DNA from: Fodinibius sp. Rm-B-1B1-1
Lineage (GTDB): Bacteria; Bacteroidota; Rhodothermia; Balneolales; Balneolaceae
Direction: 5' to 3'
Length of the DNA: 64,000 nucleotides
NCBI RefSeq assembly: GCF_038594945.1
Contig: NZ_JBCFYD010000001.1
Span: forward strand, 248,001-312,000
The position numbers and the translations under genes are program-made. Below, piece after piece: positions 1 to 64,000 of the stretch. The notes under the pieces are model-generated. The model was not told where the DNA came from. It saw only the letters and a program-made list of their open reading frames with translations, and searched no databases. Within the stretch, counting starts at the first letter, position 1. Every line of letters begins with the position of its first letter.

Positions 1-605
1 TAAAAAAATCTTTTGGTCCGAAGATAATTTTCTCAAATGTAACGTTCGACCATCAATCTAAGCCACTTGGCATTTCGGGTTCGAACGGTTCAGGCAAATC
101 AACTTTTTTAAAGTGCCTTTCTGGACTCCTTGCTCCCAGCCGGGGCATGATACAGTGGAAATATAACGGAAGCCCGCTCAAGTCGACAGTACTTAAACAG
201 AAGCTGGGATATGCTGCGCCCTATATTAATCTTTATAATGAACTAAGCTGCGCAGAGAATCTTCACTTTATTGCAAAAATGCGCCACCAAAATGATATAA
301 AATCTTCTATCGATTTATGGATTTCCAAAGTGGGATTAGATGCTGTAAGCGACCAACCATTTGGAAAACTATCTACCGGGCAGCAACAGCGATTGCGACT
401 GGCCTCGTCCCTCTTTTATGATCCAGATATTCTCCTTTTGGATGAACCGGGATCAAACCTGGATGCATCGGGACGTCATTTGATCCAAGAAATTGCTGAA
501 GCATACGACACGCCAGAGAAACTGCTTATCATTGCTTCCAATAATCCTGATGAGCTCGACCTTTGCGAACGCCAATTTTCAATTGCAGAAGAAACATTCG
601 TCTGA
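1..605 (+). CDS. ABC transporter ATP-binding protein, 5' partial
   Basis: The reading frame is open from the left edge, so the N-terminus lies outside the window; about 200 codons are present, close to the full length of small (about 205 aa) ABC ATPases such as CcmA. Seen: Walker A GSNGSGKST at nt 78-104, signature LSTGQQQRLRLASS, Walker B ILLLDEP followed by a D-loop-like SNLDASG. The protein would power transport by a partner permease encoded upstream. The small size and lack of a C-terminal extension resemble the haem exporter CcmA, but family membership is inference; the next gene is on the opposite strand and gives no help. Confidence 0.85.
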   Translation, partial: KKSFGPKIIFSNVTFDHQSKPLGISGSNGSGKSTFLKCLSGLLAPSRGMIQWKYNGSPLKSTVLKQKLGYAAPYINLYNELSCAENLHFIAKMRHQNDIKSSIDLWISKVGLDAVSDQPFGKLSTGQQQRLRLASSLFYDPDILLLDEPGSNLDASGRHLIQEIAEAYDTPEKLLIIASNNPDELDLCERQFSIAEETFV

Positions 606-614
606 ATCCGCTTT

Positions 615-794
615 TTACTTTTCTAAATCAACCTGACATGTTTCTCCTTGGCAACACTCCTGTACGTTGATACCACAATTTGCACACTGTCCATGCCCGT
701 GAACCCACACCAACGGTGCCTCTACGCCACAATAGGTACAACGTCGTTTGTCTTGAGATTTATCTTCTGCCATTAATTGAATCTCATCAGCCAT
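615..794 (-). CDS. small zinc-ribbon protein (59 aa)
   Basis: A 59-codon frame on the minus strand begins ATG GCT GAT and ends TAA. It has seven cysteines: CTYC (residues 19-22), CANC (37-40), then CC (47-48) and C53, a two-knuckle zinc-ribbon pattern. The start lies 5 nt after the stop of the MBL-fold hydrolase gene, so the two are very probably cotranscribed. A second in-frame ATG (residue 8) is a possible start. Function is unknown; metal binding is inferred from the cysteine spacing. The gene is short enough to be missed by length-filtered callers. Confidence 0.72.
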   Translation of the reverse strand: MADEIQLMAEDKSQDKRRCTYCGVEAPLVWVHGHGQCANCGINVQECCQGETCQVDLEK

Positions 795-799
795 AACTA

Positions 800-1693
800 C
801 TATTCCATCAATTCTTCGTAGGCTACGCCCAAATTATCCGAAAGTGTCCAAAAGTCAGCATATAAAAAATGCTCAAAATCCGGAAGTTCCTTCATATCCG
901 TAATTTCTTCTTTACTTTTCCCCTTATCAATACCATTCTGGGCATGCTCTAACACCGCTGATAAGTAATTTTTCATCACCCCAAGGTCTTTCGCTTCTCC
1001 GGTAATACCGTACTCCGGCTTCGCGTGCCCAAAAATATAGATTGCATCAGCAGGATATTTATCCGCCACCGTTGAAAGAATGTTGATCCAATTTTGCATC
1101 GAAGCACCCGAAGGACGATCTGTATAGGGATTCATCCGATTAAACACCAGGTCTCCCATATGAACGACATTGGCTTTCTCAAAATAGATAACCGAATCTC
1201 CGCTGGTATGTCCGGCCCCGTAATATTTAGCATGCACAGTTTCATCCCCCAGATCCATTCGCCAACTTTTAGTATACGTAGTTGTTGGGTAGGCCGTATT
1301 ACCCTCCCCATCACTCTCCTTATTCGCTTTTTTCATCAGCGACGGAACATTTTCATGCCCCACCATCTTTTCAGCTACTCCTTTAAAAGTTGGATTTCCG
1401 CCTGTGTGATCGCCGTGGTGATGGGTATTGATAAGCAGATCCAATGGCTGATCTGTTTTATCGCGTAAACTGTTCAGACAATGCTGAGCCGTTTCGGGAT
1501 ATTGCGAATCGATGACGGCCAAGGCATCATCAGAGGCCAACCAGCCAATGGTTCCTCCACGCTCAGTAAAATACCCCACATTGCGACGAAGACTCGTGAA
1601 ACTGGGCTGGCTATTTGCAAATAATGATTTAAATGGAAGGGCAGTACCAGCTGCCAATAATGAGGAGCGCAGTAAAAATTGACGTCGATCCAT
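800..1693 (-). CDS. Tat-exported MBL-fold metallohydrolase
   Basis: 297 aa. The N-terminus DRRQFLLRSSLLAAG is a twin-arginine signal followed by a hydrophobic stretch, so the folded protein is probably exported to the periplasm with its metal bound. The metal motif HHHGDH is at residues 91-96, with later ligands in GHTSGD (about 162) and GHAKPEYG. It therefore belongs to the metallo-beta-lactamase superfamily and is expected to bind two metal ions; the substrate cannot be told. It resembles the periplasmic class B-like hydrolases in general fold, but nothing shows beta-lactamase activity. The 59-aa zinc-ribbon gene follows directly. Confidence 0.88.
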   Translation of the reverse strand: MDRRQFLLRSSLLAAGTALPFKSLFANSQPSFTSLRRNVGYFTERGGTIGWLASDDALAVIDSQYPETAQHCLNSLRDKTDQPLDLLINTHHHGDHTGGNPTFKGVAEKMVGHENVPSLMKKANKESDGEGNTAYPTTTYTKSWRMDLGDETVHAKYYGAGHTSGDSVIYFEKANVVHMGDLVFNRMNPYTDRPSGASMQNWINILSTVADKYPADAIYIFGHAKPEYGITGEAKDLGVMKNYLSAVLEHAQNGIDKGKSKEEITDMKELPDFEHFLYADFWTLSDNLGVAYEELME

Positions 1694-1757
1694 AATTAAA
1701 CGGAGTTTATTAAAAGTAAAAGGTACAGTAATAAACCTAATCGCTACTAAATCATTC

Positions 1758-2129
1758 CTAAACAGTCATATCATCTCTAATCAACAGTAGTATAGCCGCA
1801 TGAGGACAGATCAGGTACTTTTCATTTTCAAACTCAATTTCATGGGTTTGATCCTTAATAAAAATCGCCAGATCCCCTTCCTGAGCCTGCATCCCAATAT
1901 ATTTCGTCTCGCTTGTTTCTTTCCACGCTTCATCTACCTCATTGGATGGAATAGGATAGCCCGGACCTGTTTTTACCACATACCCACTATGAATTTCTTC
2001 TTTTTCCTTAACGGTAGCAGGTAATACCAATCCACTTTTCGTGCGCGTTTCCATATCACGCGGTTTTATAAGTACTCGATCGCCAACGACTATAAATTTT
2101 TCTACTGAATTCAGATATTCTTGAATCAT
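1758..2129 (-). CDS. GroES-like co-chaperonin family protein (long form)
   Basis: 123 aa, longer than the roughly 95-aa canonical GroES. The GroES fold is recognisable: GDRVLIKP near the N-terminus, a mobile-loop-like segment with GLVLP, then SGYVVKTGPG, GDLAIFIKD and a C-terminal EKYLICPHAAILLLI. An extra segment of about 25 residues (YPIPSNEVDEAWKETSE and neighbours) sits in the middle. No groEL is nearby, unlike the normal groES-groEL operon. It is likely a paralogue that works with, or instead of, the main GroES; that role is inference. It is transcribed alone, divergently from the SDR gene. Confidence 0.78.
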   Translation of the reverse strand: MIQEYLNSVEKFIVVGDRVLIKPRDMETRTKSGLVLPATVKEKEEIHSGYVVKTGPGYPIPSNEVDEAWKETSETKYIGMQAQEGDLAIFIKDQTHEIEFENEKYLICPHAAILLLIRDDMTV

Positions 2130-2231
2130 CGTATAAATTTAATATTCGAATATTCTTTTGTTAAACGCCTAAAGTTAACGTCTTTGTGTAACAATCTGAA
2201 TAAAAGATTCACTCCATAAATTTATTTTACC

Positions 2232-3083
2232 ATGGATTTAAATAACAAACTTTGTGTAGTTACGGGAGCTAACTCGGGCATTGGTAAAGAAACGGTTCGT
2301 AGCTTTGCAGCTGATGGAGCTTACATAATTATGGTATGCCGAAATGAGAAACGTGCCCAGCAAGCACGTCAGGATATCATTGAAGATACCGGGAATACCG
2401 GTATAGAAATTGTGCTGGCTGACCTTGCCATTCAACACGATGTTCGATTAGCCGCCCAACAAATTACCAACCAATTTGACCAAATTAATATCTTGGTTAA
2501 TAATGCCGGGCTTATAGCTGACAAACGCGAAGAAACCGTTGATGGAATCGAAAAGACACTGGCTGTTAATCACCTGGCACCTTTTCTACTTACCAATTTA
2601 CTTTGGGATCATCTTCAAAAAGCCAATGAAACGCGTGTGATCAATGTTTCCTCAGAAGTACATCGAATAGGGGCTAAATGTTTTGATATTAATGATCTTC
2701 AGCTTACGGAAAACTATTCGCCCATGAATGCCTATGGCGTTTCGAAGTTATGCAATATCATGTTTACGCACGAATTAGCCAAGCGAAGCAAAGATAATAC
2801 TATCGCAGCATATAGCCTACATCCCGGCGTAGTGCGCACCCAACTGGCCGAGGAGGCCGGATGGGCCATGAAACTTTTCTACTGGATTGGAAAACCCTTT
2901 ATGCGTTCACCGAAATCCGGGGCCGAAACTACGATCTATTTAGCCACTTCAAACGACCTTTCCTCTAAAAATGGGAAGTATTTCAAAAACAAAAAGGTTA
3001 CTAAACCTTCAGCTATAGCTTATGACAATGAAATTACAGCTCAACTTTGGGATCGCAGCGAGAAATTGACGGGATTATCCTAA
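2232..3083 (+). CDS. SDR family NAD(P)-dependent oxidoreductase (retinol dehydrogenase-like)
   Basis: 283 aa. Classical short-chain dehydrogenase motifs: cofactor loop TGANSGIG (residues 11-18), NNAG (90-93), catalytic Ser near 140 (NVSSEVHRIG) and YGVSK (Tyr168, Lys172). The C-terminal layout (HPGVVRTQL, then AETTIYLA) is typical of the retinol-dehydrogenase/WWOX-like branch. It should be a soluble oxidoreductase on a hydrophobic alcohol or ketone, but the substrate is unknown. Its last 9 nt overlap the 3' end of the convergent gene that ends at 3075. Confidence 0.9.
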   Translation: MDLNNKLCVVTGANSGIGKETVRSFAADGAYIIMVCRNEKRAQQARQDIIEDTGNTGIEIVLADLAIQHDVRLAAQQITNQFDQINILVNNAGLIADKREETVDGIEKTLAVNHLAPFLLTNLLWDHLQKANETRVINVSSEVHRIGAKCFDINDLQLTENYSPMNAYGVSKLCNIMFTHELAKRSKDNTIAAYSLHPGVVRTQLAEEAGWAMKLFYWIGKPFMRSPKSGAETTIYLATSNDLSSKNGKYFKNKKVTKPSAIAYDNEITAQLWDRSEKLTGLS

Positions 3084-3581
3084 TACAAAAAATCGTTTCA
3101 TTCGAATTTTCCGGGACCGCCAAATTAATTTTCCGACTACTTCGGCTGAGATATCCTGCTCATAAAAATCTTCCTTGGGATCTTCCGCCGGAATCTTTTG
3201 TTTAGCTTCATCCAAATGCAAGTTATCTAAAAACAGCTTAAGCTGCTTGCGATTGTAGTGCGAATACCGACTTTCCAGTGCCTGGAATATTTCTGGCCAA
3301 AGCTCTGGGTGGGCCGACCATTCGATACCTAAACCCACGGCATTCTCAGGCGCATTTTCGCCCAGACAGATATTTAACCGTTCTTTAATATCTGCAGGTA
3401 CGGGCTCATGACGCAGCAGTTTAGGACCCAAATCCTCATCATTAGCTCTGGGAAAAAAACTCTTCCACATCTGGTTTGTATAAGGATGATGGTAATATAC
3501 CTCATACTTTTTGGAATCCTTCCGCAGCTGTTTCATCTCATCTATGAGGGCAATCTGCTTATCGTGATCAATGATATACAT
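3075..3581 (-). CDS. hypothetical protein (168 aa)
   Basis: No family recognised. The product is hydrophilic and rich in charged and aromatic residues (MWKSFFPR, IEWSAHPELWPEIF), with no signal peptide or membrane helix, and a basic C-terminus (WRSRKIRMKRFF). The frame is open over 168 codons from a clear ATG and is therefore probably real. The gene is monocistronic and converges on the SDR gene with a 9-nt tail overlap. Confidence 0.6.
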   Translation of the reverse strand: MYIIDHDKQIALIDEMKQLRKDSKKYEVYYHHPYTNQMWKSFFPRANDEDLGPKLLRHEPVPADIKERLNICLGENAPENAVGLGIEWSAHPELWPEIFQALESRYSHYNRKQLKLFLDNLHLDEAKQKIPAEDPKEDFYEQDISAEVVGKLIWRSRKIRMKRFFVLG

Positions 3582-3694
3582 ATTAACTTCTTTTTATTTA
3601 GGGTTTTATCCCCATGCCGAACGCTAAAACTCTGTTGCGAATAGTTACAGGTAATACATACAGATTTCCTGCCCATTTGTTCCCGCTCACAACA

Positions 3695-3859
3695 TCACAC
3701 CTTGGATCGGCGGCCGAAAATAAGTGAGATCACAAATAAGACAATGAAAACATAAAATAAAATTTCAGCAATACCTGCGGCCGTACCCGCAATACCTCCA
3801 AACCCAAAAACCGCTGCTATAATAGCAATAACTAAAAATGTAATACTCCACCGTAGCAT
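3695..3859 (-). CDS. YtjA/DUF1328-type small membrane protein (54 aa)
   Basis: 54 codons. The product starts [16 protein letters not shown], then a glycine/alanine-rich turn ([15 protein letters not shown]), then a second helix [15 protein letters not shown] and a short basic tail GRRSKV. This is the classic two-helix UPF0391/DUF1328 (YtjA) layout. The Shine-Dalgarno AAGGAGGG six bases before the ATG is the strongest in the window. Members are often stress-induced, but the molecular role is unknown. A near-palindrome lies about 44 nt upstream of the start. Confidence 0.88.
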
Positions 3860-3902
3860 AACTCCCTCCTTTATTCCGTTCTAATTGACCTACACTTTTA
3901 AG

Positions 3903-3924
3903 TCGTGCCATTAAAAATGCACGA
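3903..3924. promoter_or_regulatory. palindrome upstream of the ytjA-type gene
   Basis: TCGTG-C-CATT-AAA-AATG-CACGA: two nested arms (TCGTG/CACGA and CATT/AATG) with a single unpaired C. The element lies about 44-65 bp upstream of the ATG of the small membrane protein gene, at promoter distance. It is a candidate operator; the regulator is unknown. Confidence 0.35.
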
Positions 3925-4066
3925 TTAACTTATTAGTTTTAGCACGTTATAGGATCTTTTGTTCCTTGCGATTACTTTAACAGTTAAGATAGCATTGTAC
4001 TAATTGCTATGTATAACTGATAATTCATTCTGCTATTAAAGCTAATCACATCATTAGAGCACTATT

Positions 4067-4882
4067 ATGAGAAGATTCTATGTTACCCAACCTTCCTTTT
4101 TGCGGATTACTTTTCTCTCAATCTGTGCAGTTTTGCCTTCACTTTCTGCATCCACTATACAAGCCCAAGACCTATCAGACCGTGGCAAACAATTTTATGA
4201 ACAGCGCCATGCCGAGGCTGATTCATTTCGAGCCAACCCTACAAATATTAATCAAGCAATCGAGATTTTTGAAGAATCGTTACAACAGAATATAAAACCT
4301 GAACAATCAGCCACGTACCTTCTTCGCTCCTACTACTTTAAAGGTATGTATACCGGGCTTACTGAAGATCAAAAGAAAGAAGTTTATCAAAAGGGAAAAG
4401 ACTTCGGAGAACAAATGATAGAACAGTTTCCCAATTCCGTCCCCATAAAATTCTGGTATGCTGCTAACCTCGGACGCTGGGCCGATGTCCATGGCTTCGT
4501 AAAAGCTGCTACAAGCGGGATATCCCAAAAGCTACGGCGTATTTGTGAAGACATCATCAAAAATGATCCCCAGTATCAAGGGGGCGGCGGGTATCGTATT
4601 CTTGCCCAAGTGCATTTCTACTCTCCCCATATCCCAATCGTTATGGGATGGCCCTCTAAAGAAAAAGCACTCGAACTCGTTGAAAGAGCATTGGCCGTGG
4701 ATTCAAACCACCCAAGCAATCGCATCCTTTACGCTCAAATTTTATTGGAATTAGATAATCGAGAAGAGGCTCGCAAACAACTTCAGCAATTACAACAAAT
4801 GCGTCCGCGTCCATCACATACTGTTGAAGATTATTACGTACAACACCGCAGCCGCGAGCTCTTAGAGAAGCATTTTAATTAA
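4067..4882 (+). CDS. exported TPR-like / TRAP-T-type protein
   Basis: 271 aa with a signal peptide ending at about ASTIQAQ (residues 1-34). The rest is helical and TPR-like: AIEIFEESLQQNIKPEQ, KALELVERALAVDSNHP and AQILLELDNREEARKQL are recognisable helix pairs. The segments YAANLGRWAD and GGGGYRILAQVHFY recall the TatT/TRAP-T family of periplasmic TPR proteins; that assignment is tentative. It is probably a periplasmic binding or scaffold protein. Its last 8 nt overlap the convergent gene at 4875-5222. Confidence 0.65.
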   Translation: MRRFYVTQPSFLRITFLSICAVLPSLSASTIQAQDLSDRGKQFYEQRHAEADSFRANPTNINQAIEIFEESLQQNIKPEQSATYLLRSYYFKGMYTGLTEDQKKEVYQKGKDFGEQMIEQFPNSVPIKFWYAANLGRWADVHGFVKAATSGISQKLRRICEDIIKNDPQYQGGGGYRILAQVHFYSPHIPIVMGWPSKEKALELVERALAVDSNHPSNRILYAQILLELDNREEARKQLQQLQQMRPRPSHTVEDYYVQHRSRELLEKHFN

Positions 4883-5222
4883 ACAGTTTAAATATGAAAC
4901 GAATCATTTCTTTAGGCAACTGTTCCTCGGTAATTCTGCCATTAATTTCTTCATCAGCAATCGTAATTGCTCCATTATAAGACAAAGCAACTTCATCATT
5001 ATGGTCATCCGGATTTATCACCGTCAATCTAACCTCACTTTCGCCATGGTTTTGGACTTCTATTGATGAAACCGAAACCGAGAAATCAAGCATGGGATCT
5101 TTAAATCCACCACCAGTATCAATAGCCGAAAACTCTAAGAAAATAGGTTGTCGATCTTCTACGGCAATATCCTGACCATCAATTTGTAGATCTTCGAGTA
5201 GTGCCTGCGTTTGTATTTTCAT
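4875..5222 (-). CDS. hypothetical protein (115 aa)
   Basis: No family recognised. The protein is acidic and lacks a signal or membrane helix. It has alternating beta-like stretches (SVSVSSIEVQ, EVRLTVINPDD, ALSYNGAITIAD) and a short helical C-terminus (LPKEMIRFIFKLF). Expression is plausible because the frame is intact with an ATG start, but no function can be given. It is convergent with the TPR gene, with an 8-nt overlap. Confidence 0.55.
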   Translation of the reverse strand: MKIQTQALLEDLQIDGQDIAVEDRQPIFLEFSAIDTGGGFKDPMLDFSVSVSSIEVQNHGESEVRLTVINPDDHNDEVALSYNGAITIADEEINGRITEEQLPKEMIRFIFKLFN

Positions 5223-5288
5223 TTCTTCATCGTCTTATGTTACTTTTTGGATGTCCAATGATAGGTAAGTTCACGATCTATAGAAAAC

Positions 5289-5447
5289 ATGGATAAAAAA
5301 GAATGTCCCGGCTGTGCAGTAGAGATTGATGCGGATGCAGAAGTATGTCCTATCTGCGGGTATGAGTTTCCAAGCCAGCCATTAAGCCTTCAAATTGTGG
5401 CCTGGGTGATGATCATATTGTTGCTACTATATTGGGTGGTGTTTTGA
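5289..5447 (+). CDS. zinc-ribbon plus membrane-anchor miniprotein (52 aa)
   Basis: ATG at 5289, stop TGA at 5445. The product begins MDKKECPGC and continues to CPICGYEFP, a CxxC...CxxC zinc ribbon of the zinc_ribbon_2 kind (residues 6-23). One hydrophobic helix follows (about residues 33-52), ending at the C-terminus in WVVF. Such tail-anchored zinc ribbons are common but uncharacterised in this phylum. The gene stands alone between the minus-strand 115-aa gene and the tRNA-Pro terminator. The Shine-Dalgarno is weak. Confidence 0.7.
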   Translation: MDKKECPGCAVEIDADAEVCPICGYEFPSQPLSLQIVAWVMIILLLLYWVVF

Positions 5448-5493
5448 ATAACAATGCAATAACAGTCAGTACGTTTTTGCATTATCTCTAAAA

Positions 5494-5539
5494 CAAAAAA
5501 GGCCTTTCAACAGCTCATGAAAGCTACCAAAAGACCTTA
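5494..5539 (-). terminator. intrinsic terminator of tRNA-Pro
   Basis: Read on the minus strand, AAGGTCTTTTGGTAGCT pairs over 17 positions (with several G-U pairs) with AGCTGTTGAAAGGCCTT across a 6-nt loop, followed by a T run. It lies immediately 3' of tRNA-Pro. Confidence 0.85.
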
Positions 5540-5543
5540 ATAG

Positions 5544-5617
5544 TCGGGACGACTGGATTTGAACCAGCGACCTCACGACCCCCAGTCGTGCGCTCTACCT
5601 GGCTGAGCCACGTCCCG
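5544..5617 (-). tRNA. tRNA-Pro (GGG)
   Basis: 74 nt on the minus strand. The acceptor stem CGGGACG pairs with CGTCCCG, with discriminator A. The D arm contains GGCTCAGCCAGGTAGAGC and the T arm GGTTCAAATCC. The anticodon stem CACGA/TCGTG encloses loop CTGGGGG with anticodon GGG. The 3' CCA is not encoded (CTA follows). A TATCTTTG promoter box lies 12 nt upstream and a strong terminator follows. Confidence 0.97.
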
Positions 5618-5628
5618 ATTAAGACTCA

Positions 5629-5659
5629 CAAAGATAGGGTTATCAGTTCCAAAACTCAA
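5629..5659 (-). promoter_or_regulatory. Bacteroidota-type promoter of tRNA-Pro
   Basis: On the minus strand TTG, then 20 nt, then TATCTTTG (5636 to 5629), matching the -33 TTG / -7 TAnnTTTG pattern of the Bacteroidota primary sigma factor. The box ends 12 nt before the mature tRNA 5' end, giving a leader of only a few bases. Confidence 0.6.
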
Positions 5660-5674
5660 TAAAATTATACTTGA

Positions 5675-7078
5675 TTATTCTACCCTTATTTCTGCGGTAT
5701 CAGCTATTACACGACCACCATGCACATATTTATCATGTGAATTAGCATTTAGTGTAACCCGCAAAGAGTGAGAACCTCGGGAAAGATCTGAAATATGATA
5801 CCAACGACTATAAATACGTGCTCGTTTTTCTCCATCAACGTATAAATGGGCATGCCCTTCGCCCGGCACATGAGCCGTCCCAAACTTCTCGGGGGCAAAA
5901 GAAAACGCTTGGGTATCGAGTCTGAGATTCCAACCCGACAGGCTGTCTTTCTCAACATGAATATCAATCGCAGGAACTTGGGATGAATCCGCAATCATAA
6001 CCTGCCCGGAATGCATACCCTGATCAGCAGAAAACTCGTCATATTGATGCCATGCACTATACGTATAAGCTGAAATCAGAATGGCAAGAATAACCAGAAA
6101 ATTAACAGCTCCAAATGCCATTCGAAGTCCCAACCGCTTATGGAAAGTAATAGGTGCTTTATAAATTTTTCCTGGTCCCTCTAACAAAAAGACAATCAGC
6201 GCGCCGTGAATAAGCGTATGCCCAATCACTTCCAGTTTTCCAAACACCATCGTTGTGGTAAAAAATACGAGTGTTATTACCAGGGCTAATGGACGTTGTA
6301 GCAGGCAAATGATCAGCAGATAACCCAGCGCAAACTCAACAAATGCGGCTCCTATAAGGAAAAAACCCAAATCAAAACCCATCGTCAATTGTGGATTTTG
6401 CTGCAAGACATACAACCCCCACTGCGGATAAATAATTTTTTCCAAAGCTACCCAACATAGCGAAAACCCAACCGTCAAATATAATGCCGGCAATCCTGTT
6501 CCCCGAATACCTTTATCAGCACTGTTAGCCACGATCAGGTAATAGCCCGCTCCGGCATACATTGGGTAATCCAGCATATGAAAAATGCCGAACTCATAAA
6601 TCCCAATACCATACAGTACAATTAATCCCAGTCCGGCCAGTGGCACCGTTTTTCGGAAAAGTAACAGCAATGCTAACAAAAACTGAAACCAGCCAATCCA
6701 TGCTGAAGAAATATTCAGTTCCGGCACCAGCATCGCATCAGCCTGCCAAGAGAGTAGTAATACTGCGCCAGCGGTAACCCGAATGATCGTAAGGCTATGT
6801 TCACTTTGAGCGCTCAACCACTCATCAACTTTCCGGAACCATACCGTTTCCTTTAGCTGGCGATCGAAATACACCAGCAACGAAATGACTATCATACTCA
6901 ATACAAGGAGTGAAATAAAGGTGGCATCAACTGCCTGATCCAACGTTAATGGCTTATCAGAAAAACTGAAATTGCTAAACCATTTTACATGTGCCCATGC
7001 TGTAGCTTGCTGAAAGAAAAGGAGTCCTATTAATGCTACTATGAACTTATAAACATCGACTCTCTGTAAAAAACGCAT
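5675..7078 (-). CDS. polytopic membrane protein with C-terminal extracytoplasmic domain
   Basis: 467 aa from the ATG at 7078; a TTG two codons further upstream is a less likely start. The first about 330 residues hold roughly nine to ten hydrophobic helices of DoxX-like character (YPMYAGAGYYLIVAN, FDLGFFLIGAAFVEFALGY). The last about 120 form an extracytoplasmic beta domain containing GEGHAHLYVDGEKRARIY and SRWYHI, a motif seen in several metal- or redox-associated exported proteins. Function is unknown. It lies 46 nt downstream of mce and may be the last gene of the purF-engB-serA-mce transcript. Confidence 0.7.
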   Translation of the reverse strand: MRFLQRVDVYKFIVALIGLLFFQQATAWAHVKWFSNFSFSDKPLTLDQAVDATFISLLVLSMIVISLLVYFDRQLKETVWFRKVDEWLSAQSEHSLTIIRVTAGAVLLLSWQADAMLVPELNISSAWIGWFQFLLALLLLFRKTVPLAGLGLIVLYGIGIYEFGIFHMLDYPMYAGAGYYLIVANSADKGIRGTGLPALYLTVGFSLCWVALEKIIYPQWGLYVLQQNPQLTMGFDLGFFLIGAAFVEFALGYLLIICLLQRPLALVITLVFFTTTMVFGKLEVIGHTLIHGALIVFLLEGPGKIYKAPITFHKRLGLRMAFGAVNFLVILAILISAYTYSAWHQYDEFSADQGMHSGQVMIADSSQVPAIDIHVEKDSLSGWNLRLDTQAFSFAPEKFGTAHVPGEGHAHLYVDGEKRARIYSRWYHISDLSRGSHSLRVTLNANSHDKYVHGGRVIADTAEIRVE

Positions 7079-7124
7079 AATCAATTATATCTTATCCCAG
7101 TCTAAATATTAAAGAATAAGTTTA

Positions 7125-7520
7125 TTATATCGACTGGCACAATTCAACCAATACCCCATTATTATCTTTGGGATGAACAAAAGCCACTAACTTATTATCG
7201 GCACCACGGCTGGGTTCGTCACTGAGTACCGTAAACCCTTCATTGCGAAGACGTTCCAGCTCAGCATTGATATCGTCCACCTCAAAAGCTACATGGTGCA
7301 TACCCTCACCTTGCTTGGCCACATACTTGGCAATGACCGAGTCTGGATCAGTCGCGCCCAACAGCTCCACTTTTGATTCTCCCGTCCGAAAAAAAGCTGT
7401 TTCCACCTTTTGATCTTCCACCACCTCACGCTTATAACATTCCCCATTCAGTAACTTTTGGTAGGTTTCTACCGCCTCTTCTAAATCGTCAACCGCTATG
7501 CCAATGTGATCAATGTGCAT
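7125..7520 (-). CDS. mce: methylmalonyl-CoA epimerase
   Basis: 131 aa VOC-fold enzyme. It begins MHIDHIGIAVDDLEEAV with the first metal His and continues with HHVAFEVDD and VELCQ, supplying the His/His/Glu metal set. It interconverts (2R)- and (2S)-methylmalonyl-CoA, linking propionyl-CoA carboxylation to methylmalonyl-CoA mutase and succinyl-CoA. Length is normal for the family. It begins 15 nt after serA, so it is cotranscribed with serA and engB. The mutase genes are not in the window. Confidence 0.9.
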   Translation of the reverse strand: MHIDHIGIAVDDLEEAVETYQKLLNGECYKREVVEDQKVETAFFRTGESKVELLGATDPDSVIAKYVAKQGEGMHHVAFEVDDINAELERLRNEGFTVLSDEPSRGADNKLVAFVHPKDNNGVLVELCQSI

Positions 7521-7535
7521 ATCAATACTCGCTTA

Positions 7536-9140
7536 TTATTTTATCCCATTAAAAGGTAAACTTACATACTGTAATGAACGGATACCCTCCAGGTTAAGGA
7601 TAGGCTTCAACTCTTCCTCGGATAGATGTTTATCCACAGAAACTGCTGTAATCGCGTTTTCTCCCTTCTTCGTTCGCCCTAAGCTAAGGTTTGCAATATT
7701 AATATCTTGATCAGCCAGTGCGCTACTCACAGATGCAAGCATTCCAGGCTTATCTACATTTTGGTACATGATGATATCCCCCTCAAGCCGAAGCTCAATA
7801 CCAAAGCCATCAATCTCTACAATACGATAGTCATTATCTCCAAAAACGGTTGCTGAAATCTGTTTATAGGCCGAGCCCTCACCAAGCTTAATAGTGATCA
7901 GATCATTAAACGTCTTGGTTTGACTGGCTGTAGTTTCACGAATATTCAATCCACGCTCCTCAGCAAAATGCCGTGCATTAATAAGGTTTACCGACTCGCT
8001 TATCTGTTGTTTGAGAATTCCCTTCAAAATCGAATCGGTCAATATATCAGCAAATTTGGTACATGTACCGCTGTATTCAAACGAAAATTCGTCAGCATTT
8101 TCGGGTGCCAACTGAATAGCCACGTTTCCAAGTTTCTCTGCCAGCCGTAAATACGGTTGCACCTCTTTATTTGCAATCAACGAAATAGACTTTCCATTAA
8201 GACTGCCTTTAAAGCTTTTCTGCTCTAAAGCATCCACCATCTGATGGGCAATCTGCTCGGCCACCTTTTCCTGGGCTTCTTCAGTCGAAGCTCCCAAGTG
8301 AGGTGTAGTAATGACCTGCGGATGATTCAATAGCTCATATAATTCGTCCGTAGGAGGCTCACTGGAATATACATCCAATGCAATGCCCGATACATAACCT
8401 TCTTCAATAAGCGAATCCAGATCTTCTTCTCTGTAGATGCCGCCCCGAGCACAATTAATCAACCTGATGCCTTTTTTTAACTTATCAGCATTAGCCATTG
8501 AAATCATATTCTTCGTCTTCTCCGTCAGCGGCGTATGTACCGTCAGAAAATCAGTTTGGCCCAACAGTTCATCCAGCTCTAATAATTCGATACCCAAACT
8601 TTCGGCTTTCTCAACAGAGGCAAAAGGATCATAAGCTTTTATCGTCATACCAAACTCCTTCATCCGCTTGGCTACTTCACTACCAATCTTGCCCAATCCA
8701 ACAATACCCAATGTCTTGTTGTGAACTTCAATCCCCATATATTTTTTACGGTCCCAGCCACCGCTTTTCACTTTCTGTACCGACTGGGGAATATTCCGAG
8801 CCAGGGCCAAAATCATTCCACACGTATGTTCAGCGGTAGAAATGGTATTGCCATCAGGAGTATTCATCACCAGCACACCACGCGCCGTTGCCGCATCAAT
8901 ATCTATATTATCAACACCGACGCCGGCACGACCTACAACTTTTAGATTTTCTGCCGCTTTAAGTACTTCAGAAGTCACATCGGTTGAGCTGCGAACGACA
9001 ATACCATCGTACGATTTTATCTCATCATATAAAGCTTGTCCACTTAAATTTTGATTTCGAACAACTTCAACCCCTCGTTCGGCAAACACTTCTTCGCATC
9101 GTTCATCAACACTATCAAGCAACAGGACTTTATATGACAT
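7536..9140 (-). CDS. serA: D-3-phosphoglycerate dehydrogenase
   Basis: 534 aa, the long type I form. It has a catalytic and NAD-binding domain with GLGKIG at residues 148-153, the active-site segment NCARGGIYREEDL, and the catalytic His in TPHLGASTEEA. An intervening ASB-like domain follows, then a C-terminal ACT domain (about 460-534, DKPGMLASVSSALADQDINI) for serine feedback. It oxidises 3-phosphoglycerate to 3-phosphohydroxypyruvate, the first step of serine synthesis. It is the third gene in purF-engB-serA-mce. Confidence 0.95.
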   Translation of the reverse strand: MSYKVLLLDSVDERCEEVFAERGVEVVRNQNLSGQALYDEIKSYDGIVVRSSTDVTSEVLKAAENLKVVGRAGVGVDNIDIDAATARGVLVMNTPDGNTISTAEHTCGMILALARNIPQSVQKVKSGGWDRKKYMGIEVHNKTLGIVGLGKIGSEVAKRMKEFGMTIKAYDPFASVEKAESLGIELLELDELLGQTDFLTVHTPLTEKTKNMISMANADKLKKGIRLINCARGGIYREEDLDSLIEEGYVSGIALDVYSSEPPTDELYELLNHPQVITTPHLGASTEEAQEKVAEQIAHQMVDALEQKSFKGSLNGKSISLIANKEVQPYLRLAEKLGNVAIQLAPENADEFSFEYSGTCTKFADILTDSILKGILKQQISESVNLINARHFAEERGLNIRETTASQTKTFNDLITIKLGEGSAYKQISATVFGDNDYRIVEIDGFGIELRLEGDIIMYQNVDKPGMLASVSSALADQDINIANLSLGRTKKGENAITAVSVDKHLSEEELKPILNLEGIRSLQYVSLPFNGIK

Positions 9141-9164
9141 GGCAGTATGCTAATACAATTGCTG

Positions 9165-9755
9165 TTAAAATTCAGCAAACTCTGTTATTAACTCCTTCAC
9201 TTCTCCAATTCCCTTATTGTCTTTGGTAGAGCTGACAATAATCGGTACTTCAATATTCATTTCATCCAAGATGCGTTTAAGCCGAAACTTGGATTGTTGC
9301 TGCTTATTATACGATAACTTATCGGCCTTGGTCAAAACGATTGAAAACGGCAATCGATTCGTTCCCAACCAGTAGAAAAATTCTTCATCCAAATCGCTGG
9401 GCTCATGACGAATATCTACTAAATGTAATACTAATCGAAGGGTCGATCTTTCCAACAGATAATCACGAATATCACGCCCCCAACGTTCCCGCTCTTCTTT
9501 TGATACCTGGGCATAGCCAAATCCAGGTAGGTCAACCAAAAACAGTTTGTCATCCACCCGGTAATAATTCATCTGTTGCGTTTTGCCCGGCACATTACTG
9601 GTACGCGCCAGTCCCTTATGATCAACCAGTGCATTAATCAGTGAGGACTTCCCCACATTCGATCGACCTGCAAAGCAGATCTCGGGGAAATAGGGCTCAG
9701 GACAAACATCCAGTGAAGGTGCACTTGTTACGAAAGCTGATTTCTTGAATGGCAT
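9165..9755 (-). CDS. engB: ribosome biogenesis GTPase EngB/YihA
   Basis: 196 aa TRAFAC GTPase. G1 GRSNVGKSSLINAL, G3 DLPGFGYA, G4 TKADK and the EngB-specific opening PEICFAGRSNVGK are all present. It acts in large-subunit ribosome assembly and is usually essential. Its ATG overlaps the purF stop by one base (TAATG), indicating translational coupling; serA follows after 24 nt. Confidence 0.95.
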   Translation of the reverse strand: MPFKKSAFVTSAPSLDVCPEPYFPEICFAGRSNVGKSSLINALVDHKGLARTSNVPGKTQQMNYYRVDDKLFLVDLPGFGYAQVSKEERERWGRDIRDYLLERSTLRLVLHLVDIRHEPSDLDEEFFYWLGTNRLPFSIVLTKADKLSYNKQQQSKFRLKRILDEMNIEVPIIVSSTKDNKGIGEVKELITEFAEF

Positions 9756-11257
9756 TATATGATCTCGTTATCCTCTTTCTCGATACCAAAGTTAACCGGC
9801 ACAGGATAATTCTCGGTAAAGCAGGCCGTACAATATCCTTTGGGGGATACATTGGCCTCTTTTACAGCATTAACCAACCCATCCGGCGATAAATATCGAA
9901 GGCTATCTACGCCAATTTCCTTCGCCATTGCTTCAATATCACGATCAAAACGATTTGCCATCAACTCTTTGGGAGTAGGAAAATCCATCCCGTAATAACA
10001 GGGACTAATAATGGGTGGCGAACTAACCAAAAAATGTACTTCAGCCGGATTATCTTTCCTAATCATATTCACAAGATATCGCGATGTCGTTCCACGCACA
10101 ATCGAGTCATCCACAATAATAACTGAGCGACCTTCAATAACTCCTTGTACCGTATTAAATTTGGTTCGTACTTTTTGATCACGGGATTTCTGTCCCGGTG
10201 AAATAAAGGTACGCCCTACATAGTGGTTTCTGATCAAGCCAATTTCAAACTTGCACTCTCGTCCGTATTTCTGATTCTCGTGGACATATCCCAATGCCGC
10301 TGTATTGCTGGAGTCGGGCACAGAAATCACAATAGGCTTTTTGTCGGAAGGTGAATTCTTCACCACCTCATCAATGGGATGTTCTTTGGCCAAATATTTG
10401 CCCAGGTTTCGACGAACCTTATCAACATTTTCGCCAAATATCTTGCTGTCGGGACGTGAAAAATAGACATATTCAAAAATACACTGACTGGTATCCGTCC
10501 CATATTCCGCATTCAGCTGATACGACTCTGGCTCGGAATCAGCCGTAGCATCTTGATCCATCACCAGTACTTCACCAGGCTCAATATCGCGGATATACTC
10601 CGCATCAATAATATCGAAAGCACACGTTTCACTGGCCACACAATATGAGCCGTCAACCTTCCCCAGCGCGAGCGGGCGAAATCCATTGGGATCACGCACA
10701 GCAATAAGTTTCTCGTCCGTCAACATCACCAAGCTGTACGCGCCCTCAACCTCTTCAAGCGCATCCAAGACCTGTTCCAACTGCGTTTCTTTTTTGCTGT
10801 GAGATATCAGGTGCAAAATCAGTTCGGTATCAGACGTACTCTGAAAAAGTACCCCCTCTTCTCTGAACCGCTCCCGCAGCTGCTTCGCGTTGGCCAAGTT
10901 TCCATTATGACCAATACCAATATTGCCACTTCGATAATGAACGCGAAACGGCTGTATATTAGCCGGATTCTTAGAGGCTCCAGTCGTAGAATACCGATTA
11001 TGACCGATGGCCGCTGTGCCTTTCAACTCATCATCAAAAACTTCTTGGTCATCAAAAACATTAAGGACTAATCCAAAATCGCGGTGCGCTGGCATCACCC
11101 AACGACCTTGATCCTCATCATAATGAGAAGTTACAATTCCCGCTGACTCTTGTCCTCGGTGCTGAAGGGCATGCAGCCCATAATAGGTGAGTAGTGCTGC
11201 GTCGGGATGGTTTTGCATCCCAAAAATGCCGCAATAATCGCGTGGCTTATCGATCAT
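9755..11257 (-). CDS. purF: amidophosphoribosyltransferase
   Basis: 500 aa. MIDKPRDYC places a short propeptide before the nucleophilic Cys9 of the class II glutaminase domain. The PRPP loop VIIVDDSIVRGTT lies in the C-terminal phosphoribosyltransferase domain. Cysteines in SQCIFEYVYF, SPCYYG and YCTAC match the four [4Fe-4S] ligands of the Bacillus-type enzyme, so a cluster and processed propeptide are expected. It catalyses the committed step of purine synthesis. It is the first gene of the operon, with purA about 3 kb away in the same orientation. Confidence 0.96.
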   Translation of the reverse strand: MIDKPRDYCGIFGMQNHPDAALLTYYGLHALQHRGQESAGIVTSHYDEDQGRWVMPAHRDFGLVLNVFDDQEVFDDELKGTAAIGHNRYSTTGASKNPANIQPFRVHYRSGNIGIGHNGNLANAKQLRERFREEGVLFQSTSDTELILHLISHSKKETQLEQVLDALEEVEGAYSLVMLTDEKLIAVRDPNGFRPLALGKVDGSYCVASETCAFDIIDAEYIRDIEPGEVLVMDQDATADSEPESYQLNAEYGTDTSQCIFEYVYFSRPDSKIFGENVDKVRRNLGKYLAKEHPIDEVVKNSPSDKKPIVISVPDSSNTAALGYVHENQKYGRECKFEIGLIRNHYVGRTFISPGQKSRDQKVRTKFNTVQGVIEGRSVIIVDDSIVRGTTSRYLVNMIRKDNPAEVHFLVSSPPIISPCYYGMDFPTPKELMANRFDRDIEAMAKEIGVDSLRYLSPDGLVNAVKEANVSPKGYCTACFTENYPVPVNFGIEKEDNEII

Positions 11258-11328
11258 TTAGCTAAGTATAAAGAATTGGTTTCCAGTGATTAGAAAGGTA
11301 ATAAAAATAGCACAGTATGTGGTAAAAA

Positions 11329-12207
11329 TTATTTATTATCAGTAGCCCTATTTTGAAGGTATACATCCAACTCATTCATATCCACAGCGGTCGAAACTTC
11401 CGAACTTAACGTAAAGTTGTGCTTAATCAGTGTTGTTCGAGCCCTATCCATAAGCTGTGATTTTAAATTCGACAACAAGACTTCTTGTCTCTTAACATCA
11501 ACCTTAATCCAAAAGTACACCGTTAGTTCGATATAGCTTGGAGTAAAACCTGTAATTAAAACATTGGGAGACGGATTTACAGTCAACTTCTGCTCCTGCT
11601 TTAACATGTCCAGCAATATTTTACAGGCGTTTTGGGCATCATCACGATAATCAATACCTATAACAAATGATCCGCGACGAAGTCCGTCACGTGTATAATT
11701 GAATAATGGTTTGGCAAGCAATTGCGAACTTGGAACAAACACATCGCAACCGTTAGCAGTGCGAATGTGAGTATGCCGCAGTTCAATATTTTTAACCCGC
11801 CCCATAATACCTTCAGTTTCAATAAGGTCGCCATTCGTAAACGGTCGACTAAATGCCATAAAAAAACCGGCCAGAAAGTTTTCTCCGATATCCTTAAAAG
11901 CAAAACCCAATATCACAGCAGTAATTCCACCACTGGCCAAAATACTGGCAGCAACTCCATAAAGACCAATAATATTTAACGCTATTAATATTCCGATTAT
12001 AAAGACAAAACCATAAATTAGCTTACCAAAAAACTGTACATTTGAGGAGTTAATAGGCGATCGATCTAAGACTTTCTGATATACTCTCTTTGCCCCGCGA
12101 GCCAGAAAATGGAACACAATAAGTGTCAACAGGGCAAACATCAGCTCGGGAAGCCGTTCCATAACCTCTTCGAAAAGACCTTCAAACTTAGAATATAATA
12201 TATCCAT
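11329..12207 (-). CDS. mscS: MscS-family mechanosensitive ion channel
   Basis: 292 aa, the size of small-conductance MscS. N-terminal membrane helices are followed by the pore helix region ASILASGGITAVILGFAFKD and the family signature ENFLAGFFMAFSRPF, then the cytoplasmic beta domain (GDLIETEGIMGRVKNIELRHT). It is an inner-membrane tension-gated channel that releases osmolytes on hypo-osmotic shock, fitting a halophilic or marine lifestyle (inference). It is monocistronic, 71 nt upstream of purF. Confidence 0.93.
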   Translation of the reverse strand: MDILYSKFEGLFEEVMERLPELMFALLTLIVFHFLARGAKRVYQKVLDRSPINSSNVQFFGKLIYGFVFIIGILIALNIIGLYGVAASILASGGITAVILGFAFKDIGENFLAGFFMAFSRPFTNGDLIETEGIMGRVKNIELRHTHIRTANGCDVFVPSSQLLAKPLFNYTRDGLRRGSFVIGIDYRDDAQNACKILLDMLKQEQKLTVNPSPNVLITGFTPSYIELTVYFWIKVDVKRQEVLLSNLKSQLMDRARTTLIKHNFTLSSEVSTAVDMNELDVYLQNRATDNK

Positions 12208-12535
12208 AACGCTTTATTTTCCTTAGATGATCTTTTAAGAAAGAGAAAAGTTTATAACTATGGAAGCTAATTTTGGAATACGGAATAAAAATATGCTGAC
12301 TCTTTGAAAGGAATGGATATTACCTTTTATCGAACTGGTTATCATTCACACACTTCTATTTGATCAGCTCGTCATGCCTACAGGGTTTTGTAGTTAACAA
12401 TCTCTCAGGAAATGTCAGCTTTTGTAAAAGCCCTATGTTTAGCGAGGTACCCCATTGATTCCTACGCGAGGTAAAATCCACGTAATACTGATCAATGAAT
12501 TCGCTATATATAATATAAGTATCAAACATTTCACC
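12208..12535. other. intergenic stretch, nothing recognised
   Basis: About 330 bases between the mscS start and the tRNA-Gly terminator. No open frame over 20 codons with a start, no RNA fold and no repeat could be recognised. It presumably contains the mscS promoter next to 12207. Confidence 0.5.
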
Positions 12536-12538
12536 AAT

Positions 12539-12579
12539 AAAAAAAGCTCTCGCAGGATTATCTGCAAGAGCTTTTAGAG
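12539..12579 (-). terminator. intrinsic terminator of tRNA-Gly
   Basis: On the minus strand, AAAAGCTCTTGCAG and CTGCGAGAGCTTTT form a stem with a short AT-rich loop, followed by a T run. It lies directly 3' of tRNA-Gly. Confidence 0.8.
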
Positions 12580-12581
12580 AG

Positions 12582-12653
12582 AGCGGGAGACCGGAGTCGA
12601 ACCGGCGACCTTCTCGTTGGCAACGAGATGCTCTACCGCTGAGCTACTCCCGC
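12582..12653 (-). tRNA. tRNA-Gly (GCC)
   Basis: 72 nt on the minus strand. Acceptor GCGGGAG pairs with CTCCCGC, discriminator T. The D arm has GCTCAGCGGTAGAGC, the anticodon stem CTCGT/ACGAG holds loop TGCCA within TTGCCAA (anticodon GCC), and the T arm contains GGTTCGACTCC. CCA is not encoded. A TATATTTG box lies 40 nt upstream. Confidence 0.97.
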
Positions 12654-12692
12654 TTATAAAATTGAGTTTCTCAACCGCTTTTCAAAGAGTTC

Positions 12693-12724
12693 CAAATATA
12701 AGGTATTGCACCCATATATATCAA
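12693..12724 (-). promoter_or_regulatory. Bacteroidota-type promoter of tRNA-Gly
   Basis: On the minus strand a TTG is followed by 21 nt and then TATATTTG (12700 to 12693). This is the same -7 octamer as in front of tRNA-Leu. The box ends 40 nt before the tRNA. Confidence 0.55.
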
Positions 12725-12768
12725 GAACAATTATTGTTTTCTTAAAACTTTTTTCCTGCACTCAAGTA

Positions 12769-14089
<1,321 letters not shown>

Positions 14090-14108
14090 TAATTGAAATT
14101 TATAATGA

Positions 14109-14465
14109 TTACTCTTCCCCTTTCGATTCACCGTATGATTTCACCGCTTCTTCGAGCGACTTAAAGTGCTTAAAAACGGTAATCAACTTGGTGATAACCA
14201 ACAGGCTTTCAATCTTATCTGTGGCATTGGCAATACGCAGGTCACCACCCGCTTTACGCATAGTGGTAAGTCCTCCAATAAGCATCCCCAAGCCGGAGGA
14301 ATTCATAAATTTAACCTTGCCAAGATCGGCAATAACGTTAGTCTGGTCTTCCTCAATAAGCTCATGAAGTTTTTCATTAAGCTTGACCGCATCAGGGCCG
14401 CCCATCACATTGCCCTTAAACTCAATTACAACACAATTATATCGTTCTGATACATTAAAATTCAT
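14109..14465 (-). CDS. STAS-domain anti-sigma-factor antagonist
   Basis: 118 aa, a stand-alone STAS domain of the SpoIIAA/RsbV type. The phosphorylation loop is KFMNSSGLGML, with Ser56/Ser57 as the expected target of an RsbW-type kinase. In this family the unphosphorylated form releases a partner protein from an anti-sigma kinase. No kinase or sigma gene is adjacent. It lies 38 nt after secF and ends in a strong terminator, so it may be expressed with secDF. Confidence 0.9.
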   Translation of the reverse strand: MNFNVSERYNCVVIEFKGNVMGGPDAVKLNEKLHELIEEDQTNVIADLGKVKFMNSSGLGMLIGGLTTMRKAGGDLRIANATDKIESLLVITKLITVFKHFKSLEEAVKSYGESKGEE

Positions 14466-14503
14466 TTTATTGCTCCCTGCTGGTTAAAATTAGGAGTTAA
14501 TGG

Positions 14504-15418
14504 TTAAGCTTTTTCTTCTTTATAACGTTGAATTTCGACAACCGTCGAACTTGCTACAAACAATGAGCTGTAGGTACCAATAATCACCCCAAGCATCAGT
14601 GCAAAAGAAAAGCCTTTAAGCACTTCACCGCCAAATATAAATAGAATGGTTACCACAAAAAAGGTGGTCACAGAAGTAATAACCGTACGGCTTAGCGTAT
14701 CGTTAAGACTTTTATTAACCATCTCATCGTGATCCATTGTTTTATAAAGCAAGCTATTTTCACGAATCCGGTCAAAAACAACCACCGTATCGTTAAGCGA
14801 ATAACCTACAATTGTCAAAAAGGCCGCAATTATAGCCTGATCAATTTGCAAGCTAAACGGCACGATATCTGCCAGGAATGTAAAAACTCCTACCACAATT
14901 AATACATCGTGGAACAAAGCTGCCACTGCCCCGGCCGAATACGTCCAGTTTTTAAAACGGATGAGGATATAAATAAATATTACAATCAGCGCAAAAATAA
15001 TAGCATTGATTGCCCCTCGTTTCAGATCTTCGGCAAAACGCGCACCTACAATATCCGTTTTAATAACAGTTGCAGGATTATCGGAATACACCTCAGACAT
15101 TGTATTGGTAATCAACCGCTGCACCTCAGAAATATCCTGCGGATTATCAGTACGAATTAACACCTCTTCCGGTGATCCATACAGTTTTACTACCGGTGTT
15201 CCACCAAGTGGTTCTGTAAGTTCTGAACGGATATCAATAACATCTACCGGCTGCTCGAATTGTAGCACGAACTCTTTACCGCCCTTAAAGTCAATACCGT
15301 ACTGCAGACCTTTTGTTAGAATTCCAACGAGTGAGGCCAACAGTAAAATACCTGAAACGTAATAGGCAATTTTGTGGCCTTTTAGAAAATTAAAATCTGG
15401 TGTTTCGAACCATCTCAT
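14504..15418 (-). CDS. secF: protein translocase subunit SecF
   Basis: 304 aa, six helices of the RND type. Signatures: GIDFKGGKEFVLQF in the first extracytoplasmic region, VGYSLNDTVVVFDRIREN and the C-terminal GTYSSLFVAS. With SecD it uses the proton gradient to help complete Sec-dependent export at the inner membrane. It begins 41 nt downstream of secD, so the two form an operon. Confidence 0.97.
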   Translation of the reverse strand: MRWFETPDFNFLKGHKIAYYVSGILLLASLVGILTKGLQYGIDFKGGKEFVLQFEQPVDVIDIRSELTEPLGGTPVVKLYGSPEEVLIRTDNPQDISEVQRLITNTMSEVYSDNPATVIKTDIVGARFAEDLKRGAINAIIFALIVIFIYILIRFKNWTYSAGAVAALFHDVLIVVGVFTFLADIVPFSLQIDQAIIAAFLTIVGYSLNDTVVVFDRIRENSLLYKTMDHDEMVNKSLNDTLSRTVITSVTTFFVVTILFIFGGEVLKGFSFALMLGVIIGTYSSLFVASSTVVEIQRYKEEKA

Positions 15419-15459
15419 AGTTAAAGTCCCTTATTCTATAAATTGAATTTCTTTTGTTC

Positions 15460-17277
15460 TTAACCGAAGCTGATTTCAGCCGATTTATCTTGCGTCAAGT
15501 AATCTACAATAACACGGGTAATCACAATCGCACTAAACAGCGACGCAACAATACCAGCCATCAGAGTAACTGCAAAACCTTTAATGGGTCCTACACCGAA
15601 ACTATAGAGGATAATGCCTACAAAGAAGGTAGTAATATTAGCATCCATAATTGCACTCATGGCATTCGAATAACCGCCTTCAATGGAAGCTCGCAATGTT
15701 TTTCCGGTTCGCTGCTCTTCCCTGATCCGGTCAAATATCAGCACGTTGGCATCAACGGCCATACCAATGGTTAATACAATTCCGGCGATACCGGGTAAGG
15801 TAAGTGTCGCTTTAAAAGCAGCAAGAATACCGAGTATAAAGATGATATTCAGAATTAATGCCAGATCAGCAATAGCACCTCCGGTGCGGTAGTAAACCAT
15901 CATAAAAAAGGCTACAATAATTAATCCTATGAGGGTAGAATAGAACCCTGCCTGAATAGATTCCTCACCAAGCGTGGCTCCAACCGTACGCTCCTCAATA
16001 ATTTCGAGCGGTGCCGGCAATGCACCTGAAAGCAGAATATTTACAAGGTCTTCGGCTTCTTGCACGCTTTCCAATCCAGATATTGAAGAACGCCCATTGG
16101 AAATTTTGGTCTCCACATTGGGGTAAGAATACACATAACCATCCAGAACAATTGCAATAGGCTTACCAATGTTTGCCCCTGTAATTCGAGCCCAGCGACG
16201 AGCACCTTCGGCGTTCATATTCATTGATACCCGAGGCTGATTGGTTGCCTGGTCAAAATTAACGCTGGCTTCTGAAATTACATCACCCGTTAACTCTACT
16301 TCGGATCGAACGGCAATAAGTTCAAACAAATCCTGCCCTTGCTGAGTTTGCGTAAAGGGTGATGCTCCCCACATCAATTCGATATTTCGAGGCATTAACT
16401 CCTGAACTTCTTTTCGCTGCAGCAGCTCATTCACACGAGCCGTATCTTGTCCGGTAGAATATCCAAACGTATATCCTGATCGGCCTCGCGGATTAAGTAC
16501 CTCAAGCAATGGATTTGACTGCCCTTGTTGTGATACTCCTGAAGTATCAGCAGAAGCCTGCTGGTCAAAATAGTTAATAACACGTTCTTGTGCGTTATTA
16601 ATCTGGTCGGGCTGACCTACAAGGCGGAATTCAAGACGAGCTGTTCCTTTTAACAGATCCCGAATTCGTTGTTTGTTTGATACTCCTGGCAACTCAACAA
16701 CAACACGGTTATTCCCCTGCTTAAAAATGGCAGGTTCCGTAACACCATACCGGTCAACACGAGTACGAATAATTTCCATCGCTCGATCAACAGCAGACGT
16801 TCGCTGCTGCTCAAGATACGTCAAAATCTCTTCGTTGGTAGACCGACGAGTTATATTTTCTGTATCCGAACGATAATATCGGCTCAACCGTCCATCGGGA
16901 TTACGTTCTTCAAATAACGTAATCATCTCCTGTAAGAAATCAGTATCATTGTCGAGAGCTCGTTGCTTAGCCTCATCAATAACTTCTTCCAACTCCTCGT
17001 CGAGATTATCACCGGCAAGCTCTTTCATAAACTGTGCCGTACCAACTTCAAGCGTTACGTGCATACCGCCCTGAAGATCCAGTCCCAACGACAAAGAATT
17101 CTGACGCAGTTCCTGTAACCGCTGAGTATTTTCTTCTACATATTCAGCGCGTTCTGCCTCTGGCAAATCCTCGATATAATTCTGCTCCAATGTATGTTGT
17201 ACCGTTGGCCATAAATAGTAGAGCGTAAGTGCCAGAAAGGCGACAATAGAACCTACTTTAAATCCATTACCTTTCAT
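15460..17277 (-). CDS. secD: protein translocase subunit SecD
   Basis: 605 aa. The N-terminal helix (VGSIVAFLALTLYYLWPT) is followed by GLDLQGGMHVTLEV, a large periplasmic domain (RVDRYGVTEPAIFKQG, VVELPGV) and a C-terminal five-helix block with VLTIGMAVDANVLIFDRIREE. It works with SecF in Sec export. Separate secD and secF genes contrast with the fused secDF of many Bacteroidetes. Confidence 0.97.
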   Translation of the reverse strand: MKGNGFKVGSIVAFLALTLYYLWPTVQHTLEQNYIEDLPEAERAEYVEENTQRLQELRQNSLSLGLDLQGGMHVTLEVGTAQFMKELAGDNLDEELEEVIDEAKQRALDNDTDFLQEMITLFEERNPDGRLSRYYRSDTENITRRSTNEEILTYLEQQRTSAVDRAMEIIRTRVDRYGVTEPAIFKQGNNRVVVELPGVSNKQRIRDLLKGTARLEFRLVGQPDQINNAQERVINYFDQQASADTSGVSQQGQSNPLLEVLNPRGRSGYTFGYSTGQDTARVNELLQRKEVQELMPRNIELMWGASPFTQTQQGQDLFELIAVRSEVELTGDVISEASVNFDQATNQPRVSMNMNAEGARRWARITGANIGKPIAIVLDGYVYSYPNVETKISNGRSSISGLESVQEAEDLVNILLSGALPAPLEIIEERTVGATLGEESIQAGFYSTLIGLIIVAFFMMVYYRTGGAIADLALILNIIFILGILAAFKATLTLPGIAGIVLTIGMAVDANVLIFDRIREEQRTGKTLRASIEGGYSNAMSAIMDANITTFFVGIILYSFGVGPIKGFAVTLMAGIVASLFSAIVITRVIVDYLTQDKSAEISFG

Positions 17278-17381
17278 AAATAAATCGTTTTAAAAAATTA
17301 AGAATTGTGTTTCAGTAATATGTTTCATCTCTCATACATCAAGAGAAATAGAAAAAGAGAATTGTATAATCAGATTTTATA

Positions 17382-17930
17382 CTATGGGGCACCAATAGCA
17401 ATACCTTCTACCATAGGCCTAATAGCCATGGGAATAAATTTTTGAGCATCAGCAATTAGCCCTACAGGCTTCCAGAATTGTCTTACCAAAGCAGTGCTAA
17501 TAGCAGGTATATCAAATGATGCTTTTTGATCTACCACTATTGGCGAAAATGTTTTTGTAATCGATGGAACCGGAACCCCGGCCATGGCATTACCAGTCTG
17601 AAATTGACTCCACTCGATAAGCAACAGCTGGTAAATGTGTGAAGATGCTGTTGCATCTACAAAGGAAAACTCAAAGTTCCTGTTACTACTTTGAATAACC
17701 TGGGAGGCTTCCTTGATAAACTCATCTAAATCAGAGGCTGATTTCTTAATATCCTCCAGCTCCTCTTGCAGAGTAACATCACCGGTAGACTCCGCCATCG
17801 TGGTTAACCAGCTCGCAAAGGCCTGCGATGAATGGTCCACCTGGACTTGCTGCACCGAATACAAACCAAAGCCAATACAAATAGCAGCTATAGCAACGAT
17901 GCGAATAATATATGTACGGAGTTGATTCAT
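17382..17930 (-). CDS. hypothetical membrane-anchored protein (182 aa)
   Basis: No family recognised. One N-terminal helix (IIRIVAIAAICIGFGLYSV, residues 8-26) probably anchors the protein or serves as an uncleaved signal. The rest is extracytoplasmic, with a helical acidic part (EELEDIKKSASDLDEFIKE) and a hydrophobic C-terminus ending GIAIGAP. It lies 104 nt upstream of secD in the same orientation, so a link to export is possible but unproven. Confidence 0.6.
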   Translation of the reverse strand: MNQLRTYIIRIVAIAAICIGFGLYSVQQVQVDHSSQAFASWLTTMAESTGDVTLQEELEDIKKSASDLDEFIKEASQVIQSSNRNFEFSFVDATASSHIYQLLLIEWSQFQTGNAMAGVPVPSITKTFSPIVVDQKASFDIPAISTALVRQFWKPVGLIADAQKFIPMAIRPMVEGIAIGAP

Positions 17931-18000
17931 CAGTGGCAGAAAATAGGGAGAATGTACCTATGGGACAAACCTTTTTCTACCCACCCTAACAGGTAAAATC

Positions 18001-18198
18001 TTATTCTTCTAATCCCGCCTGGTTATTTGATATGAACATATCATCAATCCAACCATAAAATATAGCTGATATGATGGCCGCAAAGCCTCCAAATAAGATA
18101 CTACCCGACAACGGCATATCATATAACACTTCAAACAAAACCGTGATTAATACCGCCAAAACCAAACAAACTGTAATACATTTTGCGAATAAACTCAT
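18001..18198 (-). CDS. small two-helix membrane protein (65 aa)
   Basis: No family recognised. The product has two hydrophobic stretches (ITVCLVLAVLITVLFEVLY and SILFGGFAAIISAIFYGWI) and an acidic tail. The frame is intact with ATG start. It is 70 nt upstream of the 182-aa membrane protein gene and may share its transcript. Confidence 0.55.
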   Translation of the reverse strand: MSLFAKCITVCLVLAVLITVLFEVLYDMPLSGSILFGGFAAIISAIFYGWIDDMFISNNQAGLEE

Positions 18199-18282
18199 AA
18201 GAGAACGAAATTTTATTAACGGGACGAACCTAATATTGGCAAAAGTATTTCAACCTGCCAAATTTTGTACTGCCCCTACTAA

Positions 18283-21141
18283 TTAAGATGCTGAAACCGC
18301 CTGCCTGTTTTCGCGGCTAAACTCCTCCTTAAGAAACTGCCCGGTATAACTGTCTTCAATTTCCGCAACCTCTTCAGGCGTTCCCTCAGCAATAATCTGA
18401 CCTCCACCAACACCCCCTTCGGGACCAAGATCGATAATCCAATCGGCGGCTTTTATAAGATCCAGGTTGTGCTCAATAACAATCACGGTATTTCCTTTAT
18501 CTACCAGCTGCTGAACCACATCCACCAGCATACGCACATCTTGAAAGTGTAAGCCGGTTGTAGGTTCATCCAAAATATACAGGGTATCACCGGTGCCTAC
18601 CTTGGCAAGTTCACGGGCAAGCTTAATACGTTGTGCCTCACCACCACTAAGGGTTGTACTTGGCTGACCCAGACGCAGATACCCAAGCCCCACATCCACC
18701 AAAGTACCCAAAATACGGTTAATAGCCGGCACGGAATCAAAAAATTCGTGCGCTTCATTCACCGACATATTCAGCACATCGGAAATATTTTTACCCTTAT
18801 AATAGATCTCAAGTGTTTCGCGATTATAACGCTTACCGTTACAGGTTTCACAATCCACATAGACATCCGGCAAAAAGTTCATCTCGATTTTTCGAACGCC
18901 ATCACCGTTGCACGCCTCGCACCGACCTCCCTTCACGTTAAATGAAAAACGCCCCTGGTCATAGCCCCGAATCTTCGATTCCGGCAACTCTGCAAACAGC
19001 TTTCGAATATGATCGAAAACCTTTGTATATGTTCCGGGATTTGACCGCGGCGTGCGCCCAATTGGGCTTTGATCAACAGAAATAATCTTATCCAAATTAT
19101 CAATGCCTTCAATCTCATCAAACGGCAATGGTACAGACTTCGAATTATAAAACTCCGAAGAAAGAATAGGCTCCAAGGTTTGATTTATCAGCGAACTTTT
19201 TCCACTTCCGCTCACACCAGTCACGCAAATAAACTTGCCCAGCGGAATATTGACATCCATATCTTTTAGATTATGCCCGCGCGCTCCTTCTATTTGGATG
19301 GATTTACCATTGCCCTCACGCCGCTCATCGGGATACGGGACCGTTTCTTCGTCTTTTAAAAACTTGGCGGTCATCGAGTCAGGGTCAAGATCCTCTGGTT
19401 TACCCTGTGTCACAATTTCCCCACCATATTCCCCTGCTCCGGGTCCCATATCAATCACATAATCAGCCGACTCTATGGTTTCTCGATCATGCTCAACAAC
19501 AATTACGCTATTTCCAAGATCCCGCAACGTTTCAAGCGATTTGATGAGTTTAATATTATCTCGCTGATGCAAACCAATGCTGGGCTCATCCAAAATATAC
19601 AGCACGCCTACCAGCTGTGTTCCAATCTGCGTGGCAAGGCGAATACGCTGCGCCTCACCGCCACTGAGCGTTTGCGCCTCGCGATCCAGAGTCAGGTAAT
19701 TCAATCCCACGTTGAGGAGAAAATCCACCCGGTCGCGCACTTCTTTGAGCACCTGAGAACCGATCTTTTGCTGTCGCTCGGTAAGCTGTAGATTATTAAT
19801 AGTATCACGCAGCGTATCGATATCCATGTTCACAATTTCGTCGATGGTATATCCATCAATACGATACGAAAGCGCCTCTTTATTAAGCCGACCGCCCCCA
19901 CACTCGGGACAGTCGATTTTACTCATAAATGCCTTGGCTTTATCACGCTGTTTATTCGAGTTACTCTCCTCATATTTTTCGCGAATTATATTTCGCAACC
20001 CTTTAAAAGAGTGCTTGTAGGTGACATTATCATCCCGAAAATCATAACTCACATCGTACTTCGTATCACCACCGCCTTCAAAAAGAAGATCCAACTGATC
20101 TTCGGTATATTCTTTGATGGGCGTTTCAAAGTCGAGTCCTACCGAATCAAGCACCGCCTTTATCTGCTTAAAGGCAAAAATATCGCGCGGTTCACCTAAG
20201 TATCGAATCGCACCATCAGCAATCGACTGTTCCCTATTGGGGATTACCAGATTGCGGTTGACATCGTAAGTATAACCCAAGCCATCACAATGCTGACAGG
20301 CACCATACGGAGAGTTAAAGGAAAACATATTTGGAGCAGGATCTTCATACGCCAATCCACTCTCGGGATCAAAAAGATTCTGTGAATACAAATGATCTTT
20401 AAATTCAACTTCCCCGTCTTCTTCTCTGGGTACTGCAAGAATCACGTTCCCCTCCGCCATCTCCAGCGCCAGACGCACACTTTCGGCAATGCGTTTTTCA
20501 CTTTTTTCATTAATTACAAAGCGGTCTACGACCACCTCAATATCGTGCTTCTCATAGCGTTCCACCTTCATATCCTCTTCGAGGTCCATAAACTCACCAT
20601 CCACACGAACCTGAACAAATCCCTGCTTCATAGTCTGCTCAAAGAGCTCACGATAATGCCCCTTACGTCCACGAACCACCGGAGCCAAACAATATGCTTT
20701 AGTACCTTCGGGCATATCCAAGATCGTAGCCACCACCTGGTCAGCCGTCTGCTTTTCCATTTTATTACCAGATTTCCACGAGTAGGGTACACCAATACGA
20801 GCATACAGCAGTCGCAAAAAATCATAAATTTCAGTGACCGTGCCCACTGTTGACCGGGGATTTCGGTTTGTGGTCTTCTGATCGATTGAAATTACCGGAG
20901 AAAGCCCATCGATAAAATCAACCTCGGGACGCTCCATCATACCCAGGAACTGTCGTGCATAAGCCGAAAGTGATTCCAAAAACCGGCGCTGCCCCTCGGC
21001 ATAAATGGTATCAAAGGCCAACGACGATTTCCCCGACCCGGAAATGCCAGTAACAACGACAAGCTCTTCACGGGGTATATTAATGTCTAAGTTTTGGAGA
21101 TTGTGTTCGCGTGCACCGCGGATGACTATATTTTCTCGCAA
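18283..21141 (-). CDS. uvrA: excinuclease ABC subunit A
   Basis: 952 aa. Two ABC modules: Walker [15 protein letters not shown] (near residue 31) and [14 protein letters not shown]; signatures [16 protein letters not shown] and [15 protein letters not shown]. Zinc modules are [19 protein letters not shown] and the pair CEACNGDG...CETCNGKRY. It is the damage sensor of nucleotide excision repair. The start is TTG ([14 protein letters not shown]); no ATG or GTG is possible between the upstream stop and the conserved N-terminus. TACCTTTG, a perfect TAnnTTTG box, overlaps this codon. Confidence 0.96.
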
Positions 21142-21284
21142 AGGTAAAGCAGATTTTTGAGATTCAATAAAACTTTAAAAGATAAGGATAAATCGTATCT
21201 TTTGTAGCCTCTATTTGTAGATATATTTTCATTTAAAAACCGTTTTTTATTAACGGAAAATGTTGGCAATTCATTCAATGATTT

Positions 21285-21941
21285 ATGCGGCAGCTTGCTA
21301 TTGATTTAATTCCCCTTTTCAAATTTAGCTTACATCAGTTTAAAAAGTACGCCTCCTTCATTGTGGGAGCTATACTCACATTTATTGTACTGGCTGTTGT
21401 TCCCCAAATCTATTTTACAATGCGGGCCCCTGAAGACCCGACCATCCAAACACAATTAATCTCTCTACTGCTTACCGGAATACAAATTTTCCTGAGTCTC
21501 GGATTTACCAAACTAATGCTACTTCTCGTTCAAGATGCATATGTAACCGTAGCTGATATGTTCAATAACTTTCGCATTTTTCTGAGCTATTTTATTGCCA
21601 GTTTTATCTTTGGGCTTGCTGTTTCCATAGGTTTTCTCTTGCTAATTCTACCCGGCATCTATATTGCCATTCGTTTCCAGTTCTTTCCCTATTTTATCAT
21701 CGAGAATGGTGATTCTGCATTCATTGCACTCCAAAAAAGCTTTAATTTGTCACAAAACCTTACTCTCGACCTCTTGGTATTCGGAGTTGTCGTGATAGGT
21801 CTAAATATATTAGGCGCATTGCTTTTAGGAATAGGTATCATTTTTACTTATCCCCTAACTACTATGGCAACGGCTATCATCTACAGAAGTCTAATAGAAC
21901 AATCTGAATCTATTCCCGCCAGCTCTTACCGAATATCATAA
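21285..21941 (+). CDS. polytopic membrane protein (218 aa)
   Basis: No firm family. About five hydrophobic helices are visible: SFIVGAILTFIVLAVV, ISLLLTGIQIFLSLGF, FIASFIFGLAVSIGFLLLIL, LLVFGVVVIGLNILGALLLG and the segment after it. The motif LPGIYIAIRFQFFPYFIIE after helix 3 is reminiscent of the YciC/DUF975-like membrane family. It lies 103 nt upstream of the WG-repeat lipoprotein gene in the same direction. Confidence 0.6.
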   Translation: MRQLAIDLIPLFKFSLHQFKKYASFIVGAILTFIVLAVVPQIYFTMRAPEDPTIQTQLISLLLTGIQIFLSLGFTKLMLLLVQDAYVTVADMFNNFRIFLSYFIASFIFGLAVSIGFLLLILPGIYIAIRFQFFPYFIIENGDSAFIALQKSFNLSQNLTLDLLVFGVVVIGLNILGALLLGIGIIFTYPLTTMATAIIYRSLIEQSESIPASSYRIS

Positions 21942-22044
21942 CCCGACAACCAACCATATTACAATAGTTAGAAGGAACATAGCTATTAATATCGGGTTAA
22001 AATTATCTATAACGTTTAAAAGAAAAGATCTGCACACTATTACC

Positions 22045-23094
22045 ATGTCAAAGATTCTCTCAAAAAGTATAATCTTAACTGGAATCACATTATTACTATT
22101 ATCATGTAAAGCATCAGAACCCACCGGTTCTGCCGAACACAATTTGTATCCCTATCTGGAAGATCAAGAAGTAGGATTTTTAGATAATAATCTCACCAAA
22201 AAAATTGATCCTAAATTCAAGTTTGTGCAAACTCCTATTTGGCCCTATACCTTTTCTGAAGGATTAGCTGCTGTAAACTTTCTGGGGTCTATAGGATATA
22301 TCGATCGCAACGGATCCATAGTAATTGATCCTAAATTCGATTACGCCGAGGCTTTTAACGAAGGCACGGCCTTGGTACGAGTAAAAATGCAGTACGGCTT
22401 CATTAATCAGGAAGGAGATTTCATTATTGATCCTACTTTTTATAAAGCCGAACGCTTTAGTGAAGGACTTGCTCCTGTTAAAGATCACCGTAATAGCGCA
22501 TGGGGATACATCAACAAAGAAGGCAACCTAAAAATCAAAAACCAGTTTACTGCTGCCAAAACGTTTAGTGAAGGGGTAGCCTTAGTTCAAACACCTGAGC
22601 ATAATGAATGGGGATTCATCAATCCTGATGGAGAGATGGTAATTCCCGCACAATACGAAAAGGCTAAATCGTTTTCTGAAGGATTAGCTCCCGTTATGTT
22701 AGGATTTAAACAATGGGGCTACATCAATCAAAATGGAGCCGTCATCATCGAGTCTAAATTCCTTGAGGCTTATCCCTTTTCGGAAAATAAGGCAGTTGCA
22801 GCCATGCCTGTTGATGAAGAAAACCTTGAAAACAAAAAGTACGGTTATATTAATCGTCGCGGCGAATTTATTATCGAACCACAGTATGATCGGGCCTATG
22901 CGTTCAAGGAGGGCAGAGCCCGAATTGTAAAGGATGGCAAATATGGGTACATCGATGAACGGGGGCAAGTTATAGCGGAACCTATTTATGACAAGGCTTG
23001 GGATTTTAAAGGGGATTTTGCGTTAGTAAAACTTGGTGATAAATATGGATATATTAATCAAAACGGTGTTTTTGCCCTGGAACCAATCAGCTAA
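22045..23094 (+). CDS. WG-repeat lipoprotein
   Basis: 349 aa. The N-terminus ILTGITLLLLSC is a lipoprotein signal with Cys21 as acylation site. The rest is built of about eight WG (KWG) repeats plus a final partial one, each opening WGYIN or YGYID and containing an FSEGLAxV-like turn. They span residues 35-349. WG repeats form beta structures thought to mediate binding; the role here is unknown. It is anchored in the inner or outer membrane. The stop codon lies within an 8-bp inverted repeat (23080-23105). Confidence 0.88.
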   Translation: MSKILSKSIILTGITLLLLSCKASEPTGSAEHNLYPYLEDQEVGFLDNNLTKKIDPKFKFVQTPIWPYTFSEGLAAVNFLGSIGYIDRNGSIVIDPKFDYAEAFNEGTALVRVKMQYGFINQEGDFIIDPTFYKAERFSEGLAPVKDHRNSAWGYINKEGNLKIKNQFTAAKTFSEGVALVQTPEHNEWGFINPDGEMVIPAQYEKAKSFSEGLAPVMLGFKQWGYINQNGAVIIESKFLEAYPFSENKAVAAMPVDEENLENKKYGYINRRGEFIIEPQYDRAYAFKEGRARIVKDGKYGYIDERGQVIAEPIYDKAWDFKGDFALVKLGDKYGYINQNGVFALEPIS

Positions 23095-23105
23095 AAAATT
23101 GGTTC
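23080..23105 (+). repeat. inverted repeat at the WG-protein stop codon
   Basis: GAACCAAT (23080-23087) and ATTGGTTC (23098-23105) are perfect complements with a 10-nt loop containing the TAA stop. No T run follows, so it is at best a weak terminator or an mRNA 3' stabiliser. Confidence 0.4.
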
Positions 23106-23217
23106 TAAACCCTTGATAAAATTTTAACACCCTATAACTTCTGAGAATTGCTCCTATCCGTAAATTTCGGTAAACTTAGTAGTTTTATCGGAAGGACAAA
23201 TAATCGTTTGTAAATTA

Positions 23218-24603
23218 ATGTATTCTCAAAAATCAGTGGCACCCGAAACAGCAAATCCCAAAGACTGGTCCCCCCAATCCTGGAAACAATTTCCAGTTAA
23301 ACAGCTCCCAAAGTATCCCAACCAAGCTGCATTGGAGAAGGCCTATAATGAATTACAAAACAATCCACCACTGATTACTTCCTGGGAGGTTGAGGCCCTC
23401 AAGAAAAAACTTGCTGATGTAAGTGCCGGCAATGGCTTTCTACTGCAAGGTGGAGATTGTGCCGAAAGTTTTGCTGACTGCAAATCCCCAAAAATTGTAA
23501 ACCTCCTTAAGGTATTGCTCCAAATGAGCTTTATCCTTATTCACGAGATGGAAACCTCGGTGGTTCGCGTTGGACGTATTGCCGGTCAATATGCCAAGCC
23601 GCGCTCTCGGGATTATGAAATCGTAGATGGTGAAAAAATTCATAATTATCGGGGTGATCTCATTAATAGCATCAACCCTACCAAAGAAGATCGAATGCCC
23701 GATCCCCAACGGTTGATTGAGGGATATAACAAAGCAGGATTGACGATTAACTTTTTGCGAGCCCTTTCTGATGAAGGCTTTGCTGACCTGCACCACCCTG
23801 AATACTGGGAACTCGATTTCATGCAGGAAAATGAGTATTACAAAGAGTACGAGGCGATGGTTAATTCCATTCAAAAAGCGGTAAACTTTATGGAGACCAT
23901 TACGCCCAATGAATTTAATACGCTTCAGAAAATTAATGTTTATACTTCTCACGAGGGTCTTAATCTATATTATGATTCTGCTCAAACGCAGCGCGTTCCC
24001 CGTCGTAAAGGTTGGTACAATTTAAGTGCCCACATGGTTTGGTTGGGGAACAGAACCCGTGATCTGGGAGGAGCTCATGTTGAATATCTCCGTGGTATTC
24101 GTAATCCCATTGGAATTAAAATTGGCCCTAATTATGATCTCGACCAGACTCTAAAACTGATTGAGCGACTGAACCCTACCCACGAACAGGGAAAAATTGT
24201 GCTCATTACACGATTCGGTGAGGATGAAGTCGAAAAAGGACTACCAGACCTTATTAAAAGAATCAAGCACGAAGGAATGCCTGTGGTTTGGAGCTGTGAT
24301 CCTATGCATGGCAACACTTTTAAAACGGATGACGATGTTAAAACCCGAAACTTTGATGCTATTATCTCAGAGATTCGTAAAACATTCGCCATCCATCGCG
24401 ACTTAGGCAGTTATCTTGGTGGGGTGCATCTCGAACTTACCGGTGATAACGTAACGGAATGCGTGGGTGGGGCCAATGGCCTGCACGAAGGACAGCTTCA
24501 CAAAAACTACGAAACCTACTGTGATCCGCGCCTCAACTACCAACAGAGTCTCGAAATGGCCTTTCTCATTGCCAAAGAATGGAACCAAAGCTACGGCAGT
24601 TAG
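23218..24603 (+). CDS. aroG: 3-deoxy-7-phosphoheptulonate synthase, class II
   Basis: 461 aa, the plant/actinobacterial class II type. Signatures: GFLLQGGDCAESF with the metal Cys, RVGRIAGQYAKPRS, SAHMVWLGNRTRDLGG, VWSCDPMHGNT and GVHLELTGDNVTECVGG. It condenses PEP and erythrose 4-phosphate, the first step of the shikimate pathway. It is monocistronic. The TAG stop is the first unit of a TTAGCAG tandem repeat. The symbol is by function; class II members are not homologous in close sequence to E. coli AroG. Confidence 0.95.
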   Translation: MYSQKSVAPETANPKDWSPQSWKQFPVKQLPKYPNQAALEKAYNELQNNPPLITSWEVEALKKKLADVSAGNGFLLQGGDCAESFADCKSPKIVNLLKVLLQMSFILIHEMETSVVRVGRIAGQYAKPRSRDYEIVDGEKIHNYRGDLINSINPTKEDRMPDPQRLIEGYNKAGLTINFLRALSDEGFADLHHPEYWELDFMQENEYYKEYEAMVNSIQKAVNFMETITPNEFNTLQKINVYTSHEGLNLYYDSAQTQRVPRRKGWYNLSAHMVWLGNRTRDLGGAHVEYLRGIRNPIGIKIGPNYDLDQTLKLIERLNPTHEQGKIVLITRFGEDEVEKGLPDLIKRIKHEGMPVVWSCDPMHGNTFKTDDDVKTRNFDAIISEIRKTFAIHRDLGSYLGGVHLELTGDNVTECVGGANGLHEGQLHKNYETYCDPRLNYQQSLEMAFLIAKEWNQSYGS

Positions 24604-24641
24604 CAGTTAGCAGTTAGCAGTTAGCAGTTAGCAGTTAGCAG
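24596..24641. repeat. TTAGCAG heptamer tandem repeat (6 full copies)
   Basis: Six perfect TTAGCAG units run from 24600 to 24641, preceded by a partial GCAG (24596-24599). The stop codon of the DAHP synthase gene is in the first unit. There is no divergence between units, which suggests recent expansion by slippage. It resembles in form the short heptanucleotide repeats known from cyanobacteria. Confidence 0.95.
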
Positions 24642-24869
24642 GATGACAAATTCTGTTTTCATTTTAAAAAACAGCTTTCTCGCTTCTACTTTATTACACC
24701 AAATACTGTTAACTGCATTTCTGTCCACTGCCCTTGTCTGTCACAAATACAGCCGGGCTGTCGGTTTGGCGAACCAGATAATGACATTTTTTTCTTTCCT
24801 GCTGACACCTCTGAAAATTTCGCGGCCTATCAATGGCTGAATGTCAGTATTTCCCTGCCTAAGAGCTCT
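24642..24869. other. intergenic region upstream of hsp20 with palindrome
   Basis: About 230 bases with no convincing gene. A perfect palindrome ACAGCC-G-GGCTGT lies at 24749-24761, about 110 bp upstream of the sigma-54 promoter, the usual distance for an enhancer-binding protein. Several TGTC/GACA half-site-like words surround it (24738-24742, 24781-24786, 24804-24807, 24842-24846). Confidence 0.4.
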
Positions 24870-24885
24870 TGGTACAGGTCTTGCA
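24870..24885 (+). promoter_or_regulatory. sigma-54 promoter of hsp20
   Basis: TGGTAC-AGGTC-TTGCA: the invariant GG (24871-24872) and GC (24883-24884) are separated by exactly 10 bp, and all bases fit TGGYAC-N5-TTGCW. The start codon of the Hsp20 gene is 66 nt after the GC. Confidence 0.65.
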
Positions 24886-24950
24886 GCTATAAAAGTGAGT
24901 TTTAATCAAACAAATATTTTCAATCAAATCCACTTAATGAGGTGTCTGCT

Positions 24951-25379
24951 ATGACTTTAATGAGATATACCCGACCAAGTAAAGACGTTACGTCTAAGAA
25001 CTTTTCCGATATTATGGATGAGTTCTTTAATGATGTTGTAAATGAACGACGCGATAACTTTGTACCCAGCATCGATATTTCTGAAACGGATGATCAGTTT
25101 CAAATATCTGCTGAATTACCGGGCATGAACAAAGACAATATTGATATTAGTCTGGAGAATGGCCGGCTTGCAATAAGCGGTGAACGAAGCTTCAAAAATG
25201 AAGAGAATAACAAAAAATATCATCGCGTAGAAACCAAATACGGTTCCTTTGAACGCTCTTTCCAGTTGCCCGATAATGTTGATGAAGACAGCATTTCAGC
25301 TACCTACGAAAATGGATTGCTGAACATTACTATCCAGAAGAGCGAAAGCAAAGTGAAGAAACAGATTGAAATTAGCTAA
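24951..25379 (+). CDS. hsp20: Hsp20/alpha-crystallin small heat-shock protein
   Basis: 142 aa. The alpha-crystallin domain covers about residues 40-140: VPSIDISETDDQFQISAELPGM, a conserved ISGER strand, and the YENGLLNI signature. The C-terminal tail lacks a classical I-x-I motif beyond KKQIEIS. It is an ATP-independent holdase that keeps unfolding proteins soluble for DnaK/ClpB. The ATG at 24951 is preferred over a GTG three codons upstream because GAGGTG (24939-24944) then serves as Shine-Dalgarno. A sigma-54 promoter lies upstream and a terminator follows. Confidence 0.94.
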   Translation: MTLMRYTRPSKDVTSKNFSDIMDEFFNDVVNERRDNFVPSIDISETDDQFQISAELPGMNKDNIDISLENGRLAISGERSFKNEENNKKYHRVETKYGSFERSFQLPDNVDEDSISATYENGLLNITIQKSESKVKKQIEIS

Positions 25380-25406
25380 TCTTAGCTAATATATGATTCC
25401 CAATCT

Positions 25407-25447
25407 GCGGGAGCTGCCTTGATCAGTAGCTCCCGCTTTCTTTTTTC
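25407..25447 (+). terminator. intrinsic terminator of hsp20
   Basis: GCGGGAGCT (25407-25415) pairs perfectly with AGCTCCCGC (25428-25436), loop of 12 nt, followed by TTTCTTTTTT. It ends hsp20 transcription before htrA. Confidence 0.93.
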
Positions 25448-25543
25448 TGATTTACCGCACAATATTTATCCATTCTTGGATGTTTATTCAACTATCAGAT
25501 AAAAAAACAACACATTATTAAACTGAGTTAAACGGAGTTCATT

Positions 25544-27076
25544 ATGAAACAAGTTCGTTCATCTAATTTACTTTGGGCTTTTGTAGCAGTATTGGTGGTT
25601 GGCTTTTATACCGTTGATTTGGAAACGGATACCGCATCGATGATTTCACTTCCAAACTTCACGTCAGATACTGTCGCTACTAATACAGAGCAAAGAACAA
25701 AAACATCAACGCAGCAGAACAAGGCTCCATCAAAAACTATTACAGAGCTTAATGATACTATCGTTAAGATAGCAGATGAGACTAAGCAAGCGGTTGTTAC
25801 TGTTAAAGTAACACAGAAAGTAGAAGCCCGTCCCAATCCATTTAGTCAATTTTTTGGCAATCCTCGTCAAGAACCCCAGGAGTATGAGCGCAGAGGACAT
25901 GGCTCGGGAGTCATTGTCTCGAAAAAGGGATATATCCTAACCAATAACCACGTGGTAGAAAATGCCAATAAAATTGAAATCACTCTCTTTAATGATAAAA
26001 CCTACGATGCTGAAATCGTTGGTTCCGATCCGCTTACAGATATCGCTGTTTTAAAAATTGACGCATCAAACCTTAACGTTATTAAATTGGGCAACAGCGA
26101 ACAGCTTCGCGTGGGCGAAATGGTTCTTGCCATCGGGAGTCCACTGGAAGCCAACTTGGCCCACTCCGTATCAATGGGAATTATTTCGGCCAAGGAACGA
26201 CGCATTGGCATTCTGGAACAGCGCAATGCCGGTTACGAAAACTTTATCCAAACGGATGCTGCTATTAATCCAGGAAACTCTGGTGGTGCCCTGGTGAACA
26301 TGGATGGCGAACTTGTGGGCGTAAATTCTGCCATTGCATCTCGTTCGGGTGGTAGTGACGGTATTGGCTTTGCCGTACCCGTTGATATTGCCAAACGCGT
26401 GATGCAATCAATCATCGAGAATGGGCGTGTCGTTCGTGGATTTCTTGGAATCACTTCAGGTGGTGAAGTGGATGGTACGATGGCCAAAGCCCTCGATCTT
26501 GATAAAGCATATGGCGTGATAGTCGGTCAGGTTAAGCAAGATGGTCCTGCCGACAAAGCTGGTCTTAAAGAGGATGACATTATTCAAACGATGAATGGTG
26601 AACCCATCCGTAGTTGGGGCGCCTTCCGTACCAAGGTAGCAACCTCTTCGCCGGGAACAGAAGTTGAGCTGGAAATAAATCGTGATGGTAATAAAAGAAC
26701 ACTCTCAGTAACCTTGGGTGAACTGTCTAATGATGAAATGGCCAAAAATTCACAACAACAAAACAGATCAGAAGATCTTCAGAAAAAGCTGGGGTTCTCG
26801 GTTGAGAATTTATCTCCCCGTATTGCTGAAGAACTGGAATTGAACCAAGACCAAGATGGGGTTGTCGTAGCGCAGATTTCCCAACAAAGTGAGGCTTATC
26901 AGCAGGGGCTTCGCCGGGGCCATGTAATTACTGAAATTGACCGCAACCCAATAAGCAATGAGCGAGATTTTATGAATGCCATGAATAACATTGTTGAAGA
27001 AGGTAAGGATGTAGTTCTATTACGTGTTACAGTGCCCCGCAGCGGCAGCAGTCAACTCATTGCATTTGAACTTTAA
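25544..27076 (+). CDS. degP: Do/DegP-family (HtrA) serine protease
   Basis: 510 aa. One N-terminal helix (residues 9-22) acts as signal or anchor, followed by a Ser/Thr-rich linker. The trypsin-like domain has His136 (TNNHVV), Asp166 (TDIAVL) and Ser246 (GNSGGAL). Two PDZ domains follow (from about residue 295, VRGFLGI, and about 410, LGFSVENL). It degrades or refolds damaged envelope proteins. An SD-like CGGAG lies 5 nt before the ATG. It has its own terminator, so it is monocistronic in the chaperone block. Confidence 0.95.
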   Translation: MKQVRSSNLLWAFVAVLVVGFYTVDLETDTASMISLPNFTSDTVATNTEQRTKTSTQQNKAPSKTITELNDTIVKIADETKQAVVTVKVTQKVEARPNPFSQFFGNPRQEPQEYERRGHGSGVIVSKKGYILTNNHVVENANKIEITLFNDKTYDAEIVGSDPLTDIAVLKIDASNLNVIKLGNSEQLRVGEMVLAIGSPLEANLAHSVSMGIISAKERRIGILEQRNAGYENFIQTDAAINPGNSGGALVNMDGELVGVNSAIASRSGGSDGIGFAVPVDIAKRVMQSIIENGRVVRGFLGITSGGEVDGTMAKALDLDKAYGVIVGQVKQDGPADKAGLKEDDIIQTMNGEPIRSWGAFRTKVATSSPGTEVELEINRDGNKRTLSVTLGELSNDEMAKNSQQQNRSEDLQKKLGFSVENLSPRIAEELELNQDQDGVVVAQISQQSEAYQQGLRRGHVITEIDRNPISNERDFMNAMNNIVEEGKDVVLLRVTVPRSGSSQLIAFEL

Positions 27077-27097
27077 GGAGTTTTCATAATCCCTGAT

Positions 27098-27131
27098 AAA
27101 AAGCCCTTCGGTTTTCCGGAGGGCTTTTTTT
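27098..27131 (+). terminator. intrinsic terminator of degP/htrA
   Basis: AAAAAGCCCTTCGG - TTTT - CCGGAGGGCTTTTTTT: a 13-14 bp stem with a single G-U and a T tail, 21 nt after the stop codon. Confidence 0.95.
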
Positions 27132-27187
27132 ATGACAAGCTGACGAGATCAATGCTATATATTGACAATTCGTTAGCTTTTGGATTA

Positions 27188-27203
27188 TGGCACCTTATTT
27201 GCA
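27188..27203 (+). promoter_or_regulatory. sigma-54 promoter of the DnaJ-like gene
   Basis: TGGCAC-CTTAT-TTGCA fits the RpoN consensus TGGCAC-N5-TTGCW at every specified base; GG (27189-27190) and GC (27201-27202) are 10 bp apart. The expected start site is near 27214, giving a leader of about 40 nt before the ATG at 27255. Confidence 0.8.
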
Positions 27204-27254
27204 ATAATTCATAATGAAATACGAAAAAAAGCTCTATAGTGGCATAATTTCATT

Positions 27255-28280
27255 ATGGAATATAAAAACTATTACGACATACTTGGGGTTAGTAAAAATG
27301 CCTCTCAGGATGAAATAAAAAAGGCATACCGTAAGAAGGCAGCTAAATACCATCCTGATAAAAATCCTGATGATCCATCTGCAGAAGAAAAGTTTAAAGA
27401 AGTAGGTGAAGCGTATGAAGTTTTAAAAGATCCCGAAAAAAGAAAACTCTATGATAAAGTCGGCAAAGACTGGAAAAAATATCAGCGTGCCGGTGGATCT
27501 GCTGATGGATTTAACTGGCAAGATTATGCCCGACAAAGTCAACAAGGCCGGGGTGGTTACGGTGGGCGTAGCTACCAAACGGAATTTGATTTAAATGATC
27601 TGTTTGGTGGTGGTCGTACTCGAGGTCGCAGCGGAAGCAGTGGTATGGGCGGCGGCTTCTCCAGCTTTTTTGAAACTATTTTTGGGGGCGGTGGCAATCC
27701 TTTTGAACAAACTCAACAGCAACGTTCGCAAGGACATCGCTACCAAGGCCGTGCTCGACAACAAAAGCGCAACGGTAAACAAAATACCAAAGCCAGTATT
27801 ACAATTTCATTAAAGGAAGCCTATGAAGGAACTTCACGTACCCTGCGTGTAGGGGGCGAAAAAATGAAGGTGAAAATCCCAGCTGGCATTGAAGACGGCA
27901 AGCGTTTAAAACTTAAAGGAAAGGGCCAAAGCAGAGCTCCCGGCGGTGCTCGAGGCGATCTCTACCTTACCGTAAATATTAACATGCCCGAGGGCTACGA
28001 GCGTAAAGGCAATAATATTTATTACGATCACCCGATTGATCTTTACACCGCTGTACTTGGTGGAGAAACCGTTGTTGATACCATTGCTGGTAAAGCTAAG
28101 TTAAATATTCCCACAGGTACATCCGGTGGCAAACTACTTCGTTTGAGCGGCATGGGCATGCCTGAATTTCGAAATTCATCTAACAAAGGGGATCTCTTTG
28201 TACGGATTCAAATACAAGTACCGGAAAAACTATCAAATAAAGAAAAAGAGCTATTTAAAAAGTTGGCGGAGCAAAAATAA
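27255..28280 (+). CDS. cbpA: DnaJ-family co-chaperone, CbpA-like (no zinc finger)
   Basis: 341 aa. The J domain (residues 3-70) contains the HPD tripeptide at 33-35. A Gly/Arg/Gln-rich linker follows (about 75-180; [17 protein letters not shown]). The two C-terminal substrate-binding beta domains start near residue 185 ([18 protein letters not shown]). There is no CxxCxGxG zinc region, so it is a class B J-protein of the CbpA type that stimulates DnaK. It is preceded by a consensus sigma-54 promoter. The gene ends 2 nt from the convergent outer-membrane protein gene. Confidence 0.92.
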
Positions 28281-28282
28281 GA

Positions 28283-29701
28283 TTAATATAGATTCCGATT
28301 AAAATAATAGCGTGCTCCCACATTTACATTCCAACTCAGGAAACGTCGATCTAATTGACTTTCAGTTTGGTTGTCACCCTGGTGTAGTAACTGTGAACCT
28401 ACGCTAACATTCAACGCAAGACTATTTTCTAAGAAATAGTTAAGACTGGAATTCAGCAAAACCCGATTGTCCCATTCTGAAATTTCGGACGGAGTTCCTA
28501 CTCCACCCGTATCTTCAAATTTTGTTCTGCCATATATATTACGTATCGCCGATTGAAACAAGAAGCGGTCTGTCACATTCCAGAGCCAGTTCACTTCAAT
28601 CCCAGCGGAAAAGTCTCTTTGTGTTGCTAAAGCAGTATCTCTAACTCCTAATGGATAACTAAGTCTAACATCGCCAACCACTCCCCACTGCTGATTCAGG
28701 GACGAGTTATGATACCAACGGCCATCTATAAATCCGGCAATTCCTTTATTAATAGATACATCGCGGTTAACCGGATCAATTTGATTCATGGGCTCTTCGG
28801 TACGTTCTAAATCATTAGAATAATTAAATTGAACACCTCCGACCAGCTCCCATCCTTCTAATCGAGTGCCGATAGCTTCATTAAATACATCGGTAAGATA
28901 AAACATATCAAAAGCATTGAGCGATCCTAAATCTATATTGGTATTCTGATCTAAATCACCCCAAAAATATTTGGAAGGCCGGTCGTACCGCCGCTGATAT
29001 CCCTGGTAACGAGTCATCTGATCTGCAGCAGATAAAACATCTTGTTCACTAAAACGCAAACCGCTATTTAAAGCGCCCGTCCGCTCCCTTAAACGCATTG
29101 CCCTGATAACCGGACTTACATTACGGACTCTCCCTATCCCTACACCAACCCTTGGCGTTGCCTGAAAATTTCGATCATAGGTAAGCCGCTTGCCCGTCAA
29201 TATTCCATCGTCTTTAGATTCGTCTTTCGTACTGGTGTAATCAAATTGAAGTACCCCTTCACCAAATAGAAAAACCTGCCTGTTCACATACTCCCGAACA
29301 TTTACAGCGACATCAGCCTCTGTTCCAAAGTCGTTTAAGGTCTGTTTGCGATCATTGGATGAAAAATCGGAGCTAAATTTGGAAAACCGATCACCATAAG
29401 AGAGATTCAGTGAGGTATTTAACTGTACAATGCGTGCTTCCGATTCTCTAAATAGATCGAACCTTGGATTAAAAGCAGCATTAACACGGTTGTTAAATGA
29501 TTTACTTCCAGAACTTTTCGAATCCCGACCTAAATTAGCAGCATGTACATCAAAATAAAAGTTTGAGTACCCCCAATCGGGAAGTCGGTAATCCAATAAT
29601 GGGTCAATGTTTTGAGTGTCGGAAAAACCGACTGACTGTTGACCAAAAATAGCACTGAAAGGGATCATCAATAAAACAATACCGGTAATAACTTTTTTCA
29701 T
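28283..29701 (-). CDS. putative outer-membrane beta-barrel protein (472 aa)
   Basis: No named family. Signal peptide MKKVITGIVLLMIPFSAIFG with cleavage near GQQ. The mature part has many alternating amphipathic strands (VQLNTSLNLSYGDR, VFLFGEGVLQFDY, LSWNVNVGARYYF) and ends in an aromatic-rich strand close to the C-terminus, features of beta-barrels. Likely an outer-membrane protein; function unknown. Monocistronic. Confidence 0.7.
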   Translation of the reverse strand: MKKVITGIVLLMIPFSAIFGQQSVGFSDTQNIDPLLDYRLPDWGYSNFYFDVHAANLGRDSKSSGSKSFNNRVNAAFNPRFDLFRESEARIVQLNTSLNLSYGDRFSKFSSDFSSNDRKQTLNDFGTEADVAVNVREYVNRQVFLFGEGVLQFDYTSTKDESKDDGILTGKRLTYDRNFQATPRVGVGIGRVRNVSPVIRAMRLRERTGALNSGLRFSEQDVLSAADQMTRYQGYQRRYDRPSKYFWGDLDQNTNIDLGSLNAFDMFYLTDVFNEAIGTRLEGWELVGGVQFNYSNDLERTEEPMNQIDPVNRDVSINKGIAGFIDGRWYHNSSLNQQWGVVGDVRLSYPLGVRDTALATQRDFSAGIEVNWLWNVTDRFLFQSAIRNIYGRTKFEDTGGVGTPSEISEWDNRVLLNSSLNYFLENSLALNVSVGSQLLHQGDNQTESQLDRRFLSWNVNVGARYYFNRNLY

Positions 29702-29823
29702 ATCGGAAATGTTGGTTGATCTTCACGCTCTAAATAACAGGGAAGTTGATAAGTATCGATAACATATTCATGCTATAGGGATCCTTCTAAACCTATAGGA
29801 AGGAATGATTTACCCCTATTTCC

Positions 29824-30204
29824 TTACTCCACAATAGCCTTTTTCTCGAAATTTCGAAAGTTCACATACAGCGACATCACCAACGCCAGAAAAAACAATA
29901 TTGCCGTAGCTAGATCCACAAAATTTGCGCTTAGATTGATACCAGTAAGTAACTCGATCAAAAATTTAATATATGAATTGGGCATGTCGGTATATCCCAA
30001 CTCACGACGAACCTGCCAGTGCCAGTCAGTACAAAAGCAGTAACCGAACCCGTACCAAATCCCCAAAACAAACCACGAAAATGCTGTGAGGAATATTGTG
30101 ACTAAATGCAGCCGCCGGGTTGACTTCCAGATCCATCCCAAGAGGTTAAACAAAATCAGCAGCGTGTGGAATAAAATAAATCCTATGTTTAGCAATTCAT
30201 ACAT
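29824..30204 (-). CDS. DUF2784-type membrane protein
   Basis: 126 aa from the ATG at 30204; a TTG four codons earlier is a weaker alternative. Four hydrophobic helices are visible. The sequence GYCFCTDWHWQVRRELGY between helices 2 and 3 and the opening ELLNIGFILFHTLLILFNLLGW match the general pattern of the DUF2784 family. Inner-membrane protein of unknown role, apparently monocistronic. Confidence 0.72.
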   Translation of the reverse strand: MYELLNIGFILFHTLLILFNLLGWIWKSTRRLHLVTIFLTAFSWFVLGIWYGFGYCFCTDWHWQVRRELGYTDMPNSYIKFLIELLTGINLSANFVDLATAILFFLALVMSLYVNFRNFEKKAIVE

Positions 30205-30304
30205 TAATCTAAGCAATGTTAAAACTGTAAAAAGGATTTAGCATTTTACTAAAAAGTAGGGATATTCCTTTCCGTCTAAAACTCATACTAAACTATTTTG
30301 ATCT

Positions 30305-31081
30305 ATGTTTTATATCCTCCTGATTTCTGCACTACTTTTTACCCCTATTGAAGATAGTCATAATGAATCGATTTGGGGTAAAAATGGTCATCGTGTAGTA
30401 GGAGATATTGCGGCCGATTATCTGACTCCAGAAGCCCGTAAAGAAATTGATCGCGTGCTGGGTCATGAGTCATTGGCTATTGCCAGCACTTGGATGGATG
30501 AAGTACGGTCCGATCCTTCCTACGATCATATGGAGTCTTGGCACTGGGTGACTATTCCTGATGGAATGACGTACGAAGAGACCGAAAAAAATCCCGACGG
30601 GGACCTAATTAATGCCTTAAAAACCGCTATAAATGAATTAAAAAGCGGCAACCTTTCTGCCAACGAAGAAGCTGAAAAGCTTAAAATTATTATCCATTTG
30701 GTTGGGGATATCCATCAACCGTTACACGTGGGCACGGGTGAAGATCGTGGCGGAAATGACACAGAAGTAGAATGGTTTTATGAGGATTCCAATCTACATC
30801 GCGTTTGGGACAGTGAAATGATCGAAGATCGCCAACTCAGCTATACTGAACTTTCTGCTGCTGTCAACCATCCCTCCAATCAACAAATAAAACATTGGCA
30901 AAATACAGATGTACTCGACTGGGCTTATGAGTCCATGGATCTGCGGGAAAAAGTATACGACCTGCCCGAAGATCGTCAACTTAGCTATAAATACCAGTAC
31001 GAAAACAAGGATATATTAGACCGACAGTTGCTTAAAGCCGGGATTCGTTTGGCGGGTGTACTAAACAAAATTTATGGGTAG
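30305..31081 (+). CDS. S1/P1-type zinc nuclease
   Basis: 258 aa. After a short hydrophobic N-terminus comes WGKNGHRVVGDIA, with the Trp and His that bind zinc in S1/P1 nucleases. Further ligands are seen in DHMESWHWVTIP, HLVGDIHQPLHVG and RGGNDTEVEW. These enzymes cut single-stranded nucleic acids outside the cytoplasm with three zinc ions. The start of the mature protein is unusual: in the family the Trp is the mature N-terminal residue, yet here it follows DSHNESI rather than a clear signal-peptidase site. Confidence 0.88.
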   Translation: MFYILLISALLFTPIEDSHNESIWGKNGHRVVGDIAADYLTPEARKEIDRVLGHESLAIASTWMDEVRSDPSYDHMESWHWVTIPDGMTYEETEKNPDGDLINALKTAINELKSGNLSANEEAEKLKIIIHLVGDIHQPLHVGTGEDRGGNDTEVEWFYEDSNLHRVWDSEMIEDRQLSYTELSAAVNHPSNQQIKHWQNTDVLDWAYESMDLREKVYDLPEDRQLSYKYQYENKDILDRQLLKAGIRLAGVLNKIYG

Positions 31082-31169
31082 TACTTTTTAAACCTACAAG
31101 GTTTGAATCGCCATCTGCCAAACATTAAATGATGTACCCAATAAAAGTTTTTACGAGTTTTCTGTCCGA

Positions 31170-31706
31170 TCATCCAAAAAATTCATCCATTACCTCCTCG
31201 TGGACCTTCATAGCATCTTCGCCCCAGAGCACAAAACGAATATGTGAAATATACTCTAAATTCTCCACCCGTTTCTTAATCGTATCAAAAGCAACCCGGG
31301 CCGCATCTTTCATCGGATAGCCAAATGCTCCGGTTGATATTGAGGGAAAAGCAATGCGCTCAATTTGATGATCTTCAGCTAAGTTCAAAGCATTGGAATA
31401 ACAGTTTGCAAGCAAATCGCTCTCAGGCTTATCTCTGCCATATACCGGCCCCAAACAATGTATAATATAATCATTGGGCAGATTATGCCCACCCGAAATA
31501 ACCGCTTCTCCCGGCTTAATCGGCGCCATCGACCGTGTTTCTTCGGTTAGTTCAGGTCCTGCCGCCCGGTGAATTGCGCCAGCCACCCCACCGCCAATGC
31601 GTAGTTCAGCATTCGCTGCATTTACCACCGCCTCCACATCCGGTTGATTTGCTATATCACCACGTTTCAACACAATTGTTACGCCTGATAGAGTTGTCTC
31701 TTTCAT
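31170..31706 (-). CDS. macrodomain protein (O-acetyl-ADP-ribose deacetylase type)
   Basis: 178 aa from the ATG at 31706, preceded by GGAAAG; an ATG 22 codons upstream would add a non-conserved tail. Macrodomain motifs: GDIANQPDVEAVVNAANAE, the loop GGGVAGAIHRAAG and SISTGAFGYP. This is the YmdB/MacroD class that hydrolyses O-acetyl-ADP-ribose or mono-ADP-ribose from proteins. It is cytoplasmic, single-gene, and convergent with the nuclease gene. Confidence 0.92.
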   Translation of the reverse strand: MKETTLSGVTIVLKRGDIANQPDVEAVVNAANAELRIGGGVAGAIHRAAGPELTEETRSMAPIKPGEAVISGGHNLPNDYIIHCLGPVYGRDKPESDLLANCYSNALNLAEDHQIERIAFPSISTGAFGYPMKDAARVAFDTIKKRVENLEYISHIRFVLWGEDAMKVHEEVMDEFFG

Positions 31707-31841
31707 AAGACTTTCTTTCCCATTTATTCCCAATTCACATATCAAAACACGAAATACCGAAGGCAAATTCAATCACTATATAATGACACTCCACTGCCAA
31801 AGCGACCCATTCTTTCTCTTATATGACAGATGAGCTACCAT

Positions 31842-31894
31842 AATTGCAGTTTCCCTCGAAATCCATCAGCTTACAATCTAACAACACTGCAATT
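31842..31894. repeat. spaced inverted repeat in the clpB upstream region
   Basis: AATTGCAGT (31842-31850) and ACTGCAATT (31886-31894) are perfect complements 35 nt apart, between the divergent macrodomain and clpB genes. It may hold an operator pair. No CIRCE element or sigma-54 site is visible in this intergenic region. Confidence 0.35.
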
Positions 31895-31980
31895 TAGACA
31901 TATTTTAGGATTCGGTATGATATTGGCTTCTTTAATAGTGAAATAACAAAAAAGAAATTTTCACTAAGTGACCATCTATT

Positions 31981-34614
31981 ATGAACTTAGATAAACTTAC
32001 ACTCAAAGCGCAGGAAGCCGTTCAGGCAGCTGTAGAATTGGCCTCCAGCAACAACCATCAGGCGGTGAGTCCCACCCACCTGTTGATGGCCTTTCTATCA
32101 GATTCTGACAATGTCATCAATACAATTTTAAACAAACTGGGTGTCCGTATTCCCCAGCTAAAAACGGAACTGGAGCAACGTATTGATAAACTACCCGTAG
32201 TTAAAGGAGCTTCAGTATCCGGTCAATATTTATCAAATGACTCGAAAGAAGTATTCGATCATGCTCAACAATCGGCCGATGGTCTGGGCGACGAATATAT
32301 CAGCTCTGAACATGTGCTTATCGGGATGATTGAATCGAACACTGAGGCCGGAAGCTTATTAAAAGAAAAAGGCATTACAAAAGATGACGTACTAAAAGTG
32401 CTGGAAAATGTTCGCGGCTCGCAGAAAGTAGACGATCCCAATGCAGAAAGCCGCTATAACGCTCTTAAGAAATATGGACGTGATCTGAACGAACAGGCCG
32501 AAAAGAATAAGCTTGATCCGGTTATCGGCCGTGACCAAGAAATTCGAAGGATCATGCAAATTCTATCGCGCCGGACCAAAAACAATCCCGTATTAATTGG
32601 CGAACCGGGCGTTGGTAAAACGGCTATTGCCGAAGGACTGGCCCTGCGTATCACCAAAGGAGATGTACCGGAAAGTCTTAAAACCAAACGTATTGTTGCC
32701 CTCGACATGGGCGCCCTGATGGCAGGCACCAAATTCCGCGGTGAATTTGAGGAACGACTCAAAGCTATTGTCAACGAAGTAAATGACTCTGATGGCGAAG
32801 TCATCCTCTTTATTGATGAGATTCATACCTTGGTCGGAGCCGGTGCCACGGAAGGCGCTATGGATGCTGCCAATATCTTGAAGCCCTCACTGGCTCGTGG
32901 TGAACTCCATGCCATTGGTGCTACCACGCTGGATGAATATCGCAAACATATCGAAAAAGACCGTGCTCTGGAACGACGTATGCAGAAGGTATTAATCAAC
33001 GAACCTTCGGTTGAAGATACCGTCTCGATTTTACGTGGACTGCAAGAACGCTATGAGCTACACCACGGCGTTAAAATTCGTGACGAGGCCCTGGTAGCCG
33101 CCAGTGAATTATCGCATCGTTACATCAGCGATCGATTTTTGCCCGATAAGGCTATCGACCTAATTGACGAGGCAGCATCACGTCTACGGTTAGAGATTGA
33201 TTCTATGCCTGAGGAACTGGATCAGATTGAACGACAGATTCGTCAACTCGAGATTGAACGCGAGGGACTTAAACGCGATCAGAATGAAGAAAAAATCGAA
33301 AATATTGAGAAAGAGCTCGCTGATCTTGAAGAAACGCGCAATACCATGCGCAACCAGTGGGATACCGAGCGTGATCTCATTAAGAAAACACGCGATCTGA
33401 AAAAAGCTATCGAAACGACTCGCAATGAAGCTGAAAAAGCTGAACGCACTGGCCAATACGAGAAGGTGGCGGAATTGCGATACGGCACTATCAATCAGCT
33501 GGAAAAAGACCTTGAAGAAACCCAGGAAAAGCTGGAGGAAGTGCAGGAAGGCCGTGCCATGCTGAAGGAAGAAGTCGAATATGAAGATATTGCCGATATC
33601 GTTTCGCGATGGACGGGCATACCGGTGCGTAAAATGCTGCAAAGCGAACGAGAGAAATTGGTTCATTTGGAAGAAGAGCTTCACAAACGCGTGGTGGGGC
33701 AAGATCCCGCCGTGGAAACGGTATCAAATGCGGTACGCCGTTCCCGCGCCGGACTCCAGGATGCTCAACGTCCTATTGGCTCTTTCTTTTTCATGGGATC
33801 AACAGGCGTCGGTAAAACAGAACTGGCTCGATCACTGGCCGATTTCCTCTTCAATGATGAGGATGCTATGGTCCGTATTGATATGAGTGAGTATATGGAA
33901 CGTCACAGCGTCAGCAGACTGGTTGGTGCACCTCCGGGATACGTAGGATATGATGAAGGCGGACAGCTTACTGAGGCCGTTCGACGGAAACCCTACTCGG
34001 TTATCCTTCTCGATGAAATTGAAAAAGCGCACCCTGATGTATTTAATATGCTATTGCAGGTACTCGATGAAGGTCGTCTAACTGATAACAAGGGTGTGAC
34101 CGTAGACTTTACGAATACGATTATCATCATGACCAGCAACATCGGTTCTCACCTGATATCTGAAAAGATCGAAGAAACGGGTGGTGAGTTTTCTGACGAA
34201 GTGTACAACAAGTTGCAAGATCAGCTGATGGATCAACTTAAAAAGCAGATTCGCCCGGAGTTCCTGAACCGTGTTGATGACGTGATTGTTTTCCATCCAC
34301 TCGAGCAAGAACATATCCGCGAAATTGTGGACATTCAACTGCGACGTGTACACAAGATGCTGGACAAGAAAGATATTACTTTGTCGGTATCAGACAACGT
34401 CAAAGACTGGCTGGCACAGCGTGGATACGATCCTGTTTATGGTGCCCGCCCACTCAAGCGACTTATCCAAACAAAGATTATCGACAAGCTGGCTACTGAG
34501 TTAATTAAACGTGAGGAAGAGGGTGAAACCCATTTTGAAGCCACTATCAGTAAGGATGGGAACAGCATCGAATTTGCTGAAGTCTATAAAGATGCCGAAG
34601 CCTGGGCAGAGTAA
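31981..34614 (+). CDS. clpB: ATP-dependent disaggregase ClpB
   Basis: 877 aa. The N-terminal Clp repeat domain (1-145) is followed by NBD1 with Walker A GEPGVGKT (207-214) and Walker [12 protein letters not shown], and a long coiled-coil middle domain (about 405-530) as in ClpB/Hsp104. NBD2 has Walker A GSTGVGKT (about 606) and [14 protein letters not shown]. It rescues aggregated proteins together with DnaK and small Hsps such as the Hsp20 encoded 7 kb upstream. No ClpP-binding IGL loop is expected. Confidence 0.97.
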
Positions 34615-34624
34615 AAGCAGAATA

Positions 34625-34666
34625 CAGTGTACAGTTAACAAGAGCTTCTTCACCAACTGTACACTG
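34625..34666. terminator. inverted repeat between clpB and the M29 peptidase gene
   Basis: CAGTGTACAGTT (34625-34636) and AACTGTACACTG (34655-34666) are perfect 12-bp complements with an 18-nt loop. It lies between the 3' ends of the convergent genes and could end both transcripts, although no T run follows directly. Each arm also contains the palindrome TGTACA. Confidence 0.45.
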
Positions 34667-34684
34667 ATTACTGTTAATTGATTA

Positions 34685-35785
34685 TTACAATAAGTTATTG
34701 GGATTCAAGCCCTTCAAATCATCCACAATAAATTCACGTCCCTCGCGAATTTTTTCGCCATCTAAATACACATCCGCACCGATGCACACCAGATCCCAAT
34801 GTATATTGCTTTCGTTGCCGTTAGGAGCAATCTCGTAATCATTACCAAGCGTCAAATGATTAGAGCCATAAATTTTTTCATCAAACAGGATATCGTACAT
34901 AGGCTCCTCAATCACGGGGTTTAACCCAAAACTAAATTCCCCAAACTGGCGCGCCCCGGCATCGGTATCCAGGATATCATCGAGTGCTTCGTTGTTAGAG
35001 GAATCCGAATCAATCACCACGCCGTCGCGAACTTCCAGCTTGACATACTCAAATGGTTTGCCCTGATACACGCTGGGAGCATAGGTAATATGTCCATTTA
35101 CCGACGACAAAATGGGTGATGAAAACAGCTCCCCATCAGGGATATTACGCTTACCATAGCAAGGAATCCACGTCTGACCTTTTACCGAAAATTCAATGTC
35201 GGTACCCTCTCCTTTGAGCTGAATCATATCTGTTTCTTCAAGCCGCGCCTGTAGCGGCTTCATCGCCTCAGCCAATTCCGTATAATCGAGCAGACACGCC
35301 TTGTAATAAAAGTCTCGAAACCGCTGGGTGGGCATCTTGGCATTCATGGCAAATGCTTCGGATGGATACCGAAGTACTACCCAGTTGGTATTATTAACAC
35401 GCTCTTTATAGTGCACCGGATCTACAAAGTGATCGGCATACGCCTTGTTGGCTTTTTTACTGACATCTGCCTGTTCGTAAATGTTGAGAGCTGCACGAAC
35501 ACCAACAAAAGCATCCATCTTTTTCATAAGGGGCAGCTGATCATTTTCGGCCTGCCCTTTCCAAAAATCTTTATCCCCACTCTCAACAAGCATCCGACGA
35601 ATTTCAGTATCCTCGATCTGTACATAGGGATTAACGCCCATCTCCCGGGCGTGTTCTACCAGTGCCCGCAGCAATCCAATACCGTTTAAGCCCACCAGTT
35701 GGAGCATTACATTTTGTCCTTTTTCCAGCTCACAACTAAACTCTAATATTTTCTTCGCTAATTCTCGATCTTCGCTTGTATACAT
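34685..35785 (-). CDS. M29-family aminopeptidase
   Basis: 366 aa. The family is indicated by the N-terminal ALVEHAREMGVNPYVQIED, the FRDFYYKACLLDY region, and the C-terminal metal site (NHLTLGNDYEI and SNIHWDLVCIGADVYLDG, with the His and His-x-Asp ligands). M29 enzymes (aminopeptidase T/AmpS) are cytoplasmic bimetal exopeptidases with broad specificity. The region upstream of this gene carries the 5 x 23-bp palindrome array; its promoter is probably close to the start codon. Confidence 0.9.
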   Translation of the reverse strand: MYTSEDRELAKKILEFSCELEKGQNVMLQLVGLNGIGLLRALVEHAREMGVNPYVQIEDTEIRRMLVESGDKDFWKGQAENDQLPLMKKMDAFVGVRAALNIYEQADVSKKANKAYADHFVDPVHYKERVNNTNWVVLRYPSEAFAMNAKMPTQRFRDFYYKACLLDYTELAEAMKPLQARLEETDMIQLKGEGTDIEFSVKGQTWIPCYGKRNIPDGELFSSPILSSVNGHITYAPSVYQGKPFEYVKLEVRDGVVIDSDSSNNEALDDILDTDAGARQFGEFSFGLNPVIEEPMYDILFDEKIYGSNHLTLGNDYEIAPNGNESNIHWDLVCIGADVYLDGEKIREGREFIVDDLKGLNPNNLL

Positions 35786-35969
35786 GATTTTCGTTTTTGA
35801 ACTATTCTTAAATTAGTTGCTCTAAATTATTGCGTAATTCGTAATGCCTATTATTAAATAATAGGAAATTCGAACTCCTTTCCCTCAAACTTATATAGAA
35901 AACGGGATCAACAGTAGCTAATCTATCCCTAAAGGTTTTACTGATTGAGATATATTATCAGCAGATCCC

Positions 35970-36075
35970 GACATTAGAATGTCGTACTCTATGACATTAT
36001 GATGTCGGACCCCCTGACATTAGGATGTCCGACCCTAAGACATTACAATGTCAGCCACCAAGACATTAGTATGTC
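35970..36075. repeat. five-copy 23-bp array of GACATTA-NN-ATGTC palindromes
   Basis: Cores start at 35970, 35993, 36016, 36039 and 36062, an exact 23-bp period. Each is GACAT-TANN-ATGTC; the two N positions are GA, TG, GG, CA and GT. The 9-bp linkers differ but share a loose RGACYCYAW pattern with one invariant C. The array starts 185 bp upstream of the M29 peptidase gene and ends 34 bp from the tamB stop. No open frame crosses it in a meaningful way. Confidence 0.95.
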
Positions 36076-36109
36076 AGACTTTATGTAAAGACTATACCTG
36101 CTGCAATAG

Positions 36110-39100
36110 TTAATAATCATAATTCCACCTAAGATCTACGCCCTGACGAATATTATTACCCTGTCGCAGAATAAGCTTGAGGTCTTTGCGCAGCATATAC
36201 TCCAGCAAAAATCCAGTTTCCGGCGTTGACCCCGTAATTACATTCTGGATCGCAAAAAACACTTTAGGATTCAGATACCAACCTGTTGTAATAGAAGTCC
36301 CCGTTTCACCACCGGCCCGCGTGTTGTCAATTTTCACCACGTCAATTCCAAGCTGGCGGGTAGCAAGTGCTTCAACACGATCCAGCAATACATCCAAAGC
36401 CACATCAGCCGCCGTAGTATTACTACCCGAACTGGCCACTACCTGCTTCCATGAATCAAGGGCGTAAAACGGCTGACCAAAGAGAGTATAGCTGATAATA
36501 TTCTCGAGCTCCATTGGTGGCTGGCTTTCGTACCTGAATTTTGGATCCTCTACAGTCCCCTCAATGATATACCAAATCACAATTTCTTCTTGCGTCTGCG
36601 GTGGCTCATACCGGCTTCGGATATTAACCTGGGGATTCTCGGGATTACCACTAAATGTGACCACGCCCTCTTCAATATCAAACTCTTTGCCAAAAGGACG
36701 AGCATATCCGCTAGCTGCATTCATTGATCCAAACAATTGCAAATCCTCTCCACTTTTCTTAGCCAAGTCCAATTCCCCGGCCAGCTCTACCTCCATCTCC
36801 AGATAACGCTCATTTTGGATAAAAAACCGTTCATTAAATCCAATATCCATATCAAGCGCAAGAGAATCGTAAACGCTTACCGAAGGCCCAACCTCTTCCA
36901 ACGTATCAAGTCGAACCGTTTCAACTGATTTTTCCCCAAAATTATCCAGCTTCACAAAGCCCCTTAATACATCCAAACTGCCCGTCACCCTCGGATTTGT
37001 CAACGAACCTTTTGTTTGAGCATCAAGATTTATTACGGCATTGTATTGTGAGGTATTTGCTACCCTAAAACTTTTTGCCCGCATATTGATATTCATATCC
37101 CCGGGTACCAGCTGCTCTAAAGCCACCGTACCATTGGCATTAAACGTACCATTTCCACTTTGAGCTACCAACCGAGAAAGTCGTAATTGATCAGGAGTAA
37201 AAGTAATTTCTGAGTTTATATTATCTATTGTAATACCTGCTGGTACCAATCTAAAACGCCCTTTATTCAACGACAGATTTCCATCCGTTTTCAGATCATC
37301 CATCGTCCCTTTCACCTGTACGTTTCCATTTAAACGTCCCCGCACATCCCGAAGCAGAAGAGGATCTACAAAATCGTTAATTGCCCGTAAGTCAAAATCA
37401 TTCGTTTCTATATCTATGGCAATACGATCTTTTTGTTCTGGAAGACCTACCTCAAATGTCTTCATATCAATAAATAGCGGAAATTGAGCATTAATTTCTG
37501 CTGCAGGCTGGTTTAACGACATCACTGTAGCATCCATAGATAATACTTCATCCACATGCCGGTAATTCGCTCCAGCCGTAATAGAATCGATAGCTACCCC
37601 AGAAAGTACCGCATTTTTGAGGCTCACATCCGCATCAAATTCAGGATCTCCGGCCGTACCTCCCAAGGTTCCCCAAAATGATAATATACCCTGCGTTTCT
37701 GTTTCAATAGCTTCATCAAATAAACTGTTAAATCGTTCAATAGAAATATCCCATACTCGCAAATCCCCCGATATAGGTTCATTAAAAAAAGCCTCCTCAA
37801 ACTCTTGGGGATCACCCAATTTAAATGGCAAGTTTGCATCTCCGCTCATCAATTCTTCGCCCTGATCTTTTAAGGATAGGGTCCCCTCTAATCGTTCCTC
37901 TGCAACGCTCGCTGATACTAAGAGCGAATCAAATCCTCCCCCTTGAAATGACACTTCCGAAAGCAAAGCATGACCGCTTGCTTGTAAGTCAGTCCCTTTA
38001 CGATCGATGTTAAATTGTCCTGAAAGAACACCGTCAAAATAGGTATTGCCAAAAAAGCTACTTTGAATCACAGATACATTAAGCCCCTGTCCCTTCACAA
38101 ATCCCTGTTGTTCATCAGCACTCAAAGTAGGAATTCCCATCTCTAAAAAAGCCCCATCACCCGATGATATCCGCAAGGTATCCAACTGTAAACGTTCGTT
38201 TTGATACTCCAATCCAAAAGACTCTTCAAGCGTAAGAGTCCGATAGTCACTAATAAAATTCAACTCATTGGTATTTATGGAAATAGCATCAGGTGCTATA
38301 TCATAATCGCCAGACTGTTCAATTCTTCCCTCTGTAGCACTTGATAACTGGAAATTATACTGCCCCCTGGCCGTGCTATCTAAATAACTACCCTGGGTTT
38401 GAATTTGTAGATTCTGGAGGGGTACCCCCGAAAAAGAGGGTTGCTCCAGCTCTACATCAGTATGATAGCTAAGTGTATCACTGAGATGGATATCAACAGA
38501 ACCTTTTGCACGGTCGGTCATAAACAACGTATTATAAGCCACATTGCTTAAATCGACATTGCCTAAAAAATGTAAATCCTGATTATCTATAGGACGCAAA
38601 GTCCCCGTTATATTGCCCTCGGCTCGCAGTGTATCAACATAGGCCAACGGAGCCAGTACTGATAAATCTTTCACGTCCAAGTCCAAGAATAGTTCATTCT
38701 GTTCGTCATATAAATCCAACATATTTAACCGAAGGCTAAACGCCCCGTCGCTGATGCCGCTTTGCAGCCGAGCACTATCAACCTTGGCAACACCATCACG
38801 AATACCAAAATCTGCTGAGATAGTATCTAATAGCTCACCATTAATAATGGACGAATCGACTTCTACAGACGATTGCAACTGCATATTGGCGGGATCAAAA
38901 CCGGTTCCCCTTCCCTTGAACTGACCATTTATAGCTGTACTAAAATTCTGCTGCTCAAGGAACATGCCAAGATTAAAATTCTCCGTTTTTAGCTGGTAGG
39001 TATACGAAGGCAAATCATCCAGACCTTGCAATGAGGCAACCATCTCAATAAAGCTATCCCGGATTTTCATCTGACCATCAGCGCTAAAGGTATTGCTGCT

Positions 39101-40570
39101 AACTTGTCCTTTAACCCGAGCATTCGAAAGCTGGTACCCCAACATACCTCCCTCTTCCATTTCCAACGAATAATCCCAAGGTTGCTGGGCGGGATACCAA
39201 CCCGGGCCGCTTGCTTCTACTTTAAAGTTCAGCTTACCATTGTAGGTCGTATCCTGTACCCAATAGCCGGGATTAATATTCTCACCAGTGATATTAGTTT
39301 TTAACTTTGGGTTATCTACCCAGATGTTTGCAGCCTTAATATCAGCCGTAACATGCTGCTGGCCTTCCGTTGCAGTAAGCCCCAGTGCTATTGACTTGTT
39401 TTCCATATTTGCATTTCCAGACAGTTGCTGCAAGCGATACGGTTCATATATAATTTCCTTGGCTGAGAAACTCATTTTTCCTGCACTGTTATCCAAATCA
39501 CCAAGATTGACTTGACCATCAAATGTCAGATTAAACTGATCCAATCGCGGATAGGTTGAATCAGCCAGTAACGTTGCCAAATCCACCTTTGAAGCCGACG
39601 CAGTCACCTCTTGCACAATGAACTCTGAAGGCCATGCGAAACGACTCTCGAGGCTAAACGCTTCAAGCCCCTCGGCCTGCATAGCCAATGATAGAGTAAA
39701 CTGCTCAGGATTTCCCTGCATCGACAAGGAGACACTTACATCCTCACGCAGGGGATACTCGTCCATAATCGCTCTTATATCTTGCCAGTAAATAGGATTC
39801 GACTGAATATCAAACTGTATACTGGTATCAGAAACGGAAGCAAATCCATCGGCCTCTACCACCGACTTTCCAGTTGCCAGCATAAGCTGCTCAAGGGTTA
39901 CGCGCTGCTCCTTTGCTGCTGCCGACGCTTGGAATGCAATACCTTGGTCAATATTGGTTTCGTTGATATAAAAAGCTAAATCCCGCAACTCCAGGTTGTA
40001 ATCGTTACCATCAAATCCAAAACTACTCGCTACATCTAATTGATCGATTGTATAATGCGAACCTATTGGCAGGCTATCAGATTCTACGGAAACATTCCCC
40101 TCATTTAACCCAAAGTCCTGGACTTGGAATTTCATCATTGGTGAGGCCGTTGTATCGGATGATTCAACAACCAGACCTTCTACATTCCAGTGTCCCTCAT
40201 GCTGCCTCAGATTAACATGCGGACGATAAACCTGTAACTCCGATACTTCAATCTCTCCCCCTAAGAGGGTTAAAACATTATATCTTGTGTGGATAGAATC
40301 GATAGTTGCAATCGTATCCTGTTGCTGCAAAGCAATGCCCGAAAGCGTCACTTCTTTCCATAGATCCCCAGACAATCGCTCAATGGAAAAATCTGCATTG
40401 AGCTGACTATTGGCCATATCTACAATAAAAGTACGGGCATAGTTTTGAACGAATTCTGTTTTCAGAGAAAGACGCAACACCAATCCCAATACCAACACCG
40501 CAAAAAATACCCACAGGAAGCGCATTCCCCACTTTTTGAAACCACTATGTTGATTGTTTTGCTCGCTCAT
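36110..40570 (-). CDS. tamB: translocation/assembly module protein TamB (DUF490 family)
   Basis: 1486 aa. One N-terminal helix (residues 17-37) anchors it in the inner membrane. The body is a very long run of beta-repeats (AsmA/TamB-like, e.g. IDSIHTRYNVLTLLGGEIEV), and the last about 350 residues are the conserved TamB C-terminal domain (GNAEN... type segments such as VTFSGNPENPQVNIRSRYE). Such proteins bridge the periplasm and are implicated in outer-membrane protein assembly or phospholipid transport. Its ATG overlaps the stop of the upstream Omp85 gene by one base (TAATG). Confidence 0.93.
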   Translation of the reverse strand: MSEQNNQHSGFKKWGMRFLWVFFAVLVLGLVLRLSLKTEFVQNYARTFIVDMANSQLNADFSIERLSGDLWKEVTLSGIALQQQDTIATIDSIHTRYNVLTLLGGEIEVSELQVYRPHVNLRQHEGHWNVEGLVVESSDTTASPMMKFQVQDFGLNEGNVSVESDSLPIGSHYTIDQLDVASSFGFDGNDYNLELRDLAFYINETNIDQGIAFQASAAAKEQRVTLEQLMLATGKSVVEADGFASVSDTSIQFDIQSNPIYWQDIRAIMDEYPLREDVSVSLSMQGNPEQFTLSLAMQAEGLEAFSLESRFAWPSEFIVQEVTASASKVDLATLLADSTYPRLDQFNLTFDGQVNLGDLDNSAGKMSFSAKEIIYEPYRLQQLSGNANMENKSIALGLTATEGQQHVTADIKAANIWVDNPKLKTNITGENINPGYWVQDTTYNGKLNFKVEASGPGWYPAQQPWDYSLEMEEGGMLGYQLSNARVKGQVSSNTFSADGQMKIRDSFIEMVASLQGLDDLPSYTYQLKTENFNLGMFLEQQNFSTAINGQFKGRGTGFDPANMQLQSSVEVDSSIINGELLDTISADFGIRDGVAKVDSARLQSGISDGAFSLRLNMLDLYDEQNELFLDLDVKDLSVLAPLAYVDTLRAEGNITGTLRPIDNQDLHFLGNVDLSNVAYNTLFMTDRAKGSVDIHLSDTLSYHTDVELEQPSFSGVPLQNLQIQTQGSYLDSTARGQYNFQLSSATEGRIEQSGDYDIAPDAISINTNELNFISDYRTLTLEESFGLEYQNERLQLDTLRISSGDGAFLEMGIPTLSADEQQGFVKGQGLNVSVIQSSFFGNTYFDGVLSGQFNIDRKGTDLQASGHALLSEVSFQGGGFDSLLVSASVAEERLEGTLSLKDQGEELMSGDANLPFKLGDPQEFEEAFFNEPISGDLRVWDISIERFNSLFDEAIETETQGILSFWGTLGGTAGDPEFDADVSLKNAVLSGVAIDSITAGANYRHVDEVLSMDATVMSLNQPAAEINAQFPLFIDMKTFEVGLPEQKDRIAIDIETNDFDLRAINDFVDPLLLRDVRGRLNGNVQVKGTMDDLKTDGNLSLNKGRFRLVPAGITIDNINSEITFTPDQLRLSRLVAQSGNGTFNANGTVALEQLVPGDMNINMRAKSFRVANTSQYNAVINLDAQTKGSLTNPRVTGSLDVLRGFVKLDNFGEKSVETVRLDTLEEVGPSVSVYDSLALDMDIGFNERFFIQNERYLEMEVELAGELDLAKKSGEDLQLFGSMNAASGYARPFGKEFDIEEGVVTFSGNPENPQVNIRSRYEPPQTQEEIVIWYIIEGTVEDPKFRYESQPPMELENIISYTLFGQPFYALDSWKQVVASSGSNTTAADVALDVLLDRVEALATRQLGIDVVKIDNTRAGGETGTSITTGWYLNPKVFFAIQNVITGSTPETGFLLEYMLRKDLKLILRQGNNIRQGVDLRWNYDY

Positions 40571-42495
40571 TAAAATGCTTGACCTATGCTAAAATGAATA
40601 CCAATACGCTCCCATTTGCCACCGTAATCAGTACCTTGATAAATGTTCAAATCTCGCTCGGTGGGATTTAATTTATATCCCACATCGATGCGTACTGGTC
40701 CGATGGGCGATTGATAACGAAATCCACCTCCGACACCAAATTGAACAGGCCGCCTGCGAATACGTGCAAACGTCTCCCAAAGCTGTCCCCCATCAAAAAA
40801 AGCGGCCATCCCAAGCCCATCAATCAAAAAATTCAATTCTTGGCGTAGCTCTATATTAAATCCGAACATGGCACTTCCACCACGCGGCACATATTGTTCA
40901 AAGCCTGTACTGTCGGTTTGAGCATTCTTCGGCCCCAGCTGATTACGGTACCAACCCCGTACCGAGTTCGTTCCTCCCAGGTAATATCGAATATTGCTGG
41001 GCAATGAATCAGATTTAGCACTAAATATGGCCCCACCCTTTAGACGAGTAGCCAACATAGTTGAGTTTCCAAGACGAGTAAAACGACGAATATCTGCCGA
41101 TAGTTTTTGGAAGCTATAAGAAGCAAAACCAAAAAATCCAGAAAGTTCAAAATAAGGCTGAATAACCCATCCTTCTTGCTGACGGCCGTACCCCTGGCTG
41201 TAATATCCACTCAGCTGCAGGGAGGATAAGTCATATTCCAGTGTAGAATCCGGCAAGGTGGTATCAAAACTACGTGACAGCTCTTGGTTTTTGGTAAATT
41301 CATGGGAGGCCGATGCCGTCAGATTCTGGCTATAACGATAAATAAAACTGTTCGTAACACCAGCCCTAAACAGTTCGTAATTACTTTCTAACATGTGCTG
41401 ACCAAAAGGTGAAATAACCACACTGCTCTTGGTATTATAGACATAAGGAAATAAATAATTGATTGTTGCAAATTGTTCAATAAACGAAGCCCGTGCCGTC
41501 GCATTAAACCGGTGTGCCCGGTGACCTACATTACGATGTGTCCAGCTAACCTGTCCGCGTAACTTGTCTTCGGTCCCAAAACCGGCTAACAGTTCTACCG
41601 ATCGTTTTTCATTTTCACGAACACGCATTATCAAATTCAGGGTTGAATCTTTGGGCTGATCAGGAATACTTATAGTTGCAAACCGAAATAGATGGTGGTC
41701 AAAAATCTGCTGCTGAGCCTCCTGCAATTTGTCCATACTATATCGTTCTCCCCTCTTTAAATCAGCTTCGAGCATCACATAATCTTTGTCAATACTCTCG
41801 ATCCCTTCCACCTCCACCGAGTCAATATATGTTCGTGGTCCCAAATCAGATTGGATGGTAACATTTGCCGTTAATGCTGTGGAATCAATATCAGCCTTAA
41901 TATTGACCTCCGCATACGCATACCCCATATTCTTAAGAACATCCGTAAATCGTCCTACCACCTCCGGCTCTTTAATCATTTCATAGCGATTATTTTTTTG
42001 GTACGGGTGATCCCGTTGTGTTCTTTGATAAGCTGAACTTGCTCGAACATCTTTAACATGTTGCGTCGCTCCCTCAACCTCATATACTAAATCTGCTATC
42101 CGGATTGGCAACTGTTCCTTAACCCTAAAAGTAACTTCCTTTTTCCACTCTTTATTTTTTGTTTGAATACTATAATTGACCTTCACATTAATGAACCCTC
42201 GACGTTGATAATAATTTCGAATCCGTATTACATCACGTTTTATCTCCTGCTCATCCAGCTCAAATCCCGTTTTATCCCAAAACTTCAACTTTTCCCCAAA
42301 ACCGGGCGCCTCAGTAGCGACTTGGTTTTTAAGCACCATATTGGAATACGTTTTATTCCCTTCGAAGGTAACCTCCCACACTTGCGGATGAACCTCACTC
42401 CCATTATTAGCACGTTGTGCAGTAGTTGTAGTCACTCCCGCTACCATACAAATGGTGAATAGCAGTACATATTTTTCCAAGCCCAATAGCCGCAC
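40570..42495 (-). CDS. tamA: BamA/TamA-family outer-membrane protein
   Basis: 641 aa. Signal peptide followed by POTRA-like modules (VWEVTFEGNKTYSN, IADLVYEV, VEVEGIESIDKDYV) and a C-terminal 16-strand Omp85 barrel with the family motifs GGTNSVRGWYRNQLGP and IGPVRIDVGYKL. It ends in Phe (IGQAF), as outer-membrane proteins do. Coupling to tamB supports a TamA role. The start codon is GTG at 42495 (MRLLGLEKYVLLF); TTG codons at residues 4 and 6 are alternatives. Confidence 0.92.
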   Translation of the reverse strand: MRLLGLEKYVLLFTICMVAGVTTTTAQRANNGSEVHPQVWEVTFEGNKTYSNMVLKNQVATEAPGFGEKLKFWDKTGFELDEQEIKRDVIRIRNYYQRRGFINVKVNYSIQTKNKEWKKEVTFRVKEQLPIRIADLVYEVEGATQHVKDVRASSAYQRTQRDHPYQKNNRYEMIKEPEVVGRFTDVLKNMGYAYAEVNIKADIDSTALTANVTIQSDLGPRTYIDSVEVEGIESIDKDYVMLEADLKRGERYSMDKLQEAQQQIFDHHLFRFATISIPDQPKDSTLNLIMRVRENEKRSVELLAGFGTEDKLRGQVSWTHRNVGHRAHRFNATARASFIEQFATINYLFPYVYNTKSSVVISPFGQHMLESNYELFRAGVTNSFIYRYSQNLTASASHEFTKNQELSRSFDTTLPDSTLEYDLSSLQLSGYYSQGYGRQQEGWVIQPYFELSGFFGFASYSFQKLSADIRRFTRLGNSTMLATRLKGGAIFSAKSDSLPSNIRYYLGGTNSVRGWYRNQLGPKNAQTDSTGFEQYVPRGGSAMFGFNIELRQELNFLIDGLGMAAFFDGGQLWETFARIRRRPVQFGVGGGFRYQSPIGPVRIDVGYKLNPTERDLNIYQGTDYGGKWERIGIHFSIGQAF

Positions 42496-42678
42496 GTGGT
42501 TTTATCTGTGATTGAATTTTTATGTTTCGATATGATCAAACAGGATAACCAATAATAACATTTATTGATCTTCAAACGAAGTCTATCATTCTTTATTCCC
42601 TGTATCAAAAAATGATTTTAAGCATTTTGAATAGTACTTTCGATACCAAGAATAAAGTAAAACTATTAAACGTAATTC

Positions 42679-43947
42679 ATGGCAACATTCAATAAGATTC
42701 TGCATGCTTTAATTTTCTTTTCGTTCCTTATATTGTTCTGGGGATGCTCAACCTCTGGCGAATTTTCGGGCTACTCATATGATCCCGAAGGAGTAACAGA
42801 AACCTCAGATAAAGAAACAAACCCCCATTATACCCGTGTTATTGGCGTAAATGATGGGAGCATATGGGTAAGCAATGATTTTCCGGGTGCTCGGATGAAT
42901 GACTTCTATCAAGTCAACGACTCACTGTATCGCGTTACCATCAATCCCGAACGCGATGCTATTAATAACAGCCCGTGGTATGCTTTTCAAATTTGGAGCA
43001 CCCAACCCGATACTATTGATCTACAACTAACATACGAACACGGCACCCATCGATACCTGCCCAAGCTAAGTAATGACGGCAAACACTGGCAAGCCATAGA
43101 CAGCACCAGTTTTTCAACTGATACAACAAATGGAACTGCTACATTAACGCTTAATCTCAAAAAAAAACCGCTTTGGGTATCGGCTCAAGAACGCTACACC
43201 GCGGATAAATACCAACAGTGGTTCGATTCGCTATCACAAAAGCCATTTATAACGCCAGATACCGTCGGCTTTTCGCACAATAACCATCCTATTGTAAAAC
43301 TAAATATCAGTAATACAGATACCAGCAAGCCACGTGGTGTTATGATTATTACCGGCCGCTTGCATCCTCCTGAAGTAACGGGAGCTCTTGGGGCAGAAAC
43401 ATTTATCAATGAACTTTCTTCCGATACAGAACTGGCTCGCGATTTCAGAAATAACTTTGAAATCTTGGCATATCCGTTTGCAAATCCCGACGGCGTACAA
43501 CAGGGACACTGGCGCTATAATGCTCGAGGCGTAGATCTCAATCGCGACTGGGAGCATTTCAATCAGCCCGAAACACGTGCTATTCGCAATGATTTATTGC
43601 CTCTAAAAAATGATAGTCTACGCAAAGTCTATTACGGAATTGATTTCCACTCAACAGATGAAAACCTTTTTTATCCCATTAATCGAGAGGAAAAAACGTT
43701 TCCCGACGATTTCACTTACCAGTGGATCGACTCCCTAAAACAGGAGTTCCCCAAATATCCCATCGAAGTAGAACCCTTTCCACCGAATTCTCCAATCACC
43801 AAAAACTGGATTTTCCACACCTTTGGTGCCGATGCTGTCACCTACGAAATCAGCGATAATGCCCCGCGTGACAGCATGCACACGGTTACCCGTGAAAGTG
43901 CACGAATCATCATGAAACAATTGCTTGAAGAAAAACAAAAGCATTAA
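42679..43947 (+). CDS. M14-family zinc carboxypeptidase lipoprotein
   Basis: 422 aa. Lipoprotein signal with LILFWGC (Cys23). After an N-terminal beta domain of about 200 residues comes the M14 zinc site: GRLHPPEVTGA (His and Glu), NPDGVQQGHWRYNARGVDLNRDW, YYGIDFHSTDEN (third ligand) and the catalytic Glu in AVTYEISDN. This is the layout of the M14 subfamily with AGBL/deacylase-like relatives. It acts in the periplasm or at the surface on a peptide or amide substrate that cannot be identified. Monocistronic. Confidence 0.87.
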   Translation: MATFNKILHALIFFSFLILFWGCSTSGEFSGYSYDPEGVTETSDKETNPHYTRVIGVNDGSIWVSNDFPGARMNDFYQVNDSLYRVTINPERDAINNSPWYAFQIWSTQPDTIDLQLTYEHGTHRYLPKLSNDGKHWQAIDSTSFSTDTTNGTATLTLNLKKKPLWVSAQERYTADKYQQWFDSLSQKPFITPDTVGFSHNNHPIVKLNISNTDTSKPRGVMIITGRLHPPEVTGALGAETFINELSSDTELARDFRNNFEILAYPFANPDGVQQGHWRYNARGVDLNRDWEHFNQPETRAIRNDLLPLKNDSLRKVYYGIDFHSTDENLFYPINREEKTFPDDFTYQWIDSLKQEFPKYPIEVEPFPPNSPITKNWIFHTFGADAVTYEISDNAPRDSMHTVTRESARIIMKQLLEEKQKH

Positions 43948-44067
43948 CTCCGTAGACTTTGTATGTCTATAGCATATACTATCGTTCATGATTTCTTTAT
44001 CTTCGATTGCTATAATCATCATTATAAAAATACTCTTAGCCTGCTATCTGATTTATAAAACTTAACA

Positions 44068-44988
44068 ATGGCACATTCACACAACCACGGACATCACCAT
44101 CATCACCACGGCGAAGACCAAACAGAGGGACGCCTGTGGATATCCATCATTCTCAATTTTACTATCACCGCTGCTGAATTTATCGGTGGAATCATCTCCG
44201 GAAGTTTAGCTCTACTCTCCGATGCCCTGCATAATCTGAATGATACCACCTCGCTGGGTATCAGCCTTGTTGCTCGAAAAATTTCTAAAAAAGAAGCCAA
44301 CCGCGATAAAACCTTTGGCTACAAACGAGCCGAAATTATTGGAGCTTTTATCAATTTAATTACGCTCGTCATCATCGCGCTGTTTTTGATTAAGGAAGGC
44401 ATCGAGCGATTCTATAATCCCCAGCCCATTGACGGCATGGTGATGTTCATCGTAGCCATCATTGGGCTATTGGGAAATGTCATAACCGCCATCCTGCTAT
44501 ACCGCGACTCTAAAGAAAATCTCAATCTCCGCAGTGCCTATATCCATATTTTATCCGATGCCTTTTCATCGGTTGGCGTTATCATTGCTGGCGTACTTAT
44601 CCTTTGGTATCAACTGTACATCATCGATACCATTTTAACTATCATCATCGCCGGATACATCCTGTGGCAAAGCTACTACATGCTACGACAGACTATCAAT
44701 ATCTTAATGGAGAGTACCCCGACCGATATCGAAATTCCCAACGTTCACCAAGCTATGACACAAATCAACGGCGTGCTCGATATCCACCACCTCCACGTGT
44801 GGCGACTCGATGAAAAAAACATCCTGCTTGAAAGCCACGTTGTTATTGACGAAGACGACATGGGACAAATGGAATCCATAAAATCAGCCCTAAAAGAACT
44901 TCTCAGCACCAATTTTGATATCCACCACTCCACCCTCGAATTCGAATTTGAACCCTGCGAAGAACACCACGAAAGTCCCTGTAACTAA
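44068..44988 (+). CDS. czcD: cation diffusion facilitator (CzcD/ZitB-like)
   Basis: 306 aa. A histidine-rich cytoplasmic N-terminus (HNHGHHHHHHGED) precedes six helices with the paired metal motifs LLSDALHNLND (helix 2) and HILSDAFSSVG (helix 5). A C-terminal cytoplasmic domain ends in a His/Cys/Glu-rich tail (CEEHHESPC). It exports Zn2+ or similar ions with proton antiport at the inner membrane. The SCO gene starts 9 nt after its stop, so it heads a CDF-SCO-PCu(A)C operon. Confidence 0.94.
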   Translation: MAHSHNHGHHHHHHGEDQTEGRLWISIILNFTITAAEFIGGIISGSLALLSDALHNLNDTTSLGISLVARKISKKEANRDKTFGYKRAEIIGAFINLITLVIIALFLIKEGIERFYNPQPIDGMVMFIVAIIGLLGNVITAILLYRDSKENLNLRSAYIHILSDAFSSVGVIIAGVLILWYQLYIIDTILTIIIAGYILWQSYYMLRQTINILMESTPTDIEIPNVHQAMTQINGVLDIHHLHVWRLDEKNILLESHVVIDEDDMGQMESIKSALKELLSTNFDIHHSTLEFEFEPCEEHHESPCN

Positions 44989-44997
44989 ACCAACACT

Positions 44998-45576
44998 ATG
45001 AGCTCTACCCTCAAATTATTTTTCACCGCCCTTTTTATTCTTGCATCCATCACAGCATGTGGACCAGATGCCCTTTACGATCTTAGCGGCGATACCCACC
45101 AGCTTCGCAACACTGACAGCACCCTCGTTAATTTTCCCAGTGACTTCAAAGGCGAGCTCTCTCTCATCACCTTCATCTACACCAACTGCCCCGATGTGTG
45201 TCCCGTCATCACCGCTAACATGACCAATATCCAGCGCGCCCTCGACGACACCACCGACATCAACTTTATCGAAATTAGCTTCGATCCCGACCGCGATTCC
45301 CCCACCGCCCTCAAAAAATATAAAGACCTCTACAACCTTAACCAGCAATTTACGCTGCTCACCAGCTACCCGAACAATAGTGACGCACTGCTCGACAAGC
45401 TCGACATTATTGCCCAAAAAACCTACGCCAACCCAGACAGCAGCAACTACGATATGCGGCACTCCAACACCCTCTATCTCATGGACCGCAATGGCTACAT
45501 CCGCGCCGAATATCCCGCACACCGCGTCACCCCCGAACATGTCAAAGACGATATAAACTACCTCCGATCAGAATGA
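44998..45576 (+). CDS. sco: SCO1/SenC/PrrC-family copper protein
   Basis: 192 aa lipoprotein (SITAC, Cys21). The thioredoxin-like domain carries the copper CxxxC motif (CPDVC, Cys64 and Cys68) and the distal His in MRHSNTLYLMD. SCO proteins deliver copper to, or reduce, the CuA site of cytochrome c oxidase. It lies between the CDF gene and the PCu(A)C gene, overlapping the latter by four bases (ATGA). No oxidase genes are in the window. Confidence 0.94.
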   Translation: MSSTLKLFFTALFILASITACGPDALYDLSGDTHQLRNTDSTLVNFPSDFKGELSLITFIYTNCPDVCPVITANMTNIQRALDDTTDINFIEISFDPDRDSPTALKKYKDLYNLNQQFTLLTSYPNNSDALLDKLDIIAQKTYANPDSSNYDMRHSNTLYLMDRNGYIRAEYPAHRVTPEHVKDDINYLRSE

Positions 45577-46055
45577 AATACCTACCCCAACTTTTGCTCA
45601 TTCTACTTTCTGGCTGCTTCCTGTTTTTGGGATGTGGTTCTGAGTCGAATTCTTCGAACGACTCCAACTCAAAGCAAGAAGTCGTTCTCGGCAAAATAGC
45701 CCTCGACAACGGCTGGGCACGTCCCGGTTCACAACAAGCTAAAAGCGCGGCATATCTGCGTATCTCCAACGGCACCGCATCCCCCGATACCGTGCTTTCA
45801 TTCAGTAGCGATATTGCAGAAAGCGTAGAACTGCACGAATCTATTGAAAACAACGACGGTACCACAAGCATGCGTCCCGCCGGGCAGCAAGTCATCAAAG
45901 ACGGTGACAAGCTACTGCTCGAACCAGGCGGACTGCATCTAATGCTCATAAACCTAACCCAAGATTTAGCCGTTGGCGACTCGCTCCAACTTTCCATCGA
46001 CTTTGCAAGAGTAGGCACAAAAAACATTACCGTACCTATCCAAATACAGAATTAA
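45573..46055 (+). CDS. pccA: copper chaperone PCu(A)C
   Basis: 160 aa lipoprotein with LFLGC (Cys21). The copper site H-x11-M-x21-H-x-M is complete: His88, Met100, His122 and Met124 (VELHES, TTSMRP, GGLHLML). It binds Cu(I) in the periplasm and passes it to the CuA site with SCO. The ATGA overlap with sco shows coupled translation. Confidence 0.93.
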   Translation: MKYLPQLLLILLSGCFLFLGCGSESNSSNDSNSKQEVVLGKIALDNGWARPGSQQAKSAAYLRISNGTASPDTVLSFSSDIAESVELHESIENNDGTTSMRPAGQQVIKDGDKLLLEPGGLHLMLINLTQDLAVGDSLQLSIDFARVGTKNITVPIQIQN

Positions 46056-46136
46056 TATCTACCATCCGATGAGACCTAACAACAAGCATCCGCTTGTGCC
46101 ATTATCTATAAACTCCTATTATCACGTCAGTAAAAA

Positions 46137-46193
46137 CGGCGATGGAGTTCGCCTTCAACCGTTCCGACTACTGTCGGAGCTGATGACTCCTGT
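46137..46193 (+). promoter_or_regulatory. fluoride riboswitch (crcB RNA motif)
   Basis: All conserved parts are present in order: GGCGATGGAG, TTCGCC, AACCG, a CCGAC/GTCGG hairpin (46164-46168 with 46173-46177) and AGCTGATGACTCCTG. Pairings GGCG(46138-46141)/CGCC(46150-46153) and GGAG(46144-46147)/CTCC(46187-46190) form the known pseudoknotted aptamer. It lies 35 nt upstream of crcB. The expression platform is not obvious, so translational or transcriptional control cannot be decided. Confidence 0.95.
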
Positions 46194-46227
46194 TTAATTT
46201 AAACGGATTAACCTAACAGCAGTCATC

Positions 46228-46596
46228 ATGCTACAATCCATATTAGCAGTCGGTATCGGCGGATTTCTGGGAAGCATTGTTCGCTATCTCATCACCCATT
46301 ATGTTACCCTCAACGCCCAATCCTCCTTTCCCTTTGGAACCATCACAGTAAACTTGGTGGGCTCATTTTTGATCGGCGCTATCATTGCCATGGCCTTGGG
46401 AAATGATCTTAGCCGAAACATGAGAATGCTTCTTGCCACTGGCTTTTGCGGTGGCTTCACCACTTTTTCTACCTTCTCCTATGAATTCTTCGCTCTCCTC
46501 GAAAAAGGATACCATGGTTACGCTTTTCTCTACGTTGCCACCAGCCTAATATTGGGGCTTGCCTTCGTCTGGCTTGGCTTTTATTTGATAAAATAA
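46228..46596 (+). CDS. crcB: fluoride channel CrcB/FluC
   Basis: 122 aa, four helices. Family motifs: GGFLGSIVRYLITHY, GTITVNLVGSFLIGA (with the conserved Asn) and the signature GFCGGFTTFSTFSYE. It forms a dual-topology dimer in the inner membrane that expels fluoride. A fluoride riboswitch in its leader makes the control logic clear. The gene ends 13 nt from the convergent phosphatase gene. Confidence 0.97.
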   Translation: MLQSILAVGIGGFLGSIVRYLITHYVTLNAQSSFPFGTITVNLVGSFLIGAIIAMALGNDLSRNMRMLLATGFCGGFTTFSTFSYEFFALLEKGYHGYAFLYVATSLILGLAFVWLGFYLIK

Positions 46597-46609
46597 ATAC
46601 TGCCAAATA

Positions 46610-48256
46610 TTACTTCTCGAACTGCAGAATGTTAGCCTCTGAACCACTGGGCAGAGCAATATTTAACATATTCGAAACTGTTGGCGCAATTTGTGGGATT
46701 GCCGTTTTCTCTGTAGTACTTCCTTGCGGCACGCCCCATCCGTAAAAAATGAGTGGTACATGTGTGTCGTAATTATAGGGCGATCCATGAGATGTTCCCG
46801 TTGGGTAATCCGAGTCGAGCCAACCCGATTTAAGCTGAACAAATACATCCCCTGAACGACCATAATTAAATCCATTTTGATACATCATCTGCTGACCGCT
46901 GTTGTAGTTTTTGTATTGCAAATTATGCGCGGTATTTGTTGACAGCACCCCTTCAAACTGCAGCAAAAAGTCTGCAGCTTTATCCTGCATAACTTTCAGC
47001 GAGAGTCCTTTTTCCTTCACTAAATCCCGATCTAAATACACCTGTTGATTGGTATAATCTTCGATCCAATCCTCATCGCCGAACTCAGTAGTAAGAAACT
47101 CCGAAAGCTCATCAACAGCCGTATCACTGTCGAAATATCCCCCGGGTAAATCCTTGTCAACCAGCTCCTGTGGAACGTCTACCGCGCCATGATCAGAAGT
47201 CAAAAATACCATGTAATTTCCTTTGCCAACTTTTTTATCCAAATGGTCAAGCAGGCCGGCAATATCGCGATCAAGACGCAGATAAGTATCCTGCAACTCG
47301 ATAGAATGCGGACCATACATATGGCCTACGTAGTCAGTAGAAGAAAAACTTACGCTCAGAAAATCGGTAGCATTACCCGTACCCAGCGACTCTCCGTCAA
47401 CTGTTGCTTTCGCCAGCTCGGCAACCAAGGTATTTCCAAACGGTGTTGAACTAATAATTCCATATTCATTGCCACGATTGGCACCTAAATCATGCGGAAA
47501 TACCGGATTATCCTCATTCTCAAATGTACCTTCATACGGGGTATCATCTTCGTTACTCTCTGTATATTGATCGATAGGGAGCAACGTTTGCCACGTACTA
47601 TTGGCAAACTCTTTAGCCAATCCTTTGTCATTAAAATTCTGAATCCAGTTGGGCAACTCATTTACATACCACGAACTGCTTATAAAATTTCCAGATGCTG
47701 CCTCATACCAATAGGCCGCATCCCCAAGGTGACCCGTCGGCAATACCGCACCACGATCTTTAATAGAAACGCCAATCACTTTGCTCTCGGGACTGGCCGT
47801 TTTGAGCTCATCGGTAACAGTTGTACTTATCAAATTTTCAGGGGACATCTTCCCGGCATCGCTATCGGTGCCCACCGGCGTAACCGTTGAATCGGACACT
47901 ACATACATGCTCTCGTCAATATTGCGATCATACCAGGCATTCCCAACAATCCCATTCACCGAAGGCGTAGCCCCACTATAAACAGCCGCATGTCCCGGAC
48001 CGGTATAAGTCGGAAAATAATTAAAGTGATGGTTTTCAAAACTGTATCCCTGATTAACCAATCGTTTAAAACCATCGTCTTCGAACTTATCCCAATACAA
48101 CGGGATGTAATCGTAGCGCAGCTGATCTACTACAATTCCAACTACTAACTTGGGATTATCAGCCGCTGATTTCGTATTATTCTGCTGGGCCCATCCGGCT
48201 TGAGCAACAATCAGCATTATTAACAATATGCCGCAAAAAAATCTGATCAATTTCAT
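46610..48256 (-). CDS. PafA-like alkaline phosphatase family protein
   Basis: 548 aa from the ATG at 48256, preceded by AGGTGA; a GTG two codons upstream is less likely. Signal peptide to about WAQQ. Alkaline phosphatase superfamily site: VVDQLRYDYI with the metal Asp, FPTYTGPGHAAV with Thr85 as expected nucleophile, FLTSDHGAVDVPQ and GTSHGSPYNYD. A Thr nucleophile in place of Ser is typical of the PafA branch common in Bacteroidota. Periplasmic phosphomonoesterase. Confidence 0.92.
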   Translation of the reverse strand: MKLIRFFCGILLIMLIVAQAGWAQQNNTKSAADNPKLVVGIVVDQLRYDYIPLYWDKFEDDGFKRLVNQGYSFENHHFNYFPTYTGPGHAAVYSGATPSVNGIVGNAWYDRNIDESMYVVSDSTVTPVGTDSDAGKMSPENLISTTVTDELKTASPESKVIGVSIKDRGAVLPTGHLGDAAYWYEAASGNFISSSWYVNELPNWIQNFNDKGLAKEFANSTWQTLLPIDQYTESNEDDTPYEGTFENEDNPVFPHDLGANRGNEYGIISSTPFGNTLVAELAKATVDGESLGTGNATDFLSVSFSSTDYVGHMYGPHSIELQDTYLRLDRDIAGLLDHLDKKVGKGNYMVFLTSDHGAVDVPQELVDKDLPGGYFDSDTAVDELSEFLTTEFGDEDWIEDYTNQQVYLDRDLVKEKGLSLKVMQDKAADFLLQFEGVLSTNTAHNLQYKNYNSGQQMMYQNGFNYGRSGDVFVQLKSGWLDSDYPTGTSHGSPYNYDTHVPLIFYGWGVPQGSTTEKTAIPQIAPTVSNMLNIALPSGSEANILQFEK

Positions 48257-48396
48257 GGTCACCTATTTTTGATAATATTTTCTAAGAGCAAAAAGGTAAG
48301 TGGTTTTAAGTAAAGATCGAATTATGATTCTATAAAATAATTTGTAGCCTTGACCGTAGTATCACCCTTATCATTTCTGTTGTAATTTATTATATC

Positions 48397-49011
48397 ATGA
48401 CGAAAGAAAAATCCTCAAACACATGGAAGCAATCACTTATTGAGTGGGGAGCCATTTTCGCCATTGGCGCTATCCTCTATGCTACGGGATGGCATACCGA
48501 AGTGCTCGGCACCCTGCAGCGTGGAATGCTTTGGACCGGCCTTTTTGATGCGGATACCTCCAAAATTGCTACGACTGAGGGCCCCATGCTTTCGGAACGT
48601 GATTTTCGCTTTCAAATGGAGACTTCAGATGGAAATACCGTTTCTCTAAGTAATTTTCAAGGCGATGTGGTATTCGTCAATGTTTGGGCTTCGTGGTGCC
48701 CGCCCTGTGTGGCCGAAATGCCAACCATCGAAACGCTCTACGAGAACGTAAATAGTAAAGAGAATATCCGTTTTATTCTGTTATCGATGGATGAGGAACA
48801 ACAAAAGGCCGTCAATTTTATGGAAGGAAAAGAATTATCCGTGCCGTATTATTTCCCAGCTTCCGGCCTCCCGACAGAATTTCACAGCCAATACCTTCCA
48901 ACCACGTATATCATCTCAAAACAGGGACAAATTATTTACAAAAAAGAGGGTATTGCCGACTACAGTTCACCAAATTTTACACAATGGATGCGGGAGCTTG
49001 CCCAACAATAA
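48397..49011 (+). CDS. TlpA/ResA-like thiol-disulfide oxidoreductase
   Basis: 204 aa. An N-terminal helix (about 15-30) anchors a periplasmic thioredoxin domain with active site WASWCPPC (Cys101 and Cys104) and the cis-Pro segment SQYLPTTYIIS. Such proteins reduce disulfides in apocytochrome c or SCO-like partners. It is 109 nt upstream of ispH, in the same direction but with no clear coupling. Confidence 0.92.
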   Translation: MTKEKSSNTWKQSLIEWGAIFAIGAILYATGWHTEVLGTLQRGMLWTGLFDADTSKIATTEGPMLSERDFRFQMETSDGNTVSLSNFQGDVVFVNVWASWCPPCVAEMPTIETLYENVNSKENIRFILLSMDEEQQKAVNFMEGKELSVPYYFPASGLPTEFHSQYLPTTYIISKQGQIIYKKEGIADYSSPNFTQWMRELAQQ

Positions 49012-49120
49012 TCTCCCAAAATTCAACGTGGAATATTACCTTCCAAATAACTGTTATTGGTGGTGATGTTTCGCGATCAGCTCCGTATATTTAGTAGCTA
49101 AATTAAATCCATTAGATTTT

Positions 49121-50371
49121 ATGGCTCGCAAGAAATTCAACATCCCCGATATTTATCAATCTCCCATCATCCGCAAGGTCAAAGATGCCAATAAAGTGAT
49201 GGATCCCACCAAAAAGGATCTTGAGCCAAGCATCCTCGATTTTGGTCCCGTGCGGTTTTTGGTACCCCGACATTTCGGATTTTGCTACGGCGTCGAAAAT
49301 GCCATTGATATAGCCTACGACACGGTTGAAAATTATCCGGATAAAAATATCTACCTGCTGAGCGAGATGATTCATAATCCCACAGTCAATGAAGACCTGC
49401 AGGAACGAGGGATAGAATTTCTCTTTGAGACTGATGGTACGGAGCTCATTCCCATAGAATCGCTCGATGAGGATGATATTGTTATTGTACCCGCTTTTGG
49501 GACGACCATCGAGATACAGGAAAAGCTTAAAAAACAAGGCATCGATCCCTATGAATATAATACCACATGCCCCTTTGTTGAAAAAGTATGGCGACGTGGT
49601 AAGCAGCTTGGCAAAAAGGGATATTCACTGGTCATTCATGGCAAACACCGCCACGAAGAAACGCGTGCTACATTTTCGCACAGTGCTGATCACTCGGAGT
49701 GTGTAGTGGTTTTAAATCCGGAAGAAGCACAAATTTTGGCGGACATCATGACCGAACAACGACCACTTTCGGATTTTGAGGAGCACTTTGGTCATAAAAG
49801 CACTAATGGGTTTGATCCCATGAAAGACCTTGAGCATTTTGGAGTCATCAATCAGACGACAATGTTGGCAACGGAAACCGAAGAGGTAATGCAGATATTG
49901 AAAGAAGCCGCTATTGAAAAGTACGGTGAGGCTGATATTCTGGACCACTTTGCCGATACCTCAGACACCCTCTGCTATGCTACAAACGAAAACCAGTCAG
50001 CCACACTTGCCCTGGCCGATACCGATGCTGATTTATCGATTGTGGTAGGCGGATATAACTCTTCCAATACCATGCACTTAGTTGAGATTCTGGAAAAGGC
50101 TTTCCCGACCTATCACGTGCGCGATGCTGAGGAGATTGAATCGCCCAAGAAGATCCAACATTTTAATCAGTGGGATAAAGAGTTGAAACAAACTGCTGAT
50201 TGGCTGCCTACGGAGGAAACGCCGCTTGATATCGGAATTACCTCAGGGGCTTCTTGTCCTGATGTACTGGTAGATGAGGTGATACTGAAAATACTGGATT
50301 ACTTTGAAAATACGCGCAGTGTAGACGAAGTTATCAAGCCATTTGAAGAAGAGCTCGAAGAAGTAGCCTAA
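49121..50371 (+). CDS. ispH: 4-hydroxy-3-methylbut-2-enyl diphosphate reductase
   Basis: 416 aa, the long IspH form found in cyanobacteria, plants and some Bacteroidota rather than the 310-aa E. coli type. The three [4Fe-4S] cysteines are in GFCYGVENAID, NTTCPFVEKVW and SGASCPD. Last enzyme of the MEP pathway, giving IPP and DMAPP. The 3' end overlaps the convergent ybbR gene by four bases. Confidence 0.95.
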   Translation: MARKKFNIPDIYQSPIIRKVKDANKVMDPTKKDLEPSILDFGPVRFLVPRHFGFCYGVENAIDIAYDTVENYPDKNIYLLSEMIHNPTVNEDLQERGIEFLFETDGTELIPIESLDEDDIVIVPAFGTTIEIQEKLKKQGIDPYEYNTTCPFVEKVWRRGKQLGKKGYSLVIHGKHRHEETRATFSHSADHSECVVVLNPEEAQILADIMTEQRPLSDFEEHFGHKSTNGFDPMKDLEHFGVINQTTMLATETEEVMQILKEAAIEKYGEADILDHFADTSDTLCYATNENQSATLALADTDADLSIVVGGYNSSNTMHLVEILEKAFPTYHVRDAEEIESPKKIQHFNQWDKELKQTADWLPTEETPLDIGITSGASCPDVLVDEVILKILDYFENTRSVDEVIKPFEEELEEVA

Positions 50372-51375
50372 CTTTCCAAAACAATATAATAGGCTACGCG
50401 ACGGGGTTGGAATGAACGCAACTTGATATAATATTTTTCTTCTCGCTGCGTAATTTCGGGCGTTATAAAACCAGTTGAGTCTTCCAGAATCTCTTGGTAA
50501 GGCACATATACCTCAAAAGGGTTCTCATCTTGAATGTCAGTATACTTATCGATGGGAATATCGTACTTAATCGTAAGAGCAATGGGACTATAGCTAACGA
50601 CACGATCTGGCGGCAAATTACGGGTTGTAATATTCGCTTTCACCTCTCCCTCGGTATATTGCGCTACATCAGCACTAAACTGCACCTCATCGTCAGAAAG
50701 GCTAATTAAATTACCCGATGATGCTAAAGGCACAGTCTCAGAAATATTACTACTAACATTCTCTACCTGTACCGAATCAGTAGCCCATTCTGTAATATTT
50801 TCGATAATTGCTACCGCCCCATTAATAGTAATACTATCGGGGGTAATTTCTGGTGGACTTATAAAATCGTACTGATCTCGAAATGAGATCTCTACATTTG
50901 ATCGAACAGGTACTTTCTTGGATATGCGTTCATCAAACTTCACTGACAATATCTGTGGCTGTACTTTTTGGATATTTACATCGGGCAGCGCATTCATCTG
51001 CTGCTGTACCTGATCAAATAAATTCACCTGGGCATCATTCACATCAATATTGATTGAGGGTGGATTGTTGTAAAGATTAATGAGCTTCCATCCCTCTCCG
51101 GTTATGCTCACTGTTGCTGTATTGGGGATATCTTCTACCAATGCCTTATCATCAGGTACTGATCCCAACTGTATCGGAAGCTCCAGGCTTAGCGTATAAT
51201 CTCGACTCAAATTTACCATCATCCATAAAGCCATCGCCAAGATAAATGCCACGATAAACACAATAATGCGTTCGCGGCCCACTCCTGCAATTTCATCCTC
51301 ATTAGATTTTTGCAGAAGCGACTGCCACCACGACAGTATCTGCTCTCTGTATTCCTCAAATTTTGAAGTATCCAT
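50368..51375 (-). CDS. YbbR-domain protein (CdaR-like)
   Basis: 335 aa. One helix (about residues 33-51) follows a cytoplasmic N-terminus. The rest is extracytoplasmic and made of YbbR-type beta repeats (SLELPIQLGSVPDDKALVEDIPNTATVSITG; KVPVRSNVEISFRDQYDFI; DSITINGAVAIIENI). In Firmicutes the CdaR homologue regulates the diadenylate cyclase CdaA; no cyclase gene is here. It is the third gene of recF-dciA-ybbR, 50 nt after dciA. Confidence 0.8.
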   Translation of the reverse strand: MDTSKFEEYREQILSWWQSLLQKSNEDEIAGVGRERIIVFIVAFILAMALWMMVNLSRDYTLSLELPIQLGSVPDDKALVEDIPNTATVSITGEGWKLINLYNNPPSINIDVNDAQVNLFDQVQQQMNALPDVNIQKVQPQILSVKFDERISKKVPVRSNVEISFRDQYDFISPPEITPDSITINGAVAIIENITEWATDSVQVENVSSNISETVPLASSGNLISLSDDEVQFSADVAQYTEGEVKANITTRNLPPDRVVSYSPIALTIKYDIPIDKYTDIQDENPFEVYVPYQEILEDSTGFITPEITQREEKYYIKLRSFQPRRVAYYIVLES

Positions 51376-51425
51376 AACGATGTTCCAAATCAGTCATTGG
51401 TTGACGTAACAGCTGACTCAATATA

Positions 51426-51728
51426 TCACGAGCGAACTACAATCTCCTTAATAATTTTCTCTTCTATCTCATCATTCAACTTTTTAGCAATGCTAAATCG
51501 CTTCATATGAATTTCCTGTCGCCATGCCGGATTTTTAACATGCACGACCAAATTACCATGCTCAAAATGGACATTCTCGGTCTGCTCGGCAATACGTTCT
51601 CCTACCGTTTGCTCCCAAAGCGACAATATCATCCCCCGCTTTAAGCGCTTACGGTGCGGGTAATCATCCAAAAAATCTTTGAGCGCATCCTTCAGTAACT
51701 TTGGCTTATTTGATTTAAAACGTCCCAT
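51426..51728 (-). CDS. dciA: DciA/DUF721-family protein
   Basis: 100 aa. The DUF721 core is recognisable: ILSLWEQTVGERIAEQTENV, LVVHVKNPAWRQEI and the C-terminal KRFSIAKKLNDEI helix, after a basic N-terminus. DciA is the ancestral replicative-helicase loader. It starts 14 nt after recF, an arrangement consistent with a replication role, about 5 kb from dnaA. Confidence 0.88.
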   Translation of the reverse strand: MGRFKSNKPKLLKDALKDFLDDYPHRKRLKRGMILSLWEQTVGERIAEQTENVHFEHGNLVVHVKNPAWRQEIHMKRFSIAKKLNDEIEEKIIKEIVVRS

Positions 51729-51742
51729 AACTAAAATTTTGG

Positions 51743-52876
51743 TTACGGTTTCGCAATAGCCACATTGCCTTGCTCTACCTTATACTTCCTATTCTGTTCC
51801 CCATCAAACGTTACATAATCATCAAAGGGAATGGGATTTGCCGCTGTCACAAATGTTTGTCCGGCATGCTCAATAAGTGCATTTAAAAGCACCTCGGTAC
51901 GTTGCGCATCCAGATCACCAAACACATCATCTAACAAAAATATTGGCAAATCGTCCAGTTCATCCGAAAAATACAAAAGCTGGGCCAGTTTCAAAGCAAG
52001 CGCAAATAATCGATGCTGACCCTGTGACCCAAACTTTCGAAGCTCAAAGTCATCCAAATAAAACACAATCTCATCGCGGTGTGGCCCTACCAATGTTAAC
52101 TCGCGCTCAATTTCATGATCCAGTTCTTTTTCAAGTTCTGCCCGATATCGCTCCCGAACTACCTCCACATCTTCCGAAGGCTCACAAAATGTTTCGTACT
52201 TAAGATCTGGTTCGTGCCGCATGCCCGAAATCGCCTCATATTCCTTGGACAAATACTTCTGAAACTGATTGAGAACTTCGGTTCGCTTGGCCGCAATCCG
52301 TGCCCCATAATCTACAAGCTGCTTATCCCAGGGTTCAAGGTAAGCTGTAAGTACTTCCCGACTTCCTCGGAAGTCCTGTAATAGTTTGTTGCGCTGCTTC
52401 CGTACTTTGCGAAAATCTAAAAGGTCTTGCAAATAGGCCGGTGAGATCTGACTGATAAACGAATCGATAAATGAGCGGCGCTCTTTAGGCCCCTCGCTGG
52501 TTAACTTTTTATCGGATGGCGAAAGCACCACCACCGGTACCATGCCAATTAAATCAGACAAGCGATCGAGCGGACTTTCGTTGACAAATATCTTTTTTCC
52601 TTCGCCCCACGAGTATGAACATCCTACATCAAAATTAGACCGAATATTGCCCTCAAAATGCCCCTTAATCATAAAAAAGGTAGCATCCTGACTTACTACA
52701 TATCGATCACTGCTGGATACAAAACTACGGCTCATGCACAGGTAGTGGATGGCATCAATCAAATTTGTTTTTCCTGCCCCATTTTGACCGATAATAACAT
52801 TCATATGCGGCGCCCACTCTACCACAGTTTCCTCATGGTTTCGGAAGTTCTGCAATTTTAAACTCGTGATTTTCAT
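51743..52876 (-). CDS. recF: DNA replication and repair protein RecF
   Basis: 377 aa from the ATG at 52876 (MKITSLKLQNFRNH); a GTG two codons before is possible. Walker A GQNGAGKTNLIDAIHYL (about 30-37), signature FGSQGQHRLFALALK and Walker B LPIFLLDDVFGDLD. SMC-like ATPase that loads RecA at gaps with RecOR. First gene of recF-dciA-ybbR. Confidence 0.96.
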   Translation of the reverse strand: MKITSLKLQNFRNHEETVVEWAPHMNVIIGQNGAGKTNLIDAIHYLCMSRSFVSSSDRYVVSQDATFFMIKGHFEGNIRSNFDVGCSYSWGEGKKIFVNESPLDRLSDLIGMVPVVVLSPSDKKLTSEGPKERRSFIDSFISQISPAYLQDLLDFRKVRKQRNKLLQDFRGSREVLTAYLEPWDKQLVDYGARIAAKRTEVLNQFQKYLSKEYEAISGMRHEPDLKYETFCEPSEDVEVVRERYRAELEKELDHEIERELTLVGPHRDEIVFYLDDFELRKFGSQGQHRLFALALKLAQLLYFSDELDDLPIFLLDDVFGDLDAQRTEVLLNALIEHAGQTFVTAANPIPFDDYVTFDGEQNRKYKVEQGNVAIAKP

Positions 52877-52897
52877 CCGCACGTTTTATTTCAAGCT

Positions 52898-52928
52898 AAA
52901 AAAATAGCGCGGGCTCATGCCCACGCTA
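52898..52928 (-). terminator. intrinsic terminator of eno
   Basis: On the minus strand TAGCGTGGGC - ATGA - GCCCGCGCTA with one G-U pair, followed by seven T. It lies 27 nt after the eno stop codon. Confidence 0.94.
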
Positions 52929-52955
52929 TAATACTCTTACGATATTTTTATGGGG

Positions 52956-54251
<1,296 letters not shown>

Positions 54252-54376
54252 CTATTTGTTCTTGTGGAAATGATAGACAAAGGTACAAGGTTTTTCTTTA
54301 CTGATAAAGAGAAAAGAAAAGGCTAATCGATCGTTCCAAGATCTGACAAATGAACTGCGCACCTGTCCTTAAGAGC

Positions 54377-55213
54377 TTACCACATACCACCAAAAGTGAA
54401 CTTGATTTGCGGAGTCCCAAAATATTTTTGAGCCTCAAAAAATGGATTGCGCTCTCCATCTTGAACTGCAATCGGTTCGCCATTTTCATCATAACCAAAC
54501 GGTCGATATGGCTCCATCATCTGTAAACCTTCGCTGAAATAGTAGAAGAAATATCCAAACTCGATAGTTGTCCGTGATTTAAACTTACTACCCAAATCAA
54601 CACCTATTTTTAACGCCCCGCTATAACCCCACCGGGATTCCCCTTCTCCCCAACCACTAAAAAAGTCATTGACCCGTTCAACCGGGGCTAAAAATCCACC
54701 CGGTGTTACCTGGAAATCACGAAATCCATTAGCATTATTATTATCAACCAAATAGGGAAAAGTAAAAGCAAGTGCGGGGCCACCCGATGCACTTACAAAA
54801 ACACGCATGTTATCTTCAATCTGGCGGGCAAACACTCGCTGTTTAATGCCCAACAAGAATGGAAATCCCAACGCCCGCTTGTACTTGTTTGGTATAATTT
54901 GTTGACCTGTTAAAAAGCTCTGGAAATTTTGTTCACTGGCATCCCTGATCCCTGTAATTCCGGTGCGAAAAGTAATTTCGGTATATGGGGCTACCATACG
55001 TCCATAAGTTCCACCTATACCAAAGCCAAAATTGTTAACAAACACATCGAAACCAAGACTATTGCTATAACCTTCCGACAAAGGTGTCTTTGGATTGGCC
55101 CTTTCCACGACATCGGGCTCTTCGATCTGTGCCATTGCCGCATCAGTCCCAACTCCCAGAAAAGATATTACAACTACGACTGCAACAATATTTTTCGAAA
55201 CAAATTTTATCAT
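54377..55213 (-). CDS. putative outer-membrane beta-barrel protein (278 aa)
   Basis: No named family. A signal peptide (residues 1-29, ending DAAMAQ) precedes amphipathic strands: FGFGIGGTYGRMVAPYTE, ITFRTGITGI, GYSGALKIGVDLGS, RTTIEFGYFFYYF. The C-terminal strand IKFTFGGMW ends in Trp, typical of an outer-membrane protein. Function is unknown. Its promoter region is shared with the divergent gene at 55414. Confidence 0.7.
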   Translation of the reverse strand: MIKFVSKNIVAVVVVISFLGVGTDAAMAQIEEPDVVERANPKTPLSEGYSNSLGFDVFVNNFGFGIGGTYGRMVAPYTEITFRTGITGIRDASEQNFQSFLTGQQIIPNKYKRALGFPFLLGIKQRVFARQIEDNMRVFVSASGGPALAFTFPYLVDNNNANGFRDFQVTPGGFLAPVERVNDFFSGWGEGESRWGYSGALKIGVDLGSKFKSRTTIEFGYFFYYFSEGLQMMEPYRPFGYDENGEPIAVQDGERNPFFEAQKYFGTPQIKFTFGGMW

Positions 55214-55290
55214 AAAGAACTACCCTTGTCTAAACTTAAGCTACTTAATAAAAGGTATTAGTATAACTAATCGTTCGAACTAAAAATTAT

Positions 55291-55319
55291 GTAAATAATT
55301 TCTATAATTAATTATTTAC
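55291..55319. promoter_or_regulatory. perfect AT-rich inverted repeat in a divergent promoter region
   Basis: GTAAATAATT (55291-55300) and AATTATTTAC (55310-55319) are perfect 10-bp complements separated by 9 nt. They lie between two divergent genes, 78 and 95 nt from their starts. Candidate operator; the high A+T content makes chance occurrence more likely. Confidence 0.4.
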
Positions 55320-55413
55320 AAACCTTCAAACAAATTTGACTCTAAGTTAATAAAAACTTTTATTCAGGCTCGTTACAATCTTATCAATTTTTACCAATAG
55401 AAGTTAACATATT

Positions 55414-55806
55414 ATGGCTACAGTAAGCAAGTATCTTGTTTTTGGGCCGGCAGATACATTACGTAGAATGCCCGAGAAGCTTTTTAACGATATTGAGCCT
55501 AAATATTTATACAAATACGACTCTTCTGACAATGGGGACCAGGTTCACGTTGCAGTATATGAAGAGTATGAAAAGCAGATAAACTCCAGCGTTACTCTTA
55601 CCTGTATTATTGAGTTTACCGGCAAGCAAAACCGGTTTGAACTTAAGAAAACGGGTGGACGTATGGGCTTTCGAGGAAGTTCACTCGATGAGGAAAAACG
55701 TACTATTGATGATGAAGTAACGGACTTCATTTTAGACTTCAGTAAACGTTTTGGCCTTACTGTTCAGCAGGAGAAAGAGCAAGAAACTGAAGAGAGCGAC
55801 TCATAA
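55414..55806 (+). CDS. hypothetical protein (130 aa)
   Basis: No family recognised. Soluble, with no signal. It has a beta-rich middle (VHVAVYEEYEKQINSSVTLTCIIEFTG, RFELKKTGGRMGFRGSS) and a helical acidic C-terminus (DDEVTDFILDFSKRFGL, then EKEQETEESDS). It starts 200 nt from a divergent gene and ends 18 nt before prmC, so the two are probably cotranscribed. Confidence 0.6.
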   Translation: MATVSKYLVFGPADTLRRMPEKLFNDIEPKYLYKYDSSDNGDQVHVAVYEEYEKQINSSVTLTCIIEFTGKQNRFELKKTGGRMGFRGSSLDEEKRTIDDEVTDFILDFSKRFGLTVQQEKEQETEESDS

Positions 55807-55824
55807 TAATTTTATTATTGTATA

Positions 55825-56688
55825 ATGAGTAGAAAGGTTGAGGAATGGACGGTCCTTTCCATGCTGGAATGGGCCACTGACTTTTTCGAGAATAAAAACA
55901 TTCCCGATCCGCGCCACAGTATTGAATGGCTACTGGCCGATACGTTAGATATTAAAAGGCTGGATTTATATCTGAAATACGATCGGCCACTCTCTCCTCA
56001 AGAACTTGATGCGTTACGACCGATGGTCAAACGTCGTGCCCAGCACGAACCGCTGCAATATATTGTAGGTTTTACCGATTTCATGAATGCGCGCATTTCG
56101 GTTAACGAAAATGTGCTCATTCCACGAATCGAAACCGAGCAGCTGGTAGAAATTCTCCTCGATAATCACGGATCCCGTCAAGCTCTCTCTCTTTTAGATA
56201 TCGGAACAGGCTCGGGATGTATTCCCATTGCCATAAAAATGGAACAGCCTGACTGGAACGTTTCTGGGATTGATATATCTGAGGATGCACTAACTGTTGC
56301 GCGAAAAAATGCTACTCAAAATGACGTTTCAGTTAATTTTTCACTGGGTGATATTTTAACTCCTTCAGGTATCAATGCAACAGAATCGCTCGATATCATT
56401 GTATCTAACCCTCCTTACATAAAATCCGAAGAAAAAGATATGCTTGAACCGCAGGTCAAAGAGTATGAACCTTCCGAAGCACTATTCTTTGATGACCTGC
56501 AAAAGATGTATAAAAGCATTATCAATTTTGCCTACCAACACTTATCACCAAATGGATATTTATACTTAGAATTACACGAAAAATACAGTGACGAGATCCT
56601 CGACCTTTTTGATACCCAAAAATGGTCTGCGCGAGTTGAAAAAGACTATGATCAAAAACCGCGATTTATTGTTGCTAATCGCAATTAA
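55825..56688 (+). CDS. prmC: release factor glutamine methyltransferase
   Basis: 287 aa. An N-terminal helical domain is followed by the SAM-binding domain with LLDIGTGSGCIPIA and the catalytic NPPY at residues 195-198. It methylates the Gln of the GGQ motif in RF1 and RF2. Length is standard. Second gene after the 130-aa unknown; the intergenic region that follows carries the DnaA boxes. Confidence 0.95.
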   Translation: MSRKVEEWTVLSMLEWATDFFENKNIPDPRHSIEWLLADTLDIKRLDLYLKYDRPLSPQELDALRPMVKRRAQHEPLQYIVGFTDFMNARISVNENVLIPRIETEQLVEILLDNHGSRQALSLLDIGTGSGCIPIAIKMEQPDWNVSGIDISEDALTVARKNATQNDVSVNFSLGDILTPSGINATESLDIIVSNPPYIKSEEKDMLEPQVKEYEPSEALFFDDLQKMYKSIINFAYQHLSPNGYLYLELHEKYSDEILDLFDTQKWSARVEKDYDQKPRFIVANRN

Positions 56689-56699
56689 TTCTCACTTAT

Positions 56700-57060
56700 T
56701 TTCATCCCTCCTATTACAATAATTAAAAAAATATAATAGAGTAATTTCTCCAAAATACCACTGTGGATAACTTGTGGAAAACTTTTTATGGGGTGTTTTT
56801 TAGATATAACCTAACCGTAAAATCTGTGTTAGCACAACATTACGCACTGTCAAGTTAAATTTGATAGAAATGTGCATAAAATACTAAATCATTGCGTGCC
56901 ATGCACTTACAATGTTTAGAGCAATGTGGATAACTTTTACCAAAGCGGTGAATATTTTTTTGACATCTGTCTCCTAAATTATCATCTTCGTTTCACACAA
57001 AACAAGGGGCAGCACAAATCCGTGTGGATAACTGTAAGCATCCTAATCAAGAACTTTAAT
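56700..57060. other. oriC: putative chromosomal origin (oriC) with DnaA boxes
   Basis: The 394-bp gap between prmC and dnaA holds three perfect TGTGGATAA boxes (56762-56770, 56925-56933, 57023-57031), the reverse complement of TTATCCACA, all in the same orientation. A near-box TGTGGAAAA is at 56773-56781. An A/T-only-like stretch (56718-56750) lies next to the first box and could be the unwinding element. Position beside dnaA is a usual origin site. The boxes could also serve dnaA autoregulation. Confidence 0.7.
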
Positions 57061-57082
57061 TTATAAACGAGGTAAAGGGACG

Positions 57083-58534
57083 TTGAGTAATATTTCTTCC
57101 GAGGCTGCGTGGGAACAGTGCTTAGAAATAATTAAGGATAATATTAGCTACCAAAAGTATAAGTCATGGTTTGAACCTATCGAACCAATAAAACTGGAAG
57201 AAAATACGCTTACCATCCAAGTTCCCAGCCAATTCTGGTATGAATGGTTGGAAGAGCACTATTATGGAATGTTGCGATCTACACTGGCTAAGGTATTAGG
57301 CGATGACGGAAAGCTCGAATATTCTGTTGTGCTCGAAAAATCTGATGGCAATACGGATAACCGATCGGTGCGTTTACCGCAGCAACCAATGCCTCCCGAA
57401 AACAATCAAGGGCAGGATATTAAAGGGTACTCAGAATACAGCCCCGGAAAGATTGAAAACCCATTTGTTATTCCCGGTATTCAAAAAACAAAAATCGATT
57501 CTAACCTAAACTCCAGCTACGTTTTTGACCGATATATTGAAGGGGACTGCAACCGGTTAGCGAGATCGGCGGCAATGGCTATTGCAGAAAACCCAGGAAG
57601 TAGTTCGTTCAACCCATTCTTTATATATGGGGGCACCGGCCTTGGTAAAACGCACCTCATTCAAAGTATTGGCAACAGAGTGAAACAAGAACATGGGAAT
57701 GAGCTGGCGGTACTGTATATATCATCAGAAAGTTTTACTAATGAATTTGTACAAGCCATCCGAAACAACCGCGCCAGCGAGTTTACTATGTTTTATCGAC
57801 AGATTGATGTATTAATTGTCGATGATATCCAATTCTTTAGTGGTAAAGAAAAAACCCAGGAAGAGTTTTTTCATATTTTTAACGCCCTGCATCAGGATGG
57901 GAAACAGATCATCTTGAGTAGTGATCGGGCACCACGTGAAATTCCAGATATCGAAGAACGTCTTATTTCTCGATTTAGCTGGGGATTAAGTGCCGACCTA
58001 CAAGTCCCGGAATATGAAACGCGGTACGCTATCCTGGAGCGCAAAGCTTCTGATAATGGTATCGAGCTATCGCATGATGTACTTGAATTTATCGCTCACA
58101 ATTTTAAGTCAAATGTCCGTGATCTTGAGGGAGCTATTATCAAGCTTCTTGCCTTCGCCTCGCTACAGCACGTAGATGAGATTGAGCCGCAAATGGCTAA
58201 ACGTGTATTAAAGGATATGATTCAAGAATCACAAACCACTATATCAATTGAACAAATACAGGAATACGTTTGTGATTACTTTGGCATCGACACCAATAAG
58301 GTTCGAGAAAAAACCCGCAAACAGGAAATTGTGGAGGCTCGCCAAATTGCGATGTACCTGGCAAAACAGTTTACAGATTCGAGCTTGAAAACGATTGGGC
58401 TGCATTTTGGCGGTCGCGATCACTCAACGGTTATCCATGCCATATCAACGATTGAAGAGCGCATGCAAACCACCCCTAAGCAAAAGCGCATTGTTGAAGA
58501 ACTGCACCAGAAAATAGAGGTCTCGACCCTGTAA
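57083..58534 (+). CDS. dnaA: chromosomal replication initiator DnaA
   Basis: 483 aa. Domain I opens AAWEQCLEIIKDNISYQKYKSWF-like; a variable linker (about 95-135) precedes the AAA+ domain with Walker A GGTGLGKTH (about 183) and Walker B VLIVDDIQFF. Domain IV ends with the DNA-binding signature FGGRDHSTVIHA. The start is TTG at 57083 after AAAGGGA; no ATG or GTG lies upstream in frame before the stop at 57044, and the next Met would delete domain I. folB follows after 3 nt. Confidence 0.97.
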   Translation: MSNISSEAAWEQCLEIIKDNISYQKYKSWFEPIEPIKLEENTLTIQVPSQFWYEWLEEHYYGMLRSTLAKVLGDDGKLEYSVVLEKSDGNTDNRSVRLPQQPMPPENNQGQDIKGYSEYSPGKIENPFVIPGIQKTKIDSNLNSSYVFDRYIEGDCNRLARSAAMAIAENPGSSSFNPFFIYGGTGLGKTHLIQSIGNRVKQEHGNELAVLYISSESFTNEFVQAIRNNRASEFTMFYRQIDVLIVDDIQFFSGKEKTQEEFFHIFNALHQDGKQIILSSDRAPREIPDIEERLISRFSWGLSADLQVPEYETRYAILERKASDNGIELSHDVLEFIAHNFKSNVRDLEGAIIKLLAFASLQHVDEIEPQMAKRVLKDMIQESQTTISIEQIQEYVCDYFGIDTNKVREKTRKQEIVEARQIAMYLAKQFTDSSLKTIGLHFGGRDHSTVIHAISTIEERMQTTPKQKRIVEELHQKIEVSTL

Positions 58535-58537
58535 ATC

Positions 58538-58897
58538 ATGGACACCCTGACGATAAAAAGCCTTCGTTTTAAGGGATACCACGGATACTATCAGCAGGAA
58601 CGAGAAGAAGGCAACAATTTTGAGATCGATCTTACCTTTCATGCTGATTTGCGTAATGCCGGTGATAGCGACAGGCTTGAAGATACTATTGATTATCAGC
58701 AGGTACTTAAAACTGTTGAGTTAGTAATGAAAGGCCCCTCCGTAAAGCTTATTGAGACATTGACCAAGCGAATAGGTGATCAGCTTTTTGAGCAATTTTC
58801 AGATGTTCGACAGTTGAAAGTCGCTGTTCGCAAGCTCAATCCTCCCCTAAACGTAGAAACCGCTTACTCCGAAATTCAAATGCAATGGCAACGGTAG
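58538..58897 (+). CDS. folB: dihydroneopterin aldolase
   Basis: 119 aa. Family pattern LRFKGYHGYYQQEREEGNNFEIDLTF at the N-terminus, the DTIDYQQVLKTV segment, and the conserved Lys-containing strand KVAVRKLNPPL near the end. Converts dihydroneopterin to 6-hydroxymethyl-dihydropterin in folate synthesis. Starts 3 nt after the dnaA stop and overlaps folK by 13 nt. Confidence 0.94.
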   Translation: MDTLTIKSLRFKGYHGYYQQEREEGNNFEIDLTFHADLRNAGDSDRLEDTIDYQQVLKTVELVMKGPSVKLIETLTKRIGDQLFEQFSDVRQLKVAVRKLNPPLNVETAYSEIQMQWQR

Positions 58898-59373
58898 TTG
58901 TAGCACTTGGTTCAAATGTTGGCGACCGCCACCAGCACCTGCGGGATGCCGCCAATTTTTTAGCGGATCTTTCTGAAACCAATCTCCAAAAATCATCTAT
59001 CTACATAACAGAACCGGTGGGCCCATCAACGCGCGACTTTTTTAATGCTGTAGTTGCTATGACTACTGAAGATAAGCCTCGTACTCTCATCAAAAAGTTT
59101 AAAACCTTTGAACACGAGCATGGACGAGCGGCCAGCCAGCCCAAATGGAGTGCCCGAACCATCGATTTAGACATTATTTCGTACGGCGACTTGGTGATTC
59201 AAACGGATAATCTTATCATTCCACACCCGGAATATCACAAAAGACGGTTTGTACTTGAACCTTTGGCTGAAATTATGCCGCAGTGGTCCGATCCCGGAAC
59301 AAAACAAAACATTGCTGAACTTTTGGAAAAAGCACCTGAGCTGCGACTCCAAAAAACAGACTTACGCTGGTAA
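58885..59373 (+). CDS. folK: 6-hydroxymethyl-7,8-dihydropterin pyrophosphokinase
   Basis: 162 aa. HPPK signatures: VALGSNVGDRHQHL at the N-terminus, SARTIDLDIISYGD (the metal-binding DLD) and HPEYHKRRFVLEPLAEI. Catalyses the step after FolB. The start lies inside folB (13-nt overlap), so translation is coupled. The nucleoside-kinase gene begins 2 nt after its stop. Confidence 0.96.
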   Translation: MATVVVALGSNVGDRHQHLRDAANFLADLSETNLQKSSIYITEPVGPSTRDFFNAVVAMTTEDKPRTLIKKFKTFEHEHGRAASQPKWSARTIDLDIISYGDLVIQTDNLIIPHPEYHKRRFVLEPLAEIMPQWSDPGTKQNIAELLEKAPELRLQKTDLRW

Positions 59374-59375
59374 CT

Positions 59376-60017
59376 ATGAAAAACGACTTCGATTTTATCG
59401 CTATTGAAGGCGTCATTGGTGTGGGAAAAACATCATTAGCCAAACTTTTGACCGAACGCCACAACGCACGACTGGTGCTGGAACAATTTGAAGAAAATCC
59501 CTTTTTGCCTAAATTTTATAAGGATCGTGAGCGCTATGCTTTCCCAACCCAGATGTCGTTTTTAGCAAGCCGATTCCAACAACAGCAAGAGATGCTGAGT
59601 AAGGATCTTTTCCAGCAAATGACAATTTCGGATTATATTTTTGAAAAAGATCGTATTTTTGCCCGGCTCAATTTAGAAGATGATGAACTTGCCCTGTATG
59701 ATAACATCTTTAAAATCATGTCCAGTATTTCGGCTCAACCCGATCTGGTCATCTACCTGCAGTCAAATGTAGATCGACTAATGAAAAATATTCAGGAGCG
59801 AGACCGAGATTACGAACGTGATATTTCTCGTTCATATTTGGAAGAGTTAAGCGATGCTTACAATCATTTCTTCCATCATTACAATAAATCACCTCTTATG
59901 ATCATTAATACATCAGAGATTGATTTCGTAAGTAATGAAAAACATTTAGATTATATAGAAGAACAAATTTTCAATCAGCCTATTCGCAGCAATACGCACA
60001 TTCACATCACCGATTAG
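59376..60017 (+). CDS. deoxynucleoside kinase (dGK/dAK-like)
   Basis: 213 aa. P-loop EGVIGVGKTS (11-20), the DRY-region equivalent SDYIFEKDRIFA, and a lid rich in Arg (QERDRDYERDISRSYLE). It phosphorylates deoxynucleosides for dNTP salvage; which base it prefers is not clear. In Bacteroidota this gene often follows folK. Cotranscribed with folK (2-nt gap) and with the DUF4834-type gene (5-nt gap). Confidence 0.92.
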   Translation: MKNDFDFIAIEGVIGVGKTSLAKLLTERHNARLVLEQFEENPFLPKFYKDRERYAFPTQMSFLASRFQQQQEMLSKDLFQQMTISDYIFEKDRIFARLNLEDDELALYDNIFKIMSSISAQPDLVIYLQSNVDRLMKNIQERDRDYERDISRSYLEELSDAYNHFFHHYNKSPLMIINTSEIDFVSNEKHLDYIEEQIFNQPIRSNTHIHITD

Positions 60018-60022
60018 AGGTA

Positions 60023-60283
60023 ATGATTTTACGTACTATTTTATTCTTTTTGCTGATGTACCTTTTGATCAAGGTTATCAGTCGACTTTTTCTGCCATCC
60101 AATAACAATAAAAGCAGAAAGGGACCGAGCTTTTTCTACCAGATGTACCAACAACAGCAAAATAAAGGTAAACAAAGCTCACAATCTGGAAATTCATCAC
60201 AACAGCACTTTGAGCAAATCGAAGAAGCTGAATTTGAGGATATTACGGAAGACGAAAAACCGACCTCAGAATCATCTGATTAA
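60023..60283 (+). CDS. DUF4834-like single-pass membrane protein
   Basis: 86 aa. One N-terminal helix (LRTILFFLLMYLLIKVISRLF) is followed by a Gln/Ser-rich hydrophilic stretch and an acidic motif EEAEFEDITEDE. This is the layout of the DUF4834 family of Bacteroidota; function unknown. It is 5 nt downstream of the deoxynucleoside kinase gene. Confidence 0.7.
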   Translation: MILRTILFFLLMYLLIKVISRLFLPSNNNKSRKGPSFFYQMYQQQQNKGKQSSQSGNSSQQHFEQIEEAEFEDITEDEKPTSESSD

Positions 60284-60358
60284 CGCTTTAATATTCCTTA
60301 TCTTTTGGGGCGTTATTAAAATGGAATTTCTACTTAACTACCAAAGAAGCTATTTTTC

Positions 60359-60904
60359 ATGAACTACGAAGATCAGCTTGAAGAAGGATTATCGCTACTG
60401 GAAGAAGGGGACTTTGACCATGCATTGGACATTGCTCATCAACTTCAAAAGAAAGAACCAGAATACTCTGACGGTTTTCATTTAGAAGGATTGGTTTTTC
60501 AAAAATTAAACCAGTGGGAAAAAAGTATTGAAGCCCTAGAGAAAGCAATTAATCTCGAAGATGAAAACAGTGGCTACTATAACTTGCGCGGCTTCGCAAA
60601 TATGCAGCTCGAAAACCTCGATCAGGCTATTGAAGATTTCGACAAAGCCATTGACCTGGACGACTCACCAGCTGCACACCGCAACAAGGTGCTGTATATG
60701 ATCATGAATGGAGAAGCCAGCAAAGCCAATGAGTACCTGTTAAATCGCATTAAACAAAACCCTAAGGACGTGGAAAACTGGATCCTGATGGGCGACTTAC
60801 TGCAACGTGCCGGACAAGAAGAGAAAGCAATGGGCTTCTATCAGCAAGCGCAAAAAATGGATCCGGACAATGAGTATATCAAAGAACAACTTGGTAATGG
60901 CTAA
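60359..60904 (+). CDS. tetratricopeptide-repeat protein (181 aa)
   Basis: Four to five TPR units are recognisable: LEEGLSLLEEGDFDHALDIA, LEGLVFQKLNQWEKSIEALE, LRGFANMQLENLDQAIEDFD and LMGDLLQRAGQEEKAMGFYQ. No signal peptide, so probably a cytoplasmic scaffold. Last gene of the dnaA transcript candidates, followed by tRNA-Leu. Confidence 0.82.
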   Translation: MNYEDQLEEGLSLLEEGDFDHALDIAHQLQKKEPEYSDGFHLEGLVFQKLNQWEKSIEALEKAINLEDENSGYYNLRGFANMQLENLDQAIEDFDKAIDLDDSPAAHRNKVLYMIMNGEASKANEYLLNRIKQNPKDVENWILMGDLLQRAGQEEKAMGFYQQAQKMDPDNEYIKEQLGNG

Positions 60905-60925
60905 GAGCTGAATTTTAGGCTAAAT

Positions 60926-60960
60926 TTTGTTTCAACTATCGGGATTATACCCTATATTTG
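60926..60960 (+). promoter_or_regulatory. Bacteroidota-type promoter of tRNA-Leu
   Basis: TATATTTG (60953-60960) matches the -7 TAnnTTTG box exactly, and TTTG (60926-60929) is 23 nt upstream; TTTC 4 nt further downstream would give the usual 19-nt spacing. The tRNA begins 23 nt after the box. Confidence 0.6.
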
Positions 60961-60982
60961 AGGCCTTGAAATTTTGAGTACT

Positions 60983-61067
60983 GCCCTGGTGGCGGAATTG
61001 GTAGACGCGCTGGCTTGAGGGGTCAGTTCCCATTTTGGGAGTGCTAGTTCGACTCTAGTCCAGGGCA
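60983..61067 (+). tRNA. tRNA-Leu (GAG)
   Basis: 85 nt with the long variable arm of a class II tRNA (TTCCCATTTTGGGAGT region). Acceptor GCCCTGG pairs with CCAGGGC, discriminator A. Anticodon stem CTGGC/GTCAG with loop TTGAGGG, anticodon GAG at 61017-61019. T arm GTTCGACTC. CCA not encoded. Confidence 0.97.
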
Positions 61068-61073
61068 CTTATA

Positions 61074-61117
61074 AAAGCCGTAACGCATTAACAATCAATG
61101 CGTTACGGCTTTCTTTA
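61074..61117 (+). terminator. intrinsic terminator of tRNA-Leu
   Basis: AAAGCCGTAACGCATT (61074-61089) and AATGCGTTACGGCTTT (61097-61112) are perfect 16-bp complements with a 7-nt loop, then CTTT. It starts 7 nt after the tRNA. Confidence 0.97.
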
Positions 61118-61263
61118 TTTTCGGTAAAAGTATTTGAGCACACTTCCCCCCATTCTCCCGTTTACACCATCTCATCTATCATTCTATTAATGAACATACT
61201 TACTGGCTTTTCTATTGTTTCTTTTTAGATTAGAGTTTTCATCTTGATATAACTCCAATTTTT

Positions 61264-61707
61264 ATGAGCTCTGAATCTTACAGCAAAACCTACGAAGTTA
61301 TCTGGGCCGATATGGATCCCAATAATCATATGCGTCATTCGGTATATAATGATTATGCAGCTCAAACCCGTGTTGCTATGTTCAATGATTTTGGAATGCC
61401 TATCCCAAAAATAGCAGCTATAGGGCTTGGACCGATTCTTTTCAAAGAAGAAACAAAGTTCTTAAAAGAGATCAGCTTATCAGAACAGATTACTGTTTCT
61501 TGTGCCATCAAGGCCATGCGCAAAGATGCGGCACGATGGACCATTACCCACAACATATTTAAAGAAGACGGTCAAAAAGCTGCACAAATTATTGTTGATG
61601 GAGCTTGGTTAGATCTTCAAAAACGAAAACTTGGCATTCCACCGAAAGAACTTTTAGAAGCATCAATGAAATTTCCACGAACAGATGATTTCTTTTGGAT
61701 AGACTGA
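61264..61707 (+). CDS. acyl-CoA thioesterase (hotdog fold)
   Basis: 147 aa, 4HBT/YbgC-like. The active-site helix region WADMDPNNHMRHSVYNDYA (residues 14-32) contains the Asp and His pattern of the family. The rest fits a single hotdog domain (KFLKEISLSEQITVSCAIKA, RWTITHNIF). Hydrolyses an acyl-CoA or related thioester; the chain length is unknown. Monocistronic or with csaA (43-nt gap). Confidence 0.86.
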   Translation: MSSESYSKTYEVIWADMDPNNHMRHSVYNDYAAQTRVAMFNDFGMPIPKIAAIGLGPILFKEETKFLKEISLSEQITVSCAIKAMRKDAARWTITHNIFKEDGQKAAQIIVDGAWLDLQKRKLGIPPKELLEASMKFPRTDDFFWID

Positions 61708-61750
61708 TCTTTAACCGAGATATAACCATATTCCAAAAATAATAATTACC

Positions 61751-62089
61751 ATGAATACCATTACCTGGCAACAGTTTGAACAAGTTGAGCTTAGAGTGGG
61801 AACCATCACAAAAGCCAAACCTTTTCCCGAAGCTCACAAACCTGCCTATAAATTATGGGTCGATTTTGGTAACGAAATTGGCACCCTTAAAAGTAGTGCT
61901 CAAATTACTGATCTCTACTCAGTAGAAGAGCTAACAGGCAAACAAGTCATCGGAGTCGTAAACTTTCCTCCCAAACAAATAGGGCCCTTTATGTCGGAAT
62001 GTTTGGTTACAGGCTTCCATCGCAATGACGATAAGGTAGTTTTAGCTATTCCCGATGATCCCGTTCCCAATGGGACCAAACTCAATTGA
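61751..62089 (+). CDS. csaA: CsaA-type tRNA-binding-domain chaperone
   Basis: 112 aa, a single OB-fold EMAP/tRNA-binding domain. Family pattern: FEQVELRVGTITKAKPFPEAHKP, LKSSAQIT, VIGVVNFPPKQIGPFMSECLV and the C-terminal PDDPVPNGTKLN. CsaA dimers have been linked to protein export in Bacillus, and the domain binds tRNA-like ligands. Cytoplasmic. Confidence 0.92.
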   Translation: MNTITWQQFEQVELRVGTITKAKPFPEAHKPAYKLWVDFGNEIGTLKSSAQITDLYSVEELTGKQVIGVVNFPPKQIGPFMSECLVTGFHRNDDKVVLAIPDDPVPNGTKLN

Positions 62090-62169
62090 TAGACAAACGT
62101 AAATGAGGACAAAACTGTTTATCAATATGGTATGATATAACCATTGGAAACCACTTTGTCTGGCGTTTT

Positions 62170-62970
62170 ATGCGTAAAATTATTCTCCCAATATTATTTA
62201 TTCTTCTGGGGGCTTTATATAAAAGCACTACTGCACAAGCAGTATTTATTTGGGATGATATTTCAGAGACAGAATTTACACTCTGGGCCAGAAATCACTT
62301 ACCCTGCCCGGTTTACCTCAAAGCCAAACCTGACTCATTAAACCAAACCTTCGAACACTTTCTACCCAAAGGAAGTCAACATCAACTTGTTCAACTTCCG
62401 CTCGATTCTCTAACGTCCCCTGCCGAATTTAAAAAACAAATTCAATATAACTTAACACTCGGCAACCCCAATGCGGTCCACGACTCCAGTTATCGATATA
62501 TGCTCCCTTATCCTCAAGGGCAAACTCATCTTCTTATCCAAGGCAATAATTCCAGCTTCACACATCATCTCCCCCACTCAAAATATGCCTTCGATTTTGA
62601 TATGCCCCCAAACAGTCTCGTCTGTGCAGCCCGTGGCGGGATCGTCGGATTTGTGAGCGTAAATAATAAAAAAGGAGGAGACAATGAGGATTTTATACAA
62701 CAAGCTAATAAGATTTTAATCTGCCATGATGATGGTACCGTAGCAGTATATGCCCACCTACAACATAGAGGTACATTCGTCAACGTTGGCGAACACGTGT
62801 ATGCTGGGCAAGTAATTGGCCTCAGTGGCAATACCGGATACTCCACCACACCTCATCTCCATTTTGTAGTTTTATCCGGATCCAACGCAGTGCCTATAAA
62901 ATTCAAGATGCTCCCAGATACCCTGCAACGCGGCCATTTCTATGAACAAAAGCTTACGTTCAATAAATAA
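62170..62970 (+). CDS. M23-family metallopeptidase
   Basis: 266 aa. Signal peptide to about TTAQA. The LytM domain occupies the C-terminal half: the first His and Asp in HSKYAFDFDMP, AHLQHRGTFVNVGEHVYAGQVIGLSGNTGY, and HLH at residues 229-231. The zinc ligand set (His, Asp, His) appears complete, so an active peptidoglycan endopeptidase is possible. The N-terminal about 100 residues are unique. Confidence 0.92.
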   Translation: MRKIILPILFILLGALYKSTTAQAVFIWDDISETEFTLWARNHLPCPVYLKAKPDSLNQTFEHFLPKGSQHQLVQLPLDSLTSPAEFKKQIQYNLTLGNPNAVHDSSYRYMLPYPQGQTHLLIQGNNSSFTHHLPHSKYAFDFDMPPNSLVCAARGGIVGFVSVNNKKGGDNEDFIQQANKILICHDDGTVAVYAHLQHRGTFVNVGEHVYAGQVIGLSGNTGYSTTPHLHFVVLSGSNAVPIKFKMLPDTLQRGHFYEQKLTFNK

Positions 62971-63104
62971 TTTCGTCCACGCCCCTTTACCCTCTCAGTC
63001 ATTTAATAACGGTATTTTAATATTACCAATTCGCTGATCATTCTACATTATTATATATTTACCCCACATAAACATCATCAAACCAACCCCTATAATGGAC
63101 CGCC

Positions 63105-64000
63105 ATGTATAAATCTATTTTATCCAGGTCCTTGTTACTCCTTCTTATTTTATTTATCCCATGCATTAGTCACGGCCAACAAGATCAGGAAACGGCAAAT
63201 TTACAATCCACTGAGAAAAAAACTTCATTGGGGATAGCCCTCAGCGGCGGTGGTGCCAAAGGATTTGCTCACATTGGGGTACTCAAAGTTTTGGAAGAAG
63301 AAGGAATCCCCGTACATATGATCAGTGGTACCAGTATGGGTGCTATCGTGGGGTCGCTATACGCTATTGGTTATTCGCCCGATGAAATAGCAGAGATAGC
63401 CCTGACTGCAAATTGGGGCATTTTATTTAATGATAACTACCAGATCAATCCCCAACAGATCTCAAATAGCGTCCTAAAAAAGGACAGCTTTCTGCTTACC
63501 TTCCCTTTTGATGACAAAGGCATATCACTGCCAACCGGACTTATTGATGGACAGAACATTTCTATGATGCTTTACCGGTTGATGTTGCCTTTTCACAATG
63601 TTGAGGACTTTACGGAGCTTCCTATACCTTTTTCTACCGTAGCAACAAATTTATCCACCGGAGAACCCCAAACCTTTACCAGTGGATATTTGCCGGATGC
63701 CGTTCGCGCAAGTATTGCCATCCCCACTATTTTTAAACCCGTTGTCATCAATGGCCAAACATATATTGACGGCGGGGTAGCCCGGAATATTCCTGTTGAA
63801 GATGTAAAACAACTTGGTGCTGACCTGACTATTGCCTCTGATGTAGGCGAACCCATCAGAAATATTGACAGCCTAAACACTTTTGTTGATGTATTATTTC
63901 AATCAGTAGGCTTTCATCAGCAAGAGTCTGACATCCTCCAAAAAGAAAAAACGGATATCTATATTCGTCCCGATATTCAAGAATTCTCAACATTTAGCTA
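63105..64000 (+). CDS. patatin-like phospholipase, 3' partial
   Basis: Starts at ATG 63105 (an ATG at 63094 stops after five codons) and runs off the right edge, with 298 full codons visible. Signal peptide MYKSILSRSLLLLLILF, then the oxyanion-hole loop SGGGAKG, nucleophile elbow GTSMG with Ser77, and the dyad Asp222 in IDGGVARN. The exported patatin domain suggests the PlpD-like type, in which a POTRA and outer-membrane barrel follow; the window ends before that can be tested. Confidence 0.92.
   Translation, partial: MYKSILSRSLLLLLILFIPCISHGQQDQETANLQSTEKKTSLGIALSGGGAKGFAHIGVLKVLEEEGIPVHMISGTSMGAIVGSLYAIGYSPDEIAEIALTANWGILFNDNYQINPQQISNSVLKKDSFLLTFPFDDKGISLPTGLIDGQNISMMLYRLMLPFHNVEDFTELPIPFSTVATNLSTGEPQTFTSGYLPDAVRASIAIPTIFKPVVINGQTYIDGGVARNIPVEDVKQLGADLTIASDVGEPIRNIDSLNTFVDVLFQSVGFHQQESDILQKEKTDIYIRPDIQEFSTFS

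Follow-up and report, generated by a model that had tools for sequence, protein, structure and literature searches.

Sequence comparisons point to a sigma-54 chaperone regulon in Fodinibius sp. Rm-B-1B1-1 that includes cbpA and probably answers to one dedicated activator

The cbpA gene of Fodinibius sp. Rm-B-1B1-1 is very probably preceded by a sigma-54 promoter, TGGCACCTTATTTGCA, and comparison of sequences makes it highly likely that this promoter is part of a chaperone (heat-shock) regulon dependent on sigma-54, in which a single dedicated activator, encoded in a miaB–activator–lptE cluster, opens the promoters. To our knowledge, the control of heat-shock genes in the Bacteroidota and their relatives is poorly described, and sigma-54, which depends on an activator, is not usually tied to heat shock. 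A specific answer is offered here: predicted sigma-54 promoters stand before the core chaperone operons, and one candidate activator is near-universal among the sampled genomes of the phylum. If this is right, sigma-54 would serve as the sigma factor for heat shock in a major bacterial lineage. The promoters and genes of hsp20 and cbpA lie in the window (the whole 64-kb stretch of DNA that was analyzed) at the following positions:

24870–24885, + strand: predicted sigma-54 promoter of hsp20, TGGTACAGGTCTTGCA, perfect to TGGYACN5TTGCW; the site is present in 30/30 orthologues
24951–25379, + strand: Hsp20 small heat-shock protein, 142 aa (Pfam HSP20, 9.5e-29)
27188–27203, + strand: predicted sigma-54 −24/−12 promoter, TGGCACCTTATTTGCA, with the cbpA/dnaJ-like gene 3' of the site
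27255–28280, + strand: CbpA/DnaJ-like co-chaperone, 341 aa (Pfam DnaJ, 7.3e-31; DnaJ_C, 9.6e-42)

The site upstream of cbpA has the sigma-54 form, with GG (27189–27190) and GC (27201–27202) ten bases apart inside TGGCAY-N5-TTGCW, and the cbpA ATG (27255) begins 51 nt past its 3' end; transcription would be expected to start near 27214. The exact pattern TGGCACN5TTGCA occurs once in the 64-kb window, compared with a mean of 0.04 in 100 dinucleotide shuffles. The initial annotation had reported this match with a chance expectation of 0.03, and both the pattern and the rate held on re-examination. Named relatives of the CbpA protein come mostly from Fodinibius and Aliifodinibius, of the family Balneolaceae.

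Conservation was scored in Balneolaceae DNA upstream of cbpA (24 regions), groES (30) and hsp20 (30), with a threshold of 13/15. All 84 regions score at least 13/15 and 74 are perfect, whereas the opposite-strand control reaches the threshold in 2/84 and shuffled sequences in 5%. The columns of the site are 0.91–0.93 conserved, compared with 0.47–0.54 for the flanks. The comparison of orthologous upstream regions that the initial annotation had proposed thus gave a site of at least 13/15 in 24/24 cbpA orthologues. A further 20 regions (12 groES, 8 hsp20) include 14 that score at least 13/15, the other six being hsp20 regions of genus g5 with a score of 12. Among the 58 family genomes, rpoN is matched in 55 and HrcA in none (0/58), which rules out HrcA control. 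The rpoN match is missing in G004 (98% complete), G033 and G036, which may reflect gene loss or an assembly gap; both G004 and G033 nevertheless retain sigma-54 sites as well as an activator. Outside the family, in six groES loci of other Bacteroidota families (L171, L172, L175, L176, L178 and L179), the upstream DNA keeps TGGCAY with a −12 box that is weaker or off-consensus, and TGTCA-like elements lie upstream in the same six loci.

The distribution of sites was then read across the 3.41 Mb assembly (six contigs). The pattern TGGYACN5TTGCW has eight matches, compared with three for its reversed control, and the three that are intergenic and face a gene stand before groES–groEL, hsp20 and cbpA. 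The wider pattern TGGYAYN5TTGCW gives 22 matches against seven for the reversed control; eight of these are intergenic and gene-facing, and they precede five chaperone operons, a fliS-like flagellar gene, a YjbR-like gene and a lipoprotein-like gene. Perfect −24/−12 sites are found at groES–groEL, hsp20, cbpA, grpE–dnaJ and hsp20–dnaK, where the site stands before the pair and dnaK is the second gene; another hsp20 gene has an upstream sigma-54 site with one mismatch. This crowding at chaperone operons far exceeds that of a random gene draw. The perfect site at the flagellar genes (G000:C1:1411635-1411650; L117, L136) lies before a fliS-like/fliD gene pair, and a receiver-type sigma-54 activator is encoded about 2.4 kb beyond it in the same cluster. 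The intergenic sigma-54-like sites before the YjbR-like and lipoprotein-like genes are at G000:C1:1463946 (L118) and G000:C2:696483 (L123).

The genome carries one rpoN (PF04552, 1.9e-58, 197.8 bits) and gives six strong PF00158 matches to sigma-54 activators, all six of them full, so that both components named in the initial annotation as the first thing to look for are present. Its reading of TGGCACCTTATTTGCA as a sigma-54 promoter is borne out by conservation, by rpoN and the activators, and by the perfect sites at four further chaperone operons, and the same evidence backs its claim that an enhancer-binding activator is needed here.

The candidate for this role is a protein of 432 aa with an N-terminal AAA+ sigma-54 domain (PF00158, 1.4e-69), a GAFTGA loop in its sequence, a C-terminal Fis-type helix-turn-helix (HTH_8, 2.6e-12) and no receiver domain, the gene for which sits between miaB and lptE. 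This protein has one strong match per genome in 79/80 Bacteroidota, and in 6 of the 20 loci sampled its gene and miaB are found a few kilobases or less from groES–groEL, with the same orientation. In five relatives (G016, G021, G031, G033 and G056) it is the sole detected activator. Four of these genomes (G016, G021, G031 and G033) have a perfect groES site and G016 also has a perfect cbpA site, while in G056 hsp20 was the only region read, with a site of 12/15. Two single-activator genomes are only 79–87% complete, and the count of one is less certain in G033 and G056 because these are incomplete assemblies. Given its once-per-genome presence, its proximity to groESL and the sole-activator relatives, the miaB-linked, receiver-less AAA+/Fis protein is the likely activator of the chaperone genes. 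The linker between its AAA+ and DNA-binding domains (about 120 residues) is variable and poorly conserved, and therefore gives no clue to the signal. Elsewhere in the genome, a short degenerate sigma-54 activator-like gene (G000:C2:663577-664047, L008) is convergent to a full activator gene and lies near a glycosyltransferase-like gene.

The domain arrangement is that of PspF, which activates the phage-shock operon of E. coli and likewise lacks a receiver, with AAA+ at its N terminus and a Fis-type helix-turn-helix at its C terminus. Unlike PspF, the candidate has the variable linker of about 120 residues between its domains, and it falls far below the PspF cut-offs of TIGR02974 (299 against 444 bits, or 299.1 against 443.55 unrounded) and NF008622 (244 against 529 bits).

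A possible binding site for the activator emerged as the palindrome TGNCA-N3-TGNCA, learned from at most 105 nt of hsp20 and cbpA upstream DNA. Its matches in the window are as follows:

24833–24847, + strand: candidate activator site upstream of hsp20, ATGGCTGAATGTCAG; a palindrome match inside the training set, suggestive only
27132–27146, + strand: candidate activator site, ATGACAAGCTGACGA; the best palindrome match, about 41 nt upstream of the cbpA −24 box, suggestive only
27162–27176, + strand: second candidate activator site, TTGACAATTCGTTAG; the second-best palindrome match, which resembles a −35 hexamer, suggestive only

The sequence of ATGACAAGCTGACGA is identical in most members of the genus. 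Held-out promoters with the palindrome are those of grpE (P 0.013), hsp20–dnaK (P 0.007) and the second hsp20 (P 0.013); it was not found at the flagellar promoter (P 0.78) or within 110 nt upstream of the genome's own groES (P 0.33), and a further match, before the YjbR-like gene, falls within the adjacent coding sequence. The palindrome is weak and, because the training sequences share descent, its assignment to the activator is suggestive only. Two other candidates were discarded: a strong groES palindrome from the first motif search, which fell in the coding end of ksgA, and the fixed consensus CTGAM-N5-KTCAG, which was too loose (88 window matches at two or fewer mismatches).

Could TGGCACCTTATTTGCA be a functionless chance match? 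An exact match arises in 3/100 shuffled windows and the genome-wide matches lie mostly inside genes, but the site is kept in 84/84 regions and the matches are concentrated before unlinked chaperone operons. Conservation and the recurrence of the same site at other chaperone genes raise it above chance, and its persistence across many Balneolaceae genera rules the chance match out as far as sequence can, leaving it a vanishingly small probability. It is also conceivable, if improbable, that cbpA is driven mainly by a housekeeping promoter and that sigma-54 makes a minor contribution. A weak sigma-70-like match (ATGGCA-17-CATAAT, 27187–27215) overlaps TGGCACCTTATTTGCA, TTGACA occurs upstream, and tandem promoters have been reported in Chlamydia (PMC8762339). 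However, the region holds five sigma-70-like matches where 8.5 are expected from shuffles, and just 16/84 upstream regions contain the Bacteroidota TAnnTTTG box, which rules out that the conserved element is a Bacteroidota sigma-A box.

The identity of the activator raises a separate alternative, to which we give a similarly low weight: the sigma-54 regulon would exist as described, with its chaperone genes driven by a different activator, a two-component NtrC-type regulator. Five other full activators are encoded in the genome, and the pairing of activator with promoter is not readable with certainty from sequence. Nevertheless, wherever one activator was detected, in the five relatives described above, it is always the miaB-linked one and such promoters are kept; in two g5 genomes with two activators (G004 and G041), the second matches the flagellar regulator.

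With the miaB-linked protein as the preferred activator, the mechanism proposed is that RpoN–RNA polymerase would occupy the −24/−12 boxes of groES–groEL, hsp20–dnaK, grpE–dnaJ, hsp20 and cbpA, and that these promoters would be opened by the receiver-less AAA+/Fis activator from the miaB–activator–lptE cluster, probably bound to TGNCA-N3-TGNCA palindromes 25–110 nt upstream. We infer use of these sites by the sigma-54 polymerase in Fodinibius sp. Rm-B-1B1-1 from the conserved motifs and the genes that accompany them. The signal would presumably be heat or misfolded protein (protein-folding stress). Since it has no receiver domain, the activator may be restrained by a partner, perhaps by chaperones acting in a feedback loop; that the chaperones themselves exert this restraint is a guess, drawn by analogy to other regulators of heat shock.

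In other bacteria, the same core chaperone genes are governed by RpoH (sigma-32) and HrcA/CIRCE. Control in Fodinibius would instead be exerted by an activator at sigma-54 promoters, the evidence for absence covering HrcA only (0/58). A broader proposal is that one receiver-less protein, encoded once per genome and linked to miaB and lptE in much of the Bacteroidota, acts with sigma-54 as the master heat-shock activator of the phylum, replacing RpoH or HrcA, and that, since it has no recognisable sensor domain, the state of the chaperone pool switches it. We advance this tentatively and with more doubt than belief.

Chaperone sigma-54 promoters are already known as a kind. In F. psychrophilum, mapped sigma-54 starts (motif SM4) lie at groESL, dnaK, grpE–dnaJ, htpG, clpB and lon; its authors noted three sigma-54 activators and assigned none to the chaperones, and its locus tags place a sigma-54 regulator–lptE pair (0733-0732) close to groESL (0729-0728) (PMC9723704). 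The two species share the −24/−12 promoter type at groESL, dnaK and grpE–dnaJ. They differ in that the F. psychrophilum starts are mapped, whereas the Fodinibius regulon is predicted from sequence comparison, and in membership: the Fodinibius set includes hsp20 genes and cbpA, with a clpB site as a weak candidate, and the F. psychrophilum set includes htpG, clpB and lon. According to a 2025 survey, Bacteroidota and Planctomycetota are predicted to be enriched in a sigma-54 chaperone cluster composed of GroEL, GroES, IbpA/Hsp20, GrpE, DnaJ and DnaK, the same gene set as the Fodinibius regulon; Balneolota and Rhodothermota do not figure in its main text, and its passage on the cluster names no activator (PMC12316311). 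The initial annotation had called sigma-54 control unusual for heat-shock genes, which stands for bacteria generally but not for the Bacteroidota, where the F. psychrophilum study documents it (PMC9723704) and the survey predicts it (PMC12316311). Neither the assignment of this activator nor the chaperone regulon of the Balneolaceae appears to have been reported in the literature searched, which covered a minority of subscription-journal papers and yielded no paper naming the miaB-linked activator as a heat-shock activator.

The remaining features of the window concern the genes and gaps around hsp20 and cbpA, and clpB further downstream:

25407–25436, + strand: terminator-like hairpin 3' of hsp20, between hsp20 and htrA (automatic scan)
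25544–27076, + strand: HtrA/Deg-type protease, between hsp20 and cbpA (Pfam Trypsin_2, PDZ)
27103–27131, + strand: terminator-like hairpin with a T run in the htrA–cbpA gap (read by eye; missing from the automatic scan)
31913–31928, + strand: weak candidate for a sigma-54 site before clpB, CGGTATGATATTGGCT (13/15)

The region upstream of htrA has no sigma-54 site (best score 10/15). In CGGTATGATATTGGCT, GG-N10-GC is intact with two mismatches elsewhere, and the clpB ATG lies 52 nt on; about 5% of shuffled 350-nt regions score 13/15. Given the mapped clpB start in F. psychrophilum, clpB may be a weak member of the sigma-54 regulon, although membership is unproven from one score. A short tandem repeat with the unit GTTAGCA occupies window positions 24599–24642, between an AroG-like gene and hsp20.
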